Assembly: GCF_040024445.1 (NCBI RefSeq)
Contig: NZ_CP157276.1
Location: 1,302,001 to 1,366,000, forward strand
Length of the DNA stretch: 64,000 nucleotides
Source of the DNA: Prescottella soli
GTDB lineage: Bacteria; Actinomycetota; Actinomycetes; Mycobacteriales; Mycobacteriaceae
Direction of reading: 5' to 3'
Made by a program: the position numbers and the translations under genes. Below are positions 1 to 64,000 of this stretch, one piece after another; the stretch's first letter is position 1; each line of letters begins with the position of its first letter. The notes under the pieces are model-generated. The model was given only the letters and a program-made list of their open reading frames with translations. It was not told the DNA's origin and did not search any database.

Positions 1-1
1 G

Positions 2-376
2 ACCGATCCCGAGGTGTACCGGCGGGTGGTCGACTTCGCGACCGCGATCGGCATGGTGCCGATCGAACTGCACAAGGAGAAGGCCGGCTACGTGCTGAAC
101 TCACTGCTCGTGCCGTTCCTCAACTCGGCTGCGACCCTTGCGGCCGGCGGCTACGCCGAACCGGCCGACGTCGACAAGACCTGGAAGATCGCCACGGGCG
201 CGCCTCTGGGACCGTTCCAGATCCTCGACATCATCGGCCTCACCACGCCGTACAACATCATGGCGCACGGCGACGCGGCCTCGCAGAAGCTGGCCGTGTG
301 GCTCAAGGAGAACTACCTCGACAAGGGCAAGCTCGGCGTCGCGTCCGGCGAGGGCTTCTACCGCTACACGGACTGA
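2..376 (+). CDS. 3-hydroxyacyl-CoA dehydrogenase, C-terminal part (partial)
   Basis: The reading frame is open from base 2 and runs off the left edge, so only about 124 C-terminal residues are present. They look like the helical C-terminal domain of 3-hydroxyacyl-CoA dehydrogenases: an early 'KEKAGYVLNSLL' stretch, a middle 'GAPLGPFQILDIIGL' and the terminal 'GEGFYRY' motif. Family members oxidise 3-hydroxyacyl-CoA with NAD in beta-oxidation or butanoate metabolism. The Rossmann domain lies outside the window, so substrate class cannot be judged. It converges on fadD36 with a 22-bp gap. Confidence 0.85.
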   Translation, partial: TDPEVYRRVVDFATAIGMVPIELHKEKAGYVLNSLLVPFLNSAATLAAGGYAEPADVDKTWKIATGAPLGPFQILDIIGLTTPYNIMAHGDAASQKLAVWLKENYLDKGKLGVASGEGFYRYTD

Positions 377-398
377 CGCGCGGTGCGCTCGCCGCGGG

Positions 399-1838
399 TT
401 ACGATGCCGGTGGTGTCGAATCCGCGGCGAGCAGCTTCTTCTGGACCTTGCCCATCGCGTTGCGTGGCAGCGACTCGACGATCCGCACCTCACGCGGCCG
501 CTTGTGCACCGAGAGCTGCGATGCGACATGCTCGATCAGCGTCGCTTCGTCGAAGCCGTCACCGACGACGAACGCCACGATGCGCTGGCCGAGGTCGGTG
601 TCCGGCAGCCCGACGACGGCTGCCTCTTTCACCCCCGGGTATCCGAGCAGCACCGTCTCGATCTCACCCGCGCCGATGCGGAAGCCCCCGGACTTGATCA
701 GGTCGGTCGACTCCCGTCCGACGATGCGGTGAAACCCGCCCTCGTCGATGGCCGCGACGTCACCGGTCTTGAACCAGCCGTCGTCGGTCCATGCCTCCTC
801 GGTCGCGTCGGGGCGGTTCAGGTAGCCGTCGAACAGCATCGGGCCGCGGACCTGCAGCCCGCCGATGCTCTCGCCGTCGTGCGGCACGTCTCCCCCGCGC
901 TCGTCGCGCAGTCGCGTCTCCACCCCGCGCACCGGCAGCCCCACCCAGCCGGGGCGGCGCTCACCGTCGACACGGGTGCTGATCGTCAACATCGTCTCGC
1001 TCATGCCGTACCGCTCGATCGGAGTCAGTCCGGTGAGTTCCCGCATCCGCTCGAAGACCGGGACCGGCAGCGCGGCACTGCCGGACACCAGCAGTCGGGC
1101 GGTACCGAGCGCGCGGGCCGACTCTTCGTCCTCGACGATCCGCGACCACACGGTCGGCACCCCGAAGAACAGCGTGCCGCCGGCGCGGGCGGCGTCCGCG
1201 TAGGCCTTCGGCGTCGGCTTGACGGTGTGGATCAGTCGGCTACCCACCCGGAGTGCGCCCATCACCCCGAGGATCAGCCCGTGGACGTGGAACAGGGGAA
1301 GACCGTGCGCCAGCACGTCCTTCGACGTCCAGTCCCAGGCCTCGGCCATGGCGTCGACGCCCGCCGCGATGGCGCGGCGGCTGAGCAGTACCCCCTTGGG
1401 GGCGCCCGTGGTCCCGGAGGTGTACAGCACGAACGCGATCGACGACGGGTTCGGTTCCGGATGGGTGTGCCAGTCCCGGGCGTGCACACGCACCGGGACG
1501 ACCGGCAGGGTGGTGTCGTCGGGGGCCTGACCGAGCCACGCCTGGGCTCCGGAATCGGAGAGAATGTGCTCGCGCTCGGCCGGGCCCGAATCCGGCGGCA
1601 CCGGAACGACCGTGACGCCCGCGAGCAGGCTACCCACGATCGCGATGATCGTGGCGGGAGTCGGTGTCGCGAGGACCGCGACACGCCGCGCGCCACCGAT
1701 TCGCTTGGCCAGCGCTCCGGCGGCACCGAGGATGTCGGTGCGCGAGAGGGTGGTATCGCCGATCCGGACGGCGTCGGGCATGTCGTCGCCGCGCGCGACG
1801 GCGAGGGGGTCGAGCGATGTCAGCAGCACGATGCTCAC
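399..1838 (-). CDS. fadD36: Acyl-CoA synthetase FadD36
   Basis: ANL-superfamily acyl-CoA synthetase of 479 residues, which activates a short or medium carboxylic acid to its CoA thioester through an acyl-adenylate. The P-loop YTSGTTGAPKG is at residues 139-149. The C-terminal 'PRNAMGKVQKKLL' carries the lysine used in adenylation. The N-terminus and length match M. tuberculosis FadD36 as I remember it; a malonyl-CoA-synthetase-like activity is possible but not shown. The start is GTG at 1838, 17 bp downstream of the pruB stop, with only a weak ribosome site, so it is probably the last gene of a rocA-pruB-fadD36 operon. Order and strand agree with the mycobacterial locus. Confidence 0.88.
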   Translation of the reverse strand: MSIVLLTSLDPLAVARGDDMPDAVRIGDTTLSRTDILGAAGALAKRIGGARRVAVLATPTPATIIAIVGSLLAGVTVVPVPPDSGPAEREHILSDSGAQAWLGQAPDDTTLPVVPVRVHARDWHTHPEPNPSSIAFVLYTSGTTGAPKGVLLSRRAIAAGVDAMAEAWDWTSKDVLAHGLPLFHVHGLILGVMGALRVGSRLIHTVKPTPKAYADAARAGGTLFFGVPTVWSRIVEDEESARALGTARLLVSGSAALPVPVFERMRELTGLTPIERYGMSETMLTISTRVDGERRPGWVGLPVRGVETRLRDERGGDVPHDGESIGGLQVRGPMLFDGYLNRPDATEEAWTDDGWFKTGDVAAIDEGGFHRIVGRESTDLIKSGGFRIGAGEIETVLLGYPGVKEAAVVGLPDTDLGQRIVAFVVGDGFDEATLIEHVASQLSVHKRPREVRIVESLPRNAMGKVQKKLLAADSTPPAS

Positions 1839-1854
1839 TGTCTCACACCGCCTG

Positions 1855-2823
1855 TCAGCGTCGCGTGAGCGTCGACCGCAGGAAGAACTTCAGGTTCGAC
1901 GGCCGCTCCGCGAGTCGGCGCATGAAGTACCCGTACCACTGCACGCCGTACGGCACGTAGACCCGCACCCGGCGTCCGGCGTCGACCAGCCTCCCCTGTT
2001 CGAGGTCGCGGATTCCGAACAGCATCTGGTGTTCGAAATCTCGTGCTCCCCTGCCGGTTTCCGCGAGCAGTCCGTCCACCGAGCCGATGAGTGCCGGATC
2101 GTGGGTGGCGACCATCGGGTAGCCGTCGCCGCGCATCAGGATCGCCAGGCACCTCGCGTACGACGAGTCCACGTCGGCGCGGGACTGGAACGCCACCGAC
2201 TCGGGCTCGCGGTAGGCGCCCTTGCAGAGCCGGATCCGCGAGCCCGCGCCCGCCTGGTCCCGGCAGTCGCCCTCGGTCCGCCGCAGGTACGCCTGAAGCA
2301 CCGTGCCGAGAAACGGGAAGTCCGCGCGCAGCTCGCGCACGATCGACAGCGTCGAATCGGTCCGGGTGTGGTCCTCGGCGTCGACGGTCACCCACACCCC
2401 GTGCTCGTGCGCGGCCGCGCAGATCGTGTGGGCGTGATCGAGGGCGATCTTGTCCCCGTCCACCGGCAGCCCCTGCCCCAGCGCCGACAGCTTCACCGAC
2501 ACCTCCAGCGGGCGCACCCCGTCGGCACCGGCCTGCGGCAACCGCCCCAACTCGCCCAGCAACTCGAGGTACGCGACGACGGTGTCTCGGGCCTGACCGG
2601 CGTCCAGCGTGTCCTCGCCGAGGTAGTCGATGCTCACCGACCGCCCCGAGACGAGCAGGATCGACGCCGCGGCCATCGCGTCGGCGAGCGTCTCCCCCGC
2701 GACGAAGCGCCGCACGATCGACTTCGTCACCGGCGCCCGCGTCACCGCGTTCTTGACCCGGGTCGACCGCGCGGCCGCGAGGATCGCCGGCCGCAGCGGA
2801 TTCGACAGGACGCCAGGCGTCAT
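1855..2823 (-). CDS. pruB: Proline dehydrogenase PruB
   Basis: Monofunctional proline dehydrogenase of 322 residues. It oxidises proline to pyrroline-5-carboxylate using FAD, feeding electrons to the respiratory chain. Conserved features include 'VTVDAEDHTRTDSTL', 'RLCKGAYREP' and the C-terminal 'YVPYGVQWYGYFMRRLAERPSN', whose paired arginines bind the proline carboxylate. The open frame continues far upstream through rocA, but the ATG at 2823 overlaps the rocA stop in the arrangement ATGA, which fixes the start by translational coupling. Its product is the substrate of RocA, so the two genes encode consecutive steps from proline to glutamate. Confidence 0.93.
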   Translation of the reverse strand: MTPGVLSNPLRPAILAAARSTRVKNAVTRAPVTKSIVRRFVAGETLADAMAAASILLVSGRSVSIDYLGEDTLDAGQARDTVVAYLELLGELGRLPQAGADGVRPLEVSVKLSALGQGLPVDGDKIALDHAHTICAAAHEHGVWVTVDAEDHTRTDSTLSIVRELRADFPFLGTVLQAYLRRTEGDCRDQAGAGSRIRLCKGAYREPESVAFQSRADVDSSYARCLAILMRGDGYPMVATHDPALIGSVDGLLAETGRGARDFEHQMLFGIRDLEQGRLVDAGRRVRVYVPYGVQWYGYFMRRLAERPSNLKFFLRSTLTRR

Positions 2824-4469
2824 CGACCGCGCTCCGGCCCCATGTGCGGGTAGCGGTGATCGGTCGGCGGGACGAACGTCTCCTTGATCGTTCGCGCCGA
2901 CACCCACCGCAGCAGGTTCAGCGGCGAGCCGGCCTTGTCGTTGGTGCCCGACGCCCGCCCGCCCCCGAACGGCTGCTGCCCCACCACAGCACCGGTCGGC
3001 TTGTCGTTGACGTAGAAGTTGCCCGCCGTGAAACGCAGCGCGGCCGAAGCTTGTTCGACGGCATCCCGATCGTTCGCGACGACCGCACCGGTGAGCGCAT
3101 ACGGCGCCGCGGTGTCGACCGCAGTGAGGACGTCGGCGAACGCGCCCGGGGCCGAGTCGTCGTACAGGTGCACCGAGAGGATCGGACCGAAGTACTCCTT
3201 CGCCAGCGCCTCGTCCCGGGGATCGTCCACGAGCAGCACGATGGGCCGCACGAAGTACCCGACGCTGTCGTCGTACTTGCCGCCGACCGCGATCTCCACC
3301 CCCGCGGCGCCCCGAGCGCGCTCGATCGCCGCGACGCTCTTGTCGTAGGCACGGCGGTCGATCAGCGCGCCACCGAAGTTCTCGAGATCGCCGACGTCGC
3401 CGTACGTGAGGGCGTCGACCTCGGCGAGGAACTGATCCTTCATCCCGGCCCACAGCGACCGCGGGACGTACGCGCGCGACGCGGCCGAACACTTCTGCCC
3501 CTGGTACTCGAACGCGCCGCGGATCAGGGCCGTCGACAGCACCGCCGGATCGGCCGACGCGTGGGCGACCACGAAGTCCTTGCCCCCGGTCTCGCCCACC
3601 AGACGCGGGTAGCTGCGGTAGCCCGCGATGTTGGATCCCACCTCGCGCCACAGGTGCTGGAACGTCGCGGTCGAGCCGGTGAAGTGGATCCCGGCCAGCC
3701 GCGGATCACGCAGCGCCACATCGGAAACCGCGAGACCGTCACCGGTGAGCAGATTGATCACTCCCGGCGGCAGCCCTGCCACCTCCAGCAGTCGCAGCGT
3801 CCAGTAGGCGGCGAGCGTCTGCGTCGGCGACGGCTTCCAGATCACCGTGTTCCCCATCAACGCCGGAGCCGTCGGCAGATTCCCGGCGATCGCGGTGAAG
3901 TTGAACGGGGTGATCGCGTACACGAACCCTTCGAGCGGCCGGTACTCGAGCCGGTTCCACACCCCCGGCGACGAGATCGGCTGCTCGGCGAGGATCTGCC
4001 GGGCGAAGTGCACGTTGAACCGCCAGAAGTCCACCAGCTCGCACGGGGCGTCGATCTCGGCCTGCTGCACCGACTTGGACTGCCCCAGCATCGTCGCGGC
4101 GGCCAACTTCTCCCGCCACGGCCCCGACAGCAGATCGGCGGCGCGCAGCAGGACCGCCGCCCGCTCGTCGAACGGCAATTCCCGCCACGCGGGGGCGGCC
4201 GCGGTCGCGGCGTCGATCGCGGCGCTCGCGTCGTCGTACGTCGCATTCGTGTAGGTACCGAGGATTGCGGAATGCCGGTGTGGTTGAACCACTTCCATCG
4301 GCTCCCCGGTGCCGTGGCGGTGTTCGCCGCCGATGACGTGCGGGATCTCGAGGACCGCGGACGAGTGGTCCGCCAGCGCCCTGGTCAATCGATCGCGCTC
4401 GGGGCTGCCCGGCGCGTAGGAGTGGACCGGCTCGTTGTACGGCGCCGGTACGTGCGTGACGGCATCCAT
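2820..4469 (-). CDS. rocA: L-glutamate gamma-semialdehyde (P5C) dehydrogenase
   Basis: Aldehyde dehydrogenase of 549 residues that oxidises pyrroline-5-carboxylate/glutamate semialdehyde to glutamate with NAD, the second step of proline use. The catalytic cysteine is Cys327 in 'GQKCSA'. Other family features are 'TPFNFTAIAGNLP' and 'VGETGGKDF'. A longer frame begins at 4493, but the ATG at 4467-4469 follows a strong GAGGAGGG-type ribosome site, so I chose it. It is the first gene of the operon with pruB (4-bp overlap) and fadD36. Upstream lies a threefold 41-bp tandem repeat separating it from dapC. Confidence 0.94.
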   Translation of the reverse strand: MDAVTHVPAPYNEPVHSYAPGSPERDRLTRALADHSSAVLEIPHVIGGEHRHGTGEPMEVVQPHRHSAILGTYTNATYDDASAAIDAATAAAPAWRELPFDERAAVLLRAADLLSGPWREKLAAATMLGQSKSVQQAEIDAPCELVDFWRFNVHFARQILAEQPISSPGVWNRLEYRPLEGFVYAITPFNFTAIAGNLPTAPALMGNTVIWKPSPTQTLAAYWTLRLLEVAGLPPGVINLLTGDGLAVSDVALRDPRLAGIHFTGSTATFQHLWREVGSNIAGYRSYPRLVGETGGKDFVVAHASADPAVLSTALIRGAFEYQGQKCSAASRAYVPRSLWAGMKDQFLAEVDALTYGDVGDLENFGGALIDRRAYDKSVAAIERARGAAGVEIAVGGKYDDSVGYFVRPIVLLVDDPRDEALAKEYFGPILSVHLYDDSAPGAFADVLTAVDTAAPYALTGAVVANDRDAVEQASAALRFTAGNFYVNDKPTGAVVGQQPFGGGRASGTNDKAGSPLNLLRWVSARTIKETFVPPTDHRYPHMGPERGR

Positions 4470-4540
4470 GCTGCCCTCCTCAGCCAGAGCCAAGTGACTG
4501 CAACCAAGCTCAGGCTACGCCCGACACCGCCTCGCGCGTC

Positions 4541-4660
4541 CCGCAACAAGTGCGCGAAGCGCCCGATCCCGGGGCCCCACCCCCGCGATAAGTGCGCAAA
4601 ACGCGAGAACCCGGGCTCGGCGCGCGCGACAAGTGCGCAAAACGCTAGAGCCCGGGTACT
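4541..4660. repeat. Three tandem ~41-bp repeats between dapC and rocA
   Basis: Three imperfect direct copies share the core AAGTGCGC at 4548-4555, 4590-4597 and 4631-4638, spaced 42 and 41 bp apart. Each core is followed by a stretch ending near CCCGGG. The block occupies the non-coding gap downstream of dapC and upstream of rocA. In six-frame translation it gives a 'FAHL' shadow motif that I recall seeing scattered in rhodococcal genomes, suggesting a dispersed intergenic repeat family. No function is evident; the CCCGGG segments could help form hairpins. Confidence 0.8.
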
Positions 4661-4670
4661 CCCGGTGTGG

Positions 4671-5771
4671 TCAGGACAGGCGCGCGGCCGCCGCCTCGAT
4701 GCGCTCGTCCGACGCCGTGAGCGCAATCCGGACGTGCTTCTGACCGCGCGGGCCGTAGAAGTCGCCCGGTGCGACCAGGATGCCGCGCTCGGCGAACCAG
4801 TCGACGGTGGCGCGGCACTCCTCGCCGCGCGTCGCCCACAGGTACAGGCCGGCCTCGGAGTCGTCGACCGTGAAGCCCGCCGCGCGGACCGCGGCCAGCA
4901 GGACCTCGCGGCGCTCGCGGTACCGCTCGCGCTGCGCCTTCTCCTGGTCGTCGTCGGTGAGCGCAGCCGCCATCGCAGCCTGGATCGGCGTCGGCATCAT
5001 CATGCCCGCGTGCTTGCGCACCTCGAGCAGTTCGGCGATCAGCGCGGGATCGCCGGCGAGGAACCCGGCCCGGTAGCTGGCCAGGTTCGACGTCTTCGAC
5101 AGCGAGTGGATCGCGATCAGACCGGTGTGGTCGCCGCCGCACACACGCGGATCCAGGATCGACACCGCCTCGGCCTCCCAGGTCAGGCCCAGGTAGCACT
5201 CGTCGGACGCGACGATCGCGCCGCGCTCACGCGCGAACTCGACCACCTTGCGCAGGTGCTCGACGCCGAGCACCTTGCCGGTGGGGTTGGACGGCGAGTT
5301 GACGAAGATCAGTGCCGGCTTCTCCGGGCCCAACTGCGCGGTGCCGTCGGCGCGCAGCACCCGGGCACCGGCGAGCAGCGCGCCCACCTCGTACGTCGGG
5401 TACGCCACCTCCGGGATGACCACCAGGTCGTCCGCGCCCAGCCCGAGCAGGCTCGGCAGCCACGCGATGGCCTCCTTGGTGCCGATCACGGGCAGGATGG
5501 CCGCGGGATCGACACCGGTCATCCCGTAGCGGCGCCCCAGCGACGCCGCCGTCGCCTCACGCAGCGCATCGGTGCCGTGCGTCGTCGGATAGCCGGGCAC
5601 GGCCGCCACCGACGACAGCGCCTCCTGGATGACCGGAGCCACGGGGTCGACGGGCGTCCCGACCGACAGGTTGACGATGCCGTCGGGATGCGCGGCCGCC
5701 TTCTCCTTCGCGGACGCGAGGGAATCCCACGGGAAGTCGGGCAGGGTCTTGGCTACAGAGATGCGCGGCAA
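4671..5771 (-). CDS. dapC: N-succinyldiaminopimelate aminotransferase DapC
   Basis: Class I/II PLP aminotransferase of 366 residues. By family and position it is DapC, which makes N-succinyl-diaminopimelate for lysine and peptidoglycan. The Schiff-base lysine is Lys226 in 'SLSKTSNLASYRAGF'. The N-terminal 'PDGIVNLSVGTPVDPVAP' matches the actinobacterial DapC group. The start is TTG at 5771, preceded by AGGAAG; no better in-frame start is visible. It follows fdxC by 36 bp on the same strand, the order found in mycobacteria, so co-transcription is likely. Confidence 0.9.
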   Translation of the reverse strand: MPRISVAKTLPDFPWDSLASAKEKAAAHPDGIVNLSVGTPVDPVAPVIQEALSSVAAVPGYPTTHGTDALREATAASLGRRYGMTGVDPAAILPVIGTKEAIAWLPSLLGLGADDLVVIPEVAYPTYEVGALLAGARVLRADGTAQLGPEKPALIFVNSPSNPTGKVLGVEHLRKVVEFARERGAIVASDECYLGLTWEAEAVSILDPRVCGGDHTGLIAIHSLSKTSNLASYRAGFLAGDPALIAELLEVRKHAGMMMPTPIQAAMAAALTDDDQEKAQRERYRERREVLLAAVRAAGFTVDDSEAGLYLWATRGEECRATVDWFAERGILVAPGDFYGPRGQKHVRIALTASDERIEAAAARLS

Positions 5772-5807
5772 CTGATCTTCCTCGAAACCGTTCCGAATGG
5801 AACTCGA

Positions 5808-6131
5808 CTAGTCCTCGTTCATGGGCGGCAGGGCCTTGATCATCGGCGGGTCGTAGTCGACCTTGCCGAGCTTCGCGGCACCACCCGGCGAGCCGAGATC
5901 GTCGAAGAAATCGACGTTCGCGCTGACGTAACCGGTCCACTGGTCCGGAACGTCGTCCTCGTAGAAGATGGCCTCGACGGGGCAGACAGGCTCACACGCA
6001 CCGCAGTCCACGCACTCGTCCGGATGGATGTAGAGCATGCGACCGCCCTCGTAGATGCAGTCGACCGGACACTCCTCGATACAGGCCTTGTCCAACACAT
6101 CGACGCACGGTTCGGCAATCGTGTAGGTCAC
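5808..6131 (-). CDS. fdxC: 7Fe/8Fe ferredoxin FdxC
   Basis: Small acidic ferredoxin of 107 residues, an electron carrier. Cysteines at 9, 17, 21, 25, 40, 43, 46 and 50 form the two-cluster pattern of mycobacterial FdxC, normally one [3Fe-4S] and one [4Fe-4S] cluster; the C-terminal motif is [12 protein letters not shown]. An acidic tail of about 55 residues follows, as usual in this group. It lies directly upstream of dapC. The 155-bp gap to fbiC probably holds its promoter, though no clear -10/-35 is visible. Confidence 0.94.
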
Positions 6132-6286
6132 TGCTGCTCTCCCTGCCTTTCTGACACGGGCGCCGGGGCGCCTCGGCGAGCCGGCCGACGGGCTCCCGCC
6201 CGACGAACATCCGGAGTGTCCAGTATGAAGCGTTGCGGCCGCGACAATTCGGTTAGGGTGACCTCATATCGCGGCCCGAGGTGTCG

Positions 6287-8911
6287 TCAGGCCATCGGCA
6301 GGACCGTCGTCGGTTCCCGCAGCGCGTAGCTCGTCGTCCGCTCCCGGGCCGGGCGGCCGATCCCCTCCGCGATCGTGCGCAGCTCCGCGACCGTCTTCTC
6401 CGATCCGTGCTGCGAGCCCGCCATCCGCGAGATGGTCTCCTCCATCAGTGTGCCACCCAGATCGTTCGCGCCACCCTGCAGCATCGCCTGCGTGCCCGCG
6501 ATGCCGAGCTTGACCCAGCTGGTCTGGATGTTGGCGATCCGCCCGTGCAACATGATCCGCGCGAGCGCATGCGCCGCCCGGTTGTCGCGCTGTGTCGGTC
6601 CCGGTCGCGACGCGCCCGCCAGGTACAGCGGCGCGCTCTGGTGCACGAACGGCAGCAGCACGAACTCGGTGAATCCCCCGGTCCGGTCCTGGATGCCGCG
6701 GATCACCCGCAGGTGGCCGACCCAGTGCTTGGGGCTGTCCACGTGGCCGTACATCATCGTCGAGCTCGAGCGCAGACCCACCTCGTGCGCGGTGGTGATG
6801 ACGTCGATCCACGCCGACGTCGGCAACTTGCCCTTCGTGAGGACCCACCGCACCTCGTCGTCGAGGATCTCCGCGGCCGTGCCCGGGATGGTGTCGAGCC
6901 CGGCGGCCTTGAGCTCGGTGAGCCAGTCCCGGACGCTCTGGCCGCCGCGGGAGGCGCCGTTGACGATCTCCATCGGGCTGAACGCGTGCACGTGCATCGC
7001 CGGCACTCGGCGCTTGACCGCCCGCACCAGGTCGGAGTAGCCGGTTACCGGCAGCTCGGGGTCGATGCCGCCCTGCATGCACACCTCGGTCGCGCCGGCG
7101 ACGTGCGCCTCCCACGCCCGGTCGGCCACCTCCTCGGCCGACAACGTGAAGGCGTCCGCGTCGCCCTTGCGCTGCGCGAACGCGCAGAACCGGCAGCCGG
7201 TGTAGCAGATGTTGGTGAAGTTGATGTTCCGGTTCACGACGTACGTGACGTCGTCGCCGACGGCCTCCTTGCGCAGCGCGTCGGCGAGCGCGACGACCGC
7301 CTCCAGTCCGTCGCCGTCCGCGGTCGCGAGCGCGAGGTACTCGTCGTCGGTCAGCGCGGCCGGGTCGCGTTCGGCGCTGCGCAGCGCGGCCAGCACATCC
7401 GTGTCGACCCGCGTCGGCGCGGCGCGGCCCAGCTCGAGGACCTGCTCCCGCACGGTCTCCCAGTCGCCGAACGCGCTCCCGAGGTCGGACCGCGTCTCGG
7501 TGTTGCGACCGTCGGTGTCGATCTCGGTGTTGAGGTCGACCCGGCCCGACGACACCCACTCCTCGTCCGGTTCCTGCCACGGCAGCCCCACGGGCTTCAC
7601 GCCCTCGCGGGCCAGACCGGTCTCCGGGTCCGCGAGCGCGCGGACGTGCACCCCGATCCGCGGGTCGATCCACGGATGTCCGGCCAGGACGTACTGCGGT
7701 TGCGCCGCGGTCCGCTCGACGAGGGTGTACCCGGCGCGCGCGGTGATCTCGGCGAGCGTGTCCAGGTTGGGCCACGGCCGCTCCGGGTTCACGTGATCGG
7801 GGGTGAGCGGCGAGACGCCGCCCCAGTCGTCGACGCCGGCGCCGATCAGCGCGAGACACTCCGCCTCCGAGACCAGGTTCGGCGGCGACTGGATCCGCAT
7901 GCCCGGGCCGAGCAGCAGGCGCGCGACCGCGATGGCCGCGAGGAACTCCTCGAGGTTCGCGTCGGGCGCGTCGCGCATCGCGGTGTCCGGCTTGGCCAGG
8001 AAGTTCTGCACGATCACTTCCTGCACGTGCCCGAAGGCCTTGTGCAGCTTGCGGATCGCCATGATCGAGTCGGCGCGCTCCGCGTAGCTCTCGCCGATGC
8101 CGACCAGGATGCCGGTCGTGAACGGCACCGACAGTCGGCCCGCGTCGGTCAGCGTCCGCAGGCGCACCTCGGGATCCTTGTCGGGGCTGCCGTAGTGGCA
8201 CTCCCCCTTGTCGGTGAACAGGCGCTTCGACGTGGTCTCGAGCATCATCCCCATCGACGGCGCGACGGGCTTGAGCCGGGAGATCTCCTCCCAGCTCATG
8301 ACACCCGGGTTGAGGTGCGGCAGCAGGCCGGTCTCCTCGAGCACCCGGATCGCCATCGCCCGCACGTAGTCCAGGGTGGAGTCGTAGCCGCGCTCGTCGA
8401 GCCACTGCTTGGCCTCCGGCCAGCGATCCTCCGGCCGGTCGCCGAGCGTGAACAGCGCCTCCTTGCAACCCAATTCGGCGCCCTGGCGCGCGATGTCGAG
8501 GATCTCGTCCGGCTCCAGGTACATCCCGTGACCCGCGGCGCGCAGCTTGCCGGGCACCGTGACGAACGTGCAGTAGTGGCACTTGTCCCGGCACAGGCGC
8601 GTGATCGGGACGAACACCTTGCGCGAGTACGACACCGTCTTCGGCCGACCCGCCGCGACCAGGCCGGCGTCGCGCACCTTCGCGGCCGACGCGCACAGGT
8701 CCTCGAGGTCGGCGCCGCGCGCGTGCAGCAGCGTGGTGGCCTCGTCGACGTTGAGCGTCGCGCCGTCCCGCGCCCGACGCAGGACACGCCGCATCGCACT
8801 CGCGGACGGGGCTTCGATGTGCCCGGAACGCCCCGGAACCGACGGAATCGGCAGGATCGTGGACCGATCGGTGTCATCGCTCGTGTGACTCACCCGACGA
8901 TCATGCGCCAC
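6287..8911 (-). CDS. fbiC: FO synthase FbiC (fused CofG-CofH)
   Basis: Bifunctional radical-SAM enzyme of 874 residues. It builds the deazaflavin FO, precursor of coenzyme F420, from tyrosine and a flavin pathway intermediate. Two CX3CX2C iron-sulfur motifs are visible: Cys107/111/114 in 'CRDKCHYC' (CofG-like half) and Cys569/573/576 in 'CYTGCRFC' (CofH-like half). The fused architecture is typical of actinobacteria. A GTG seven codons in (VSHTSDD) is a possible alternative start. Its presence implies F420-dependent redox chemistry in this organism. Confidence 0.96.
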
Positions 8912-8952
8912 CGACCGGGCAACCTGCCACCGTGGGTCCCCAGTCGCCCTGG

Positions 8953-9180
8953 CTATCCGTGCGGGTAATCCTCGTCGGCGGGGACGCTGCGTCGCTGCTC
9001 GGCGGCGTCGGCCGGATCGACCTCGAGCGGCGTCGACTCGGGCGTCGACTCGTCACGCTCGTCGTCGGTGTCGGCGGGGGTCATCTGCTCGACGAGGTCG
9101 GCCTCGGAGACGTCCGGGGACGCCGAAGACTCGGCAGCCTCCACGTCGTTCTCGGTGTCATCGGTTTCGAACGGAACCAT
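8953..9180 (-). CDS. Small acidic protein, function unknown
   Basis: A 75-residue, strongly acidic protein dominated by Asp, Glu, Ser, Thr and Pro, with no hydrophobic segment, so probably a soluble, disordered cytosolic protein. The frame continues upstream, but the ATG at 9178-9180 follows a good GGGAGGTG ribosome site, which decides the start. It sits between fbiC (same strand, 41 bp away) and the divergent PH-domain gene. I do not recognise a family. Codon use is like its neighbours, so it is probably real. Confidence 0.65.
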
Positions 9181-9271
9181 CACGACCACCTCCCGTCTCG
9201 ACAGACAGCGCAGCCCTGTCCGGCCACCTCCACCATAGGACGCCGCGCGCCGCCTCGGGCAGGATGAAACC

Positions 9272-9793
9272 GTGAGTTTCCCTCCCGACCCAACCCTTCC
9301 CCGGACGGTGTCGATGGCCGACCCGAAGTGGCGACCGAGCACCCGGGCGCCGCGGCTGTGGGCCACGACGGCCGCCCTGCTCTGGCTGCCGGTCTTCCTC
9401 GCGCAGATCGTGTGGGCAGTCGTGGACGGCAACTGGACCACGTGGCCGCACGTCACGGTGTTCGCGGCGACGCTGGTCGCCGCCGCCGTCGATCTCCTCG
9501 TCGTGCCGCGGTGGCGGTATCGCGTGCATCGGTGGGAGATCAGCGCCGACGCGGTCTACACCCGCACCGGCTGGTTCAACCAGGAGCGTCGCATCGCCCC
9601 GATCACGCGCATCCAGACCGTCGACACCGAACGCGGCCCCCTCGACCGGCTGTTCGGCCTCGCGACGGTCACCGTCACCACGGCCTCGTCGGCTGGCGCC
9701 GTCAAGATCGCGGCGCTCGACCTCGACGTCGCCGACCGTGCCGTCGAACACCTCACGGAGATCGCTGCTGCCGCCGCCGGGGACGCCACGTGA
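9272..9793 (+). CDS. Bacterial PH-domain membrane protein (YdbS-like)
   Basis: A 173-residue protein with two hydrophobic segments near the N-terminus (about residues 27-45 and 57-75), then a bacterial PH domain of the DUF304/YdbS type: 'YRVHRWEISADAVYTRTGWFNQERRIAPITRIQTVD' and 'LFGLATVTVTTASSAG'. Such proteins occur in pairs with a larger YdbT-like partner, as here; their function is poorly known, though Bacillus homologues affect resistance to some bacteriocins. GTG start at 9272. Its stop overlaps the next start (GTGA). Confidence 0.85.
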   Translation: MSFPPDPTLPRTVSMADPKWRPSTRAPRLWATTAALLWLPVFLAQIVWAVVDGNWTTWPHVTVFAATLVAAAVDLLVVPRWRYRVHRWEISADAVYTRTGWFNQERRIAPITRIQTVDTERGPLDRLFGLATVTVTTASSAGAVKIAALDLDVADRAVEHLTEIAAAAAGDAT

Positions 9794-11322
9794 CCGTCCC
9801 CGTCGAACAGTCCGGGGCGGGCGCCCTCGCGGTCGAGGAGGAGCAGCCGTGGCTGCGGCTCGACAAGCGGATGCTGCTGGTGCACCCCGTCAACGAGGTC
9901 CTGAAGCTGCTGCCGGTGATCGCGGTGTCGTGGATCGTCGGCAGCCGCAGCGGCAATCACTACTGGGGGCTGGCCGCTGTCGCCGCGCTCGTCGTGTACG
10001 GCGTGCTGCGCTGGTTCACCACGACGTACCGCATCGGGCCGGTGCACGTGCAGCTGCGCCGCGGGGTGTTCCAGAAGAAGGTGCTCTCGGTCCCCCGCAG
10101 CCGGATCCGGTCCGTCGACGTCGAGGCCCGCGTCCTGCACCGCCTGCTCGGGCTGGCGGTGGTCCGGATCGGGACGGGTCGACAGACCGCCCGCCACGAG
10201 GAGCGGTTCGAACTCGACGCCCTCGACGCGTCGCTCGTCCCGGCGATGCGCGCCGCGTTGCTGGCCGGTCACGAACGGCCCGCCGAGACCGCGGAGCAGG
10301 TCGCCGCACCGGACGTCCCGGCAGGCGCCGAGATCGGCCACTGGTCGCCGTCCTGGGTCAGGTACGCCCCGTTCTCCGTCACCGGTCTGATCGCGATCGG
10401 CGCCTTCGTCGGCATCATCTTCCAGTACGGCCTGGCCGAGCGGATCGCCCACTCGCCCGCCCTCGAGAACGGGTTCGACTCCGCCGAGCGCGCCGGGACG
10501 TTGGTGCTGGCGCTGCTGGGCCTGCTCGCGCTGATCGTGCTGTTCGTCGCCGCGTCCGTCCTCGCGTGCGTGCGCTACCTCGTCGTCTACGGACGCATGA
10601 CGGTCACCGACAACGGGCGGACCCTGCACGTGAGCCACGGCCTGCTGCGGACCAGGCAGACCACCCTCGACCGTGCCCGGCTGCGGGGAACGACGCTGAA
10701 GGAGCCCCTGCTGCTGCGCCTCGCGGGCGGCGCCGCGCTCGACGCGATCATGACCGGCGTCAGCGCCGAGCACCGCGAGTCGTCACTGCTGCTGCCGCAG
10801 AGCCCGCGCGCCGAGGCGACGCGGGTGATGGCGACCGTCCTCGGCGACGACCGGCAGGCCGACATCCCGCTCGCCGCGCACGGCCCGGCCGCGCGCCGTC
10901 GCCGGTACACCCGGGCGCTGTGGCCGGCGGCCCTCGCCGCGGTGATCGCCGCCGGGTTCGCCGTCGCCGGCCGACACGTGCCGTGGCCCGCGTGGACGGG
11001 CGTCGTGGTGCTCGCGCTGGCCGGTGCGGGACTGGCCTGGGACCGCTACCGCGGCCTCGGCCACGCGGTGCTGCCGGGCTGGCTGATCACCCGCAGCGGT
11101 TCGCTCGACCGTCGCCGCGACGCCGTCGAGGCCGCCGGCATCATCGGATGGACGGTGCGGCAGACGTTCTTCCAGCGTCGCGTCGGTGTCGCCACCGTGA
11201 TCGCCGCCACCCCGGCGGGGACCGGCAAGTACGTGGTGCACGACCTTCCCGTCGAGCAGGCGTGGGCGCTCGTCGAGGCCGTCACCCCGGGTGCGGGCGG
11301 GATCTGGCGGCGGCCGGCCTAA
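9790..11322 (+). CDS. Large PH-domain membrane protein (YdbT-like)
   Basis: A 510-residue membrane protein with repeated DUF304/bPH2 modules separated by hydrophobic pairs. Motifs recur as 'TTYRIGPVHVQLRRGVFQKKVLSVPRSRIRSVDVEA' near the N-terminus, 'TDNGRTLHVSHGLLRTRQTTLDRARLRGT' in the middle and a third copy near residue 430. GTG start at 9790, overlapping the stop of the smaller partner, so the two are translationally coupled and probably form one membrane complex. Its TAA stop overlaps the stop codon of catC on the other strand, leaving no room for a terminator between them. Confidence 0.85.
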   Translation: MTVPVEQSGAGALAVEEEQPWLRLDKRMLLVHPVNEVLKLLPVIAVSWIVGSRSGNHYWGLAAVAALVVYGVLRWFTTTYRIGPVHVQLRRGVFQKKVLSVPRSRIRSVDVEARVLHRLLGLAVVRIGTGRQTARHEERFELDALDASLVPAMRAALLAGHERPAETAEQVAAPDVPAGAEIGHWSPSWVRYAPFSVTGLIAIGAFVGIIFQYGLAERIAHSPALENGFDSAERAGTLVLALLGLLALIVLFVAASVLACVRYLVVYGRMTVTDNGRTLHVSHGLLRTRQTTLDRARLRGTTLKEPLLLRLAGGAALDAIMTGVSAEHRESSLLLPQSPRAEATRVMATVLGDDRQADIPLAAHGPAARRRRYTRALWPAALAAVIAAGFAVAGRHVPWPAWTGVVVLALAGAGLAWDRYRGLGHAVLPGWLITRSGSLDRRRDAVEAAGIIGWTVRQTFFQRRVGVATVIAATPAGTGKYVVHDLPVEQAWALVEAVTPGAGGIWRRPA

Positions 11323-11600
11323 CGGATCGAGCTGCCGTGCTTCGTCAGCGGCATCACCTCGACGGTCATGTACGGGAAGAGCGGCAGGTTCCACAGGATC
11401 TCGTGGAGCTCGTCGGCCGAGTCGACATCGAAGATGCTGATGTTGCTGTACTGACCCACGATTCGCCACAGATGCGCCCACTTGCCCTGGCGCTGGAGCT
11501 CCTGTGAATATGCGCGCTCGCGCGTGATCGTCTCCTCGCGCACCGCGGGATCCAGATCGCGGGGAATGTCGACGTCCATCCGGACATGGAAGAGTGCCAT
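11319..11600 (-). CDS. catC: Muconolactone delta-isomerase CatC
   Basis: A 93-residue enzyme converting muconolactone to beta-ketoadipate enol-lactone, the third step of the catechol ortho pathway. The N-terminal 'MALFHVRMDVDIPRDLDP' and the central 'LWRIVGQYSNISIFDVDSADELHEIL' are characteristic, and the length is standard. A GAGGAGAA ribosome site precedes the ATG at 11600. It follows catB by 30 bp and is the last gene of catA-catB-catC. Confidence 0.96.
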   Translation of the reverse strand: MALFHVRMDVDIPRDLDPAVREETITRERAYSQELQRQGKWAHLWRIVGQYSNISIFDVDSADELHEILWNLPLFPYMTVEVMPLTKHGSSIR

Positions 11601-11630
11601 GAAATTCTCCTCGTTTCTGCGTGCGTGGGA

Positions 11631-12758
11631 TCAGTCGCGGGCGAGGTGCCGGACGACGTCCATGTCCAGTTCCACCCCGAGCCCGGGTCCCGGCGGCAGG
11701 TGGACCTGCCCCTCGGAGTAGTCGAGTGGCGTCTGCAACAGTTCGACGGCGAACAGCTGAGGGCCGAACAGTTCGGTTCCGAAGTTGATGCCCGGTTCGG
11801 CGCAGGCGAAGTGGATCGACGCGGCGGTGCCGATCGGGCCCTCGATGGAGGTGGCACCGTGGCAGCGGATGCCGGCCGCTTTCGCGACCGCGACAACCTC
11901 CTTGCTGCGTTGCAGCCCACCGCATTTCGTTGTCTTGAGGGCGATGACGTCGGCGGCGCCGAGTCGAGCGATCTCGAGTGCGTCGTGCGGCGTGTGTACC
12001 GATTCGTCGGCCATCACCGGTGCGGCGACGAGGTGGTTGAGTTCGGCGAGCACCTCGATCTGCTCGGCGGGGGTGGGCTGCTCGATCAGTTCGACGCCGC
12101 CGTCGACGAGTTCGGGCACTAAACGCAACGCGGTCAGACGGTCCCACCGCGCGTTGACGTCGATGCTCACGCCCGCCTTGCCGCCGAGCGACTGCGCGAT
12201 CGCGACCACCCGCTCGGTGTCGACGGCCGGGTCCAGCGCACCCATCTTGAGCTTGAACGAGAAGTTCAGCCGCGCCTCCATCTTGTGCGCGACCTCCTCG
12301 AGGATCTCCTCGACCGGGGCGGCGCCGAGCGCCCAGCGGACGTCGACACCGGTGCGGAACGCGCCACCGAGCAGCGTGTGCACCCCGACGCCGAGGTGCC
12401 GGGCGTACGCGTCGTGCAGTGCGACGTCGACGGCGGCCTTCGCAAACCGCGCGTTCGCGACGATCTTCTCGAGATCCACCATGATGCCGGTGATCTCGTC
12501 GACACCCCGGCCGACGATGTACGGCGCGATGTAGCGGTCGACGATCACCTTCATCGTCTCGACGGATTCACCACCCCACCAGGGCCCGCCGGGGACCACG
12601 CCCTCGCCGTGGCCGGTGACGCCGCCGGCGGTGGTGATCGCGACGAGCAGGATCGGCTGCTTCTCGGCGGTGGTGGTGGCGAACTTGTGCGGACGCACCA
12701 GGGGCACGTCGATGATGGTCGTCTCGACGGAGACGATGGCGAGATCGGGGTCGGGCAT
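11631..12758 (-). CDS. catB: Muconate cycloisomerase CatB
   Basis: Enolase-superfamily enzyme of 375 residues that cyclises cis,cis-muconate to muconolactone with Mn2+. The KxK catalytic motif is seen in 'FSFKLKMG'; metal-binding and acid/base regions in 'VSIDVNARWD', 'LIEQPTP' and 'VMADESVHTP' follow in the expected order. The frame is open to 12821, but the ATG at 12758 gives the normal family N-terminus (MPDPDLAIVSVETTIIDVP). A 12-bp hairpin lies in the gap to catA. Same operon as catA and catC. Confidence 0.96.
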   Translation of the reverse strand: MPDPDLAIVSVETTIIDVPLVRPHKFATTTAEKQPILLVAITTAGGVTGHGEGVVPGGPWWGGESVETMKVIVDRYIAPYIVGRGVDEITGIMVDLEKIVANARFAKAAVDVALHDAYARHLGVGVHTLLGGAFRTGVDVRWALGAAPVEEILEEVAHKMEARLNFSFKLKMGALDPAVDTERVVAIAQSLGGKAGVSIDVNARWDRLTALRLVPELVDGGVELIEQPTPAEQIEVLAELNHLVAAPVMADESVHTPHDALEIARLGAADVIALKTTKCGGLQRSKEVVAVAKAAGIRCHGATSIEGPIGTAASIHFACAEPGINFGTELFGPQLFAVELLQTPLDYSEGQVHLPPGPGLGVELDMDVVRHLARD

Positions 12759-12789
12759 CGAAACAGCTCTCAATCGGATCGGGAAGCAC

Positions 12790-12824
12790 CGAATGCCGGT
12801 GCCCCAGGGGGACACCGGCATTCG
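12790..12824 (-). promoter_or_regulatory. Intercistronic hairpin between catA and catB
   Basis: CGAATGCCGGTG (12790-12801) pairs perfectly with CACCGGCATTCG (12813-12824) around an 11-base loop. It begins 8 bp after the catA stop, is not followed by a U-run on the catA-sense strand, and the genes are on one strand, so it is more likely an mRNA-processing, stabilising or partial-attenuation element than a full terminator. Confidence 0.6.
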
Positions 12825-12831
12825 CTTCGGC

Positions 12832-13783
<952 letters not shown>

Positions 13784-13800
13784 ACTTGATTCGCAGGGCG

Positions 13801-13817
13801 TACACGCTGTGCGTGTA
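13801..13817. promoter_or_regulatory. Putative CatR operator 2
   Basis: Perfect inverted repeat TACACGC-TGT-GCGTGTA. It shares GTAC/GCGT elements with the site at 13769-13783. Together they fill the middle of the 205-bp catA-catR intergenic region, the expected place for activation of catABC and autoregulation of catR. Confidence 0.7.
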
Positions 13818-13894
13818 GATACTGTGCGTCGAGTCACACACTTTGTCAACAGCCGGCGGCCCCGCCGGCGCGGAAAGGCTTGCGAGGAGCGCCG

Positions 13895-14665
13895 ATGGCC
13901 CACGACGAACGCGACTTCATCCAGAGCATCGAACGGGGATTCGCCGTGCTGCTGGCCTTCGACGAGCACGACCCCGAGCCGTCGCTGGCCGAACTGGCTG
14001 CCAAGACGGAACTCTCGCGGCCCGCGGTCCGTCGCATCCTGCTGACGCTGCAGCGACTCGGCTACGTGAGTGCGAACGGCAGCCGCTGGTCGCTCACCCC
14101 CCGGGTGCTGAGCATCGGCCAGCACTACTCCGCATCCCACGGACTGGCGGACGCCGCCATGCCGCGCCTCGTCGAGCTGTCCGAGCGCACCGGCGAGTCG
14201 GCTTCGCTCGGCGTGCTCGACGACACCGACGTCGTCTACGCGGCACGAGTACCCGTGCGACGGATCATGAGCATCAACGTGTCCGTCGGCACCCGAGTGC
14301 CCGCCTACGCCACGTCGATGGGCCGCGCCCTGCTCGCGTGGGCGCCGACGGAAACCGTCGACCGTGTCATCGCCGCGACCCACTTCGACAAGCTGGCCTC
14401 GGCGACCGTCGGCACGCCCGACGACCTGCGCACCGAACTGGCCCGAGTGCGCGACCAGGGGTTCGCACTGACCGCCGCCGAACTCGAAGAGGGCCTGATC
14501 TCGCTCGCCGCCCCCGTCCACGACGCGTCGGGCGCGGTCGTCGCGGTGACCGCGTGCTCCACCTCGTCCGGACGGAACACGCCCGAACAGTTCCGCGACG
14601 CGGCCGCGCCACACGTCGTCGAGGCCGCGAAGGCGCTCAGCGCAGACCTCGGCCACCGCGGATGA
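13895..14665 (+). CDS. catR: IclR-family regulator of the cat operon
   Basis: Transcription regulator of 256 residues: N-terminal winged HTH (about residues 8-70, 'LAELAAKTELSRPAVRRILLTLQRLGYV') and C-terminal IclR effector domain ('SIGQHY...', 'MSINVSVGTRVPAYATSMGRALLA'). This is the PcaR/CatR type that senses aromatic intermediates such as muconate. The frame begins at a TTG at 13880, but the ATG at 13895 follows GGAG at the right distance. Divergent from catA; two operator-like palindromes lie between them. Convergent with pheR, 15 bp apart. Confidence 0.9.
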   Translation: MAHDERDFIQSIERGFAVLLAFDEHDPEPSLAELAAKTELSRPAVRRILLTLQRLGYVSANGSRWSLTPRVLSIGQHYSASHGLADAAMPRLVELSERTGESASLGVLDDTDVVYAARVPVRRIMSINVSVGTRVPAYATSMGRALLAWAPTETVDRVIAATHFDKLASATVGTPDDLRTELARVRDQGFALTAAELEEGLISLAAPVHDASGAVVAVTACSTSSGRNTPEQFRDAAAPHVVEAAKALSADLGHRG

Positions 14666-14680
14666 TCCGACCCGAGAACC

Positions 14681-15613
14681 TCAGGAACGCAACGTGATCG
14701 AGGGGGCACATCCGTACTTGCGTCGATAGGCGGCCGCAAACCGTCCGGTGTGGGTGATGCCCCAGCGCACGGCGACGTCGGTCACGGACGTGACCGACGG
14801 GTGGCCCGCCACCAGGTCGTCGTGGATCCGCGAGAGCCGAACATCCAGCAGGTAGTCCCGCGGACACATGCCGAGGTACTCGCGGAACCCCTCCTGCAAC
14901 CGCCGCACACTCACGCCCGCAGCCTCCGCCATGTCGCCCGAGGTCCACGCGAGGGACGGATCCTCGTCGATCCGGTCGAGTACCCGCTTGACGATCCGCG
15001 GCCGCGGCGCCGCCGCCGGATCGCCGGGCATCACCGCGAGCACGAACGCGCTGGTGATCGCCCCCGACAGCTGTTCGGCGACAACCGGGGTCTGCCACAG
15101 TCCCTCACCGCCCCGCACCTGCTGGACGATCGAGTTCAGCAACCCCATCCAGTTCCGCCCGGCGGCCGTCGACAGATCCACCTGATCGGGCAGCCGGCGA
15201 TCGGGACGGCCGAGGACGCGCGTGATCTCGCGGTGCAGATACTCGCGATCGATCCGGACGCCGACGATCTCGCAGTCCTCGGTCCACCGCGTGATGGCGG
15301 CCGGGGTGTCCGGCCGGAACACCGACGCCGTCCCCACACCCGAGACCACCGCGCTGCCGGCACTCTCGGATTCGATCCGACCCGAGAGCGGAATGTTCAC
15401 CGCGTACCCACCGGGATGCTCCGTGTCCACGGAAACCTCTGCTCCCCAACCGATCCGAGCCAGGCGTAGCGGGCCAATCCGGGTCGCCCGCAGGTTGAGG
15501 TGCGGCCCCGAACCCGCCGACAGCGGCGACAGGTCGTGCGGGAAGTACGCGTCCGAGACCACGTTCTCCGCCTCGCCCCAATCACCCGGATCGGCGGTCC
15601 CGTTCATCGCCAT
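14681..15613 (-). CDS. pheR: AraC-family activator, PheR-type
   Basis: A 310-residue regulator: an AraC-type N-terminal sensor domain (about 20-190) and a C-terminal double-HTH AraC domain ('RIDEDPSLAWTSGDMAEAAGVSVRRLQEGF', then 'VTDVAVRWGITHTGRFAAAYRRKYG'). It is divergent from pheA2A1, the arrangement reported for the phenol-hydroxylase activator PheR in Rhodococcus, so phenol-dependent activation is the likely role. Two nearby ATG codons (15613 and 15607) are possible starts; GAGG favours 15613. The open frame upstream of these to 15850 overlaps pheA2 and is not used. Confidence 0.82.
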   Translation of the reverse strand: MAMNGTADPGDWGEAENVVSDAYFPHDLSPLSAGSGPHLNLRATRIGPLRLARIGWGAEVSVDTEHPGGYAVNIPLSGRIESESAGSAVVSGVGTASVFRPDTPAAITRWTEDCEIVGVRIDREYLHREITRVLGRPDRRLPDQVDLSTAAGRNWMGLLNSIVQQVRGGEGLWQTPVVAEQLSGAITSAFVLAVMPGDPAAAPRPRIVKRVLDRIDEDPSLAWTSGDMAEAAGVSVRRLQEGFREYLGMCPRDYLLDVRLSRIHDDLVAGHPSVTSVTDVAVRWGITHTGRFAAAYRRKYGCAPSITLRS

Positions 15614-15807
15614 CGCCTCGCACCTTCCCGTCCCGTCCAATTCGGGACTTCGGCCCCAGTGTGATCGGGAACACCTCCCCTGGCAACAACGAGCCATCGA
15701 ACCGACCGCGCATTCCGGATAGCGAGGCCGCTCAGCGGATCGCCGACCCGGACCGAATCGACCTATGGTCTCCGTCACAGTCAACGACCACCAGCAAGGA
15801 GCCCGAC

Positions 15808-16371
15808 ATGGATTCGCGTCGACTGCGAAACATATTCGGACAGTTCGCAAGTGGGGTCACCGTCATCACCTGCGCCAAGCAGGACGGCACACCCCACGGC
15901 GCCACGGTGACGGCCTTCACCGCAGTCTCGCTCGAACCACGACTGTGCCAGGTGACCCTGACCCGGACGTCCAAGGCGTGTTCGTTCCTGTCCGGCGCCC
16001 CGTTCGCTGTCAACATCCTCGCCGCGGACCAGACCGACGTCGCGCTCCACTTCGCCGGTCGCCCGCAGTCTCCCGAACCGGTATGGGTCCAGGGGCCCAC
16101 CGCACCCGTGCTGGCCGGCAGCGCCGCCACCCTGTCGTGTGTTCCCTGGCGCGAGTACGACGGCGGCGATCACGTGATCTTCATCGGCGAGATCGTCGAC
16201 GCCCAGTGCCGGGAAACCGATCCATTGCTGTTCTACCGCAGCACGTTTCACGATCTCGGTGCGCCGAGCGGGAACGCGGCCTGGAACGGATCGATGGACG
16301 ATCCGCATCGAGGCTGGTTCGACGCCACCGCCACCTTCACGCCCATGCACCTGTCCGGTGCGACCAACTGA
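15808..16371 (+). CDS. pheA2: Flavin reductase component of phenol hydroxylase
   Basis: A 187-residue flavin reductase of the HpaC/PheA2 family, supplying reduced FAD to the oxygenase. Family features are '[35 protein letters not shown]' and '[11 protein letters not shown]'. ATG at 15808 follows AAGGAG, and the longer frame from 15661 is rejected because it overlaps the regulatory gap to pheR. pheA1 begins 25 bp after its stop. Together they form a two-component flavin monooxygenase. Confidence 0.9.
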
Positions 16372-16396
16372 CCGACCCCCTCACGCAGGAGAGACG

Positions 16397-18016
16397 ATGA
16401 CCACCACCGAACCCCGCCCCACCGCGCCCGACGTCGACCGCTCGAAGGTCAACGTCGCGGCGGACTCCGAGGCGAACCGGACCACGAACTTCGCGTCCCG
16501 GCCCATGACCGGCGACGAGTACATCGAGTCGATCAAGGACGGCCGCGAGATCTACCTGCACGGCGAGAAGGTGAAGGAGTTCTGGAACCACCCCGCGTTC
16601 CGGAACTCCATCCGGATGACGGCCCGCCTGTACGACGCCCTGCACACCGGTGAGCACGTCGACACGCTGACGTGCCCCACCGACACCGGCAACGGCGGCG
16701 TGACGATGCCGTTCTTCCGCACCCCCAAGTCGTCCGACGACCTGCTGAAGGAGCGGGACGCGATCGCCACCTGGGCGCGCATGACGTACGGCTGGATGGG
16801 GCGCTCGCCCGACTACAAGGCCTCCTTCCTCGGCACCCTCGCCGCCAACAGCGAGCTGTACGCGCCCTTCCAGGACAACGCCAAGCGCTGGTACCGGGAG
16901 TCGCAGGAGAAGGTCCTCTACTGGAACCACGCGATCATCAACCCGCCGGTGGACCGGCAACTGCCGCCCGACCAGGTCGGCGACGTGTTCATGAAGGTGG
17001 AGAAGGAGACCGACGCCGGCCTGATCGTCTCCGGCGCGAAGGTGGTGGCGACCGGATCGGCGATCACCAACTACAACTTCATCGCGCACTACGGCCTGCC
17101 GATCAAGAAGAAGGAGTACGCGCTGATCTGTACGGTGCCGATGGACGCACCGGGCATCAAGCTCATCTCCCGCGCCTCCTACTCGCAGAACGCCGCGGTC
17201 GTCGGATCGCCGTTCGACTATCCCCTCTCGAGCCGGATGGACGAGAACGACGCCATCTTCATCTTCGACAAGGTGCTGGTGCCCTGGGAGAACGTCTTCA
17301 TGTACGGCGACGTCGAGAAGATCAACGCGTTCTTCCCGCAGTCCGGCTTCCTGCCGCGGTTCACCTTCCAGGGCTGCACCCGTCTCGCGGTCAAGCTCGA
17401 CTTCATCGCCGGACTGCTGATGAAGGCCCTCGACTGCACCGGCGCCGGCGGCTTCCGCGGCGTGCAGACGCGGGTCGGCGAAGTGATCGGCTGGCGCAAC
17501 CTGTTCTGGTCCCTGAGCGAATCGATGGCGCGCGACCCGGAAGCGTGGATCGGTGACACCGTCATCCCCAAGCTCGAATACGGCCTGACGTACCGGATGT
17601 TCATGATCCAGGGCTACCCGCGGATCAAGGAGATCATCGAGCAGGACGTCGCGTCCGGACTCATCTACCTGCCCTCGAGCGCGGCCGACTTCAAGAATCC
17701 GGACGTGCGCCCCTACCTCGACAAGTACGTGCGCGGCAGCGACGGCATCACCGCCGTCGAGCGGGTGAAGGTCATGAAGGCGTTGTGGGATTCGATCGGC
17801 TCCGAGTTCGGCGGCCGCCACGAACTCTACGAACGCAACTACTCCGGCAACCACGAGAACGTCAAGGCCGAGTTGCTGTTCGCCGCCGAGAATCGCGGCG
17901 GGGTCTCCGCGATGAAGGGCCTGGCCGAACAGTTCATGAGCGAGTACGACCTCGACGGCTGGACCGTTCCGGACCTGATCGGGAACGACGACGTGACGGC
18001 CTTCTACCGCAAGTAG
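16397..18016 (+). CDS. pheA1: Phenol hydroxylase, oxygenase component
   Basis: FADH2-dependent monooxygenase of 539 residues in the HpaB/PheA1 superfamily. The N-terminus ([20 protein letters not shown]) resembles what I recall of rhodococcal phenol hydroxylase PheA1, and the context (adjacent pheR, pheA2 and catABC) supports phenol to catechol. A 4-hydroxyphenylacetate 3-hydroxylase is the alternative, but no homoprotocatechuate genes are nearby. '[20 protein letters not shown]' and '[26 protein letters not shown]' are typical acyl-CoA-dehydrogenase-fold segments. ATG at 16397 follows AGGAG. Confidence 0.9.
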
Positions 18017-18028
18017 CGCCGTCTCGCG

Positions 18029-18061
18029 CCGTGCGGGGGTGGGGCCCCCACCCGCGCACGG
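18029..18061. terminator. Hairpin terminator after pheA1
   Basis: CCGTGCG (18029-18035) and CGCACGG (18055-18061) frame a GC-rich inner stem of G and C runs. It lies 12 bp past the pheA1 stop and 2 bp before the stop of the convergent Rv1171-like gene, so it can serve both transcripts. Confidence 0.6.
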
Positions 18062-18062
18062 G

Positions 18063-18470
18063 TCAGCCCTGGGCCTTCGCGATCAGCGACTCGAGACGCA
18101 GACGGAACAGATACAACCCCGCAGGCATCAGCGCCGCGACGAACAGCAGCAGCGTCCGCCAGTCCTGGAACACCAGCACGTCGCCACCCGGACCGCCGAT
18201 CATGCACACCCCGAATCCGAACAGCCAACCGAAGAGCGGCAGCGCGGCGCCCAGCGCGCCGACGGCGAACTTGCGGGCCCCCAGCACCAGCAGCAGATTC
18301 ACCACCGCGGCCACCAGGATCGTCACGGGGAACGGCGTCGTCCCGATGTACGCAGGCAGGAACAGTACCGACAGCACCGCGCAAAGGAACCCGTCGAACG
18401 TGAGCAGCGCCAGAGTCGTGCGGGACTCGGCAGTGGTCGGCCTGTCGGTGGCGGGACTCGGGGCGGTCAT
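18063..18470 (-). CDS. Rv1171-like integral membrane protein
   Basis: A 135-residue protein with four predicted membrane helices (about residues 20-40, 47-66, 72-92 and 104-124) and a short hydrophilic N-terminus. In M. tuberculosis a membrane protein of similar size (Rv1171) lies next to mshB, and I believe this is its counterpart; function is unknown. Here the pair is separated by a divergent peptidase gene. No enzymatic motif is visible. Confidence 0.72.
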   Translation of the reverse strand: MTAPSPATDRPTTAESRTTLALLTFDGFLCAVLSVLFLPAYIGTTPFPVTILVAAVVNLLLVLGARKFAVGALGAALPLFGWLFGFGVCMIGGPGGDVLVFQDWRTLLLFVAALMPAGLYLFRLRLESLIAKAQG

Positions 18471-18519
18471 ACCTCGATCGTCCCTTGTGGCCGCGCCGCC
18501 CGCGACAGTGGGGTCGGGG

Positions 18520-18678
18520 TCACGGCACCGGCGGATAGCCGAGCATCGTCAACAGTTCGCTCTGCTGATCCGCGAACGAATAGAGCGAGCCGAAATAGAG
18601 GTCGCGGTAGTACTGCGACATCGGCCGCAAGCTGTCCACGAACGCGACGATCGCGTTCTGCACGTCCCAGTTGTACAT
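18520..18678 (-). CDS. Small aromatic-rich protein (52 residues)
   Basis: A 52-residue ORF starting at ATG 18676-18678, seven bases after a strong GGGAGGGG ribosome site. The product is rich in Tyr, Phe, Trp and Leu (MYNWDVQNAIVAFVDSL..., ending LGYPPVP), with no obvious transmembrane segment or metal motif. A longer frame to 18813 lacks a ribosome site. It precedes the Rv1171-like gene on the same strand by 49 bp. I do not recognise it. Confidence 0.5.
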   Translation of the reverse strand: MYNWDVQNAIVAFVDSLRPMSQYYRDLYFGSLYSFADQQSELLTMLGYPPVP

Positions 18679-19046
18679 GCGCCGGCCCCTCCCGATCGAC
18701 AACCCGAGACGCCGACGATCGGACCCCCACGATGCGTGGCGTGGGTCACAGCATACGGGGAACTGGGCGGCGGCAGGCCCGGGTCGGTTCCGGCGGTCAC
18801 GTTGCCGGTTCACCTGCGTCTGTAACGCGGCAGAACCGGGGCCGATAAGCGAACCATCCGTTACGTTATGCGGGGGGATCGACCGTGAAGCGCATCTTTT
18901 CGTCGTGAGGACTCGTGAGTGCTGTCCCCTGACGAGCCGAAGATGCCGCGGCCGTATGAGGTTTCGGGCTCGATGTCGTTCTGGACGTAATTACGTCACA
19001 CGCGGACAGTGCAGGCGGTGGCAACTCTTTTCGGGAAAGGCGTTTC
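18679..19046. other. Intergenic region upstream of the peptidase gene
   Basis: About 370 bp without a convincing gene. It separates the leftward small ORF from the rightward peptidase gene and must hold both promoters. The right half (about 18840-19040) is visibly less GC-rich than the surroundings. No palindrome or known operator stood out. Short frames on the plus strand here have no ribosome site and were not accepted. Confidence 0.6.
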
Positions 19047-20795
19047 GTGCGCATGGTGGTGGGGGGATTGGCGAAGTCGTTCGATGGCGCTTCCGCCTCT
19101 AGGGGTGATCGACGGACTTTGCGCGTTCGTGCGACGGGGAGTCTCGTCGCCGCCGCATCGGTACTGCTTGTTTGGTGCACCGGCAGCGTCGGTGCGACTG
19201 CAAGCGCAGCTTCGGCTTCCGCATCCGAGGATGGAGGGATTGTCGATCAGAAGCTGGCCTGGCACCCGTGCCCGGCAGATGTCGTCGAGCATGCACTTGC
19301 GGGGGACGGGTACGCGGCGGCCCGATCGGCAATCCTGTCAGGCTTGGAATGCGCTCGCGTCCGGACCCCACTCGACTGGGCCCACCCCGATGACGGTCGA
19401 CAGGCCAGTTTCTGGGTTTCACGACTTCCCGGCACTCACCCCGGATCAGGCCCACTGCTCACAAGTTCCGGCGGCGCGGGCGCGGGCACCCTCCTCGATC
19501 CCTACAGCTTCTCCGGCGGGATGCCCGAACTGCGAAACTCGTTCGACCTGATCGGTTTCGATGCGCGAGGCACTTCGACGTCCTCGACGGCACAGTCGTG
19601 CGATCCCGGCATCTCAGGCGACCCTATTGTCCTCGGCACCAGCGCCAGGGATGGGTACGACGTCCTCGACACCGCTGGCCGGTCGATTGATCGGCAACTC
19701 GACGAAGCTCGACGGTGGACCGCCGCCTGCCTCGACCGAGCAGCCAAGACCGGCGACGATGCATCGACGGCACCGTACGTCAACTACTGGCAGACCGTTC
19801 GCGACCTCGACCTCGTCCGGCAACTGCTGGGTGCACCGAAATGGAGCTATCTCGGGGTATCGCAAGGAACGGCACTCGGACGCGAGCTGGCACGTACCTT
19901 CCCTGACCGCGTCGACAGGTGGGTGCTCGACTCCGTAGCCGACCCCGTCAAGAGTCCGAATGATGTTCTGCAAGAGCGGTATCGCTCACGGCAGCGCGCG
20001 GTCGAGTCGGAGTTCGCGCCTTGGGCTGCTGCGCAGGGCACAGTGCTCGGCGACACCGCTACGAAGGTCTTGTCGTCGATCGAGCAGCTTCGCGCCGATC
20101 TGGTTGTCCAGCCGATCCAGCTTCTCGGCGGCCAGAGGTTCACGGCGAACAACCTGAACTCCGTTCTGTTCGGCGTGGGCAATGCGGCGAACGAGGCCGT
20201 ACTCGCCAAGCTCGTCACCATTCGTTCGGCTCGATCCGCGGGCACGTCCGTCGCATCGGTGCAAGCCGCGATCGGGATGTTCACACAGTTCCAGGCCTCA
20301 CCGTTCATTGATCGTGAACTCGGCTCGGTCCTCGCAGGCGGGCCCCGCCAAGGATGGTGGACCGCGTTCAACTGCAACTCCGCCGATTGGAGCAAGGACA
20401 CCGACGCGATCCTGGCAGAGCACCGAGAAGCTGCACAGGACGCGCCCCTGACGTACCTGGGCCTCGGATTCTCCGCCGCGTGCGCTCAGTGGCCGTATCC
20501 CGGACAGCAGGACCCGCAGACAGGGTTGGAACGGGTGCCGGGCATTCTGCTGCTGACGAACCAAGGCGACACCGTCACCCCCGCGAGTGGAGCGCACAAC
20601 CTTCGTGATCGCATTCCAGGAGCGCGACTGGTGACCGTCGAGAGCAAGTCGGCGCACCTGGTGCTGCCTCAGCGGATGCCTTTCGGCCTACCGGGCGGCG
20701 TACCCGGAACCAGTTCGTGCGCAACCGCCACCGCTACCCGCTATCTGACAACCGGTGAGCTTCCCGTCGACGACCAAAGCTGCCAACCCGGCTAG
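19047..20795 (+). CDS. Secreted tripeptidyl-aminopeptidase-like alpha/beta hydrolase
   Basis: A 582-residue exported serine hydrolase of the TAP/SlpD family, which removes peptides from protein N-termini outside the cell. A signal peptide ends near residue 55. The catalytic triad is visible: Ser272 in 'LGVSQGTALG', Asp508 in 'TNQGDTVTP' and His537 in 'SKSAHLVLP', the last two in the TAP-like C-terminal domain. GTG start at 19047; an ATG two codons later is an alternative. Codon third positions are less G/C than its neighbours, and the gene interrupts the Rv1171-mshB pair on the opposite strand, so it may have been acquired. Confidence 0.9.
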   Translation: MRMVVGGLAKSFDGASASRGDRRTLRVRATGSLVAAASVLLVWCTGSVGATASAASASASEDGGIVDQKLAWHPCPADVVEHALAGDGYAAARSAILSGLECARVRTPLDWAHPDDGRQASFWVSRLPGTHPGSGPLLTSSGGAGAGTLLDPYSFSGGMPELRNSFDLIGFDARGTSTSSTAQSCDPGISGDPIVLGTSARDGYDVLDTAGRSIDRQLDEARRWTAACLDRAAKTGDDASTAPYVNYWQTVRDLDLVRQLLGAPKWSYLGVSQGTALGRELARTFPDRVDRWVLDSVADPVKSPNDVLQERYRSRQRAVESEFAPWAAAQGTVLGDTATKVLSSIEQLRADLVVQPIQLLGGQRFTANNLNSVLFGVGNAANEAVLAKLVTIRSARSAGTSVASVQAAIGMFTQFQASPFIDRELGSVLAGGPRQGWWTAFNCNSADWSKDTDAILAEHREAAQDAPLTYLGLGFSAACAQWPYPGQQDPQTGLERVPGILLLTNQGDTVTPASGAHNLRDRIPGARLVTVESKSAHLVLPQRMPFGLPGGVPGTSSCATATATRYLTTGELPVDDQSCQPG

Positions 20796-20820
20796 GGCGT
20801 GTCCCCTGCTTGGTGCGGGA

Positions 20821-20844
20821 CCGGCCGCGTCCCCGATCGGCCGG
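20821..20844. terminator. Weak hairpin between the peptidase gene and mshB
   Basis: CCGGCCG (20821-20827) pairs with CGGCCGG (20838-20844). It lies in the 93-bp gap between two convergent genes. The stem is short and no U-run follows, so terminator activity is only plausible. Confidence 0.4.
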
Positions 20845-20888
20845 CGCGAGGACAAGGCTCGTGTGATTCGACAGATCCTGGACCGCTG

Positions 20889-21770
20889 TCAGGACCCGAG
20901 TCCGCCGAAGAGATCCCACTCGCGACCGTGCTCGTCGACCGGGCCGGCCTGTCCCCGGACCAACACGAAGTGCTCCTCGGTGAGGACCGGCTGGACGACG
21001 TCGTTCGACAGCGCGAACTCGGTGGCCGACGGCGCCACCGTCACCTGCGTCTCGTGGGCGCGCAGCGCCGCGAGCTTCGCCTCCATCACGCCCGAGACGT
21101 CCACCGCGGCGGTCACCGCGGAATCCGGCACGCTCGGCAGCTCGTCCGGTTGCGGCATCCGCCACCCGGCGGGGACGGTGTCGATCGCCGCGATGCCCGC
21201 CGCGAGCGCACTGTGCTCGGTGACCGTCCAGTAGAACTTCGCGACCTCCCACGGAGCACCCGCGCCGGGAAACGCCCCGGTGCCGGCGGCCTCGACCGCC
21301 GCCGTCGTGAGTCGGTGCGCCTGAACATGATCCGGGTGTCCGTATCCCCCGACGGGGTCGTACGTCACGACGACGTCGGGGCGCAGTTCGCGGATCACCG
21401 CCACCAGTGCGCCCACCGCCTCGTCCGGGTCGACGTTGACGAACGCGCGGGGGTTGCGCGCCGACGGCGTCCCCGCCATGCCCGAGTCGCGCCAGCGGCC
21501 GGCGCCGCCGAGGAACCGGGGTGCCGCCGCGCCCAGCGCCCGTAGCGCCCGGGTCAGTTCGAGGATCCGGTAGCCGCCCAGCTGGTCGGCGCGGTCGGCG
21601 ACCAGACCGGCCCACCGGTCGCCGATCACCTCGCCCTCCTCGCCGAGGGTGCAGGTGAGCACCGTGACCTCGGCGCCGTCGGCCGCGCACCGGGCGATGG
21701 TGCCGCCGGTGGTCAGCGTCTCGTCGTCGGGATGCGCGTGCACGAACAGGATCCGTCGACCGCTCACCAC
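20889..21770 (-). CDS. mshB: GlcNAc-Ins deacetylase MshB (mycothiol biosynthesis)
   Basis: Zinc-dependent LmbE-family deacetylase of about 293 residues. It removes the acetyl group from GlcNAc-inositol in mycothiol synthesis, the actinobacterial counterpart of glutathione. Zinc ligands are visible as His13 and Asp16 (HAHPDDE) and His148 (GYGHPDHV); '[17 protein letters not shown]' is a strong family match. The frame is open to 21932, but adjacent GTG codons at 21770 and 21767 follow AGAGGTGG, so the start is one of these. It begins 17 bp after the lpqW stop. Confidence 0.94.
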
Positions 21771-21787
21771 GGCTGGTCCACCTCTAC

Positions 21788-23590
21788 TCACTTCGACGTC
21801 CGGGTCCACATGGCGGCATCCGCGAAGATCCCGACCTGCACCGGACCGGTCAACGCGACACCCAGCACTCCGGGGCCCGCGGCGACGACGGTGTTGTCCT
21901 GCATCACCGGCAGCGTCACCGCCAGGTCCCACAGTCGCGGCTCGGCGTCCGCGATCACCCGGGCCGTGTCGGCCCGACCGCGCAGCGCCTCGTCGATCGC
22001 GGGTTGCAGCGTCGGATCACACAGACCCGACAAGTTGCTCGGGGCACGTCGCGTCGGCCCGGCATCGGGGGTCGACGACGGCTCCGACGACGGCTCGGGC
22101 GTCGCTACCGGCAGCGTCGACGGCAGGCACCCGAAGCGGGACGCGAGTGACGTCGCCGGATCCGAGCCGGCGCGCTCCCACCCGACCAGCGCGTCGACCT
22201 CCCCGGACGCCAGCGCGTCACCGTAGAGATCCTCGGCGCGCATCGCCCGGACCGACGCGGCGATCCCGGCGCCGCGCCACTGATCCGCGACGGTGTTCGC
22301 GACGGCGATCGCGATGTCGTCGTTCGCGGGGGCGCCGATCACCATCGTCAACTGCGCGTCACCGCGCATCATCCGACCCCGCGTCTGGGTCTCGGGGTCG
22401 ATGTCCTGGGTGACGTTCGGGACGAGCTGGTAGCCGGCTGCTCCCAGCAGCCCGGACGCCTGCTCGCGGGTCGGCTGGGGCGGGGCCGTCGGGGCGTACC
22501 CGGGGTCGGACGGGGAGAGCACCTGCGCTCGCGCCGGCACCGCCGACGACTCGCTACCCGCGCCCACCGTGGCGAGCAGGTTCGGGTCGACCAGCCCGAG
22601 CAGGCCCTTGCGCACCTGCGCATCGGCGAGCTCGGGGACACGACCGTTGAGGGTCATCGACAGCACCCGCGGCTGCAACTCGGTGCCCGTGCGGACGTCG
22701 GGGATCACCGACAGCTGCGCGTGCGTCGCGCCGCTGCCGTGCACGCGCGCGACCTGCGCGTCGCCCGAACGCATGGAGTCGGCGAGCTGGGCGGGCGACC
22801 CGCCTCGGCGCATGAGGATCTGGTCGGGTTTGGCCGGGGTGTCCCAGAACCGGTCGTTGCGCTCGAGCACGATCTCGTCCCGGCCGCGGTCGACGGACTT
22901 GATGTGGAACCGTCCACCCGACACCGGGATGTTGTCGGACAGGCCCCGCGCGAACCCACCCGGCGTGTCCTTCACCAGGTGCGACGGCAGCAGGTCGGTG
23001 AACAGTTCCCGCCACGCCGGGTACGGCGCGGACAGCTTCACGGTCACGGTCTTGCCGCCCCCGGACGACTCGACGTCCTCGATCAACCCGTATCCGGCGG
23101 GGTCGACGACCCCGGGCTGGCTGATCATCTGCTGCCACAGGTACCGGAAGTCCTCGGCCGCGATCGGTGCACCGTCGGACCACTGGGCCTCGTTGCGCAA
23201 CTGGTAGGTGATCGACGACGGCGCATCGGGCGCCGGCGGGTTGACCGTCGCCGACACCAGCACCGACGGATCGAGCACCCAGTCGGTGACGCCCGGCCGC
23301 GCCGGGTCCAGCACCGGGCGGAACGGGCTGGGCAGCACCAGCGAGCTCACCGCCGAGTTCGCGGGCGACTGATCGGCGAGCAGGTGCGGGTTGAACCCGA
23401 TGCCCACGTCGTCGATCGCGACGAAGACGGTGTTCTTGGTGGGGACCGCCGTCGTGGGCTTGGGGCTGTCGGTGCTCTCGACCGGCGGCGGCGGGTTGGC
23501 GGTGCAGGCGGCGGCGGTCAGCACCATGCCGACCGCGACGGCCCCGACGACGCGTCGGCCCATCACCCCCGCGTTCCAGTGCAGCGCCAC
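21788..23590 (-). CDS. lpqW: Lipoprotein LpqW (solute-binding-protein fold)
   Basis: A 600-residue lipoprotein with the fold of peptide-binding proteins of ABC transporters (SBP family 5). The lipobox 'LTAAAC' puts the lipidated cysteine at residue 29. A Pro/Thr-rich linker and the binding-protein domain follow ('[27 protein letters not shown]'). In mycobacteria LpqW is not a transporter part but influences the balance of polar PIM and lipoarabinomannan synthesis. GTG at 23590 follows GGGGAGGA and is preferred to the longer frame. Upstream of mshB, downstream of typA, as in mycobacteria. Confidence 0.9.
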
Positions 23591-23624
23591 TACCGGTCCT
23601 CCCCTCCGCGAGCGGCTCTCACAG

Positions 23625-23668
23625 CCGTGCGCGTTGCGCGAGGGTTCAGCCTCGCACAACGCGCACGG
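23625..23668. terminator. Terminator after typA
   Basis: A 19-bp stem, CCGTGCGCGTTGCGCGAGG (23625-23643) against 23650-23668, with a single mismatch and a 6-base loop. It lies 15 bp past the typA stop and 35 bp before the lpqW start, so it separates the two transcription units. Confidence 0.85.
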
Positions 23669-23682
23669 AACGCGTCACGCAC

Positions 23683-25578
23683 TTACAGTGCGGCCTTGTC
23701 ACGCGACTTCGCGCGCGAACGCTCGCGTGCGCGGTCGGTCTGCGACAGGTGCAGCTTGCGCACGCGGACGACCTCGGGAGTGACCTCGACGCACTCGTCG
23801 GCGGCGCAGAACTCCATCGCGGCCTCGAGCGTCAGCTCGATCGGCTTGGCGAGGGTCTCCGTGGCGTCGGCGGTCGCCGAGCGCATGTTGGTGAGCTTCT
23901 TCTCCTTGGTGACATTGATGTCGAGGTCCTCGGCGCGCGGGTTGATGCCCACGACCATGCCCTCGTACGTGTCCGAGCCCGGATCGACGAAGAACGTGCC
24001 GCGGTCGGCGAGCTGGATCATCGCGAACGGGGTCACCGAGCCGGTGCGGTCGGAGACCAGCGAGCCGGTGTGGCGGGCGCGGATCTCGCCGGCCCACGGC
24101 GCGTAGCCGTGCGAGACGGCGTTGGCGATGCCGGTGCCGCGGGTCTCGGTGAGGAAGTCGGTGCGGAAACCGATCAGGCCACGCGACGGGACGATGAACT
24201 CCATCCGCACCCAGCCGGTGCCGTGGTTCGTCATCTGGACCATCTTGCCCTTGCGGTTGGCCAGCAGCTGGGTGATCGCGCCGAGGTGCTCCTCGGGGGT
24301 GTCGATCGTCAGCTCCTCGAAGGGCTCGTGCAGCTTGCCGTCGACGTGCTTGGTGACAACCTGCGGCTTGCCGACCGTGAGCTCGAAGCCCTCACGACGC
24401 ATCTGCTCGACAAGGATGGCCAGCGCCAGCTCGCCGCGGCCCTGCACCTCCCACGCGTCGGGGCGACCGATGTCGAGGACGCGCAGCGACACGTTGCCGA
24501 CCAGCTCGGAGTCCAGGCGGGTCTTGACCATGCGAGCGGTCAGCTTGTGGCCCTTGACGCGGCCCACGAGCGGCGACGTGTTGGTGCCGATGACGACGGA
24601 GATCGCGGGCTCGTCGACGGTGATCGTCGGCAGTGCGACCGGGTTCTCGATGTCGGCGAGGGTGTCACCGATCATGATCTCGGGGATACCGGCGACGGCG
24701 ACGATGTCACCGGCGACGGCGACCTCGCCGGGCTCGCGGTTGACGCCGACCGTCTTGAGCAGCTCGGTGATCTTGACGTTCTTGACGCCGTCCGCGTGCA
24801 TCCACGCGACGTTCTGGCCCTTGCGCAGCTCACCGTTGTGGATGCGGACCAGCGCGAGGCGACCGAGGAAGTCGGAGGCGTCGAGGTTGGTGACGTGGGC
24901 CTGCAGCGGCGCGGCGGAATCACCCTTGGGGGCCGGCACGTGCTCCATGAGGACGTTGAACAGGACGTCGAGGTTCTCGGTGTCGGGCGCCTGACCGTCC
25001 TCGGGACGGTTCATCGACGCCTTGCCCTCGCGGCCCGACGCGTACAGGACCGGCAGGTCGAGCAGCGCCTCGGCGGCAGCGGCGGCCTCGTCGTCGAGGT
25101 CGGACGCCAGGTCCAGGAGCAGGTCCTGCGCCTCGGTGACGACCTCCTCGATGCGGGCGTCGGGACGGTCCGTCTTGTTCACGACGATGATGACCGGCAG
25201 CGACGCGGAGAGCGCCTTGCGCAGCACGAAACGGGTCTGCGGCAGCGGACCCTCGGACGCGTCGACGAGCAGCACGACGCCGTCGACCATCGACAGGCCG
25301 CGCTCGACCTCGCCACCGAAGTCGGCGTGGCCCGGGGTGTCGATCACGTTGATGACGGTGACGGTGCCGTCCTGGTTGTGACGGTGCACGGCGGTGTTCT
25401 TCGCGAGGATGGTGATGCCCTTCTCGCGTTCGAGGTCACCGGAGTCCATCACGCGGTCGACCAGCTCGGCCCGCTCGGCGAAGGCGCCGGACTGGCGCAG
25501 CATGGCGTCGACGAGGGTGGTCTTGCCATGGTCGACGTGCGCGACGATGGCGACGTTACGGAAGTTGGTGGTGCTCAC
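23683..25578 (-). CDS. typA: Ribosome-associated GTPase TypA/BipA
   Basis: Translational GTPase of 631 residues, involved in ribosome assembly and stress adaptation. GTPase motifs: G1 'AHVDHGKTT' at residues 13-21, '[14 protein letters not shown]' (G3) and 'NKTDRPDA' (G4), followed by EF-G-like domains and a C-terminal domain with '[19 protein letters not shown]'. The GTG at 25578 follows AGGAGAA and gives the normal N-terminus ([14 protein letters not shown]); the frame to 25629 is not used. A strong hairpin follows the stop. Confidence 0.95.
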
Positions 25579-25831
25579 GCGGGGCGTTCTCCTGGCTGCT
25601 GACGGGGCCACACGAAGTTGGTGTCGCACGGCTTCTGGCTGCCGCTACGCGCATGCGTGATTCCCATTCGCGACCCCAGGGCGCCGAACGCCGATCGAGA
25701 GTCTCCGACATTTGCGCCGACGCAGGGATTGCGGCCAGCGAATACCCTACCCGCCCGCGCTGCAACTTCTCGCATCGCGGCCCGGGATCACACCCCCTGA
25801 CCTGCGGATAGTGATCTGCGCCACTGCCCCG

Positions 25832-26956
25832 TCAGGCGTCCTCCACGAACCACCCGGACGGCCCGAGCCGACAGTGCTTGCGGGGCGCGTAGTGGTCGAA
25901 GTACACCCGTGCGGTCAACTCCCGGCGGCTCGAGACGCCGGCCTTGTCGAAGACGATCTTGAGATGGTCCTGCACCGTGTACGGCGACAGATGCAGGCCC
26001 TTCGCGATCTCCGCCGTGGTGGCCCCCCGCAAGACACAGTCGACGACGTCTCGCTCGCGGGGCGTCAGGCCGAACGCAGCGACCACGAGCGGCACCACCT
26101 CGGGCGCACCGGCCCGTTCGATGGTGACGACGATCTGCGACGGACAGCCGTCACGCCCGGCGAGCGGCGCACCGTGGACGGCCAGCCACTCCCCGGTCCG
26201 GGAACGGACCCGCATTCGCGGCACGGTTCCCGTCCGTCCGGCAATGAGCGCGCGCGTCGCGGACACCGTCGCGAGTACCGACTGCGGCAGCTCACCCCAC
26301 ATGCTTCCGCCCAGTTCGTCGACGCGTACCTGCGCGGCCAGAGTGGCCTGGGACAGCGCGTTGTGGTGATCGAACGTGAGCACCGCCGGACCGGCCTGCG
26401 CGTCCGCGATCTCGCGGCCCGGCAGCGCGTCGGCGATGAGTCCCGCCCGAACGCCCACCGCCAACTGGCCGGACAGCCCACCGAGGAAATCCGCCTCGGC
26501 CGGGCTGAACCCACTCGCGCCCGCGCGGCGGTAGATCGCCAGCGCACCCCAGACGACCCCACCGGTCCGGAGCATCACGCGCATCTCGTGCCCCAACCCG
26601 AACGTCGGCTCGAACAGTTCCCGGAACCGGGAACTTCGCCGCGGGTCACCGCCTGTCTCCTCGTGCAGGACGCTCACGTCGCCGTTCCGCCGGGCGAGAT
26701 CCGCGAAGAGGCTGACGTCGTCCTCGATGTATTCGTGGCGAGCGAACTCGGCTTCGCACGGCTCGGGCAGGCCGGCTTTGACGGACCCGGTGACCAACGT
26801 CGTCGTCGGATCGACCGTGCCGAAGCACGCGGAGTCGAACGGCACCGCCTTGGTGAGTACCGCGAGCGCCTGCTCACCGAACTCCGTCCACGGCAACCCC
26901 GCGCGGGCCAGTGCGCTCACCCGATCCCGGGCAGATCCTGCCTGGTAGGTACTCAT
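25832..26956 (-). CDS. LuxR-type regulator with GAF-like sensor
   Basis: A 374-residue regulator. An N-terminal GAF-like region (about 30-190, 'VPFDSACFGTVDP', 'GVVWGALAIYRRAGASGFSPAEADFLGGLS') is followed by a LuxR/GerE HTH near 290-350 ('FGLTPRERDVVDCVLRGATTAEIAKGLHLSPYTVQDHLKIVFDKAG'). This architecture is common in actinobacteria; the ligand is unknown. ATG at 26956 rather than the TTG before it. It is divergent from the FAD-linked oxidase, with two palindromes in the 112-bp gap, so it probably controls both. Confidence 0.88.
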   Translation of the reverse strand: MSTYQAGSARDRVSALARAGLPWTEFGEQALAVLTKAVPFDSACFGTVDPTTTLVTGSVKAGLPEPCEAEFARHEYIEDDVSLFADLARRNGDVSVLHEETGGDPRRSSRFRELFEPTFGLGHEMRVMLRTGGVVWGALAIYRRAGASGFSPAEADFLGGLSGQLAVGVRAGLIADALPGREIADAQAGPAVLTFDHHNALSQATLAAQVRVDELGGSMWGELPQSVLATVSATRALIAGRTGTVPRMRVRSRTGEWLAVHGAPLAGRDGCPSQIVVTIERAGAPEVVPLVVAAFGLTPRERDVVDCVLRGATTAEIAKGLHLSPYTVQDHLKIVFDKAGVSSRRELTARVYFDHYAPRKHCRLGPSGWFVEDA

Positions 26957-26969
26957 CAAAGAATTCTGA

Positions 26970-26981
26970 CCGACCGGTCGG
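26970..26981. promoter_or_regulatory. Palindrome in LuxR/oxidase divergent gap
   Basis: Perfect 12-bp palindrome CCGACCGGTCGG, 14 bp upstream of the regulator start. Candidate operator for autoregulation, by position only. Confidence 0.5.
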
Positions 26982-26992
26982 GACTTGTGAAC

Positions 26993-27006
26993 CCCAGAAG
27001 TCTGGG
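26993..27006. promoter_or_regulatory. Second palindrome in LuxR/oxidase gap
   Basis: Perfect inverted repeat CCCAGA-AG-TCTGGG, about 63 bp upstream of the oxidase start. Its place in the divergent promoter suggests a binding site for the adjacent LuxR-type protein. Confidence 0.5.
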
Positions 27007-27068
27007 ATCACGAAACCCCCATGCCGAGGGATGTCGGCGGCCGCTGCGCCCGGGTGACGCTTCCAGCC

Positions 27069-28481
27069 ATGACATACACGCCGATCCACCTCGACACCGC
27101 CCGCCCGGCCGTCCGTCTCGACGCCGGAACCTGGAACGGTCTCGCCGCCGATCTCGACGGCCGGCTCGACCTGCCCGACTCCCCCGACTGGCCGACCGTG
27201 GCGCAGGCCTGGAACCTGAGCATCGCCCAGCGCCCGGCCGCGGTGGTGACCGCCACGAACACCGCCGACGTCGTCAAGGCCGTGCGTTTCGCGGCCGCCC
27301 ACCGCATCCGGGTGTCCGCGCAGCCGAGCGGCCACGGCGCGACCCGGGCCCTCGACGACACGGTCCTGGTCCGGACCGCGGCGCTCGACGACATCTGGAT
27401 CGACACCGCGGCACGCACCGCCCGCGTCGGGGCGGGCGTGAAGTGGGGTGCGCTGCAGTCGGCCCTCGACGGCACCGGTCTGACCGGGCTCGTCGGCTCC
27501 AACCCGGACGTCTCCGTCGTCGGCTTCTGCCTGGGCGGTGGCCTGTCGTGGCTCACGCGCCCCCACGGGCCGGGCTCGGGATCGCTGTCGGCGGTCGAAC
27601 TGGTCGACGCGCAGGGCGTCCACCGCTGGGTCAGTGACGACGAGTCGCCCGAGCTGATGTGGGCGCTGCGGGGTGGCGGCGGCGAATTCGGCATCGTCAC
27701 CGCCGTCGAGATCGACCTGTTCCCGGCGCCCGCGATCACCGGCGGACGGCTCGCCTTCCCCGCGGCCGAGGCACGATCGCTGCTGCGGGCGGTCACCGCG
27801 CTGACCGAGGTCGCGCCGGCGGAGCTGACGGTGTGGGCGTCGATCATGCACTTCCCGCCGATCCCGGACCTGCCCGAGGAGATCCGGGGACAGTCGTTCT
27901 GCTTCGTCGACACGTTGCTGCTCGGTCCGCCCGAGGCCCTCGCGGCGCACCTGTCCCCGATCCGGGCGGCCGGCGCCGTCCTGCGCGACACGGTCCGACC
28001 GCTGCAGCCGAGTGAGATCGCTGGGGTGTGTGAGGAGCCCGTCGACCCGTCTCCCGGCGTCCATTCGTCGATGATGCTCAAAGCACTCGACGACGCCGTC
28101 GTCGACCTCGTCGTGGATCGTGCCGGGACGCCCGGCGCGACACCGCTGACCCAGGTCCAGTTCCGGCATCTGGGTGGCCCCGCCCGAACGGGTCGGGCCG
28201 GCGCCGTGGATCTGCGTCGAGACGGCGCGGAGTTCGCGGTGATGACGTTGACGCTCGCTCCCGTCCCCGAGCTGCTCGACGCCGGTGCCGCAGCCATGGC
28301 GGACCTGTTCGACGAGCTCTCCCCCTGGTGCGCCGGTCCGACCGTCCCGACGCTGCTCGGCCCCGGCGAGTCGCCGGAACGCGCGTACGACGCGCCCACC
28401 CTGGCGGCGCTGCGCCGGCTCAAGGAGGCCACCGACCCGTCGTACGTGGTGCGCGGCAACTACCCGCTGCACGGACACTGA
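27069..28481 (+). CDS. FAD-linked oxidase (berberine-bridge type)
   Basis: A 470-residue oxidoreductase with a PCMH-type FAD-binding domain (about 40-215). His89 in 'PSGHGATR' is in the position of the covalent FAD histidine of berberine-bridge-type enzymes, and 'GFCLGGGLSWLTRPHG' is the usual flavin-binding stretch. The end ('PSYVVRGNYPLHGH') is like the BBE C-terminal motif. Such enzymes oxidise alcohols, sugars or alkaloid-like substrates; the substrate here is unknown. ATG at 27069 is preferred over the upstream frame, which would run into the operator region. Confidence 0.88.
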   Translation: MTYTPIHLDTARPAVRLDAGTWNGLAADLDGRLDLPDSPDWPTVAQAWNLSIAQRPAAVVTATNTADVVKAVRFAAAHRIRVSAQPSGHGATRALDDTVLVRTAALDDIWIDTAARTARVGAGVKWGALQSALDGTGLTGLVGSNPDVSVVGFCLGGGLSWLTRPHGPGSGSLSAVELVDAQGVHRWVSDDESPELMWALRGGGGEFGIVTAVEIDLFPAPAITGGRLAFPAAEARSLLRAVTALTEVAPAELTVWASIMHFPPIPDLPEEIRGQSFCFVDTLLLGPPEALAAHLSPIRAAGAVLRDTVRPLQPSEIAGVCEEPVDPSPGVHSSMMLKALDDAVVDLVVDRAGTPGATPLTQVQFRHLGGPARTGRAGAVDLRRDGAEFAVMTLTLAPVPELLDAGAAAMADLFDELSPWCAGPTVPTLLGPGESPERAYDAPTLAALRRLKEATDPSYVVRGNYPLHGH

Positions 28482-28610
28482 CGAACGTTCGACCACGGGT
28501 GGCCCGGATCCGACGCCGGGCCACCTGTGCGCGGAGACCGAATGAGGCTAGGCTAACTGCGTGCGGCAGCGATTCGGGCGCCGCACTCGGGAGGAAGGCC
28601 GGTCTCGCAC

Positions 28611-28793
28611 ATGGGCAAGGGAAAGGTGAAGGCCAGCAAGGTCTCTGGCCTCAAGCCCAAGAAGAAGTGCTGCCGGAAGAAGACGCGTTGCCTCAAGTGC
28701 CCGGTCGTGATCATGCGAATGAAGAAGCTCGAGAACGAAGGCGCGACCAAGAAGGAACTGAAGAAGGGCCTCAAGAAGGCCCGCGCCGCCTGA
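28611..28793 (+). CDS. Small basic Cys-rich protein
   Basis: A 60-residue, very basic protein (Lys/Arg-rich) with CC-x5-C-x2-C (Cys20, Cys21, Cys27, Cys30: 'KKCCRKKTRCLKCP'), which could bind a metal such as zinc, and a Lys-rich C-terminus suited to nucleic-acid contact. I believe similar small proteins occur in other mycolic-acid actinobacteria, but function is unknown. A GGAGGAAGG site lies 12 bases before the ATG, a little far. A partial DtxR/IdeR-like sequence lies about 55 bp upstream. Convergent with mutT2. Confidence 0.75.
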   Translation: MGKGKVKASKVSGLKPKKKCCRKKTRCLKCPVVIMRMKKLENEGATKKELKKGLKKARAA

Positions 28794-28802
28794 GGGGCGC
28801 CG

Positions 28803-29195
28803 TCACTCGTCGAGCAGTGCCACGAGTTCCGGAACCCAGCCGCGATCGTTGTCGACGAGGTCGACCTCGAGCAGTTCCCTTGCGTCGACCCAGCACAGCG
28901 CTGCGTGGTCCAGCGCCCGGGGCGTCCCGCTGACGAGTTCGGCACGGTACGCGCGCAGCACCATTCCGTCACGGAGGGGAACGTCCGCCCCGATCCGCGC
29001 CCCCGCGACCGCCTCGACGCCCAGTTCCTCGCGCAGTTCGCGGCGTACCGCGTCGGCCGGCGACTCGTCGGGCTCGACCTTGCCGCCCGGCAACTCCCAC
29101 AATCCGGCCAATTCCACCGGCCGCGTGCGCTGCGCGAGCAGCAGTCGCCCGTCCCGGATCATCGCGGCCGCGACGACCTCGCGCTCCCGGATCAT
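28803..29195 (-). CDS. mutT2: Nudix hydrolase, MutT2-like
   Basis: A 130-residue Nudix hydrolase. The Nudix box GX5EX7REUXEEXGU is intact at residues 38-60, with the catalytic REXXEE at 52-57. The mycobacterial MutT2 at this locus hydrolyses oxidised or modified pyrimidine/purine nucleoside triphosphates, cleaning the dNTP pool. Divergent from phhB with a 33-bp shared promoter gap, the same arrangement I recall for Rv1160/Rv1159A. Confidence 0.88.
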   Translation of the reverse strand: MIREREVVAAAMIRDGRLLLAQRTRPVELAGLWELPGGKVEPDESPADAVRRELREELGVEAVAGARIGADVPLRDGMVLRAYRAELVSGTPRALDHAALCWVDARELLEVDLVDNDRGWVPELVALLDE

Positions 29196-29228
29196 TGCGG
29201 TCCCTTCGCCATCGCACCATCATGAGGT

Positions 29229-29519
29229 ATGGCCGAGTTGCTGTCCGACACCGAGATCGACACCGCACTCACGAATCTCTCGCACTGGAGCCGCGACGGC
29301 GGCGCGCTGACCCGGACCGTCACGTCTGCGACGTTCCCGGACGCGATCGCCCTGGTCGACCGGGTCGCGGAGGTCGCCGAGTCGATCAACCACCACCCCG
29401 ACATCGACATCCGCTGGCGCAAGGTCACGTATTCGCTCTCGACGCACGCCGTCGGCGGGATCACGAAATTCGATCTGGAGCTGGCTCGACGGATCGACGA
29501 ACTGGCCGAGTCGGCATAG
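29229..29519 (+). CDS. phhB: Pterin-4a-carbinolamine dehydratase
   Basis: A 96-residue protein with the dehydratase motif 'SINHHPDIDIRWRKVTYSLSTHAVGGIT'. It dehydrates 4a-hydroxytetrahydrobiopterin, or acts as a pterin-binding accessory protein. In mycobacteria a homologue sits at the same position between mutT2 and pimE. Its last 59 bp overlap the 3' end of pimE on the opposite strand, an unusually long convergent overlap. Confidence 0.92.
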   Translation: MAELLSDTEIDTALTNLSHWSRDGGALTRTVTSATFPDAIALVDRVAEVAESINHHPDIDIRWRKVTYSLSTHAVGGITKFDLELARRIDELAESA

Positions 29520-30729
29520 CCGCGTACCGGCGGCCCGCGTACCCGACCCACAGGAAGACGACGAGCGCGCCGGCGACGTTGACCGCCCCCGCCCACGCGA
29601 GGGCGCCGGCGCGGGAGATCGACTCACCCTCGAACTGGTGGAGGACCCAGGGCACGCCGATCACCGTGACGGCGAGCCAGCACGCCGCGACGACCCGGGT
29701 GCCGACGAGGTGCCGGTAGGGGCCGTAGAACAGCCAGATCAGCATCGGCAGCACCCACACCCAGTGGTGGACCCACGAGATCGGCGAGACCAGCAGCCCG
29801 AACAACTCCACCAGCAGGAGCGTGCCCAGCCGGTCGTCGCGGGCGAGCGCGCTCCAGGCGAAGAAGGCGAGCGCCGCCGCGACCACGACCCCCGCGATCC
29901 ACACCGGGCCGGAGCCCACGTCGTGGCCGGCGAGGCGGCTGAGTGCGCCGCGCAACGACTGGTTCCACGCCGACCCGACGGGGCCGATCCGGTCGGCGTC
30001 GCCGAACTTGGAGGAGAAGTAGTCGCGCGCCTGGGCGCTGATCACGAGGTAGCTCACACCGACGGTCCCCGCGAAGGCCACCGCGGAGAACACCGCGGCG
30101 CGCCACCGTCGCTGTGCGAGGAAGTACAACCCCGTCACGGCGGGTGTGAGCTTGATACCGGCGAGGATGCCGACGATTCCACCGGACACCCACCAACGGG
30201 TGCTGCGGACGGCCAGCATCGCGCCGAGCACCAGGAATACGTTGACCTGGCCGTAGTCCAGGGTCGTGCGCACCGGTTCGGTCCACACCCCGATCGCGGT
30301 CCACAACATCGCGACGTGCTGCCAGTGGCGCTCACGGGCGGTCTCGCCGAGCAGCAACTCGAGGCTGATCCGGATCACCCAGAACAGCGCGAGGACGGTT
30401 CCCAACTGCCAGCAGAAGCCGACCAGCCCGAACGGCAGGTAGTGCAGTGGCAGGAAGACCAGTGCCGCGAACGGCGGGTAGGTGAACGGAAGCGGGAAAT
30501 CCGGAGTCTGCTCCGAGTAGGTGAACCCGTAGAGATCGCCCCGCAGCAGCGCCGCCGAACCGTCGACATAGACGTGGAGGTCGACGAAATTCGTGCCGTT
30601 CGGCGTGAGGACGGTCCACAGCAGCCTCGTCGATACCGCCACGGCGAGTACGAGCGGCGCCCACCGGACGAGCCCGCGGTACGCCGCGCGGATGCGCGAT
30701 CCCCGCTCGGCACGTGAATGCTGAGTCAC
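29461..30729 (-). CDS. pimE: Polyprenyl-phosphate mannosyltransferase PimE
   Basis: GT87-family membrane mannosyltransferase of 422 residues, with about ten hydrophobic helices. PimE adds the fifth mannose in polar PIM synthesis (Ac1PIM4 to Ac1PIM5) on the periplasmic side, using polyprenyl-phosphate mannose. The essential aspartate of the family corresponds to Asp50 in 'NFVDLHVYVDG' in the first loop. GTG start at 30729 follows AGGGAGAG. The locus also carries lpqW, whose mycobacterial product works at the same pathway branch point. Confidence 0.92.
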   Translation of the reverse strand: MTQHSRAERGSRIRAAYRGLVRWAPLVLAVAVSTRLLWTVLTPNGTNFVDLHVYVDGSAALLRGDLYGFTYSEQTPDFPLPFTYPPFAALVFLPLHYLPFGLVGFCWQLGTVLALFWVIRISLELLLGETARERHWQHVAMLWTAIGVWTEPVRTTLDYGQVNVFLVLGAMLAVRSTRWWVSGGIVGILAGIKLTPAVTGLYFLAQRRWRAAVFSAVAFAGTVGVSYLVISAQARDYFSSKFGDADRIGPVGSAWNQSLRGALSRLAGHDVGSGPVWIAGVVVAAALAFFAWSALARDDRLGTLLLVELFGLLVSPISWVHHWVWVLPMLIWLFYGPYRHLVGTRVVAACWLAVTVIGVPWVLHQFEGESISRAGALAWAGAVNVAGALVVFLWVGYAGRRYAAMPTRPVRRSVEPAPDRIS

Positions 30730-31099
30730 TGGTCGACGCTCTCCCTGATCGGTGTGCTGACTGGAAGCACCCAGTGTGGCCCAGCGGCGGGAAGGACCAG
30801 GTGTCGCGTCAGCCTAACCCGATGGGAACGGCGTCCGAAAATACCTTGCTCATCAGTAACAGTTGCATCAAGGATCACATTCTCCCCATATGTCACGCGA
30901 TATTGTCACCAGGCAATGGCAGTCACGTCACAGCTTGCATAGACTTCTCCGCGACGCAGATCACGAATGGGTCGTACGGACAAGTCTGTACACACCAGGG
31001 GCCGATCCCTAGAGTGGCCCGCGACCGGGACGGACGGCAGCGTCCACCCGGTAGACCGACGCTGCACCGCCGGCGTCTGAAGACAAGGATGGGGAAACC
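30730..31099. other. Intergenic region between pimE and the secreted protein gene
   Basis: A 370-bp gap with divergent promoters on both sides. The middle part (about 30830-30960) is clearly less GC-rich than the flanks and contains several TGTCAC/GTCAC half-like motifs, but no clean palindrome. A plus-strand frame at 30714-31103 has no ribosome site or recognisable product and is not annotated. Confidence 0.6.
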
Positions 31100-31855
31100 G
31101 TGATTCGTAACCGAGGAATGCGACGAGCAGTCACCGCGTGTGCAGTTGCGGCCGCCGCCGCGCTCGCTGTCCCGGCCAATGCGGCCGCACAGCCGACGCC
31201 TCCCGGCATCCCCGAGGGCGTCTCGATCGATGCGCTGGCCTCCCTCGCCCCCGCCATCCTCGGCGCGGCCGCAGCCCCGCCGGACCTCAACGACGTCGAT
31301 GCCAAGGCCGATCTGCTGGCACAGGCCCGCGCCCTGCTCGAGGGTGCGAACCTGCCGCCGGAGCTCAAGTCCACGCTCGAGCGCGTCATCACCTTCCTCG
31401 ACGGCAGCGGCGGCGGCGGACCCGAGATCCCCAAGGACGGCCCGGTCATCGCGCAGTTCCTCTACCCCACCATCGGCAAGGGCTGCATCGCCCCGTCGAG
31501 CGATTCCGTCGGCACCGCGCTCGCGGTCCCCGGCCCGGCGCACCTGCCCCCGCCCGGACCGGCCGCCGGCCAGGCCGGCTTCGTCTTCACCGCGCTCGGC
31601 ACCGCGAAGGCGGCCCCGAACCAGGGCATGACGGTCACGTGGATCAACGTCGACAACGGTCGTCGCGAGACGCAGAACCTCACCACCGAGGCGCGGATCA
31701 ACCCGGACGGTCCGGCCACGCTGTCGGCGATCGCCAACACCGGCCCCGGACGTGTCCTCGCGGTCATCTCCGGCTCGCTGACCACCGAACCCGAGGGCGC
31801 CGCACCGATCACGTGCAACTTCCTGCCGACCGTCGGAATGTTCACGGTCGCGTAA
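31100..31855 (+). CDS. Secreted Ala/Pro-rich protein, Rv1158c-like
   Basis: A 251-residue exported protein with a signal peptide (cleavage near 'ANAAAQP', about residue 31). An Ala/Pro/Leu-rich helical segment follows, then a C-terminal domain of about 130 residues with two cysteines ('GKGCIAPSS' and 'ITCNFLP') that could form a disulfide. Position next to pimE and composition suggest the mycobacterial Rv1157c/Rv1158c family, of unknown cell-envelope role. GTG start at 31100. A near-perfect terminator follows the stop. Confidence 0.82.
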   Translation: MIRNRGMRRAVTACAVAAAAALAVPANAAAQPTPPGIPEGVSIDALASLAPAILGAAAAPPDLNDVDAKADLLAQARALLEGANLPPELKSTLERVITFLDGSGGGGPEIPKDGPVIAQFLYPTIGKGCIAPSSDSVGTALAVPGPAHLPPPGPAAGQAGFVFTALGTAKAAPNQGMTVTWINVDNGRRETQNLTTEARINPDGPATLSAIANTGPGRVLAVISGSLTTEPEGAAPITCNFLPTVGMFTVA

Positions 31856-31869
31856 CTCCCCACACTCGC

Positions 31870-31910
31870 AGCGCCCTGCCTCGACCGACGACCGGTCGAG
31901 GCAGGGCGCT
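31870..31910 (+). terminator. Terminator after the secreted protein gene
   Basis: Perfect 18-bp stem: AGCGCCCTGCCTCGACCG (31870-31887) and its complement at 31893-31910, with a 5-base loop, followed by CGTGTTTC. It lies 15 bp past the stop. Confidence 0.9.
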
Positions 31911-31935
31911 CGTGTTTCTCGGGCACAATTGCGGG

Positions 31936-32241
31936 ATGAAGGTCGAGATCCTGTACTTCGACGGGTGCCCAAATTGGCGGGAGGCGGGTGCGCGCGTGAG
32001 GCACGCGGCGGTGGCCGCGGCACTCCCGGAGCCCGAGATCACCTATCGGCGCGTCGAGACTGACGCGGAGGCAGCCGCGCTGCCGTTCGCCGGTTCACCG
32101 ACGATCCTGATCGACGGCGCCGACGCCTTCGGCGGCGAACCGGTGCCGCGGCTCGCGTGCCGGGTCTACCCGACGCCGGGCGGGCCGGCGGGCCTGCCGA
32201 CGGTCGGGCAACTGACCGACGCGTTCCTCGACCACACGTAG
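31936..32241 (+). CDS. Small thioredoxin-fold-like protein
   Basis: A 101-residue protein beginning 'MKVEILYFDGCPNW', with the strand-Cys-Pro pattern of small thioredoxin-like proteins often labelled alkylmercury-lyase-like or DF-family, and 'AGSPTILIDGADAF', which fits the cis-Pro loop. It has one active-site-like Cys (Cys11) and a second in 'LACRVYPTP'. Redox or metal-thiol handling is likely, but the substrate is unknown. The ribosome site is weak. It starts 25 bp after the strong terminator, so it has its own promoter. Confidence 0.8.
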   Translation: MKVEILYFDGCPNWREAGARVRHAAVAAALPEPEITYRRVETDAEAAALPFAGSPTILIDGADAFGGEPVPRLACRVYPTPGGPAGLPTVGQLTDAFLDHT

Positions 32242-32299
32242 CGCGAAGGCCGTCGCCCGTTCCGCTTTCGAGGCCGGGTCGTTCGTGGTAGACCGAGGA

Positions 32300-32638
32300 A
32301 TGGCCGACTTCACGCAGTCCATTCGTTCCCGGAACTCGCGGCGGTCCATCCTCTCGATCCGCTCCGAGGGATCGATCCTGTCGATCGGCAGCGTCGGGTC
32401 GATTCTGTCCGTCGGCAGCATCGGGTCGATCCTGTCCATCGGTTCGATCGGCTCGGCCGGATCGGTGTTGTCGTCGCTCTCGTTCGCGAGCGTCGGCTCG
32501 GCGCTGTCGGGTCTGTCGCGGTGGTCGCTGCTGTCGTGGCGCGCGGTGGGTCACTCCCCCGACCAACGGCCGCGGTTCGTGGTCGTCCCGGACGAACCCG
32601 ACCTCGTCGAGTCACCGACCCGTCACGTGCAGTCCTAG
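32300..32638 (+). CDS. Ser/Gly nonapeptide-repeat protein
   Basis: A 112-residue protein. Residues 23-55 are built from a 9-residue repeat (GSILSIGSV, GSILSVGSI, GSILSIGSI) with degenerate flanking copies from about 13 to 75. Alternating Ser and aliphatic residues with Gly turns are compatible with a small beta-solenoid or stacked beta-roll. No signal peptide or membrane anchor is visible; a Pro/acidic tail follows. I have a vague recollection of similar repeats in other actinobacteria but no function. The start is unsure: ATG at 32300 has GAGGA too close, and GTG at 32285 is the alternative. Confidence 0.72.
   Translation: MADFTQSIRSRNSRRSILSIRSEGSILSIGSVGSILSVGSIGSILSIGSIGSAGSVLSSLSFASVGSALSGLSRWSLLSWRAVGHSPDQRPRFVVVPDEPDLVESPTRHVQS
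32369..32449 (+). repeat. Three 27-bp tandem repeats inside the Ser/Gly-repeat gene
   Basis: Three in-frame 27-bp units (32369-32395, 32396-32422, 32423-32449) encode the GSILS[IV]GS[VI] nonapeptide. They differ mostly at synonymous positions, so selection has kept the peptide rather than the DNA. Confidence 0.85.
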
Positions 32639-33117
32639 TTCTCGTTCGGACGCCACTCCCCGAAGGGCCGCGGCCAGGACCGACCCTCGAGGCGCTCGAC
32701 GTCGCTGTTGAATCGGGCCAGGACGTTGCGCAGTTCCACGACGTCCTCGTCCGACCAGCCGTCGAGCACGGTTCCGATGCCGCGGCGGTTGAGGTCGCGG
32801 TCCTCGTGCAGCTGATCGAGCCCGGCCCGCGTCGGCGTGATCTTGCGTGCGGCGCCGCCGTCGGGATCGGCCAGACGCTCGACGTAGCCGCGCCGTTCGA
32901 GGGCCCCGACCTGCCGATTGATGGTCGAGATGTCGAGCCGGAACGCCTCCGAAAGTTCCTTGAGGCTCATCGGCGGTTCCAGTTCGAGGCGGGCAAGGAT
33001 CAGGTAGGCCGACCGGTCGAGCTTCTGACCTCCGCGCTGACGAGCCAGCGCGTGGTACCGGGACAGCAGCGTCAACTCGTACTCGATCTCCGTCTGCGTC
33101 CCGTCCGCCTCGAACAC
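32635..33117 (-). CDS. MarR-family regulator
   Basis: A 160-residue MarR-type winged-HTH regulator: 'SLKELSEAFRLDISTINRQVGALERRGYVERLADPDGGAARKITPT' is the recognition helix and wing. The GTG at 33117 is preceded by GAGAAGG and places the operator palindromes upstream of the gene; longer frames would run through them. Divergent from an MFS exporter, so it is presumably that exporter's ligand-responsive repressor. Overlaps the end of the Ser/Gly-repeat gene by 4 bp, convergently. Confidence 0.87.
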   Translation of the reverse strand: MFEADGTQTEIEYELTLLSRYHALARQRGGQKLDRSAYLILARLELEPPMSLKELSEAFRLDISTINRQVGALERRGYVERLADPDGGAARKITPTRAGLDQLHEDRDLNRRGIGTVLDGWSDEDVVELRNVLARFNSDVERLEGRSWPRPFGEWRPNEN

Positions 33118-33162
33118 ACCCGCCGCCTTCTCGCCCAGTGAACACAGTCTTTGTGCGCCATG

Positions 33163-33184
33163 CACACGGTGTGTACCGTACACA
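33163..33184. promoter_or_regulatory. MarR operator region
   Basis: Two overlapping palindromes: CACACGGTGTG (33163-33173) and TGTGTACCGTACACA (33170-33184), the latter perfect around a central base. They lie between the marR start (33117) and the MFS start (33230), the classical place for a MarR repressor. Confidence 0.75.
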
Positions 33185-33229
33185 CTCTTGCGATTTCGGT
33201 CTTCTAGCCCTTTTTTCGAGGAGTATCCC

Positions 33230-34675
33230 TTGACCTCATCCGTCGCGTCTGCGTCGACGGCGTCCACAGGCACCCGATCCGGCGGCAACGTCATCGTTGC
33301 GATCCTGGGTTTCTGCGGCATCGTCGTCTCCCTGATGCAGACCCTCGTGGTGCCGATCATTCCCCAGCTCCCGCACCTGATCTCCGCCTCGCCGGCCGAC
33401 GCCTCGTGGGCGATCACCGCGACGCTTCTCGCCGCCGCCGTCGTCACGCCAATCAGCGGCCGACTCGGCGACATGTACGGCAAGAAGCGCGTCCTGGTCG
33501 CGAGCTTGCTGCTCGTCGTCCTGGGATCGGTGGTCTGCGCCTTCGCGAACTCCCTGATCCCGCTCATCGTCGGTCGCGCACTCCAGGGCGCGTCCGTCGG
33601 CGTCATTCCGCTCGGCATCAGCATCCTGCGCGACGAACTGCCCCCGCGGAAGGTGGCCGGCGCAATGGCCATCGTCAGCGCGACGCTCGGTGTCGGCGGC
33701 GCGATCGGCCTGCCGGTCGCGGCGGCGATCGCGCAGGTCGCGGACTGGCATGTGCTCTTCTGGGTGTCCGCCGGACTGGGCCTGGCCTGCATGGCGCTTG
33801 CGCTCGTCATGATCCCGGAGTCGCCGGTCCGCACCCCCGGGCGCTTCGACTTCGTCGGCGCTGTCGGACTCAGCGCGGCCCTGATCCTGTTCCTGCTCCC
33901 GATCACGAAGGGCGGCACGTGGGGTTGGAGCGATCCCCTCACTCTGGGCCTGCTCGCGGCGTCGGCCGCGGTGTTCGTCGTGTGGGGGTTCATCCAGTTG
34001 CGGACCGCGCGCCCGCTGGTGGACCTGCGGGTGTCCGCGCGTCCGAACGTGCTGTTCACGAACCTGGCATCGATCGCCATCGGGTTCAGCATGTACGGGA
34101 ACTCGCTGACGCTTCCCCAGCTGCTGATGGCCCCGGAGTCGACCGGTTACGGACTGGGGCTCTCGATGATCAAGGCCGGTGTCGCGCTGGCGCCGGGCGG
34201 CCTCGTGATGATGGCGCTGTCACCGGTCTCCGCCAAGATCTCGGCATGGCGCGGACCGCGGTTCACCCTCATGGTGGGCTCGGTCGTGGTCGGCCTCGGC
34301 TACGTGTTCGTCTACTTCCTGTCCTCGTCGGTGTGGATGATCGTCGTCGGCGGCATGATCATCGGCGCGGGTGTGGGCCTGAGCTATTCATCGATGCCGG
34401 CCCTCATCATCGGTGCCGTTCCGGTGTCCGAGACCGCGGCCGCGAACGGGCTGAACTCGCTGATGCGGTCGATCGGAACGTCCAGCGCCGCAGCGGTGAT
34501 CAGCGTCGTGCTGGCCAGCATGACGGTCACCCTCGGGACCGCCACGATTCCCTCGTTCGACGCGTTCCGCGCCACGTTCGTCATCGCCATCGTGGCGGCC
34601 GTCGTCGCTCTCCTGTTCGCCTTCCTCATCCCGAAGTCGAAGCAGTCCGCAGCCGCCGGCAAGCAGCACGCCTGA
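33230..34675 (+). CDS. MFS drug-efflux transporter (DHA2 type)
   Basis: A 481-residue major-facilitator exporter with 12-14 membrane helices. The 'SPADASWAITATLLAAAVVTPISGRLGDMYGKKRVL' segment contains the motif A-like GRLGDMYGKKR between helices 2 and 3, and 'IGLPVAAAIAQ' fits the antiporter motif C region. Likely proton-driven efflux of a toxic compound. TTG at 33230 follows GAGGAG and is preferred over the frame from 33188, which overlaps the operator. A hairpin terminator follows. Confidence 0.9.
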   Translation: MTSSVASASTASTGTRSGGNVIVAILGFCGIVVSLMQTLVVPIIPQLPHLISASPADASWAITATLLAAAVVTPISGRLGDMYGKKRVLVASLLLVVLGSVVCAFANSLIPLIVGRALQGASVGVIPLGISILRDELPPRKVAGAMAIVSATLGVGGAIGLPVAAAIAQVADWHVLFWVSAGLGLACMALALVMIPESPVRTPGRFDFVGAVGLSAALILFLLPITKGGTWGWSDPLTLGLLAASAAVFVVWGFIQLRTARPLVDLRVSARPNVLFTNLASIAIGFSMYGNSLTLPQLLMAPESTGYGLGLSMIKAGVALAPGGLVMMALSPVSAKISAWRGPRFTLMVGSVVVGLGYVFVYFLSSSVWMIVVGGMIIGAGVGLSYSSMPALIIGAVPVSETAAANGLNSLMRSIGTSSAAAVISVVLASMTVTLGTATIPSFDAFRATFVIAIVAAVVALLFAFLIPKSKQSAAAGKQHA

Positions 34676-34689
34676 CGAGCGCCGTCGAG

Positions 34690-34733
34690 ACGCAGAAGGC
34701 CCGCACCGGCAATCCGGTGCGGGCCTTCGCGTC
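34690..34733 (+). terminator. Terminator after the MFS gene
   Basis: Stem AAGGCCCGCACCGG (34696-34709), loop CAAT, complement 34714-34727. Flanking bases extend the pairing with one bulge to about 34690-34733. Confidence 0.88.
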
Positions 34734-34742
34734 GTTCGGGCG

Positions 34743-34850
34743 TTACGGCGTCGGAGTCGTCGGGGCCTGACCACTGCCGGACGATCCGCCGGACGATCCC
34801 ACCCACAGGTTTGCGGCGATCGCGTACAGCAGGTTGATGAGGAAATCCAC
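34743..34850 (-). CDS. Possible small membrane peptide (35 residues)
   Basis: A 35-residue ORF: one hydrophobic helix ('VDFLINLLYAIAANLWVG') followed by a Gly/Ser-rich and Thr/Pro-rich tail. GTG at 34850 has GGAGGG only four bases upstream, which is short. No neighbour supports it and I do not recognise it, so it may be spurious. Confidence 0.35.
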   Translation of the reverse strand: MDFLINLLYAIAANLWVGSSGGSSGSGQAPTTPTP

Positions 34851-35020
34851 GAGACCCTCCACGTAGTAGCAGCATTCGGACCGTTGACCCTGTCCGAACC
34901 GGTCCGTCGGTCGGACCTGTACCGGGCATATCGCCGGCCCGCTCGACTCCGTTTCACCTCCCGTCGGTGCGGTAGCGTTGAACTCGCATCGTGTAGTCAC
35001 TCCAGACGGGAGTCACGACC

Positions 35021-35263
35021 GTGAGCAAAGAGAAGTGGTGGGTGCTGGCGGGGCCCGAAAGCGGGTGGTCCCTCGAACAGCGCCCGAACGGCGATCACGT
35101 GGTCGTCAATCGGGCCACGTCCGAGGAACACGTGCTCGCCGGGTATCAGTGGATGCACGTCAAGCACGACGACGCCGAAACCGGAACTCCGGCACATGCA
35201 CTCAAGGTGCTCGGCGAGGGCCCACCGCCGTTCGGCAACTGGATGGAACTTCACGGCTCCTGA
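35021..35263 (+). CDS. Small hypothetical protein (80 residues)
   Basis: An 80-residue soluble protein starting GTG at 35021, nine bases after GGGAG. It is rich in Trp, His and Glu ('KWWVLAGPESGWSLEQRPNGDHVVVN'), without signal peptide or membrane helix. I do not recognise a family. It precedes the SnoaL-like gene, but a KstR-type palindrome between them suggests separate control. Confidence 0.6.
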   Translation: MSKEKWWVLAGPESGWSLEQRPNGDHVVVNRATSEEHVLAGYQWMHVKHDDAETGTPAHALKVLGEGPPPFGNWMELHGS

Positions 35264-35290
35264 CAGTTCACCCCATTCCGGGCAAAAAAC

Positions 35291-35304
35291 TGAAACACGT
35301 TCCA
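35291..35304. promoter_or_regulatory. KstR-type palindrome upstream of SnoaL-like gene
   Basis: TGAAACACGTTCCA matches the KstR consensus TNNAACNNGTTNNA at every fixed base, 72 bp upstream of the SnoaL-like ORF. KstR represses steroid-catabolism genes in mycobacteria and rhodococci. Confidence 0.6.
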
Positions 35305-35375
35305 GCCGTGCGTTAGGTTGCAGGAGAACTCGCCCACGCGGCGGGTGACCGCAACCGAGCAGGAGGAGCGCAGCG

Positions 35376-35876
35376 ATGGCGTGGACCCGCGACGAACTCG
35401 AGGCCGCATTCGCGAACTACCAGAAGACCGTGGTCGAGGCGACGCAGACCAGGGACTGGAACATCTTTGCCGACCAGTTCACCGAGGACGCGACCTACCT
35501 GGAGCACGCGTTCGGGAGCTTCTCCGGTCGAGAGGAGATCCGCCGCTGGGTGACGCGCACCATGACCGCCTTCCCCGGCAACCGGATGCCCGAGTTCCCG
35601 GTCTCGTGGTACGTGATCGACGAGGAGCGCGGCTGGGTGATCTGCGAGGTGCAGAACCCGATGGAGGATCCGGGTGACGGCACCGAGCACGGCGCCGCGA
35701 ACATCACGATCCTCCACTACGCGGGCGACAACCTGTGGTCGCACGAAGAGGACGCCTACAACCCGATGAACTTTCTGTCGATGGCGAAGAAGTGGTGCCG
35801 GCACGCCGACAAGTCGGGGAATCTGCCCGACGACGCCCGGGTCTGGCTCGACAAGATGGCCAACGTCCCGGGCTGA
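35376..35876 (+). CDS. SnoaL/NTF2-fold protein
   Basis: A 166-residue protein of the SnoaL-like/NTF2 superfamily: 'NYQKTVVEATQTRDWNIFADQFTEDATYLEHAFGSFSGREEIRRWVTRTM' is the typical helix-strand start. Such folds include ketosteroid isomerases, polyketide cyclases and small hydrolases, so the reaction cannot be named. A GGAGGAG site precedes the ATG. The upstream KstR-type palindrome suggests a link to steroid metabolism. A second SnoaL-like gene lies in the cyp51 operon (50579-51130). A terminator follows. Confidence 0.85.
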   Translation: MAWTRDELEAAFANYQKTVVEATQTRDWNIFADQFTEDATYLEHAFGSFSGREEIRRWVTRTMTAFPGNRMPEFPVSWYVIDEERGWVICEVQNPMEDPGDGTEHGAANITILHYAGDNLWSHEEDAYNPMNFLSMAKKWCRHADKSGNLPDDARVWLDKMANVPG

Positions 35877-35894
35877 CAGGGGCCGCGAACGACG

Positions 35895-35924
35895 ACGGGC
35901 GCCCTCCGTGTGGAGGGCGCCCGT
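35895..35924 (+). terminator. Terminator after the SnoaL-like gene
   Basis: Perfect 13-bp stem ACGGGCGCCCTCC (35895-35907), loop GTGT, complement to 35924, then TTCGTG. It also serves the convergent membrane protein gene. Confidence 0.9.
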
Positions 35925-35945
35925 TTCGTGTGCGCGAGGCGGACG

Positions 35946-36308
35946 TCAGTAACTCGTCCAGAGCACCGCGATGAGCGCGTTGACGATCGCCAGGATGCCG
36001 ACGATGTGCGCGAAGTTGGGGTTGCCCTCGCCCCGCTTCTGGCGGGCCCGCCCGATCTCCGCGACGGCCACGATGACCAGCGTGATCAGCAGCTTCACGC
36101 CGATCTTGGACATGTTGTAGTCCTTGCCGAGCGATTCGACGGACTCGCCCAGGCCGACGATCACGATGCCCGACAGCAGCTGCACGCGGGCGCCCCAGAC
36201 CATCACCTCGCTGATCCGGGGAGCCTTCAGGACCGAGAGGTAACCGCCGACGATCGCGGCCATGCCCAGCAGGTGCACGGCGACGAGGATGTTGTAGAGG
36301 ACAGACAT
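35946..36308 (-). CDS. Small integral membrane protein
   Basis: A 120-residue protein with four hydrophobic helices (about 4-24, 36-54, 70-86 and 98-117) and a basic loop 'GRARQKRGEGN'. The layout resembles small mycobacterial membrane proteins of unknown function. The ATG follows a weak AAGG. No enzymatic residues are evident. It is alone between convergent and co-directional neighbours. Confidence 0.78.
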   Translation of the reverse strand: MSVLYNILVAVHLLGMAAIVGGYLSVLKAPRISEVMVWGARVQLLSGIVIVGLGESVESLGKDYNMSKIGVKLLITLVIVAVAEIGRARQKRGEGNPNFAHIVGILAIVNALIAVLWTSY

Positions 36309-36387
36309 ACCATTACCTTAGCTTTACGTACGGGGTGGACCTGCGCGTCGACCGGAAAATCAATCCTTGGTTGGACGTTTCGTCAGG

Positions 36388-37122
36388 CTACGACAGGAAG
36401 AACGGCCTCTGCATCGACCACTGCCCGTAGTCGGGCTTGAGGATCGAGTTGACGTCGACGCCGATTCCGTCGATCTGGCGCTTGTCGATCTCGAACTGGT
36501 GCAGGTGCGCCCTGGGGTGCACGAAGCCGGCGGGAGTGCCCCAGTTGTGCTGCCAGAACCAGGAACCGACACCCGCCCGCACGCAGCGGTCGATCGTCGG
36601 CGAGTTCGCGTAGACACCCACGTTCCTGTGACCGATCACGCTCTCCCAGCCGCGCAGGTACGGCGCGATGAGGTTGTCGAACTCCCCCGCCGACGGGTTG
36701 TCGTCGATCGACGCGTAGATGGGGCTGTTCTGCGGGCCGCCGGCCGCCAGGTGCAGTTCGCGGCCGCGCTGCGCGTGCCGGACGCCCGCGTCGTAGCCAC
36801 CGCGCCAGTCCGACGTCGCACCCTTGCCGAACTGGTAGCACGACACGATCTGCAGCCCGATGGCCGCCATGGCGGCGGCCTCGCCGAACTGCATCGGCTT
36901 GCCGAGCATCCACTCCGCACCCGGACGCCGGTCGGAGACGTAGCGGATGGCGCCGACGTGTCCGGCGAGCCGGATGCCGAGCGGCGACGGGACGCCTGCC
37001 GCGTAGTCGACGAGTGTCGCGGGTCCGGCATTCGCGATCGCGGGACCCGCCACGGCAGCCAGTCCGGCCGCTGCGGTGCCGGCCGCGGCGTACTTGAACA
37101 GTTGTCGTCTGGAGACCTGCAC
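36388..37122 (-). CDS. Tat-exported DUF1906 protein, Rv2525c-like
   Basis: A 244-residue exported protein. The N-terminus has a twin-arginine motif ('SRRQLFK') and a hydrophobic stretch ending near 'AIANAGP'. The mature part is a DUF1906 glycoside-hydrolase-like domain: 'LVDYAAGVPSP', 'IRYVSDRRPGAEWMLGKP', 'YASIDDNPSAGEF' and 'FWQHNWG'. M. tuberculosis Rv2525c, a Tat substrate of similar length linked to cell-wall integrity and beta-lactam response, is the best-known relative. GTG at 37122 is eight bases after GAGG; the frame also has a TTG at 37128. Confidence 0.85.
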   Translation of the reverse strand: MQVSRRQLFKYAAAGTAAAGLAAVAGPAIANAGPATLVDYAAGVPSPLGIRLAGHVGAIRYVSDRRPGAEWMLGKPMQFGEAAAMAAIGLQIVSCYQFGKGATSDWRGGYDAGVRHAQRGRELHLAAGGPQNSPIYASIDDNPSAGEFDNLIAPYLRGWESVIGHRNVGVYANSPTIDRCVRAGVGSWFWQHNWGTPAGFVHPRAHLHQFEIDKRQIDGIGVDVNSILKPDYGQWSMQRPFFLS

Positions 37123-37263
37123 TGGCAAAACCTCGCATCACCGGCGGATCCCGGCATAGCTGTGACTGGGCGCCCACGACCGATTCGTCTCGGACCGTTT
37201 GGATTCGAGGGCTATTTCACCACAGTCACTCTGGTTCCGTCAGTCACATGGGTGACTTCGGCT

Positions 37264-38232
37264 TCAGTCGGATTCGAGGCCCGCGAAGAAGTCGGCCTGC
37301 ACCGTGACGTCCTCGACGACGCGGGTCGTCGTGCGCACACCGAGCGCGTGTTCCTTGAGGAGCTCGCAGAGGCGGTCGCCGTCGATGAGGTCGACCGGCG
37401 GGGCGCCGTCGCGACGCGATTCGGCCCGCGCCTCACTCGTGAAGGTACCGGTCGTGATCAGCAGGCCCTTCTCGCCGCGTCCGGCCATCGCACCGCGCAG
37501 ATCCCGCACGGCGCCCGCCCCCACACTCCCACTGACCCGCTTGCACTGGAAGGCGACAGGGAAGCTGAGTAGGGAGATCTGACACATCCCGATGCCGTCG
37601 ATCCCGCCGTCCGACCCGCGGCCGGTGATGGTGGCGGTCGAGAATCCTGCCTCGCGCAGCAGCCGTTGGGTGAGCCGCTCGAACGCGGTGGACGACATCC
37701 GCAGGATCGACTCCAGCAGCGCGGCCTTCCACTCGACGGCATCCCCCGATTCGCCGTACGACGCATCCGATTCGGAAGAACTGGTCTCGGAGTGCGGAAG
37801 AGACTGCGCACCAGGAATGTTGGCCTTGCGGCTCAGACGCTGGCGCCGCTTGTCGGCCGTGAAGGTCGCGAGCAGCGGACGGATGTCACCCTCGGTCACC
37901 TCGCGTCCGCGCTTGGTCACACTCCACACCGCGCGACGACTGTTGGCGAGCAGACCCATTCCTTTGAGATAGGTACGCGCCCAAGCCAATCGGTACTCCA
38001 CCTCGGTGCCCGGACCGTCACCGTGCAGGATGCCCTGCACGTCGGGCGACCAGCCCTCCCGCTCGACGACCGCGCCGTCGAGTTCGTTGTTGGACGCCGA
38101 GCCGCCGAGGGCGATCAGCGCCTGGAGGGTGGGCCAGAGCAATTCGGTGTACGGCGGAAGCTGGGCGATCAGATTCACCTGATCGGCGACGTCCCCACGT
38201 CGTGGCTCCTGCACCTGCACACCCGCTCCCAT
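37264..38232 (-). CDS. mrr: Mrr-type (type IV) restriction endonuclease
   Basis: A 322-residue protein. It has an N-terminal Mrr_N winged-helix domain (about 25-115, 'ELLWPTLQALIALGGSASNNELDGAVV', 'RLAWARTYLKGMGLLANSRRAVWSVT') and a C-terminal PD-(D/E)xK nuclease domain (about 175-290). Catalytic residues are visible in 'GSDGGIDGIG' and 'FQCKRVSG'. Mrr proteins cleave modified DNA and act against foreign methylated DNA. No methyltransferase or other defence gene is adjacent, as expected for type IV enzymes. The start (ATG 38232) has a weak ribosome site. Confidence 0.88.
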   Translation of the reverse strand: MGAGVQVQEPRRGDVADQVNLIAQLPPYTELLWPTLQALIALGGSASNNELDGAVVEREGWSPDVQGILHGDGPGTEVEYRLAWARTYLKGMGLLANSRRAVWSVTKRGREVTEGDIRPLLATFTADKRRQRLSRKANIPGAQSLPHSETSSSESDASYGESGDAVEWKAALLESILRMSSTAFERLTQRLLREAGFSTATITGRGSDGGIDGIGMCQISLLSFPVAFQCKRVSGSVGAGAVRDLRGAMAGRGEKGLLITTGTFTSEARAESRRDGAPPVDLIDGDRLCELLKEHALGVRTTTRVVEDVTVQADFFAGLESD

Positions 38233-38351
38233 CGCAACGTCGGTCGCCGGCCGTTCGACACCGGATCGGCCAGCCGACCTGGATGTTATCGGGAAACGCG
38301 CCTGGCCCCGAATCCGGTGGCTCCGCGCGCCTGGGGAGCCACCGGGCCGGA

Positions 38352-39788
38352 TCAGGCGCGGGCGGCCGCGTCGCGTCCGGCCACGCGGCCGAACGCGAGG
38401 GCGTCACCGACGTGGAATCCGCCGTCCTTGCGCCAGCTGTAGGTCGAGCTGATCTCGCCGGCCGCGTACAGTCCGTCGATCGCGGCGCCGCGGGTGTCGA
38501 GCACTCGCGCGCGCCCGTCGCGGCGGGGGCCGCCGTTGCTCCAGCCGAGCAGCGGGGTCACCTCGAGGACGTAGAACGGCGCCTGCGCGACCGGAGCAAG
38601 CTTCTCCGGAGCCCGACCGAAGTGGTCGTCGCGCCCGGCTGCGCAGGCCTCGTTGTACTGCTCGACGGTGCGCCCGAGCGTCGACGGGTCCACCCCGACG
38701 ATCTCGGCGAGTTCGGCGATCGAGTCGGCGCGCTCGATCCAGCCCTTCGCGATCTCGTCGGCGTTGTCGAGACTCCAGCGTGCGCCGTTGACGAGGAGGT
38801 TCCACCCCACCGGCAGGACGTCGGGCGTCGGGCTGAGCGGGCCGGCGGTGCGCATCTGCTCGTCGAAGATCAGGTGGAACGGGCGCTGCGGGAACAGTTC
38901 GTACCCACCGTTACGGCGGACGTGCCCGTGATAGGGGTCGGCGGCCTCGTCCATGAAACGGCGGCCGTCAGCGGCCACCCACAGGTAGTTGTGCGCGTTC
39001 CACAGCGCCAGGTAGTAGCCGCTGCCGTCGTCGCCGCGGACACCGGTGATGGTCATCATGTTGTCCATGTGCCACAGGTCGGCGCCCGCCGCCTGCGCCA
39101 TCCGGTGGCCGTCGCCGGTCGAGGCGGGCGAGCCCCACAGCACGTGGTCCTCGACGCGCAGGTAGTCGCGCACCATCCCCGGGTCGGCCTGGAAGCCTCC
39201 GGTCGCGAGCACCACGCCGCCGCGCCCGCCGATCCGGCGCCGACCGTCGGCGGCCTCCACCTCGACGCCCACCACGGTGCCGCCGTCGGTGATCAACTCG
39301 ACCGCCGGTGTCTCGAAACGGATCTCGATGCCGCGCTCGGCGAGCGCACCGTGCAGGAAGTCGTGGAGCAGCGAGTGGCCCATGCGTCCGGCGATGGTGT
39401 CCATTCCGGCGTAGCAGTCGCTGCCCTCGAGCTCGAGATACTCGGGCTCGGTGTGGTAATCGGCGCTCATCGCGACGTCGGCGCCCAAGTCCTCGAGCCA
39501 ACGCGAGTTCTCGGCCGTCTCGGCCGCCCACGCCTCGACGACGTCGTCGGCCACCGGAAATGCCCCGTTCAGCGAACGCAGGAAGACCTGCGCGCGCTCG
39601 GGGTCACGATTGACCCACCAGCCGCCGCCGCTGACACGGGTGTTGCCACCGGCCGTGGCCTCGTCGCACTTCTCGACGACCAGCACGGAGGCACCGGCCT
39701 GGTGCGCACCGAGCGCAGCGGCCGCACCGGCCGCTCCCGACCCCACCACCACAACGTCGAATTCCTCGTCGAAGCCCGCAACGCCCAC
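38352..39788 (-). CDS. FAD-binding dehydrogenase (fumarate-reductase/KstD superfamily)
   Basis: A 478-residue flavoprotein with N-terminal dinucleotide motif GSGAAG at residues 16-21 and acidic Glu39, then 'ATAGGNTRVSGGGWWVN' and C-terminal 'GLYAAGEISS' and 'GDALAFGRVAGRDAA', as in fumarate reductase/3-ketosteroid dehydrogenase-type proteins. It is not clearly a KstD; substrate unknown. GTG at 39788 sits six bases after GAGGGGG and is preferred; ATG at 39824 is possible but has no ribosome site. A degenerate KstR-like palindrome lies about 105 bp upstream. Downstream of the TetR gene on the same strand. Confidence 0.85.
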   Translation of the reverse strand: MGVAGFDEEFDVVVVGSGAAGAAAALGAHQAGASVLVVEKCDEATAGGNTRVSGGGWWVNRDPERAQVFLRSLNGAFPVADDVVEAWAAETAENSRWLEDLGADVAMSADYHTEPEYLELEGSDCYAGMDTIAGRMGHSLLHDFLHGALAERGIEIRFETPAVELITDGGTVVGVEVEAADGRRRIGGRGGVVLATGGFQADPGMVRDYLRVEDHVLWGSPASTGDGHRMAQAAGADLWHMDNMMTITGVRGDDGSGYYLALWNAHNYLWVAADGRRFMDEAADPYHGHVRRNGGYELFPQRPFHLIFDEQMRTAGPLSPTPDVLPVGWNLLVNGARWSLDNADEIAKGWIERADSIAELAEIVGVDPSTLGRTVEQYNEACAAGRDDHFGRAPEKLAPVAQAPFYVLEVTPLLGWSNGGPRRDGRARVLDTRGAAIDGLYAAGEISSTYSWRKDGGFHVGDALAFGRVAGRDAAARA

Positions 39789-39893
39789 GTTCGCCCCCTC
39801 GATTGATGTGACATGGATCGCCATCGTCAACTGATGTGATCCACGACATCCTCCGATCTCGGTGGCGCCGGGCGCTCGACACTTCCCGCCCAA

Positions 39894-39907
39894 CGGAACA
39901 CATTCCG
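39894..39907. promoter_or_regulatory. Degenerate KstR-like palindrome
   Basis: CGGAACACATTCCG is nearly palindromic and close to TNNAACNNGTTNNA but departs at three of the eight fixed bases. It lies just past the TetR stop, upstream of the FAD dehydrogenase. Confidence 0.3.
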
Positions 39908-39909
39908 CG

Positions 39910-40494
39910 TCAGCTGTCGACGAGCACCTGGATGGCGGCGCCGTAGCGCTCGACGATGTCGTCGATCGGGGCGGCGCGCAGCCACGGGCTCTCCATGACG
40001 TACAACGCAGCCATCAGCCCGGAGAGTTGCGCCGCGAGCAGGTGCGCACGCAGCTCGGCGTCGTCGCCGCGGAGTCGGGGCGCGAGGGGCGCGACGATCA
40101 TCTGGTCGATCGCCTCCTGGAGGTGCTCGCGCACGACGGGGCGGTCGGATGCGCGAATGAGTGCCGAATAGACGGCGGTGGCCTTGTCGGCCTGCCGGCG
40201 ACGCGTTCGACGGACCACGAAATCGACTAGAGCCCTTCCCAATCCGTCCAACGGACCCTCCACGACCTCGACGAAGGCGTTGGACATGGTCATGGTGCGG
40301 ACGAACAGATTCTCCTTGGACCCGAAGTAGCGGATGACCAGTGCCGGGTCGACGCCGGCGTGCCGCGCGATGTCCCGCACCCCGGTCGCCGCGAACCCCT
40401 GCTCGGCAAACAACTCGGCGGCGGCCCGCTGCACCGCCTCACGGTTGTGGGCGCTGCCGGCGCGCGAGTGGGGCCCAGGTGTCTCGACGGTCAT
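39910..40494 (-). CDS. TetR-family repressor
   Basis: A 194-residue TetR-type regulator: HTH near residues 15-60 ('AVQRAAAELFAEQGFAATGVRDIARHAGVDPALVIRYFGSKENLF') and a helical ligand domain typical of TetR_C families. ATG at 40494 follows AAGGA; the frame to 40527 is not needed. Three copies of a 15-bp palindrome fill the gap to the divergent membrane protein gene and are its probable operators. Confidence 0.9.
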   Translation of the reverse strand: MTVETPGPHSRAGSAHNREAVQRAAAELFAEQGFAATGVRDIARHAGVDPALVIRYFGSKENLFVRTMTMSNAFVEVVEGPLDGLGRALVDFVVRRTRRRQADKATAVYSALIRASDRPVVREHLQEAIDQMIVAPLAPRLRGDDAELRAHLLAAQLSGLMAALYVMESPWLRAAPIDDIVERYGAAIQVLVDS

Positions 40495-40545
40495 CGATCG
40501 TCCTTCGTTCGGAGTGGTTGCCGCCAACCTTGCCGCACACCCTAC

Positions 40546-40607
40546 GTCAACAGTGTTGACAATCGAGTGTCAACACTGTTGACTACCCGTTCGTCAACAG
40601 TGTTGAC
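40546..40607. promoter_or_regulatory. Three tandem TetR operators
   Basis: GTCAACAGTGTTGAC occurs at 40546-40560 and 40593-40607, and the variant GTCAACACTGTTGAC at 40569-40583. Each is palindromic around its centre, and the copies start 23 and 24 bp apart. They lie between the TetR start (40494) and the membrane protein start (40638). Confidence 0.92.
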
Positions 40608-40637
40608 AGTGTGTACGGACAGGAAGGCGGTGCAGAT

Positions 40638-41744
40638 TTGCCGAACACGCACGATCAACGGCAGCAGGAGTGGACCCAGGCCATCGAGGCCGACACGGAG
40701 GCGGTTGCCCCCGCGCTCCATCTCGATCACGGAACGTCGCCGCAGCCGACCGATCCCGGTCGCCCGCCGTGGCACATGATCGTGGAGTCGATGGTGTTTC
40801 CGCTGTTCTTCGCGGTGATGTTCGCCCTCTGCTACGTCAGCGCCTTCCACAACCCGGCGCCCCGCGGCGTCGAGGTCGTCGTGGTCGGGCCGGAGTCCGC
40901 CGCGACCACCCTGGTCGAGCGGCTCGCACCGACCGTCGGCGACAAGTTCGAACTCGAGACGGCCACCGATGCCGCAGGCGCACTCGATCGCCTGCAGAAC
41001 CGCGAGATCGCGGGCGTCATCGAACTGGGCTCGACGATGAACGTGCACATCGCCTCCGCCGAGGGCACGATGCGGGTGCAGGCGGTGGAGGGCCTCGCCC
41101 AGCCGCTCGCCGCAGCCCAGGGCGTCGAGATGAACACCGTCGACCATGCGCCGCTGGCCGCGGACGACCCGACCGGCACCGGTCTCTTCTACCTCGTGAT
41201 GGTGAGCACGATCGTCGGCTACCTCACCATCACCGTGCTCTCCCAGGTCGCGCCGCGGTTGAAGCTGCGCCAGCAGGTCGGCATCCTCGGTGCGATGTCG
41301 GTGATCGGTGTCCTCGCGGCCTATCTCGTCTCGGCGATCTTCGTCGGCTTCTACGGCGCCTCGTTCGCGGAGAATCTCGCGATGCTCGCAGTGGTGATCG
41401 CCTACACGATCGCGGTGGGTCTGGTCAGCATCCTGGTCAACCGCGTATTCGGCAAGGCCGCGATCATGGTGGTGATGGTCCTCATGATCTTCGTGAACTT
41501 CCCCAGCGCCGGCGGCGCCTTCCCCGCGGACTTCCTGCCCGGGTTCTGGTCGGGGTTGAGCCACTTCTGGATCGGCGCCGGCGCGGTGGACGCGGTCCGC
41601 TCGATCATCTACTTCGACGGCACCGGTGTCGGGCACGGACTGCTCGTCATCGGCGGATGGTTCGTCGCGGCACTGGTCCTGCTCGGGCTGACCCAGCTCC
41701 GCAAGCCCACCCCCACCCAGGTCCCGCAGCACGCAGCGAGCTGA
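40638..41744 (+). CDS. Multi-spanning membrane protein, YhgE/ABC-2-like
   Basis: A 368-residue protein. After a hydrophilic N-terminus come one helix (about 48-68), an extracytoplasmic domain of about 120 residues ('PAPRGVEVVVVGPESAATTLVERLAPTVG'), then five to six helices from about 180 to 355. This resembles the YhgE/Pip and ABC-2 permease superfamily, which includes phage-receptor-like, lipid or drug exporters. TTG at 40638 is ten bases after AGGAAGG; the GTG at 40611 would be directly against the operators. It is presumably repressed by the divergent TetR protein. Confidence 0.8.
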   Translation: MPNTHDQRQQEWTQAIEADTEAVAPALHLDHGTSPQPTDPGRPPWHMIVESMVFPLFFAVMFALCYVSAFHNPAPRGVEVVVVGPESAATTLVERLAPTVGDKFELETATDAAGALDRLQNREIAGVIELGSTMNVHIASAEGTMRVQAVEGLAQPLAAAQGVEMNTVDHAPLAADDPTGTGLFYLVMVSTIVGYLTITVLSQVAPRLKLRQQVGILGAMSVIGVLAAYLVSAIFVGFYGASFAENLAMLAVVIAYTIAVGLVSILVNRVFGKAAIMVVMVLMIFVNFPSAGGAFPADFLPGFWSGLSHFWIGAGAVDAVRSIIYFDGTGVGHGLLVIGGWFVAALVLLGLTQLRKPTPTQVPQHAAS

Positions 41745-41778
41745 CGAATATCGTTGGGCAGCACAACCGCCCGCAAAC

Positions 41779-41817
41779 ACGACACTGCCCGGGACCACGA
41801 GTCCCGGGCAGTGTCGT
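41779..41817. terminator. Bidirectional terminator
   Basis: Perfect 17-bp stem ACGACACTGCCCGGGAC (41779-41795), loop CACGA, complement 41801-41817, between two convergent genes. Confidence 0.92.
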
Positions 41818-41823
41818 AGCGTC

Positions 41824-43437
41824 TCAGCTCAGGCTGCCGTACACCGTCTCCCCCGCGAACACCGTGGCCTTCACCTCGATGTCGGCGAGGTTCTCTGACT
41901 CCACCGTGAGCGGATTCGCCGACAGCACAACCATGTCCGCGTGCAATCCCGGCTTCAACGATCCGACGGCGTCGTCGCTGAACAGGTGCCACGCCGCATC
42001 GACGGTCTGGGCGCGCAGCGCCGCCTCGACGGGGATGCGTTCGTCCGGCGCGAGGACCTGTCCGCTGCGGGAGCGCCGGTTGACCGCGTCGGCGATGTTG
42101 CGCAGCGGATTGGTCGGGGTGACCGGGCCGTCGTTGTGGAACGAGATGCGGTGTCCGGCGGCGAGCGCCGAACCCGCTGCGGCCCAGTGCCCGCCGTGAT
42201 CGGTGCCGAAAAGGTCGCCGACGAGGACGTCGCCCCAGTAGTAGAGATGGTCGACGAACAGGCTGCACGTGACGCCGAGGGCGGCGGCGCGCCGGAACTG
42301 GTCGGGCCGCATCGCACCGACGTGCTCGAGGCGCAGTCGATGGTCCGGGCGCGGGTCGGCGGCGAGCATCTTCTCCCACGCGTCGAGCACCATGGTGATC
42401 GCCTCGTCACCGTGTGCGTGGCACGCGATCTGCCAGCCCCGCTCGTAGTACGGGGTGCTGATCGCGAGGATCTGCTCGCCGGTGTAGTTCGCGTGGCCGT
42501 GGCTGCACGCCATGCCCAGCGCCCGGGTCGCCGGAGTGTCGAGGTAGGGGAAGCTGAGCGCGATGTTCCCGATCCACGGCGATCCGTCCGACCAGATCTT
42601 GATGCCCACCTGGCGGACCAGGTCGTCGCCCGCCCCCGGTTCGACGTCGGACGCACGCTCCGGCCCCGACATCTCGTACAGGCGCAGTCGCGTGGTGAGC
42701 ACCCCCGCATCGACGGCCGTGGCCAGCGGGGCGCGCATCTTCGGGTCGAACGCCATCTCGCTCACCGTGGTCACGCCGACGGCGTTCATGCGGGCGCACT
42801 CGGCGGCCATCAGTTCGCCGAATCGTGCGGCCGCCGACGCGAGGACCGGGCCGGCGATCGCGATGACCGCCGACGACTCGTACGCGACACCGTCGAGGTC
42901 ACCGGACTCGTCGCGGCCGAAACGGGCGCCCTCCGGGTCGGGGGTGTCGCGGGTGACCCCGGCGGCGGTGGCGGCATGCGAGTTGAAGTAGGCCGCGTGA
43001 CCCGAGTTGTGCAGGATGATCAACGGCTTGTCGGGTGACAGCTCGTTCATCCACTTCATGGTCGGATCGGCGAGACCCTTCTGCAACAAGGGATCCCACC
43101 CGTTGAGTACGGCGCCCTCAGGGCCCGCATCGGCGACCGCCTTGTCGATCGCGGCGAGCACGCCGTCGGCATCGGGAATCGTGACGGGGCGGATGTCGAC
43201 CACCGGATCGCCCAGCAGGACGGCCTCGTTCATCGGGTGACCGTGTGCCTCGATGAAGCCTGGCATGATGCAGGCCCCGCCCACGTCGTGGACGACCGTC
43301 TCCGGACCGATGAGCGACGCGACGTCCGCGTCCGAGCCCACCGCCACAATGCGCCCGCCCTCGACGGCCACGGCAGTCGCCCGAGGGTTGGCCTCGTCCA
43401 TGGTCAGCACATCACCGAACAACACCAGGTCAGCCAT
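41824..43437 (-). CDS. Amidohydrolase (YtcJ-like, amidohydrolase_3 family)
   Basis: A 537-residue metal-dependent hydrolase. The HxH metal motif is His65/His67 in 'FIEAHGHPMNEA'; further metal/catalytic residues appear in 'QIACHAHGDEA', 'LRLEHVGAM' and 'ISFHNDGPVTP'. Members hydrolyse amides, formamides or cyclic ureas; the substrate is unknown. ATG at 43437 follows GGGAGGG, and the longer frame to 43656 is not used. It ends at a bidirectional terminator. Confidence 0.92.
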   Translation of the reverse strand: MADLVLFGDVLTMDEANPRATAVAVEGGRIVAVGSDADVASLIGPETVVHDVGGACIMPGFIEAHGHPMNEAVLLGDPVVDIRPVTIPDADGVLAAIDKAVADAGPEGAVLNGWDPLLQKGLADPTMKWMNELSPDKPLIILHNSGHAAYFNSHAATAAGVTRDTPDPEGARFGRDESGDLDGVAYESSAVIAIAGPVLASAAARFGELMAAECARMNAVGVTTVSEMAFDPKMRAPLATAVDAGVLTTRLRLYEMSGPERASDVEPGAGDDLVRQVGIKIWSDGSPWIGNIALSFPYLDTPATRALGMACSHGHANYTGEQILAISTPYYERGWQIACHAHGDEAITMVLDAWEKMLAADPRPDHRLRLEHVGAMRPDQFRRAAALGVTCSLFVDHLYYWGDVLVGDLFGTDHGGHWAAAGSALAAGHRISFHNDGPVTPTNPLRNIADAVNRRSRSGQVLAPDERIPVEAALRAQTVDAAWHLFSDDAVGSLKPGLHADMVVLSANPLTVESENLADIEVKATVFAGETVYGSLS

Positions 43438-43610
43438 TGACCCTCCCAGTTCTGCCCCAGCCTCCTGAGGGCCGGCTTCTCGCACAAAACAGGGTACAGA
43501 CCGACCGTTCACTACGCGCGTCGACAGGACCGTGACGACGCAATCGTGTCGTCGTCGGGTAGGAATGGAGAAGGCACCCGAGCAACCGTGGACGCGGAAG
43601 GAAAAGCACC

Positions 43611-43832
43611 ATGGCGAAGTCGAAGTGGACAGACCTGAGCCCGGCCAAGCGCGCATCGATCATCGCGTTGGCCGCGGTTGAGCTGAGCCTGGCGGTCAGT
43701 GCGTGGGCAGACCTCGCGACGCGGCGCCGCGAGGAGATCAACGGCAGCAAGGGCAAGTGGGCCGCGATCATCGCGGTGAACATCATCGGCCCGCTGTCGT
43801 ACTTCCGTTGGGGCCGAAAGAAGTCGGCCTGA
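43611..43832 (+). CDS. Small PLDc_N-type membrane protein
   Basis: A 73-residue protein with two membrane helices (about 15-33 and 48-65). The end 'NGSKGKWAAIIAVNIIGPLSYFRWGRK' matches the phospholipase-D N-terminal (PLDc_N) membrane domain found as free-standing small proteins in actinobacteria. GGAAGG precedes the ATG. No catalytic domain is attached, so it is not a phospholipase. Confidence 0.85.
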   Translation: MAKSKWTDLSPAKRASIIALAAVELSLAVSAWADLATRRREEINGSKGKWAAIIAVNIIGPLSYFRWGRKKSA

Positions 43833-43853
43833 TCCAGCGGGGTCCGGGCGCGG

Positions 43854-44522
43854 TCAGTTCGCGTTCGCGCCCCGCGTGCCGACGAGGTCGGCGAACACGA
43901 CGGTGTTGTCGCGGTAGCTGCGCGCGGCGGTGTCGAACTCGCCTCCGCAGGTGATCAGTCGCAGCCCGGGGTGGTCGATGTCGCCATAGACCTTGGCGGT
44001 CGGGAATGCATCCTTCGCATAGCGTTCCACGCTCGCCACCCGGAACACCTCGGTGAGGCCGTCAGTGCGGTCGGCATAGATCTCGTCGCCCGGCGCCAGT
44101 TCGTGGAGTCGGAAGAACACGCCGGGCTTGCCGCCCCAGTCGACGTGGCCGGCGATCACCGCCGGTCCGAGTTCCCCGGGAACCGGTGAGCCGGAATACC
44201 ATCCGGCGGGAAAGCCGCTCGGCGGCACCTCGAGCGCCCCGCTCGCGTCGAGTCCGAGGTTCATCAGGTCGGAGTCGACATCGATGGCCGGGATCGACAG
44301 GCGGACCGGACGAGTAGCCGCGATCGACCCGGGGGCGGTGCCGGTGTCGACTACCGGTCCGGGCGCCTGCTGCACGACGTTCGGCTGCGGCGGCCCCTCG
44401 GTGTCGCTTGTGGTGCAACCACTCAATGCCGCAACGAACAGCGCGCAGGCGGCCAGGCCCGCCGACAGGCCGCTGCCGGACGAGCGCCGGCAGCGGCCTG
44501 TCGATGTAATGCTCATCGGCAT
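43854..44522 (-). CDS. Lipoprotein-anchored class E/F-type sortase
   Basis: A 222-residue sortase-family transpeptidase. The N-terminus is a lipoprotein signal with lipobox 'ALSGC' (Cys36) rather than the usual membrane anchor. The catalytic His126 is in 'AVIAGHVDW', Cys192 in 'LRLITCGGEFD', and the likely catalytic Arg204 in 'ARSYRDNTV'. Sortases of this type cleave a sorting signal and attach proteins to the envelope. It begins 9 bp after the stop of the repeat protein gene on the same strand, so that protein is the obvious candidate substrate. A 17-bp hairpin covers codons 7-20. Confidence 0.88.
   Translation of the reverse strand: MPMSITSTGRCRRSSGSGLSAGLAACALFVAALSGCTTSDTEGPPQPNVVQQAPGPVVDTGTAPGSIAATRPVRLSIPAIDVDSDLMNLGLDASGALEVPPSGFPAGWYSGSPVPGELGPAVIAGHVDWGGKPGVFFRLHELAPGDEIYADRTDGLTEVFRVASVERYAKDAFPTAKVYGDIDHPGLRLITCGGEFDTAARSYRDNTVVFADLVGTRGANAN
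44463..44503 (-). promoter_or_regulatory. Strong hairpin within the sortase 5' coding region
   Basis: CGACAGGCCGCTGCCGG (44463-44479) pairs perfectly with 44487-44503, loop of 7 bases. In the leftward mRNA it starts 19 bases inside the sortase ORF and 28 bases after the repeat-gene stop. It could attenuate transcription or translation of the sortase relative to the repeat protein. It is not followed by U-residues. Confidence 0.75.
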
Positions 44523-44531
44523 GTTCGGATC

Positions 44532-47126
44532 TTAGGACTTGCGGCGATTCCGCATGGTCGCTACGGACCCGCCACTTGCGAGGGCCGCCAGAAGCAATGC
44601 CGTGCCCACCAGCACGCCACGGTTCGAGGAGTCGTCGGCAATGCCCTTGTCGCCGGCCTCGACGCCGCCCACGGGCACCGCGGTGATCTGGCCACCGGCT
44701 CGGGCGGCGCTCACCTCGGCGGTGCGGGTCTGAGCACTGACATCGTGTGCAACAACGGCATTCACGGCGACCGGAAGAGCAACGTTGGCCGCACCGTTCG
44801 CGCCGACACCGGCCTGGCTGCCGAGCGCCACGCCGCCGGCGATCGCACTGCCGAGCGCGGCACTGCCGAGCACCGCGCTGCCGAGATCCACACCGGCCCC
44901 GCCGCCACCCGCGCTGCCAGTGTCGCCCGAGCTACCGGGAACGGTCGCGCTGCCGGAGCCACCGGACCCGTGGTTGCCGGCACTGCCGGTGTCTGCTCCA
45001 CCAGCGCTGCCGGTATCCGTTCCACCCGTGCTGCCGAGCCCCGCCGCACTACCGGCAAAGGGAAGCGCGAGGCTGCCGAGCGGAAGCGCCAGGCTACCCA
45101 GGGCCAACTCACCCAGGCTGCCCAGATCCCCCGCGCTCCCCGCGTCCCCGGCGCTGCCGGTCGGAAGGTCACCGAGGCTCCCGGCACCTCCGGTGCTCCC
45201 GGTCAGCAGGTCACCGAGGCTGCCGGTATCCACGCCACCCGTGCTGCCCAGACCCAAGCTGCCGAGCGCCAGATCCTTCAGGCTCCCCAGATCCAGACCG
45301 GCACTACCCGAATCACCGGACGAACCGGCACCGAGATCGCCACTGCCACTGCTGCCCGCACCGGCACTACCGGTGTCGACACCACCCGCACTGCCCGTGT
45401 CACCGGTGCTCCCCAGCGCGCCGGCGCTTCCCAACACCGGCAACGCCAGGCTGCCGAACGGAAGCGCCAGGCTGCCCAGGGCCAACTCACCCAAGCTGCC
45501 GAGATCCCCCGCGCTCCCCGTGTCCCCGGCGCTGCCGGTTGGCAGATCACCGAGGCTGCCGGTGTTCGCGCCACCCGTGCTGCCCAGGCCCAGGCTGCCG
45601 AGCGCCAGATCCTTCAGGCTCCCCAGATCGACGCCGGCACTACCGGTGTCGACACCACCCGCACTGCCCGTGTCACCGGTGCTCCCCAGCGCGCCGACGC
45701 TTCCCAACACCGGCAACGCGAGGCTGCCGAACGGAAGCGCCAGGCTACCCAGAGCCAACTGCCCCAGGCTGCCCAGATCCCCCGCGCTCCCCGTGTCCCC
45801 GGCGCTGCCGGTCGGAAGGTTACCGAGGCTGCCCGTGTCGCCGGCGCTTCCCGTCGGCAGGTCACCCAGGCTGCCCGTGTCTCCAGCACTTCCCGTCGCC
45901 AGGTCACGGAGGCTGCCGGTATCCACGCCACCCGTGCTGCCCAGCCCCAGGCTGCCCAGCGCCAGATCCTTCAGGCTCCCCAGATCCAGACCGGCACTAC
46001 CGGTGTCGACACCACCCGCACTACCCGAATCACCGGCGCTACCCAGCGCGCCGGCACTTCCCGACACCGGCAACGCCAGGCTGCCGAACGGAAGCGCCAG
46101 GCTACCCAGAGCCAACTCACCCAGGCTGCCCAGATCCACCCCGGCACCACTGGCACTGCCGGACTCGACACTGCCCGGATCCACGCTGCCGGTGTCCCCC
46201 GAGCTACCCCCGACGAGGTCGCCCAGACTGCCGGCCCCGAGGTCGGCCAGGCTGCCGAGATCCAGTCCTGTGCTGCCAGTGCCGCTGCCGGTGCCGCTGC
46301 CCGAATCGGAGCTTCCGCCGCCGAGTCCGAGGCTCCCGAGCGCGAGCTCCGACAGGCTCCCCAGGTCGAGACCGGCATTGCCGGTGCTGCCCAGTGCAAG
46401 TTGGGTGAGCGCGTCCAGGCTGCCGCCCGCCGTACTCCCAGTGTCACCGGCGCTGCCGGAGCCGAGATCGGCCAGGCTGCCGAGATCGAGTTCTGCGCTG
46501 CCGCTCTGGACACTGCCACTGCCGGTGCTGCCGCTTCCGATCGCGCCGATGCTGCCGGTATCGGCCTGGCCCGCGCTACCCGCCGCGAGCCCGCCGAGGA
46601 CGTCGAGTCCCAGTTGCAGGCTGCCGGAGCTGCCGGTGTCGGCACCGCTACCGGTTCCTCCGGTGCTGCCGCCACCCGCATTCCCGAGGCTGCCGAGCGC
46701 GAGATCCGCAGCGGCCTGCTCGATGCTTCCGGTGTTCAGCTCACCGCCGCCGGCGCTGCCGGTGTCGAGCCCACCGCCGACGAGGCTTCCGGCGCCGATG
46801 TTTCCGAGACTGCCGAGTGCGGCTTGGGCAAGATTCGCCAGATCGAGGTTGCCCGCGCTTCCCGCGTTGATGCCACCGTTCGCACCGCCGGGACCCGCCG
46901 CGCTCCCGAGGCCGGCGTCGCCGTTGCCCCCGATGCTGCTTCCGAGACCCGAGAGTCCGCCGCCGGCACCACCGTTCGCACTGCTACCGATCCCGCCTGC
47001 CGGCACCGGCGCAGCGTGACCGATGGCCGGAGTGGCAATCGTCAATGCGCCCACCGCAGTGGCGGCAACCATGATGCGACTCTTCATCTTTCGCGTTCGG
47101 ACGTTCTCGGCCCTGTGGGTAGACAT
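44532..47126 (-). CDS. Gly-Ser repeat surface protein
   Basis: An 864-residue exported protein. Signal peptide: residues about 15-38 ('MKSRIMVAATAVGALTIATPAIGHA'-type, cut before APVPAGG). From about 44 to 740 it is made of Gly-Ser pairs every 5-7 residues (about one hundred GS dipeptides), with Leu, Ala, Asp and Thr between them ('GSLALPFGSLALPV', 'DTGSAG', 'DLGSLKDLALGSLGLGS'). Four long copies of about 70-125 residues are recognisable. The C-terminus has one membrane helix ('GVLVGTALLLAALASGG') and basic tail MRNRRKS, like a sortase substrate, but no LPXTG. ATG at 47126 follows GAGGAGG. The sortase gene follows at 9 bp. Confidence 0.88.
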   Translation of the reverse strand: MSTHRAENVRTRKMKSRIMVAATAVGALTIATPAIGHAAPVPAGGIGSSANGGAGGGLSGLGSSIGGNGDAGLGSAAGPGGANGGINAGSAGNLDLANLAQAALGSLGNIGAGSLVGGGLDTGSAGGGELNTGSIEQAAADLALGSLGNAGGGSTGGTGSGADTGSSGSLQLGLDVLGGLAAGSAGQADTGSIGAIGSGSTGSGSVQSGSAELDLGSLADLGSGSAGDTGSTAGGSLDALTQLALGSTGNAGLDLGSLSELALGSLGLGGGSSDSGSGTGSGTGSTGLDLGSLADLGAGSLGDLVGGSSGDTGSVDPGSVESGSASGAGVDLGSLGELALGSLALPFGSLALPVSGSAGALGSAGDSGSAGGVDTGSAGLDLGSLKDLALGSLGLGSTGGVDTGSLRDLATGSAGDTGSLGDLPTGSAGDTGSLGNLPTGSAGDTGSAGDLGSLGQLALGSLALPFGSLALPVLGSVGALGSTGDTGSAGGVDTGSAGVDLGSLKDLALGSLGLGSTGGANTGSLGDLPTGSAGDTGSAGDLGSLGELALGSLALPFGSLALPVLGSAGALGSTGDTGSAGGVDTGSAGAGSSGSGDLGAGSSGDSGSAGLDLGSLKDLALGSLGLGSTGGVDTGSLGDLLTGSTGGAGSLGDLPTGSAGDAGSAGDLGSLGELALGSLALPLGSLALPFAGSAAGLGSTGGTDTGSAGGADTGSAGNHGSGGSGSATVPGSSGDTGSAGGGGAGVDLGSAVLGSAALGSAIAGGVALGSQAGVGANGAANVALPVAVNAVVAHDVSAQTRTAEVSAARAGGQITAVPVGGVEAGDKGIADDSSNRGVLVGTALLLAALASGGSVATMRNRRKS
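44940..46150 (-). repeat. Long in-frame direct repeats in the surface protein gene
   Basis: Four direct copies of a unit beginning 'DLGSLGELALGSLALPFGSLALP' recur on the minus strand, starting near 46140, 45785, 45505 and 45130 and reading leftward. They vary in length from about 200 to 370 bp by gain or loss of short GS segments, and long stretches are nearly identical at DNA level. This invites slippage and recombination and also makes short-read assembly here uncertain. Confidence 0.8.
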
Positions 47127-47670
47127 CGTTCTTCGACCTCCTCGATCGGCGTGTCCAGATGCATATGTAGACATAGACAGCCCAGTCGCATGAAGACAGA
47201 AATGACGAAAAACGCCCCCCAAAAATCCGCCAGCCCCCGCTGAAACGGATAGCAATCCCCCCGGCCACATGCATACAGGCGCGATCAAGATAGCACCTCG
47301 CACCCCGATCGATCACCGATCTCGCTCGGCGATTTCCGCGAAACCCGTTCGCATGGTTGATCCATCGACCGCGCGGACCGGGCTGACCTGCGCCTTTCCT
47401 CGACAACGAACATTCGAACGATGCGCCCTCAGGCCCGTTTGTCCACCGCCTGTAACGCTCGCCCCATGGTCTCCGATTCGTCATGCAACCGAGATGTCTC
47501 AGTCCACGAAGGAGGATCCCTCACACCGGCCTCGCGCCATCGCCGACACCGTGCGCCGATCCCCAACCACCGGACCGGAATTCACTGCGCGAACCGCGCA
47601 CTCGAACCCTCGGACGAACGTCGGCTCCGCGCGCCGGGAGTCACCGCGTTCACCCGACTCCCGTTGCGGT
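47127..47670. other. Gene-free region upstream of the surface protein gene
   Basis: About 540 bp between the fadD19-like stop and the surface protein start. The 47150-47230 part is AT-richer, with TATG/ACATA-like elements suitable for a promoter. On the coding strand a T5 tract runs into a G6 tract (plus-strand CCCCCCAAAAA at 47215-47225) about 90 bp before the start codon. Frames crossing the rest have no ribosome site or recognisable product. No strong terminator for the fadD19-like gene was seen. Confidence 0.6.
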
Positions 47671-49296
47671 CTAGTCGATCCGGTGAGCGTGGTCGTTGGC
47701 TGCCGCGTGTTCCCTCGCCCAGCCGAAGTCGGGCTTGCCGCTCGGCGTCCGAATCACCTCGTCGGCGATCCAGAACGTCCGCGGGATCTTGTAGCCGGCA
47801 AGCTGATTGCGGGCATGCTTCTCGATGGAATCGAAGTCCGGCTCGACGCCGTCGCGAACTCGCATCACCGCGGCCACGCGCGATCCCCAGCGCTCGTCGG
47901 GGACGCCGATCACGATCGCGTCGTAGATGTCGGGGTGCGCCTTCACCGCCGCCTCGACTTCCTCGGCGAAGACCTTCTCGCCGCCGGTGTTGATCACCAT
48001 GTTGCCGCGTCCGAGCAGGGTGATCGATCCGTCGTCCTCAATCCGGGCGCGGTCCCCGGTGACCACGGCACGCTGCCCCTCGACGATCCGGAAGATCTCC
48101 GCGGACCTGACCGGGTCCTTGTAGTAGCCGACCGACACGTTGCCGAGCTTGGCCAGCCACCCTTCACCGCCGGATCCCGACGGCAGGATGCGATTCTCGT
48201 CGTCGACGACGACCGAGTATCTGTTGGCTCCGACTCTGGGGCCGCCGTGCTGCTCGAAGCCCTTGGTCGCGAATCCGATTCCGCCGAATCCCGTCTCGGA
48301 GGAGCCGACCGAGTCGGAGATCATCAGGTTCGGCATCGCCTCGAAGAAGGCGTCCTTCACCGCAGCGGAGAACAGCGCGGCGCCGGACGCGACGACCCCG
48401 AGGCTGGAGGTGTCCCGGTCCTGTTCGCTGAACGCCTCGACGAGCGGCCGGCCCATCGCGTCGCCGGTGATGACCATGACCTGTGGGTGGTACTCGGCGA
48501 CGACCTCCCAGACGCGGGCCGCGTCGAACTTCGGTTCCATGATGACGGTGTTGCCCGTGAAGAACGCGGTGAAGGTCGGCATCATCGCGGACGTGTGGAT
48601 CAGCGGCGGCAGCATCACCCAGCGCATCGCCTCCCCCGCGGCCACCCCACCCCGCGACTGCTGGAACTCGTCGGTGACGGGCTCGCCGGTGTAGAAGTCC
48701 AGCCCTCCGCCGAGGACCCGCCAGATGTCCTCGTGCCGCCAGACCACGCCCTTCGGCCGGCCGGTGGTGCCGCCGGTGTAGAAGATGTAGTGGTCGTCGG
48801 GACTGCGCTCCCCGAATCCCCGCTCCGGACTGCTCCCCGCCAGGGCGTCCTCGTATCCCACCGCACGCGTTCCTGCACCCTCGGCTCCCGTCGCCAACTC
48901 GTCCGGAACGGAGATCAGATGCCGGATGCGCGGCACCTCGGGCAGGACCTCGGCGACCCGGTCCGCGAATCCCTGATGGAACACCAGTCCCTCGAGATCG
49001 GCGTTGTCGTACAGGTAGCGCAGTTCGTCGGAGGTGTAGCGGTAGTTCACCGTGACCGGGATCGCGCGGATCTTGAACGCCGCGATGATCGCGACCATGG
49101 TCTCGATCGAATTGTGCATGTGGATACCGATGTGGGCACCCGGCCCGAATCCGGCGCCCTCGAGGTGGTGCGCGAGGCGATTGGCGCGCTCGTCGAGCTC
49201 ACGGTAGGTCACCTCCTCGCCGGAGACGATCATGGCGAGGCGGTCGGGCATCGCGTCGACGGAGTGCTCGAACAGGTCGGCGAACGTGTAGGCCAT
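47671..49296 (-). CDS. FadD19-like acyl-CoA synthetase
   Basis: A 541-residue ANL-superfamily acyl-CoA ligase. The P-loop 'YIFYTGGTTGRPKGVVWRHEDIWRVLGGG', 'ISDSVGSSETGFGG' and C-terminal 'YKIPRTFWIADEVIRTPSGKPDFGWAREH' closely follow what I recall of FadD19, the steroid side-chain CoA ligase of mycobacteria and rhodococci. Likely substrate: a C26-type sterol or similar branched acid. ATG at 49296 follows AGGA; the upstream frame overlaps the unknown gene. It is the last gene of the cyp51 operon, 26 bp after its neighbour. Confidence 0.87.
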   Translation of the reverse strand: MAYTFADLFEHSVDAMPDRLAMIVSGEEVTYRELDERANRLAHHLEGAGFGPGAHIGIHMHNSIETMVAIIAAFKIRAIPVTVNYRYTSDELRYLYDNADLEGLVFHQGFADRVAEVLPEVPRIRHLISVPDELATGAEGAGTRAVGYEDALAGSSPERGFGERSPDDHYIFYTGGTTGRPKGVVWRHEDIWRVLGGGLDFYTGEPVTDEFQQSRGGVAAGEAMRWVMLPPLIHTSAMMPTFTAFFTGNTVIMEPKFDAARVWEVVAEYHPQVMVITGDAMGRPLVEAFSEQDRDTSSLGVVASGAALFSAAVKDAFFEAMPNLMISDSVGSSETGFGGIGFATKGFEQHGGPRVGANRYSVVVDDENRILPSGSGGEGWLAKLGNVSVGYYKDPVRSAEIFRIVEGQRAVVTGDRARIEDDGSITLLGRGNMVINTGGEKVFAEEVEAAVKAHPDIYDAIVIGVPDERWGSRVAAVMRVRDGVEPDFDSIEKHARNQLAGYKIPRTFWIADEVIRTPSGKPDFGWAREHAAANDHAHRID

Positions 49297-49322
49297 GCGG
49301 GTGTCCTGTCGGGGTCGGCCGC

Positions 49323-50585
49323 TCAGACTACGTACAGCGGCAACGGAATTCCGCGGTCTTCGAATACGAACGTCGCGCCGGTGCTGACCTTGGTGATCGC
49401 GACCTCGACGCATTCGGGCGCAGGTTCGTCGGTGACATCGACGACGACGAGCAGACCTGCGGTGTCCTCGCCGGCGACACGGACGGTGAATCGTGGATTC
49501 ACACCGCGCACCAACGCCTGCAACGCCTCGAGGTGCTCTCCGTCGATCAGTGTGGGCCAGCCACCGTCCGCATCGACGAGTCCGTGGCGGCCGATCCGCA
49601 ACCTCAATTGTTCACCGTCGAAAAGGATTTCACTCTCGACGTACTGTCTCGGATTCAGCAGCGGATGCAGCGACAGCACCATCGACAGGCCCGCGAGGTC
49701 ATCGGGTAGGCCGAGCGCGTCCCGGATCCGCTGTGCGGTGACGCCGGCGATGCCGGTGAGCTGCTTGCGGGTGATTTCGCGGGCCTTGTCCTCGTTCGCC
49801 CGCTTGCGGACCGCGAGCAGGAAGCCGAGCGCGAGTAGATGCTGCTGCAGGCACACCTCCTCGGCGATCCGAATCAGCGCCGACCGGGAGAAGTCCTGGA
49901 ACCGCAGGTCCGACAGCAGCGGTCCGGCGTAGTCGTGGTTGCCGGCGTCGCCGGCGTCGATCGTGCTGAGATCGACTGTGTAGGCCGCGCTTCGGCCGAT
50001 CTGTTCGGTGTGCGGCTGCATCGTCGGCGGGACGTGCTTCTCGTCGATGATCACCGTCCACGCGCAGTGCGGGTGACGGTCCGCGGGCCGACGGGGCGGA
50101 CGGTGGATGGGGCGGACCTGCGCGTGCGGGTTGGTCGCCAACGCCGTCGCGTCGAAGGTGGGGTCCTCGATGTCGTGGCACATCGCGGTCACGTACTCGT
50201 CGCCGAGCGGTTCGACGTCCATCAGCGCACCGCAGTGGTCGAGCCAGAACTCCCCGTGGTGCGGGTCGTCGACCCGAAAGCGGAAGTCCATGAACTGCGG
50301 CGGCGCACCGATGTCGAGCTGCAGACCCTTGAAGATGGTCACGACGTCGTCGCCCTCGTAGCGCAGGGCACGCTGCATGCGGCGGGTGTACCAGGGGCTC
50401 GCCGCCTGCCATTCCTCGATCGCCACCTGCGCCATACCCTCGCGCCCGAACTCGACGATCAGGTGGGCCATCCCGGAGCGGTCGATCAGCTGACCGCACA
50501 GCAGCAGTTCCGGCACCAGGGTGGCGAGGTCGGCTCGCGAGAGCGCCGCGAACGACCGAGACGGTTGTGCCTGGGTGCTCACCAC
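49323..50585 (-). CDS. Unknown 420-residue protein in the cyp51 operon
   Basis: A 420-residue soluble protein that I do not recognise. It has no signal peptide or membrane helix. A striking central block, 'FRVDDPHHGEFWLDHCGALMDVEPLGDEYVTAMCHDIEDPTFDATA', is rich in His, Asp and Cys and could bind a metal or heme; another His-rich stretch is 'HRPPRRPADRHPH'. GTG start at 50585 overlaps the end of the SnoaL-like gene by 7 bp, so translation is coupled. Co-operonic with cyp51 and the FadD19-like gene, suggesting an oxidative or hydrolytic step on the same substrate. Function unknown. Confidence 0.85.
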   Translation of the reverse strand: MVSTQAQPSRSFAALSRADLATLVPELLLCGQLIDRSGMAHLIVEFGREGMAQVAIEEWQAASPWYTRRMQRALRYEGDDVVTIFKGLQLDIGAPPQFMDFRFRVDDPHHGEFWLDHCGALMDVEPLGDEYVTAMCHDIEDPTFDATALATNPHAQVRPIHRPPRRPADRHPHCAWTVIIDEKHVPPTMQPHTEQIGRSAAYTVDLSTIDAGDAGNHDYAGPLLSDLRFQDFSRSALIRIAEEVCLQQHLLALGFLLAVRKRANEDKAREITRKQLTGIAGVTAQRIRDALGLPDDLAGLSMVLSLHPLLNPRQYVESEILFDGEQLRLRIGRHGLVDADGGWPTLIDGEHLEALQALVRGVNPRFTVRVAGEDTAGLLVVVDVTDEPAPECVEVAITKVSTGATFVFEDRGIPLPLYVV

Positions 50586-51130
50586 AGCGGCACCGGTGCC
50601 TGGCCGGCCGGGTGCCAGCCCGGCAGCTTCTCACCCGAGACGGAGCGCTGGATGCGTGCCTGCATGCCCTTCGACAGCGCCTTGTTCTGGATCATCTCCA
50701 GGAACAGCGCCGAGACGTTACCGAAGTCGAAGAAGTCACGCTGCCACGACCACTGGAAGTCGCCGCCGTAGCGGAACCAGCTGCCGCCGATGCCGTAGAC
50801 CGAGTAGTTGGAGCCGTCGGGGCGCTCGGCATCGGAGATCTGCTTCCACAGCCCGATCACGTTGCCGCTGACCTCGTCGATCACGAACTCCTGGTACGGG
50901 TATTCCCAGCCCTCGAGCCCGTTCATCTCCAGGCCGAGCGCGACGTCGCGGATCTCGTCGCGTCCGATCGCCATGAAGTCCTGCTTGGGGCCGTAGTTCC
51001 AACCGTAGGTCGCGTCCTCGGTGTAGAAGTCCGCCAACGGCTTCCAGTCCCCGGCGGTCTCTGCCTTCTTGTTGGCATCCACCCAGCGCTGGACCATCTC
51101 GTCCAGCTCGGCGCGATCGAATCCGGTCAT
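50579..51130 (-). CDS. SnoaL-like protein in the cyp51 operon
   Basis: A 183-residue NTF2/SnoaL-fold protein: 'WVDANKKAETAGDWKPLADFYTEDATYGWNYGPKQDFMAIGRDEIRD' is the family start, with a Trp/Phe-rich C-terminal half. Ketosteroid-isomerase-like or dehydratase activity is possible; catalytic residues cannot be assigned by eye. A clean AAGGAG precedes the ATG at 51130. It lies 51 bp after the ferredoxin gene and overlaps the next gene. Confidence 0.87.
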   Translation of the reverse strand: MTGFDRAELDEMVQRWVDANKKAETAGDWKPLADFYTEDATYGWNYGPKQDFMAIGRDEIRDVALGLEMNGLEGWEYPYQEFVIDEVSGNVIGLWKQISDAERPDGSNYSVYGIGGSWFRYGGDFQWSWQRDFFDFGNVSALFLEMIQNKALSKGMQARIQRSVSGEKLPGWHPAGQAPVPLW

Positions 51131-51181
51131 GCTGCCGTCTCCTTCGAAAGTCGTTGTCGTGCGGAATATTCGGCGGTCTCG

Positions 51182-52796
<1,615 letters not shown>

Positions 52797-52800
<4 letters not shown>

Positions 52801-53600
52801 TGGTTCGTCTCCTCGGAAGCCGGAAGCGGTGCGAGGGGCGCCTCGGGCTGGACCTCGATCAGGACGAGGTGGACGCCGCGGGGTGCGCCCACCACCGCCA
52901 GGACGGCGTTGGCCATGTCGGCGGCGCGCAGCATGTAGCCGTGGCGGGCGAACCCCCACTTGGTCCACATCTTCGCGACCGGCGCGAGGATCTCCGGGGT
53001 GGAGTTCATGCCCATTCCCGTGAAGGTCGGCCCCGGTCGGACGATCGACGCGCGAATCCCGGTTCCCTCGAGCTCCATTCGCATCTGGCGCCCCATCGCC
53101 TCGAGCCCCGCCTTCGCCGCGTCGTAGGCGCCCATCAGCGGCCGCTGGCGGTCGGCGCAGTCCGACCCGATGAGCACGAAATCGCCCCGGCGCCGCTCCC
53201 GCATCCCGGGCAGCACGCGGTGCGCCAACCGCTGCGCGCCGACGAGGTGCACGTCGATCTGCTTCGCGAATCGGGCCGTGTCCATCTGGTCGGCGGCGCC
53301 GAACTCGAGGTCGCCGGCGCCGGAGACCACGATCTCCGTCGGACCGAGCGCGTCCTCGGCGGCGGTGACGAAGGCGTCCACGGAGGCGTCGTCGGTGACG
53401 TCGAGGAAGTGCGCGAACGCTTCTCCCCCGTTGCTCCGGATCTTGTCGGCGATCGCCTCGGTCTCGGCCACCCGGCGGGCGCCGAGGGCAACCGGATGAC
53501 CGAGCTCGGCGAGCGCGTACGCGGTGGCCTCGCCGATTCCGGACGAGGCGCCGCTGATCAGCGTCGGCCGGCGGGTGGGGTTGGGTTCGAAGCGGGGCAT
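52797..53600 (-). CDS. Short-chain dehydrogenase (Rv0765c-like)
   Basis: A 267-residue SDR: cofactor motif GASSGIG at 17-23, catalytic Ser146, Tyr159 and Lys163 (YDAAK). It probably oxidises or reduces a hydroxyl/keto group on the P450 product. The ATG touches the cyp123 stop (TGATG), and its own stop overlaps the cyp51 start, so all three are coupled. Same order as Rv0764c-Rv0765c-Rv0766c. Confidence 0.93.
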
Positions 53601-54805
53601 CAGCTCACCTGCACCTTCATCGGCAGGGCCGCGAAGCCCCGCACGTTCGTGGAGTGGACACGTTCGATTCCGGACTCGTCGACCTCGTATTGCTTTACCC
53701 GCTTGGCGAACTCGGCGAGCGCGATCTTCGCCTCGAGGCGGGCGAGGTGCGCGCCGAGGCAGAAGTGCACGCCGCCGCCGAAGCTGACGAGCTTGTTGGT
53801 GGAGTCCCGGCCGATCCGGTACTCGTCACCGTCCTCGAACACCGCCTCGTCCCGGTTGGCGGAACCGATCAGCAGCAGCATCTTCTCCCCGGCGGGGACC
53901 GTCTGCCCGTAGTACTCGAGGTCGACGGCGGTGGTTCGGGCCACGATCTGGCTGGAGGTGTCGAATCGGAGTGTCTCCTCGACCCAATCCGACACCCGGT
54001 CAGGGTCGTTCAGCACCGGAGCCACCTGGTCGGGATTACGTGCGCCCCAGTACGCGGCGTTGCCGAGTAGCTTGGTCGTGGTCTCGTTCCCCGCGACCAC
54101 CATCAGGAACATGAATCCGAGGACCTCCTGGTCCGACAGCTTGTCACCGTCGATCTCCGCGTCGAGGAGCGCCGACGTGAGATCCTCGGTGCGCGAGCGG
54201 CGCCGCCGCGCGATCATGTCCTTGTAGTAGGTCATCAGGCTGATCGACGCCTCCACGGACGCCTGCGGCACGTCGAGGACGCCGTCCTCACGGTGCACCA
54301 CCAGGTCCGCGAGCCGGCGCAGTTCCGCGCGGTCCGCCTCCGGCACCCCCATGAGTTCCGAGATCACGTCCATCGGCAGCTTGCCGGCCACCTCGGCGAC
54401 CCAGTCGAACTCGCCGGCCTCCAGCGCCGGCTCCAGGTACTGCCGCGTGAGTTCGAGGATCCGGCCGTCGAGTTCGGCGACGCGCCGGGGGGTGAATCCG
54501 CGCGAGACCAGCTGGCGCAACCGCGCGTGCCGGGGGTCGTCCATCGCGAGGAACGACATCACCAGGTGGGCGTGCGGCCCGTACGCCGCCGGATCGAGTG
54601 AGACACCGTTGGCACTCGACAGTCGCGTGCTGTCGCGGAACGCGCGGAGGACGTCGGCGTGACGCGACAGTGCCCAGAATCCGATCTCCGAATTGTGGTA
54701 CAGCGGAGACTCTTTCCGCAGCCGCGCGTACGTGGGGTACGGGTCCTCGTGGAAGTCGTAGTCATACGGATTGAAGACCACGGGGTCGATCAGCGCTTCG
54801 GTCAT
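53600..54805 (-). CDS. cyp123: Cytochrome P450, CYP123-like
   Basis: A 401-residue bacterial P450: I-helix 'FLMVVAGNETTTKLLG', ExxR in 'EETLRFD', heme loop 'FGGGVHFCLGAHLARLEAK' with Cys349. Position next to the SDR and cyp51 matches M. tuberculosis cyp123 (Rv0766c); the substrate is unknown. GGAG precedes the ATG at 54805, which is 4 bp after the TetR stop. It likely shares the adjacent ferredoxin. Confidence 0.9.
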   Translation of the reverse strand: MTEALIDPVVFNPYDYDFHEDPYPTYARLRKESPLYHNSEIGFWALSRHADVLRAFRDSTRLSSANGVSLDPAAYGPHAHLVMSFLAMDDPRHARLRQLVSRGFTPRRVAELDGRILELTRQYLEPALEAGEFDWVAEVAGKLPMDVISELMGVPEADRAELRRLADLVVHREDGVLDVPQASVEASISLMTYYKDMIARRRRSRTEDLTSALLDAEIDGDKLSDQEVLGFMFLMVVAGNETTTKLLGNAAYWGARNPDQVAPVLNDPDRVSDWVEETLRFDTSSQIVARTTAVDLEYYGQTVPAGEKMLLLIGSANRDEAVFEDGDEYRIGRDSTNKLVSFGGGVHFCLGAHLARLEAKIALAEFAKRVKQYEVDESGIERVHSTNVRGFAALPMKVQVS

Positions 54806-54809
54806 GTTC

Positions 54810-55370
54810 TCACTCCAGAATCATTGTGGCGGAACGCTCCAGACTTCCGGCGAGGTCCTCGTAGGTGCCGTAGCCGATGCCGGCCCGCAGGAGCGCTCCG
54901 GCGTAGAGAATGTCGAGGGTCTCGAGGATCTCGGGATCCCCGGGCTCGCCCAACGCCTCCTCGAGACGGCCACGGATCTCGATACCGATGCGCACGCGCA
55001 GGTGCTCGACGTCGGGGTCACCGCCGAGGAGCGCGTTGGTGACCGCGCCCGAGAGGCCGGGCTCGTCGGCGAGCAGCAGCGTGATCCCACGGAGCACCGC
55101 GACGACGCGGCCGGTGCGGTCGAGCCCGTCCGACGCGGGCCGCGGCGACCGCGAGAGCCGGCGCCAGAACACCTCGGCAACGAGGTGCTCCTTGGAGGAG
55201 AAGTAGGTGTAGGCGGTGGCGGGACCGACCCCGGCACGCGACGCGACCGCCCGAACCGTCAGGCCGGCGAAGTCCTCCTCACGCAGGACCTCCACCGCCG
55301 CCTCGCACAGCCTCTCGACGGTGTCCGCCTGCTTCTGCGTCAAGCGCCTGCGCGTCGACTCGAAACTCAT
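54810..55370 (-). CDS. TetR-family regulator of the cyp51 cluster
   Basis: A 186-residue TetR regulator (HTH about 15-60: 'LCEAAVEVLREEDFAGLTVRAVASRAGVGPATAYTYFSSKEHLVAEVF'). First gene of the leftward operon and divergent from aldA, the arrangement of Rv0767c/Rv0768. ATG at 55370 has no clear ribosome site and could be leaderless; an ATG at 55391 is possible but would place the palindrome at 55375-55384 inside the gene. It probably represses both directions. Confidence 0.88.
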   Translation of the reverse strand: MSFESTRRRLTQKQADTVERLCEAAVEVLREEDFAGLTVRAVASRAGVGPATAYTYFSSKEHLVAEVFWRRLSRSPRPASDGLDRTGRVVAVLRGITLLLADEPGLSGAVTNALLGGDPDVEHLRVRIGIEIRGRLEEALGEPGDPEILETLDILYAGALLRAGIGYGTYEDLAGSLERSATMILE

Positions 55371-55374
55371 ACTA

Positions 55375-55384
55375 GACACGTGTC
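55375..55384. promoter_or_regulatory. TetR operator candidate near the TetR start
   Basis: Perfect palindrome GACACGTGTC, 4 bp upstream of the regulator start. A close variant lies near the divergent aldA start. Confidence 0.6.
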
Positions 55385-55529
55385 CGGACATTACTACAGA
55401 TCCTCGTTCAACGGGACCCGTTCAACGCCTCCCGTCACGCCCGCCGACGGCCACCCGCCCTGCAAGTAGTAGCGAGACTCATTCCCGCAGAACAGCATTG
55501 CCATCACCATTCGTTCGTACTATAGTCCA

Positions 55530-55539
55530 GACACCTGTC
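55530..55539. promoter_or_regulatory. TetR operator candidate near aldA
   Basis: GACACCTGTC, one base different from the palindrome at 55375-55384; both lie within the shared context AGACAC(G/C)TGTCC. It sits 24 bp before the aldA start, where binding would block initiation. Confidence 0.55.
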
Positions 55540-55562
55540 CAGATCAGAAAGGGATCTGCGCA

Positions 55563-57035
55563 ATGACGCTTCGACCTACCGACAGCTCCGCGCTCCTGAT
55601 CGACGGCAAGCTCACCCCCGGCTCGGGCGGGGTGTTCGAGGTGACCGATCCCGCGACCGAGGAGGTCATCGGCTACGCCGCCGAGGGGACCGCCGCCGAC
55701 ATGGACGCGGCGATCGCGGCGGCACGCCGGGCGTTCGACGACACCCCTTGGTCGCGCGATCCCGCCTTCCGCGCCCGTTGCCTGCGACAACTGCGCGACG
55801 CCCTCCAGTCGCACATCGACGAACTGCGCGAGATCACGATCGCCGAGGTCGGTGCGCCCGCGATGCTCACCGCCGGCCCCCAGCTCGAAGGGCCGATCGC
55901 CGACCTCGGCTACTTCGCCGACCTCGCCGAATCCTATTCGTGGGAAACCGATCTCGGTGTGGCGGCGCCGATGGGGATCAGGACCCGTCGGCGCGTCCTC
56001 AAGGAAGCGGTCGGAGTGGTCGGCGCGATCACCCCGTGGAACTTCCCGCACCAGATCAACTTCGCGAAGATCGGCCCGGCGCTGGCCGCGGGCAACACGG
56101 TGGTCCTCAAGCCCGCTCCGGACACCCCGTGGTGCGCGGCCCTGGTCGGCAAGGTCATCGCCGAGGAGACCGACATCCCGGCCGGCGTGATCAACATCGT
56201 CACCTCCACCGACCACCAGCTGGGCGCCCAGCTCTCCCGCGACCCCCGGGTCGACCTGGTTTCCTTCACCGGCTCCACCGCGACGGGCAAGGCGGTGATG
56301 GCCGCCGCGTCGGAGTCGCTGAAGAAGGTGTTCCTGGAACTGGGCGGCAAGTCGGCGTTCATCGTCCTCGACGACGCCGACCTGACCGCCGGCTGCGCGA
56401 TCGCGGCGTTCACCGTCTGCACGCACGCAGGACAGGGGTGTGCGATCACGACGCGCCTGCTCGTCCCCCGCGAGCGCTACGAGGAGGCCGTCGAGGCCAC
56501 CGCGCACACCATGGCCGGGATCCGTCCGGGCAACCCGGCCGAACGCGGAACCGTCTGCGGCCCACTGATCTCCGCTCGCCAGCGCGCCCGCGTCGAGGGC
56601 TACCTCGAGCTCGCCGTCGAGGAGGGCGGCACCATCGTCGTCGGCGGCGGTCGACCGGCCGAACGCGAGCGCGGGTTCTTCGTCGAGCCCACCCTGATCT
56701 CAGGCCTCGACAACTCCTCGCGCGTCGCGCAGGAGGAGATCTTCGGCCCGGTGCTGGTGATCCTCCCCCACGACGGCGACGACGACGCGATCCGGATCGC
56801 GAACGACTCGCCCTACGGACTCTCGGGGTCGGTGTGGGGAACCGATCCCGACCGCGTCCGGAAGGTGGTCGACGGGGTCCGCACCGGCACGCTCGCGGTC
56901 AACGGTGGCGTCTGGTACGCCGCGGACGCCCCCTTCGGGGGCTACAAGCAGTCTGGCATCGGGCGCGAGATGGGCATCGCCGGCTTCGAGGAGTACCTGG
57001 AGACCAAGCTCGTGGCCGAGCCCGCGCAGGCCTGA
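55563..57035 (+). CDS. aldA: NAD(P)-dependent aldehyde dehydrogenase (Rv0768-like)
   Basis: A 490-residue aldehyde dehydrogenase with Glu259 (LELGGKSAF) and catalytic Cys293 (AGQGCAITTR). It could oxidise an aldehyde produced by the P450s, such as formaldehyde-level or side-chain aldehydes. AAGGG precedes the ATG. First gene of the rightward operon aldA-SDR-3HIBDH-CMD, matching Rv0768-Rv0771. Confidence 0.94.
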   Translation: MTLRPTDSSALLIDGKLTPGSGGVFEVTDPATEEVIGYAAEGTAADMDAAIAAARRAFDDTPWSRDPAFRARCLRQLRDALQSHIDELREITIAEVGAPAMLTAGPQLEGPIADLGYFADLAESYSWETDLGVAAPMGIRTRRRVLKEAVGVVGAITPWNFPHQINFAKIGPALAAGNTVVLKPAPDTPWCAALVGKVIAEETDIPAGVINIVTSTDHQLGAQLSRDPRVDLVSFTGSTATGKAVMAAASESLKKVFLELGGKSAFIVLDDADLTAGCAIAAFTVCTHAGQGCAITTRLLVPRERYEEAVEATAHTMAGIRPGNPAERGTVCGPLISARQRARVEGYLELAVEEGGTIVVGGGRPAERERGFFVEPTLISGLDNSSRVAQEEIFGPVLVILPHDGDDDAIRIANDSPYGLSGSVWGTDPDRVRKVVDGVRTGTLAVNGGVWYAADAPFGGYKQSGIGREMGIAGFEEYLETKLVAEPAQA

Positions 57036-57061
57036 CCGACCGACAGAGAAGGAGTGGGCAG

Positions 57062-57811
57062 ATGGGACGTTTCGACGGACGCACCGCCATCGTCACCGGT
57101 GCGGCGCAGGGCATCGGGGAGGCGTACGCGCGGGCGCTGGCCGCCGAGGGCGCCAACGTCGTGGTGGCCGACCTCAACCGCGAACTGGGCGAGACGGTCG
57201 CCAAGCAGATCGTCTCCGACGGCGGTTCCGCAGCCTTCAAGGAAGTCGATGTGGCCGAACCCGATTCGGCCCTCGAGCTGGCGGCGTTCACGATCGATCG
57301 ATTCGGCAGCATCGAGCATCTGGTGAACAACGCGGCGATCTACGGCGGCATGAAGCTCGACTCGCTGCTCACGGTGCCGTGGGACTACTACAAGAAGTTC
57401 ATGAGCGTGAACATGGACGGCGCACTCAACGTGTGCCGGGCCGTGGTCCCGCACATGCGCGCGGCCGGCGGTTCGATCGTCAACCAGTCGTCGACGGCCG
57501 CCTGGGTGTATTCGAACTTCTACGGCCTGGCGAAGGTCGGGATCAACGGTCTCACTCAGCAACTCGCCTTCGAGCTCGGCTGGTCCAAGATCCGGATCAA
57601 CGCCATCGCGCCGGGACCGATCGACACCGAGGCCACCCGCACCGTCACACCCGGCAACATCGTCGCGGACATGGTCAAGCGAATCCCGCTGCAGCGCATG
57701 GGCACCCCCGAGGATCTGGTGGGCATGTGCCTGTTCCTGCTGTCCGACGAGGCTAGCTGGATCACCGGGCAGATCTTCAACGTGGACGGCGGGCAGGTGA
57801 TCCGGTCGTGA
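57062..57811 (+). CDS. Short-chain dehydrogenase (Rv0769-like)
   Basis: A 249-residue SDR: GAAQGIG at 13-19, 'NNAAIYGG', Ser144, Tyr154 and Lys158 (YGLAK). Close in pattern to 3-oxoacyl-ACP-reductase/2,5-diketo-type SDRs. AAGGAG before ATG 57062. Its stop overlaps the next start (GTGA). Substrate not identifiable from sequence. Confidence 0.93.
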   Translation: MGRFDGRTAIVTGAAQGIGEAYARALAAEGANVVVADLNRELGETVAKQIVSDGGSAAFKEVDVAEPDSALELAAFTIDRFGSIEHLVNNAAIYGGMKLDSLLTVPWDYYKKFMSVNMDGALNVCRAVVPHMRAAGGSIVNQSSTAAWVYSNFYGLAKVGINGLTQQLAFELGWSKIRINAIAPGPIDTEATRTVTPGNIVADMVKRIPLQRMGTPEDLVGMCLFLLSDEASWITGQIFNVDGGQVIRS

Positions 57812-58716
57812 GTGACGACAGCGCAACAGCTTCCACGATCGGCTACATCGGGCTGGGCAACATGGGCGCGCCGATGGCCACCCGCCTGCTCGAGCGACCC
57901 GGCACCCTCGTCGTGTGCGACACCCGGCCCGAGGCCACCCAGCCGTTCACCGAGGCCGGCGCACTCGTGGCGGCGACACCGGCGGAGGTCGCCGCGCGCG
58001 CAACGGTGATCTCGGTGACGGTGCTCGACGACGCCCAGGTCCGCGACGTCGTCGTCGGCCCGGACGGCATCCTGCCGACGGCCCGGCCGGGGACGGTGAT
58101 CGCGGTGCACTCGACGATCAGCGACGTCACGGCGACCGAACTGGCCGAGACGTGCCGCGCGAAGGGCGTCGCCCTCGTCGACGCCCCGGTCAGCGGGGGC
58201 GCCCCCGGAGCGCGGCAGGGGCGGCTGGCCGTGATGGTCGGCGGCAGCGACGAGGCGTTCGAGGCGGTCCGCGAACCGTTCGGCTACTTCGCGGAACTCG
58301 TCGTCCACGCCGGACCGGTCGGGGCGGGCACGCGGATGAAACTGGCGCGCAACCTGCTCCACTTCGTCTCGTTCACCGCCGCGTGCGAGGCGGGGCGGCT
58401 CGCGGAGGCCGCGGACCTCGACGTCCGCGCGCTCGGCAAGGTGGTGCGGCACACCGACGCGATCACCGGTGGGGCGGGCGCGATCATGCTGCGCGACACC
58501 ACGGCGACCGTCGCCCCCGACGATCCCTGGTTCTCGATCCTCTCGCACGTGCGCAACCTCGGGGAGAAGGACCTCGCCCTCGCGCTCGATCTGGGCGACC
58601 GGTTCGACGTGGACCTTCCCCTGGCCGCGCGGGCCCTTACCGGGCTCGGCCCCGGCCTCGGCGTCGGTGCCGGAACCGTTGCCGACCAGTCGTCCCACCA
58701 GAAGGAGACCGCATGA
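57808..58716 (+). CDS. 3-hydroxyisobutyrate-dehydrogenase-like protein (Rv0770-like)
   Basis: A 302-residue beta-hydroxyacid dehydrogenase: Rossmann motif GLGNMG at 15-20, substrate motif DAPVSGG at 125-131, catalytic Lys178 (GTRMKLARN). It oxidises a beta-hydroxy acid with NAD(P); the substrate is unknown. GTG start overlaps the previous stop, and its stop overlaps the next ATG, so the operon is tightly coupled. Confidence 0.92.
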   Translation: MSDDSATASTIGYIGLGNMGAPMATRLLERPGTLVVCDTRPEATQPFTEAGALVAATPAEVAARATVISVTVLDDAQVRDVVVGPDGILPTARPGTVIAVHSTISDVTATELAETCRAKGVALVDAPVSGGAPGARQGRLAVMVGGSDEAFEAVREPFGYFAELVVHAGPVGAGTRMKLARNLLHFVSFTAACEAGRLAEAADLDVRALGKVVRHTDAITGGAGAIMLRDTTATVAPDDPWFSILSHVRNLGEKDLALALDLGDRFDVDLPLAARALTGLGPGLGVGAGTVADQSSHQKETA

Positions 58717-59129
58717 CCGACCACAACGGTGACGCCGTCGCGTCGGAGCGCCGAGCGCGCGGCGTCGCGATGATGAACCAGGTGTACGGCTGGGAGATGC
58801 CCGCCGACGTGCCGGGCGACTTCTTCGCCGTCACCGCCGACCACCTGTTCGCGGACATCTGGACCCGTCCGGGCCTGAGCCTGCGCGACCGGCGCCTGCT
58901 GCTGCTCGGGGCGATCGCGGCGCAGGGACAGACCGATGTCGCGAAGATCCAGATCAACGCCGCGCTGCACAACGAGGAGCTGACCGAACAGCAGGTCGAG
59001 GAGGCCGCGATCTTCCTCTGCCACTACGTCGGCTGGCCACTGGGCACCGGACTGAACAACGCGTTGATCTCCGTCAAGGCCGATCGACGCAAGGCGGCCC
59101 GCGCGGCCGAGAAGCAGCGCGAGCAGTAG
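58713..59129 (+). CDS. Carboxymuconolactone-decarboxylase-like protein (Rv0771-like)
   Basis: A 138-residue CMD/AhpD-fold protein: 'RPGLSLRDRRLLLLGAIAAQG', 'LHNEELTEQQVEEAAIFLCHYVGWPLGTGLNNAL'. It lacks the CxxC of AhpD peroxidases, so a decarboxylase/lactone-type role is more likely; the true substrate is unknown. ATG at 58713 overlaps the preceding stop. Fourth and last gene of the conserved block. Confidence 0.92.
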   Translation: MTDHNGDAVASERRARGVAMMNQVYGWEMPADVPGDFFAVTADHLFADIWTRPGLSLRDRRLLLLGAIAAQGQTDVAKIQINAALHNEELTEQQVEEAAIFLCHYVGWPLGTGLNNALISVKADRRKAARAAEKQREQ

Positions 59130-59178
59130 TCCGGCGATTCGACTACAACGCCCGGCCGCGAGGGTGAATACTAGAAAA

Positions 59179-59192
59179 TAGAACACGTTCTA
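59179..59192. promoter_or_regulatory. Perfect KstR-type palindrome
   Basis: TAGAACACGTTCTA is a perfect 14-bp palindrome and fits TNNAACNNGTTNNA. It lies 29 bp upstream of the FAD dehydrogenase start and overlaps the expected promoter, consistent with repression by a KstR-like regulator. Confidence 0.75.
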
Positions 59193-59220
59193 CCCAGTGC
59201 GCGTCGAAAGGACCTTCCCC

Positions 59221-60690
59221 ATGGCCGAGGCCACCCCCATCCGTCCCCTGTCCGCCGAGACCGTCGACACCTGGAACTACGAGGCCGACGTCGTGATCGC
59301 CGGCTACGGCGTCGCCGGCGCGAGTGCCGCGGTCGAGGCGGCCCGCGCGGGTGCCGAGGTCCTGGTGCTCGAGCGGGCGGGCGGCTGGGGTGGCGCGGCG
59401 TCCCTGGCCGGCGGATTCATCTACATGGGCGGTGGTACGCCGCTGCAGAAGGCACTCGGATTCGACGACACCCCCGAGAACATGAAGTCGTTCATGATGG
59501 CCGCCCTCGGACCCGGTGCCGACGAAGCCAAGATCACCGACTACTGCGAGGGCAGCGTCGACCACTACAACTGGCTCGTCGACTGCGGCGTCCCCTTCAA
59601 GGAGAGCTTCTACGGCCAGCCCGGTTGGGAGACGCCGTTCGACGACGGCCTGATGTACTCGGGTGGCGAGAACTCGGCTCCCTTCAATGCGATCGCGACC
59701 CCGGCCCCGCGGGGACACATCCCGCAGATGACCGACAAGAAGGTCGGCGAGAAGGGCGGCGGCTACATGCTCATGAAGCCGCTGGTCGACACCGCGACCG
59801 CCCTGGGTGTGCAGGCGCAGTACGACATGCGGGTCCAGACGCTCATCACCGACGCCACCGGCCGCGTGGTGGGTGTGCAGGCCAAGCAGTACGGCAAGGA
59901 CGTCACCGTCCGGGCCCGCAAGGGCGTCGTGCTGGCGACCGGCAGCTTCGCCTACAACAAGGAGATGGTCGAGGCGTTCGCGCCGCGGCTGATCGGCCGT
60001 CCCGGCGCCGCGATCGAGGAGCACGACGGCCGTGCGATCCGCATGGCGCAGGCGCTCGGCGCGGACCTCGCGCACATGGATGCCACCGAGGTCGCGTTCT
60101 TCGGTGATCCGCAGATGATGGTCCGCGGCATCCTCGTCAACGGCCGCGGCCAGCGTTACGTCAACGAGGACACCTACCCCGGCCGGATCGGTCAGCTCAC
60201 GTTGCTGCACAACGACAATCAGGCCTACCTGATCATCGACGAGGAGGCCTACGAGGAGGCGAAGACGACGCCGACGTCCACCCCGTTCTTCCGGTTCCAG
60301 CCGAAGTGGGTGGCCGAGACGGTGGAGGAACTCGAGTCGGAGATGGGTCTGCCCGAGGGCACCCTGCAGGCCACCGTCGAGGTCTACAACAAGCACGCCG
60401 CGACCGGTCAGGACCCCGTCCTGGGCAAGAAGTCCGAGTGGGTCAAGCCGATCGGGTCGCCGATCGCGGCGCTGGACCTGCGCAACTTCACCGCCGGCTT
60501 CACGCTCGGCGGGCTGCGCACCACCGTCGACTCCGAGGTGCTGCACGTCTCCGGCGAGCCCATCCCCGGCCTGTTCGCCGCCGGCCGCTGCACCGCCGGC
60601 GTGTGCGCGTGGGGCTACGCGTCGGGCACCTCGCTCGGCGACGGCAGCTTCTTCGGCCGTCGCGCCGGCGTCAGCGCCGCGAAGGGCTGA
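59221..60690 (+). CDS. FAD-binding dehydrogenase (KstD-like, Rv0785-type)
   Basis: A 489-residue flavoprotein: GYGVAG at 28-33 with Glu51, 'ERAGGWGGAASLAGGFIYMGGG', and C-terminal 'GLFAAGRCTAGVCAWGYASGTSLGDGSFFGRRAG', the signature region of 3-ketosteroid-dehydrogenase-like flavoproteins. It may introduce a double bond in a steroid or related ring; true KstD activity is not proven. ATG at 59221 follows GAAAGGA. Preceded by a perfect KstR-type palindrome, so steroid-regulated. Confidence 0.9.
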   Translation: MAEATPIRPLSAETVDTWNYEADVVIAGYGVAGASAAVEAARAGAEVLVLERAGGWGGAASLAGGFIYMGGGTPLQKALGFDDTPENMKSFMMAALGPGADEAKITDYCEGSVDHYNWLVDCGVPFKESFYGQPGWETPFDDGLMYSGGENSAPFNAIATPAPRGHIPQMTDKKVGEKGGGYMLMKPLVDTATALGVQAQYDMRVQTLITDATGRVVGVQAKQYGKDVTVRARKGVVLATGSFAYNKEMVEAFAPRLIGRPGAAIEEHDGRAIRMAQALGADLAHMDATEVAFFGDPQMMVRGILVNGRGQRYVNEDTYPGRIGQLTLLHNDNQAYLIIDEEAYEEAKTTPTSTPFFRFQPKWVAETVEELESEMGLPEGTLQATVEVYNKHAATGQDPVLGKKSEWVKPIGSPIAALDLRNFTAGFTLGGLRTTVDSEVLHVSGEPIPGLFAAGRCTAGVCAWGYASGTSLGDGSFFGRRAGVSAAKG

Positions 60691-60721
60691 CGACGGGGTG
60701 ACCTGACGGCGGGGGCGATTC

Positions 60722-61792
60722 CTAGCCGTCGCCCTCGTCCCGGCCGTCTTCGAAGACGAAGAGTGGCTTGGCGCCGTGTGCGGGTGACTCGGCGAGCGCG
60801 ACGGCTTCGGGGAACCGCTCGAGCGGGAACGGCCGGCCTTCCGGGACGCTCAGCACGTCATCGGCGACGAGACTGCGAACCTGGGACAGCGCGCGCAGCG
60901 CATCCTCGGGTGACGCAGTGCCGAACCAGCGGTTGAGCCAGAAGCCACGGACCGCTTTGGCCTCGTAGATGACCGAGCGTGCCTGCAGCGGAATCGTCAG
61001 CGCCGCCGGGTCGGTCTGCCGATGGGTGGAGAGCGCGCCGTAGACCACGACCTCTCCCCCTGGAGCCAACGCCTCGGATACCTGGGCGCCCAGAGGTCCC
61101 GCGACGCAGTCGGTGGCCTTGCGCACGCCGGCCGGTCCTGCAATCTCGGTCACGCGCTGCAGCAGGTCCTCGTCCGCGGTGCAAATGACCTCGTCACCAC
61201 CGAGCGCCGTGATCTCGTCGACGGCGTCGCGCCGCCGCACGACGTTGATCGTGCGAATGCCCAGATGCCTGGCCAGCTGAATGACGAGTCGGCCGACGGT
61301 GGAGCCCGCGGCCGTCTGCAACAACCATTCACCCGGCTGTACGTCGAGTTCGCGCGTGACGAGGAGCAGCGCGGTCAACGGGTTGACGGCGAGCTGGCAG
61401 GCGCTCGAGTCGCTCAGTCGGTCGGGAACCGGCAGCAGCCTTCGTGTGTCGGCAACGAGGTATTCCTGCCACGTACCGTCCACACGGGGCCCGGGCACCG
61501 CCGGGACCGCGACGGTCGCGACGCGCTCGCCGATCTTCGGCCCGTCGGTATCCGGGCCGAGGGCGTCGATACGGCCCACGCATTCCATGTGACCCCCGAC
61601 GGTGGGGAACTCGGGGGCGAAACCGTAGCGGCCCCGCAGCACGTGCAGATCACTGGCGTGAATCGGAGTCGCCGTCACGCGGATCAACGCCTGACCGGCC
61701 TTCGGCGTCGGAACGGGCCGAGATTCCAGCCGCAGGACATCGGTGGGTTCGCCGACCTGTCCGGCTACGAGCGCGCGCATCGATCGAGACAT
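60722..61792 (-). CDS. MDR-family quinone oxidoreductase/enoyl reductase
   Basis: A 356-residue medium-chain dehydrogenase: GroES-like domain (about 10-130, 'ATPIHASDLHVLRGRYG', 'GGHMECVGRIDALGPD') and Rossmann domain with 'QTAAGSTVGRLVIQLARHLG'. The zinc ligands of alcohol dehydrogenases are missing, so it is of the quinone-reductase/trans-2-enoyl-CoA-reductase type using NADPH. ATG at 61792 follows GAGAGG. It stands alone; the longer frame is not used. Confidence 0.9.
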   Translation of the reverse strand: MSRSMRALVAGQVGEPTDVLRLESRPVPTPKAGQALIRVTATPIHASDLHVLRGRYGFAPEFPTVGGHMECVGRIDALGPDTDGPKIGERVATVAVPAVPGPRVDGTWQEYLVADTRRLLPVPDRLSDSSACQLAVNPLTALLLVTRELDVQPGEWLLQTAAGSTVGRLVIQLARHLGIRTINVVRRRDAVDEITALGGDEVICTADEDLLQRVTEIAGPAGVRKATDCVAGPLGAQVSEALAPGGEVVVYGALSTHRQTDPAALTIPLQARSVIYEAKAVRGFWLNRWFGTASPEDALRALSQVRSLVADDVLSVPEGRPFPLERFPEAVALAESPAHGAKPLFVFEDGRDEGDG

Positions 61793-61980
61793 GAGTGACC
61801 TCTCGTCTCTCAGCGCCCGACGAACCTTCGTGCGGCCTACCGAGGTCTGTGATCGGGACCGCTCGCCGCAGCGCACGTACTCTGATTATGGATCTGTCAT
61901 TTCGGAATCGCTACGCCCGGCCCCGGACAGAGTCCCCGCGGCGGACGATGCAGCGTGGCGCGAACGCGCGCTGCGCCGGT

Positions 61981-62592
61981 TCACGGCGCTCCGTCGCCGT
62001 GAATCAGCATCACCGCGGTCCGCACCAACTCGCGGTCCCCTTCCGCGGAACGCCGTACCCCGATATCCGACCGGACGACGGAGGAGCCTTCGAGGAGGCT
62101 GACCACGGTCTCCGCCAACGCGATTCGTCGCCCCTCGGAGACATCCGATCGGACACACTCGATCAGGTCCGCGACGAGGCCGACGTACCTGCGATAGAAG
62201 CTCCGCACCACCGCCGCGGTCTGCTCGTCTCCCCCTGCGATCGCCCAAATCTCCCGGAACAGGCGGACGCAACCGGCGTCATCGTGCTCGGCGAGCAGAA
62301 CCTCGAGCATCCGCCCGGTTTCCTCACGGGTCACCGTCCGTTCCGACCCGTCGTCGACGCCCAGACCCGTCGCCTCCTGCAAGCGCGCCAGCGAACGCGC
62401 CAGCGCGCGGTCGAGCACCGCCCTGATCAAGTCGGCGCGGGTGGGAAAGTAGTGCTGCAGGTGGCCGATTCGCACCCCGGCTTCCGCCGCGAAGTCCCGG
62501 AGCGCAGCGTTCGCATTGCCTCGTGTGGTGAGCACACGTTCGGCGGCGTCGAGCAGTTCGGCCTGTCGCTGCGCGCCCTTGGACGAGGTCAT
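61981..62592 (-). CDS. TetR-family regulator
   Basis: A 203-residue TetR protein: HTH near residues 12-55 ('LDAAERVLTTRGNANAALRDFAAEAGVRIGHLQHYFPTRADLIRAV') and a helical sensor domain with an acidic effector region. Its ATG overlaps the stop of the upstream reductase gene (ATGA), so the two are one operon. A palindrome before that operon is its likely operator. The 188 bp downstream of it hold no recognisable feature. Confidence 0.9.
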   Translation of the reverse strand: MTSSKGAQRQAELLDAAERVLTTRGNANAALRDFAAEAGVRIGHLQHYFPTRADLIRAVLDRALARSLARLQEATGLGVDDGSERTVTREETGRMLEVLLAEHDDAGCVRLFREIWAIAGGDEQTAAVVRSFYRRYVGLVADLIECVRSDVSEGRRIALAETVVSLLEGSSVVRSDIGVRRSAEGDRELVRTAVMLIHGDGAP

Positions 62593-63644
62593 GCCCGCAA
62601 TACTTCCACCCCGTGCTCCGCGAGTTCCCGCAGCGCGGACTCGGGCCGAGGATGCAGTTCGGGGAACGTGACGCCGGCGACCGCGTCGGCGGCGAGTACC
62701 CGGCGGAGTCCCAGGAATCCGCCGAGCGCGGTGAGATGCGCCTGACCGCGGGAATCGACGATCGTCGCGGACGTCGCGCCGGCGTCACCGGCTACGTCGA
62801 TACGGATCTGCGCACTTCCCCCGTCGCCGGGTGAATACAGCAGCGATCGGCGCACGGAAGTCCAACGGTCACCGCGCCCCCAGCGGAAGAGGCCGATCTT
62901 GTTCGCCGCGAGGAGGGCGGTCGTGGCCGAGTTGGAGCTGAACCCGATCCGGGTGGTCGCGGTGTCCACACCCAACGTCATCGGCAGCGTGAACTGCTCA
63001 GGGGTGTCGAGTCGGACGACCTTCGTCCGGGAGCCTGCGATGTCCACCCAGCGGGCGTCGGAGAGCGGCGCTACCGTCACCGGAACACCGGAGCGCCGGA
63101 CCTCGTAGTCGTAGCCGAGTCGGTCGATGAAGTCGACCGAGTCGACGCCGGCCGAGTCCTGCATGTCGTATCGGATCGCGATGTCGACCGAGGTCACGTC
63201 GCCGACTCGCTCGGCGACCAGGGCCGCCGTCACCAGACTCGTCACGCCGCCCATCCATGACGACGAGAAGAGCACCGGCGCAGACGGTTCCGCGAGCGTC
63301 GCGGCCGTGACCGCCCGCGCGAGCCTGGTGGTCCAGCGTGTGATGTCGACGTAGGGCACCCCACCTCGCACCGCCGCGCGAAGCACCCGATCGTCCGGGT
63401 CGTTGACCGCGCCGACCACGGCGCGGACGTTCGCCCCGAACGGTTCCGGGTCCGCCAGGTCCCACCGCCGCACAGTCGCGCCGTGTCGCCGCGCCACAGC
63501 TGCACCCATTTCCGGGTGACGGCCGGTGAGCAACAGCGGCAATTCGGGCGCCGCAAGTTCGGAGAGCGCGGCGCCGACAGTGCCGTACCCGCCGACGATC
63601 AGCACCGGTCCGGACGAGTCGTACTCGAGTTCGTCGTTGTTCAT
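62589..63644 (-). CDS. Saccharopine-dehydrogenase-like NAD(P)-binding protein
   Basis: A 351-residue protein with an N-terminal Rossmann motif GGYGTVG (about 18-24) of the saccharopine-dehydrogenase/trans-acting enoyl-reductase-like group, then a variable domain. No catalytic residues can be assigned; the substrate is unknown. ATG at 63644 (a GTG precedes it); no ribosome site, so possibly leaderless. First gene of a two-gene operon with the TetR regulator. Confidence 0.82.
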   Translation of the reverse strand: MNNDELEYDSSGPVLIVGGYGTVGAALSELAAPELPLLLTGRHPEMGAAVARRHGATVRRWDLADPEPFGANVRAVVGAVNDPDDRVLRAAVRGGVPYVDITRWTTRLARAVTAATLAEPSAPVLFSSSWMGGVTSLVTAALVAERVGDVTSVDIAIRYDMQDSAGVDSVDFIDRLGYDYEVRRSGVPVTVAPLSDARWVDIAGSRTKVVRLDTPEQFTLPMTLGVDTATTRIGFSSNSATTALLAANKIGLFRWGRGDRWTSVRRSLLYSPGDGGSAQIRIDVAGDAGATSATIVDSRGQAHLTALGGFLGLRRVLAADAVAGVTFPELHPRPESALRELAEHGVEVLRA

Positions 63645-63656
63645 CACACAAAACTA

Positions 63657-63668
63657 GGTCATATGACC
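63657..63668. promoter_or_regulatory. Palindrome upstream of the reductase-TetR operon
   Basis: GGTCATATGACC, perfect 12-bp palindrome, 12 bp before the reductase start codon. It is probably the operator of the TetR protein encoded downstream in the same operon. Confidence 0.65.
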
Positions 63669-63825
63669 AATTCTGTCGAACGGGCGAGGCCTCGCCCCGA
63701 CGAGCCGACATGGCGGACGATCCGGTCAGGCGTGCCCGAGAGGGCCACCCGCCATTGCCGCGCGAGGGATACTCGGAAGCGACCGCCGCACGAGGTGCGG
63801 AGTCCAGCCGTCCGGGGATGCCCTC

Positions 63826-64000
63826 ATGACCGAGCCCGAATCCGTCGACGGGAACGAACTCGTCGTCCATGCACTCACGGCGAACGGGATCCCGACGATC
63901 TACGGGGTCGTCGGGATCCCGATTACCGATCTCGCCCGCACCGCCCAGGCCCGCGGCATCCGTTACCTGGGCTTCCGCAACGAGCAGGCCGCCGGTCACG
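63826..64000 (+). CDS. Oxalyl-CoA-decarboxylase-like ThDP enzyme (partial)
   Basis: The first 58 codons of a thiamine-diphosphate enzyme, running off the right edge. The start 'ELVVHALTANGIPTIYGVVGIPITDLARTAQARGIRYLGFRNEQAAGH' is the N-terminal Pyr domain with the catalytic glutamate in 'NEQ' and is close to oxalyl-CoA decarboxylases (Oxc/YfdU). If full length it would decarboxylate oxalyl-CoA to formyl-CoA. ATG at 63826 follows a GGGG run. Only the N-terminus is seen, so related 2-hydroxyacyl-CoA lyases remain possible. Confidence 0.8.
   Translation, partial: MTEPESVDGNELVVHALTANGIPTIYGVVGIPITDLARTAQARGIRYLGFRNEQAAGH

Follow-up and report, generated by a model that had tools for sequence, protein, structure and literature searches.

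A Gly-Ser repeat protein and its adjacent class F sortase in Prescottella soli as a putative sortase-substrate pair with a phylum-wide, non-LPXTG signal

Several described sortase systems partly resemble a locus that we analyzed within a 64,000-nucleotide stretch of the Prescottella soli genome (hereafter the window). The LPXTG/class A system shares with it the enzyme fold, the His and Cys pair, and a tripartite C-terminal signal, but LPXTG is absent, on inspection of the sequence, from the C-terminal region of the window's candidate substrate (as a preliminary description of this DNA had noted), where a motif of eleven residues begins with Pro and has G-V in place of L-P. The class E sortase with LAXTG known from Streptomyces chaplins (accessible text of PMC5148588) is likewise an actinobacterial sortase with a non-LPXTG signal; in contrast, the window sortase reaches only 26.3 bits against the class E model NF033747 (cut-off 160), placing it outside that class, and class E neighbours lack the motif. 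In the same genus, the srt1 and srt2 islands of Rhodococcus (Prescottella) equi place sortases beside putative substrates, an adjacency repeated in the window, but the named substrate carries LPVTG, and outside these islands the accessible text reports no further proteins with a typical mark (LPXTG or a variant) save one serine peptidase (PMC2947987). The SrtF enzyme of Cutibacterium acnes is class F by name, like the window sortase, but differs in recognizing LPXTG (accessible text of PMC13257024 and PMC7913060), so that the signal does not follow from class membership by itself. In Actinoplanes missouriensis, four class F genes were deleted together with no phenotype, and the physiological roles of class F sortases were called unknown in 2026 (accessible text of PMC13251363).

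The tag of the window protein is already modelled at NCBI as NF058571 (GVDTG_CTERM, GVDTG sorting domain), which together with the class F model NF033748 agrees with the window in core, helix, and tail, whereas the window has GVEAG and a Lys at position 10. Because subscription journals and NCBIfam documentation lay outside the scope of our literature search, an earlier description of the signal may well exist; within that scope, no paper on the GVDTG_CTERM signal, and none joining DUF3494 with a sortase, was found. What is new here is the measured pairing, the variants missed by the model, and a set of neighbours, mostly beside lipoprotein sortases, in which no membrane helix follows the tag.

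The gene for the Gly-Ser (GS) repeat protein (44532..47126, minus strand) encodes an exported, putative sortase substrate of 864 aa with an ATG start, as read from the sequence and genus relatives, and is preceded by a ribosome-binding site, GAGGAGGT (47136..47143, minus strand), with a spacer of 9 bases. On the same strand follow a Sec-type signal peptide recognized by eye and conserved among 4 proteins (residues 1-38; 47013..47126), the GS-repeat region with tandem arrays at the DNA level (about residues 45-772; 44811..46994), the sorting signal PVGGVEAGDKG, placed by alignment and the NF058571 match (residues 818-828; 44643..44675), and, from sequence and genus alignment, a hydrophobic helix (about residues 838-857; 44556..44615) and the basic tail MRNRRKS (44535..44555), so that the protein ends in VPVGGVEAGDKG, a hydrophobic stretch, and the tail. 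GS dipeptides number 104, mostly spaced by 8, 6, 5, or 7 in the repeat region; 103 fall within residues 41-790, compared to a mean of 35 and a maximum of 51 when these residues were shuffled 1000 times. A fold model built from an alignment of 4 sequences was useless (mean pLDDT 35), and neither fibre nor disorder is therefore claimed from it; the fibrous envelope layer suggested in the preliminary description is thus unsupported. Pattern searches gave 0 promoters and 2 terminators, compared with 0.3 and 1.5 in shuffled sequence.

Only 9 bases separate the stop codon of this gene from the start of a class F sortase of lipoprotein type (222 aa; 43854..44522, minus strand), which scores 190.5 bits against NF033748 (cut-off 166) and also matches Pfam Sortase E (2.7e-22). 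It has the sortase fold with active-site His and Cys: the catalytic domain, a Pfam match, spans residues 75-214 (43881..44300), and the codons for His126 (44145..44147) and Cys192 in LITC (43947..43949), all on the minus strand, specify residues invariant in 42 aligned sequences. Its N-terminal membrane tether, judged by sequence only, would be the lipobox LSGC (residues 33-36; 44415..44426, minus strand), a label our script also gave to 11 genus relatives; Cys36 is identical in 8/8 aligned sequences, the window's own included. The preliminary description, which had reported an exported 864-residue protein with about one hundred GS dipeptides, a C-terminal helix with basic tail, and an adjoining lipobox-anchored sortase, was thus accurate in content and coordinates. 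The lipobox anchor that it reported is not unique but common in the class: by the same script rules, which we used for lipobox and helix labels in place of predictors, 109 class F loci comprise 45 with a lipobox, 59 with a helix, and 5 unclear.

At the position before strand beta8, Asn occurs in 162/171 class F sequences and Arg in 18/18 of class E; by our own reading of the strand these residues hold the same place, whereas MAFFT put them in different columns. Since this Asn is class-wide, it is no mark against class F membership of the window sortase, although it does weigh against the sortase-substrate reading given below. An Arg stands at Cys-4 in 156/171 class F sequences. A sequence profile search for solved relatives returned 3 PDB sequences (best 4d70, 3e-5), while phmmer with the single window sortase found none; among the fold matches listed, none is class F by name, which proves no absence; the Corynebacterium enzyme 5uus goes by the name SrtF.

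The NF058571 assignment itself is reached but marginal, as the C-terminal 67 aa alone scored 30.1 bits (30.3 in the genome search; cut-off 29) and the full-length protein gave no match to it at E 0.1. Full-length family scans reported no family, including the LPXTG model TIGR01167. The model also asks for a class F sortase in the genome, which here is the adjacent gene. Across 396 genomes, GVDTG_CTERM exceeded its cut-off in 29, all within the 73 class F genomes (among the matches listed; hypergeometric 2e-24), and 33/36 matches lay at most 3 kb from a class F sortase (among the matches listed). The argument from this profile runs one way, however, since 44/73 class F genomes (among the matches listed) had no GVDTG_CTERM at E 1e-5, with at most 17 candidates scored per genome, and only 3/14 genus genomes passed the cut-off. 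Likewise, when 149 related C-termini were scored against NF058571, 91 stayed below approximately the cut-off value, and E 0.01 was missed by 28.

A motif matrix for P-x-G-[GS]-V-[ED]-[TA]-G-x-G was trained leave-one-genus-out and read at a threshold of 12 bits. It was applied to 109 class F loci, of which 11 came from the genus, 38 from the family, and 60 from the phylum, the last hand-chosen among the matches listed; 8 of the 19 fetched genus regions (L041-L048) surround other genus sortases and stand outside the 109, and of 40 fetched family regions two class F-like ones (L117 and L118, 72 and 59 bits) were dropped and L116 (85 bits) kept. At 89/109 loci the best match of at least 12 bits was the adjacent same-strand ORF, a count not wholly independent of our eye because the training neighbours were picked by our own regular expression; two of these positives (L133 and L175) look spurious to us. 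ORFs of at least 12 bits made up 92/1412 near the sortases versus 12/4211 elsewhere, and 4 of these 12 (L079, L109, L127, L148) are really adjacent genes. The class E control, scored with the full matrix at 20 loci (17 above the class E cut-off), gave 1/941. Loci with no signal-bearing neighbour at 12 bits numbered 17/109 for class F and 5/80 for named loci (the best 80 of 298, partly overlapping the other genome set). A signal peculiar to the window pair was thus rejected: what the pair carries is the Prescottella form (GVEAG, with position 10 mostly K) of GVDTG_CTERM, a class F signal that extends across the phylum.

The GS repeat, in contrast, occurs almost only in the genus; in other lineages ice-binding-like or CHRD proteins bear the tag. 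Outside the genus, GS-rich neighbours (at least 5 GS per 100 aa) were 2/149, namely L083 (74 GS in 698 aa) and L228 (a 73-aa fragment), in a set that joins unnamed and named loci and counts some genomes twice, and the repeat was accordingly rejected as the defining partner. The preliminary description had proposed searching other genomes for the pair, aligning the residues before the helix, and counting sortase homologues without a GS-repeat neighbour against it; such homologues occur almost everywhere outside the genus. This touches only the GS part of the proposal, because the signal stays while the preceding domain changes.

Within Prescottella, a sortase orthologue and GS-protein relatives occur in 12/14 genomes, and the sorting signal in the same 12; the two others (G011 and G013) have no sortase match at all. 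The 12 C-termini are nearly invariant across the signal (alignment P31 to G38, with one near-invariant position) and variable in the preceding stretch. Class E sortases were matched in only 7/14 genomes and are therefore not the general partner of the signal; for the genomes without such a match, a class E partner was rejected. Comparison thus shows that signal and sortase are present together and missing together, that across the phylum the neighbours of class F sortases, unlike those of class E, bear the signal, and that the domain before it is exchangeable.

Taken together, the GS protein and the class F sortase very probably form a sortase-substrate unit, in which the protein would be exported, cleaved, and passed to a peptidoglycan precursor. 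As read from the sequence, the signal peptide would export the GS protein, and the C-terminal helix and basic tail would hold it in the membrane, where a sortase anchored externally through a lipid on Cys36 may recognize P-V-G-G-V-E-A-G. By analogy with LPXT|G, the cut would fall between Ala824 and Gly825, followed by an acyl-enzyme on Cys192 and transfer to the precursor, leaving the GS part as a wall-linked, probably flexible surface chain. The preliminary description's view of a dedicated pair with a non-canonical signal is supported as regards the pair and its non-LPXTG signal, but "dedicated" is too narrow, because a second, unlinked gene, located near 2.834 Mb in this genome, carries the same kind of C-terminal signal.

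Other readings have to be weighed against this sortase-substrate unit. The near-invariance of the signal next to a variable stretch, the joint absence of pair and signal in the genus, and the recurrence of the same signal in class F neighbours whose domains are unrelated make it quite unlikely that the GS protein remains anchored in the membrane through its C-terminal helix, or undergoes trimming by a different protease, while the sortase acts elsewhere, even if the lack of LPXTG and a GVEAG core that departs from it where L, P, and T would stand fit such a view. That a real signal is processed by another sortase appears very improbable. The window's genome does encode two further sortases (three in total), including another class F-like enzyme located at 5.34 Mb, and either this or a class E enzyme could be invoked; however, only a single sortase was matched in G009 (2 contigs, 100% complete, 2% contamination), which still has two signal-bearing proteins, one adjoining the sortase and the other about 3.6 Mb along the contig. 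Moreover, 5/12 pair genomes have no class E match (one of them, the incomplete G003, has fragments of a further sortase), the signal is missing at class E neighbours, and proteins beside the other genus sortases have LPVTG, IDSG, or IDGG-type ends.

We also consider it unlikely that the class F enzyme cuts the motif but delivers the product to, e.g., another protein or a lipid, as in a polymer or pilus-like assembly: a hydrophobic helix follows the signal in 75/92 neighbours, and a scan of six genes flanking the pair in the window showed none that is pilin-like. What speaks for such a non-textbook route are the remaining 17/92, helix-free neighbours that lie beside lipoprotein sortases at 15/17 and 17/20 such loci, and one of which (L155) is itself lipoprotein-like. 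In several lineages these proteins lack a hydrophobic tail and end 13-37 residues past the point where P-x-G-[GS]-V-[DE]-[TA]-G begins, at odds with the textbook route; L238 is labelled helix-free by the script, yet 51 residues separate its signal from the end of the protein. Collapsed by genus, lipoprotein versus other sortases gave 5 versus 1 helix-free and 11 versus 25 remaining cases, a weak association (Fisher p 0.023). One tentative reading, which we hold to be possible rather than probable, is that the class F signal needs no membrane helix and that the Prescottella pair, which combines a lipoprotein sortase and a helix-bearing substrate, is an intermediate; with the canonical Arg missing, class F could then represent a distinct attachment mode, possibly for soluble proteins.

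Actinobacteria encode many class F sortases, with five in S. coelicolor by published count (accessible text of PMC5148588) and, among the matches listed, 7 strong matches in each of two genomes of one family (G149 and G303, family f4). Substrates in the Actinoplanes study were picked, in its accessible text, by LPXTG, NPXTG, SPXTG, PPXTG, LPXTA, and LAXTG (PMC13251363), a set that would miss P-x-G-G-V-E/D-T/A-G, as would the usual LPXTG search. A signal with 149 example C-termini allows substrates to be named, peptide cleavage to be tested, and the question to be asked of which surface layer these enzymes build; if the helix-free substrates are real, they would also provide a sortase tag with possible use on soluble proteins.

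The GS-repeat protein gene (44532-47126, minus strand) and the class F lipoprotein sortase gene (43854-44522, minus strand) together form a sortase beside its substrate, a locus ordinary in kind. Within Prescottella, the former Rhodococcus equi group, a sortase orthologue was found in 12 of 14 genomes; all 12 carried the GS-repeat protein or its remains directly upstream, and the C-terminal signal was present in the same 12. G011 and G013 lack the signal, and three sortase searches gave no match in either genome. Both pair genes are broken in G003 (pair regions L031, L035, and L038 are truncated or masked). Class E matches occurred in 7 of the 14 genomes. For G009, a 100% complete assembly of two contigs, the class F sortase of the pair was the sole sortase match. 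A tandem copy in G001 (region L030) consists of an intact GS gene and a sortase remnant that covers only the first 39 residues, with a broken GS gene and an intact sortase downstream.

Elsewhere in the window genome, a single contig of 5.48 Mb, region L041 (G000:C1:5335000-5354000) encodes a class F-like sortase scoring 78.7 bits, below the cut-off, flanked on one side by a DUF7507/DUF11 repeat protein with IDSGLGAD preceding its helix and on the other by a DUF5979 protein with SLPVTGAN; a class E sortase lies ~6 kb away. The R. equi genome paper describes two sortase islands with putative substrates adjoining (PMC2947987).

The signal extends across the phylum at class F loci. We scored 109 class F regions (11 from the genus, 38 from the family, and 60 from the phylum) with an eleven-residue motif matrix trained without the genus under test, using a threshold of 12 bits. 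The best match reached this threshold in an adjacent same-strand ORF for 89 of the 109 regions, two of which (L133 and L175) were taken for spurious downstream frames. Overall, 92 of 1412 nearby ORFs scored ≥12 bits versus 12 of 4211 others, and four of these 12 (L079, L109, L127, and L148) are adjacent genes that were mislabelled because the frame assigned to the sortase extended too far. Among 941 ORFs from 20 class E control regions (17 over the class E cut-off), the sole match was taken for a spurious frame. When the full matrix was combined with a position rule, a signal neighbour was identified at 92 of 109 class F loci and at 75 of 80 named loci (the best 80 of 298), including Rhodococcus, Williamsia, Blastococcus, Modestobacter, Pseudonocardia, Lentzea, Micromonospora, Cryobacterium, Cellulomonas, and Streptomyces. 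Two loci in records titled Kitasatospora arboriphila (L222) and Proteobacteria bacterium (L220) resemble those of Williamsia and other actinobacteria, and these records are probably mislabelled or mixed genomes.

Across 149 distinct C-termini, the motif includes Pro (146), Gly at position 3 (142), Val at position 5 (115), Glu or Asp at position 6 (87), Thr (104) or Ala (44) at position 7, Gly at position 8 (149), and Gly at position 10 (136). The window form is P-V-G-G-V-E-A-G-D-K-G, and Lys at position 10 occurs in 8 of the 149, in loci of Prescottella. An NCBIfam model, NF058571 (GVDTG_CTERM, “GVDTG sorting domain”), exists, so that the signal is already on record in a database; no account of a GVDTG-type signal was found in the literature searched. 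The window C-terminus alone scored 30.1 bits against this model (cut-off 29), and a family scan of the full-length GS protein listed nothing at E 0.1. NF058571 exceeded its cut-off in 3 of 14 genus genomes and 29 of 396 phylum-wide genomes. Of the 149 C-termini, it matched 58 at roughly its cut-off, rising to 121 at E 0.01. Among the matches listed for the 396 genomes, all 29 belong to the set of 73 that carry a class F sortase, and 33 of 36 NF058571 matches have a listed class F sortase no more than 3 kb away. The converse fails, however, as 44 of these 73 genomes lack an NF058571 match at E 1e-5. The reading of the window locus as a class F/GVDTG-type pair is well supported.

The GS repeat, which the preliminary description had made part of a dedicated pair, is a local choice of cargo. 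Apart from one broken gene, the genus proteins have a GS density of 9.7 to 14.1 per 100 aa, against a median of 1.1 per 100 aa in 149 other neighbours. Valid Pfam scans of 19 neighbours from other genera yielded six ice-binding-like proteins (PF11999; L098, L163, L082, L186, L199, and L227) and three CHRD proteins (L107, L111, and L104), with no Pfam family over cut-off for the other 10. The domain preceding the signal is exchangeable. One class F neighbour from another genus (L083, genome G056) is GS-rich, with 74 GS in 698 aa and the signal PRGYPETGAGG, so a GS-rich cargo may have originated on two occasions. Within Prescottella, another type of GS-rich protein shares the ending of the window protein (as PMGGVEAGG, PVGSVEAGG, or PAGAVEAGG) and is encoded in G000, G001, G003, G007 (two), G009, and G012. 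Comparison with the positions of the sortase matches placed none nearby, indicating that the signal is also maintained in trans. In G000, this gene (G000:C1:2834156-2834338, L259:2651-3400, minus strand) lies ~1.49 Mb from the window pair and encodes 249 aa ending in QVAVVPMGGVEAGGG, a helix, and RHRRRA, with no sortase adjoining.

The sortase retains His126 and Cys192 in 42 of 42 aligned relatives. Directly before strand beta8, Asn was found in 162 of 171 class F sequences versus Arg in 18 of 18 class E sequences, and Arg occurs four residues before the Cys in 156 of 171 class F sequences; a published statement holds that all sortases have His-Cys-Arg. Published work calls the physiological roles of class F sortases unknown (PMC13251363) and describes LPXTG as the signal used by the studied C. 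acnes class F enzyme (PMC13257024, PMC7913060). By analogy with LPXT|G, cleavage of the GS protein would be expected between Ala824 and Gly825, because motif positions 5-8 (V-E-A-G) are in register with P-X-T-G. These positions read P-E-T-G in L083, L087, L100, and L113, and some neighbours, with VPRGYPETGAGG, seem intermediate between the LPETG and GVDTG types. The lipid anchor would keep the sortase on the outside of the membrane, where the substrate helix would hold the signal.

At 17 of 92 loci (20 of 75 named loci), no helix follows the signal. These exported neighbours end either 13–17 residues past the motif start (L079, L101-L103, L105, L106, L144, L148, L150, and L155) or 30–37 residues past it (L081, L082, L086, L088-L090, and L094, from one genus matching Williamsia), and comprise at least two protein kinds, one ice-binding-like and one group without a Pfam name. 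The adjoining sortases were labelled lipoproteins in 15 of 17 cases (17 of 20 in the named set), the remainder being helix-anchored (one, and two named) or unclear (one, and one named). Collapsed by genus, this link stands at 5 versus 1 (p 0.023), and thus needs more lineages. The surprise lies one step from the window pair, in a phylum-wide signal for which the literature searched yielded no paper, and in neighbours that carry this signal with no helix behind it.
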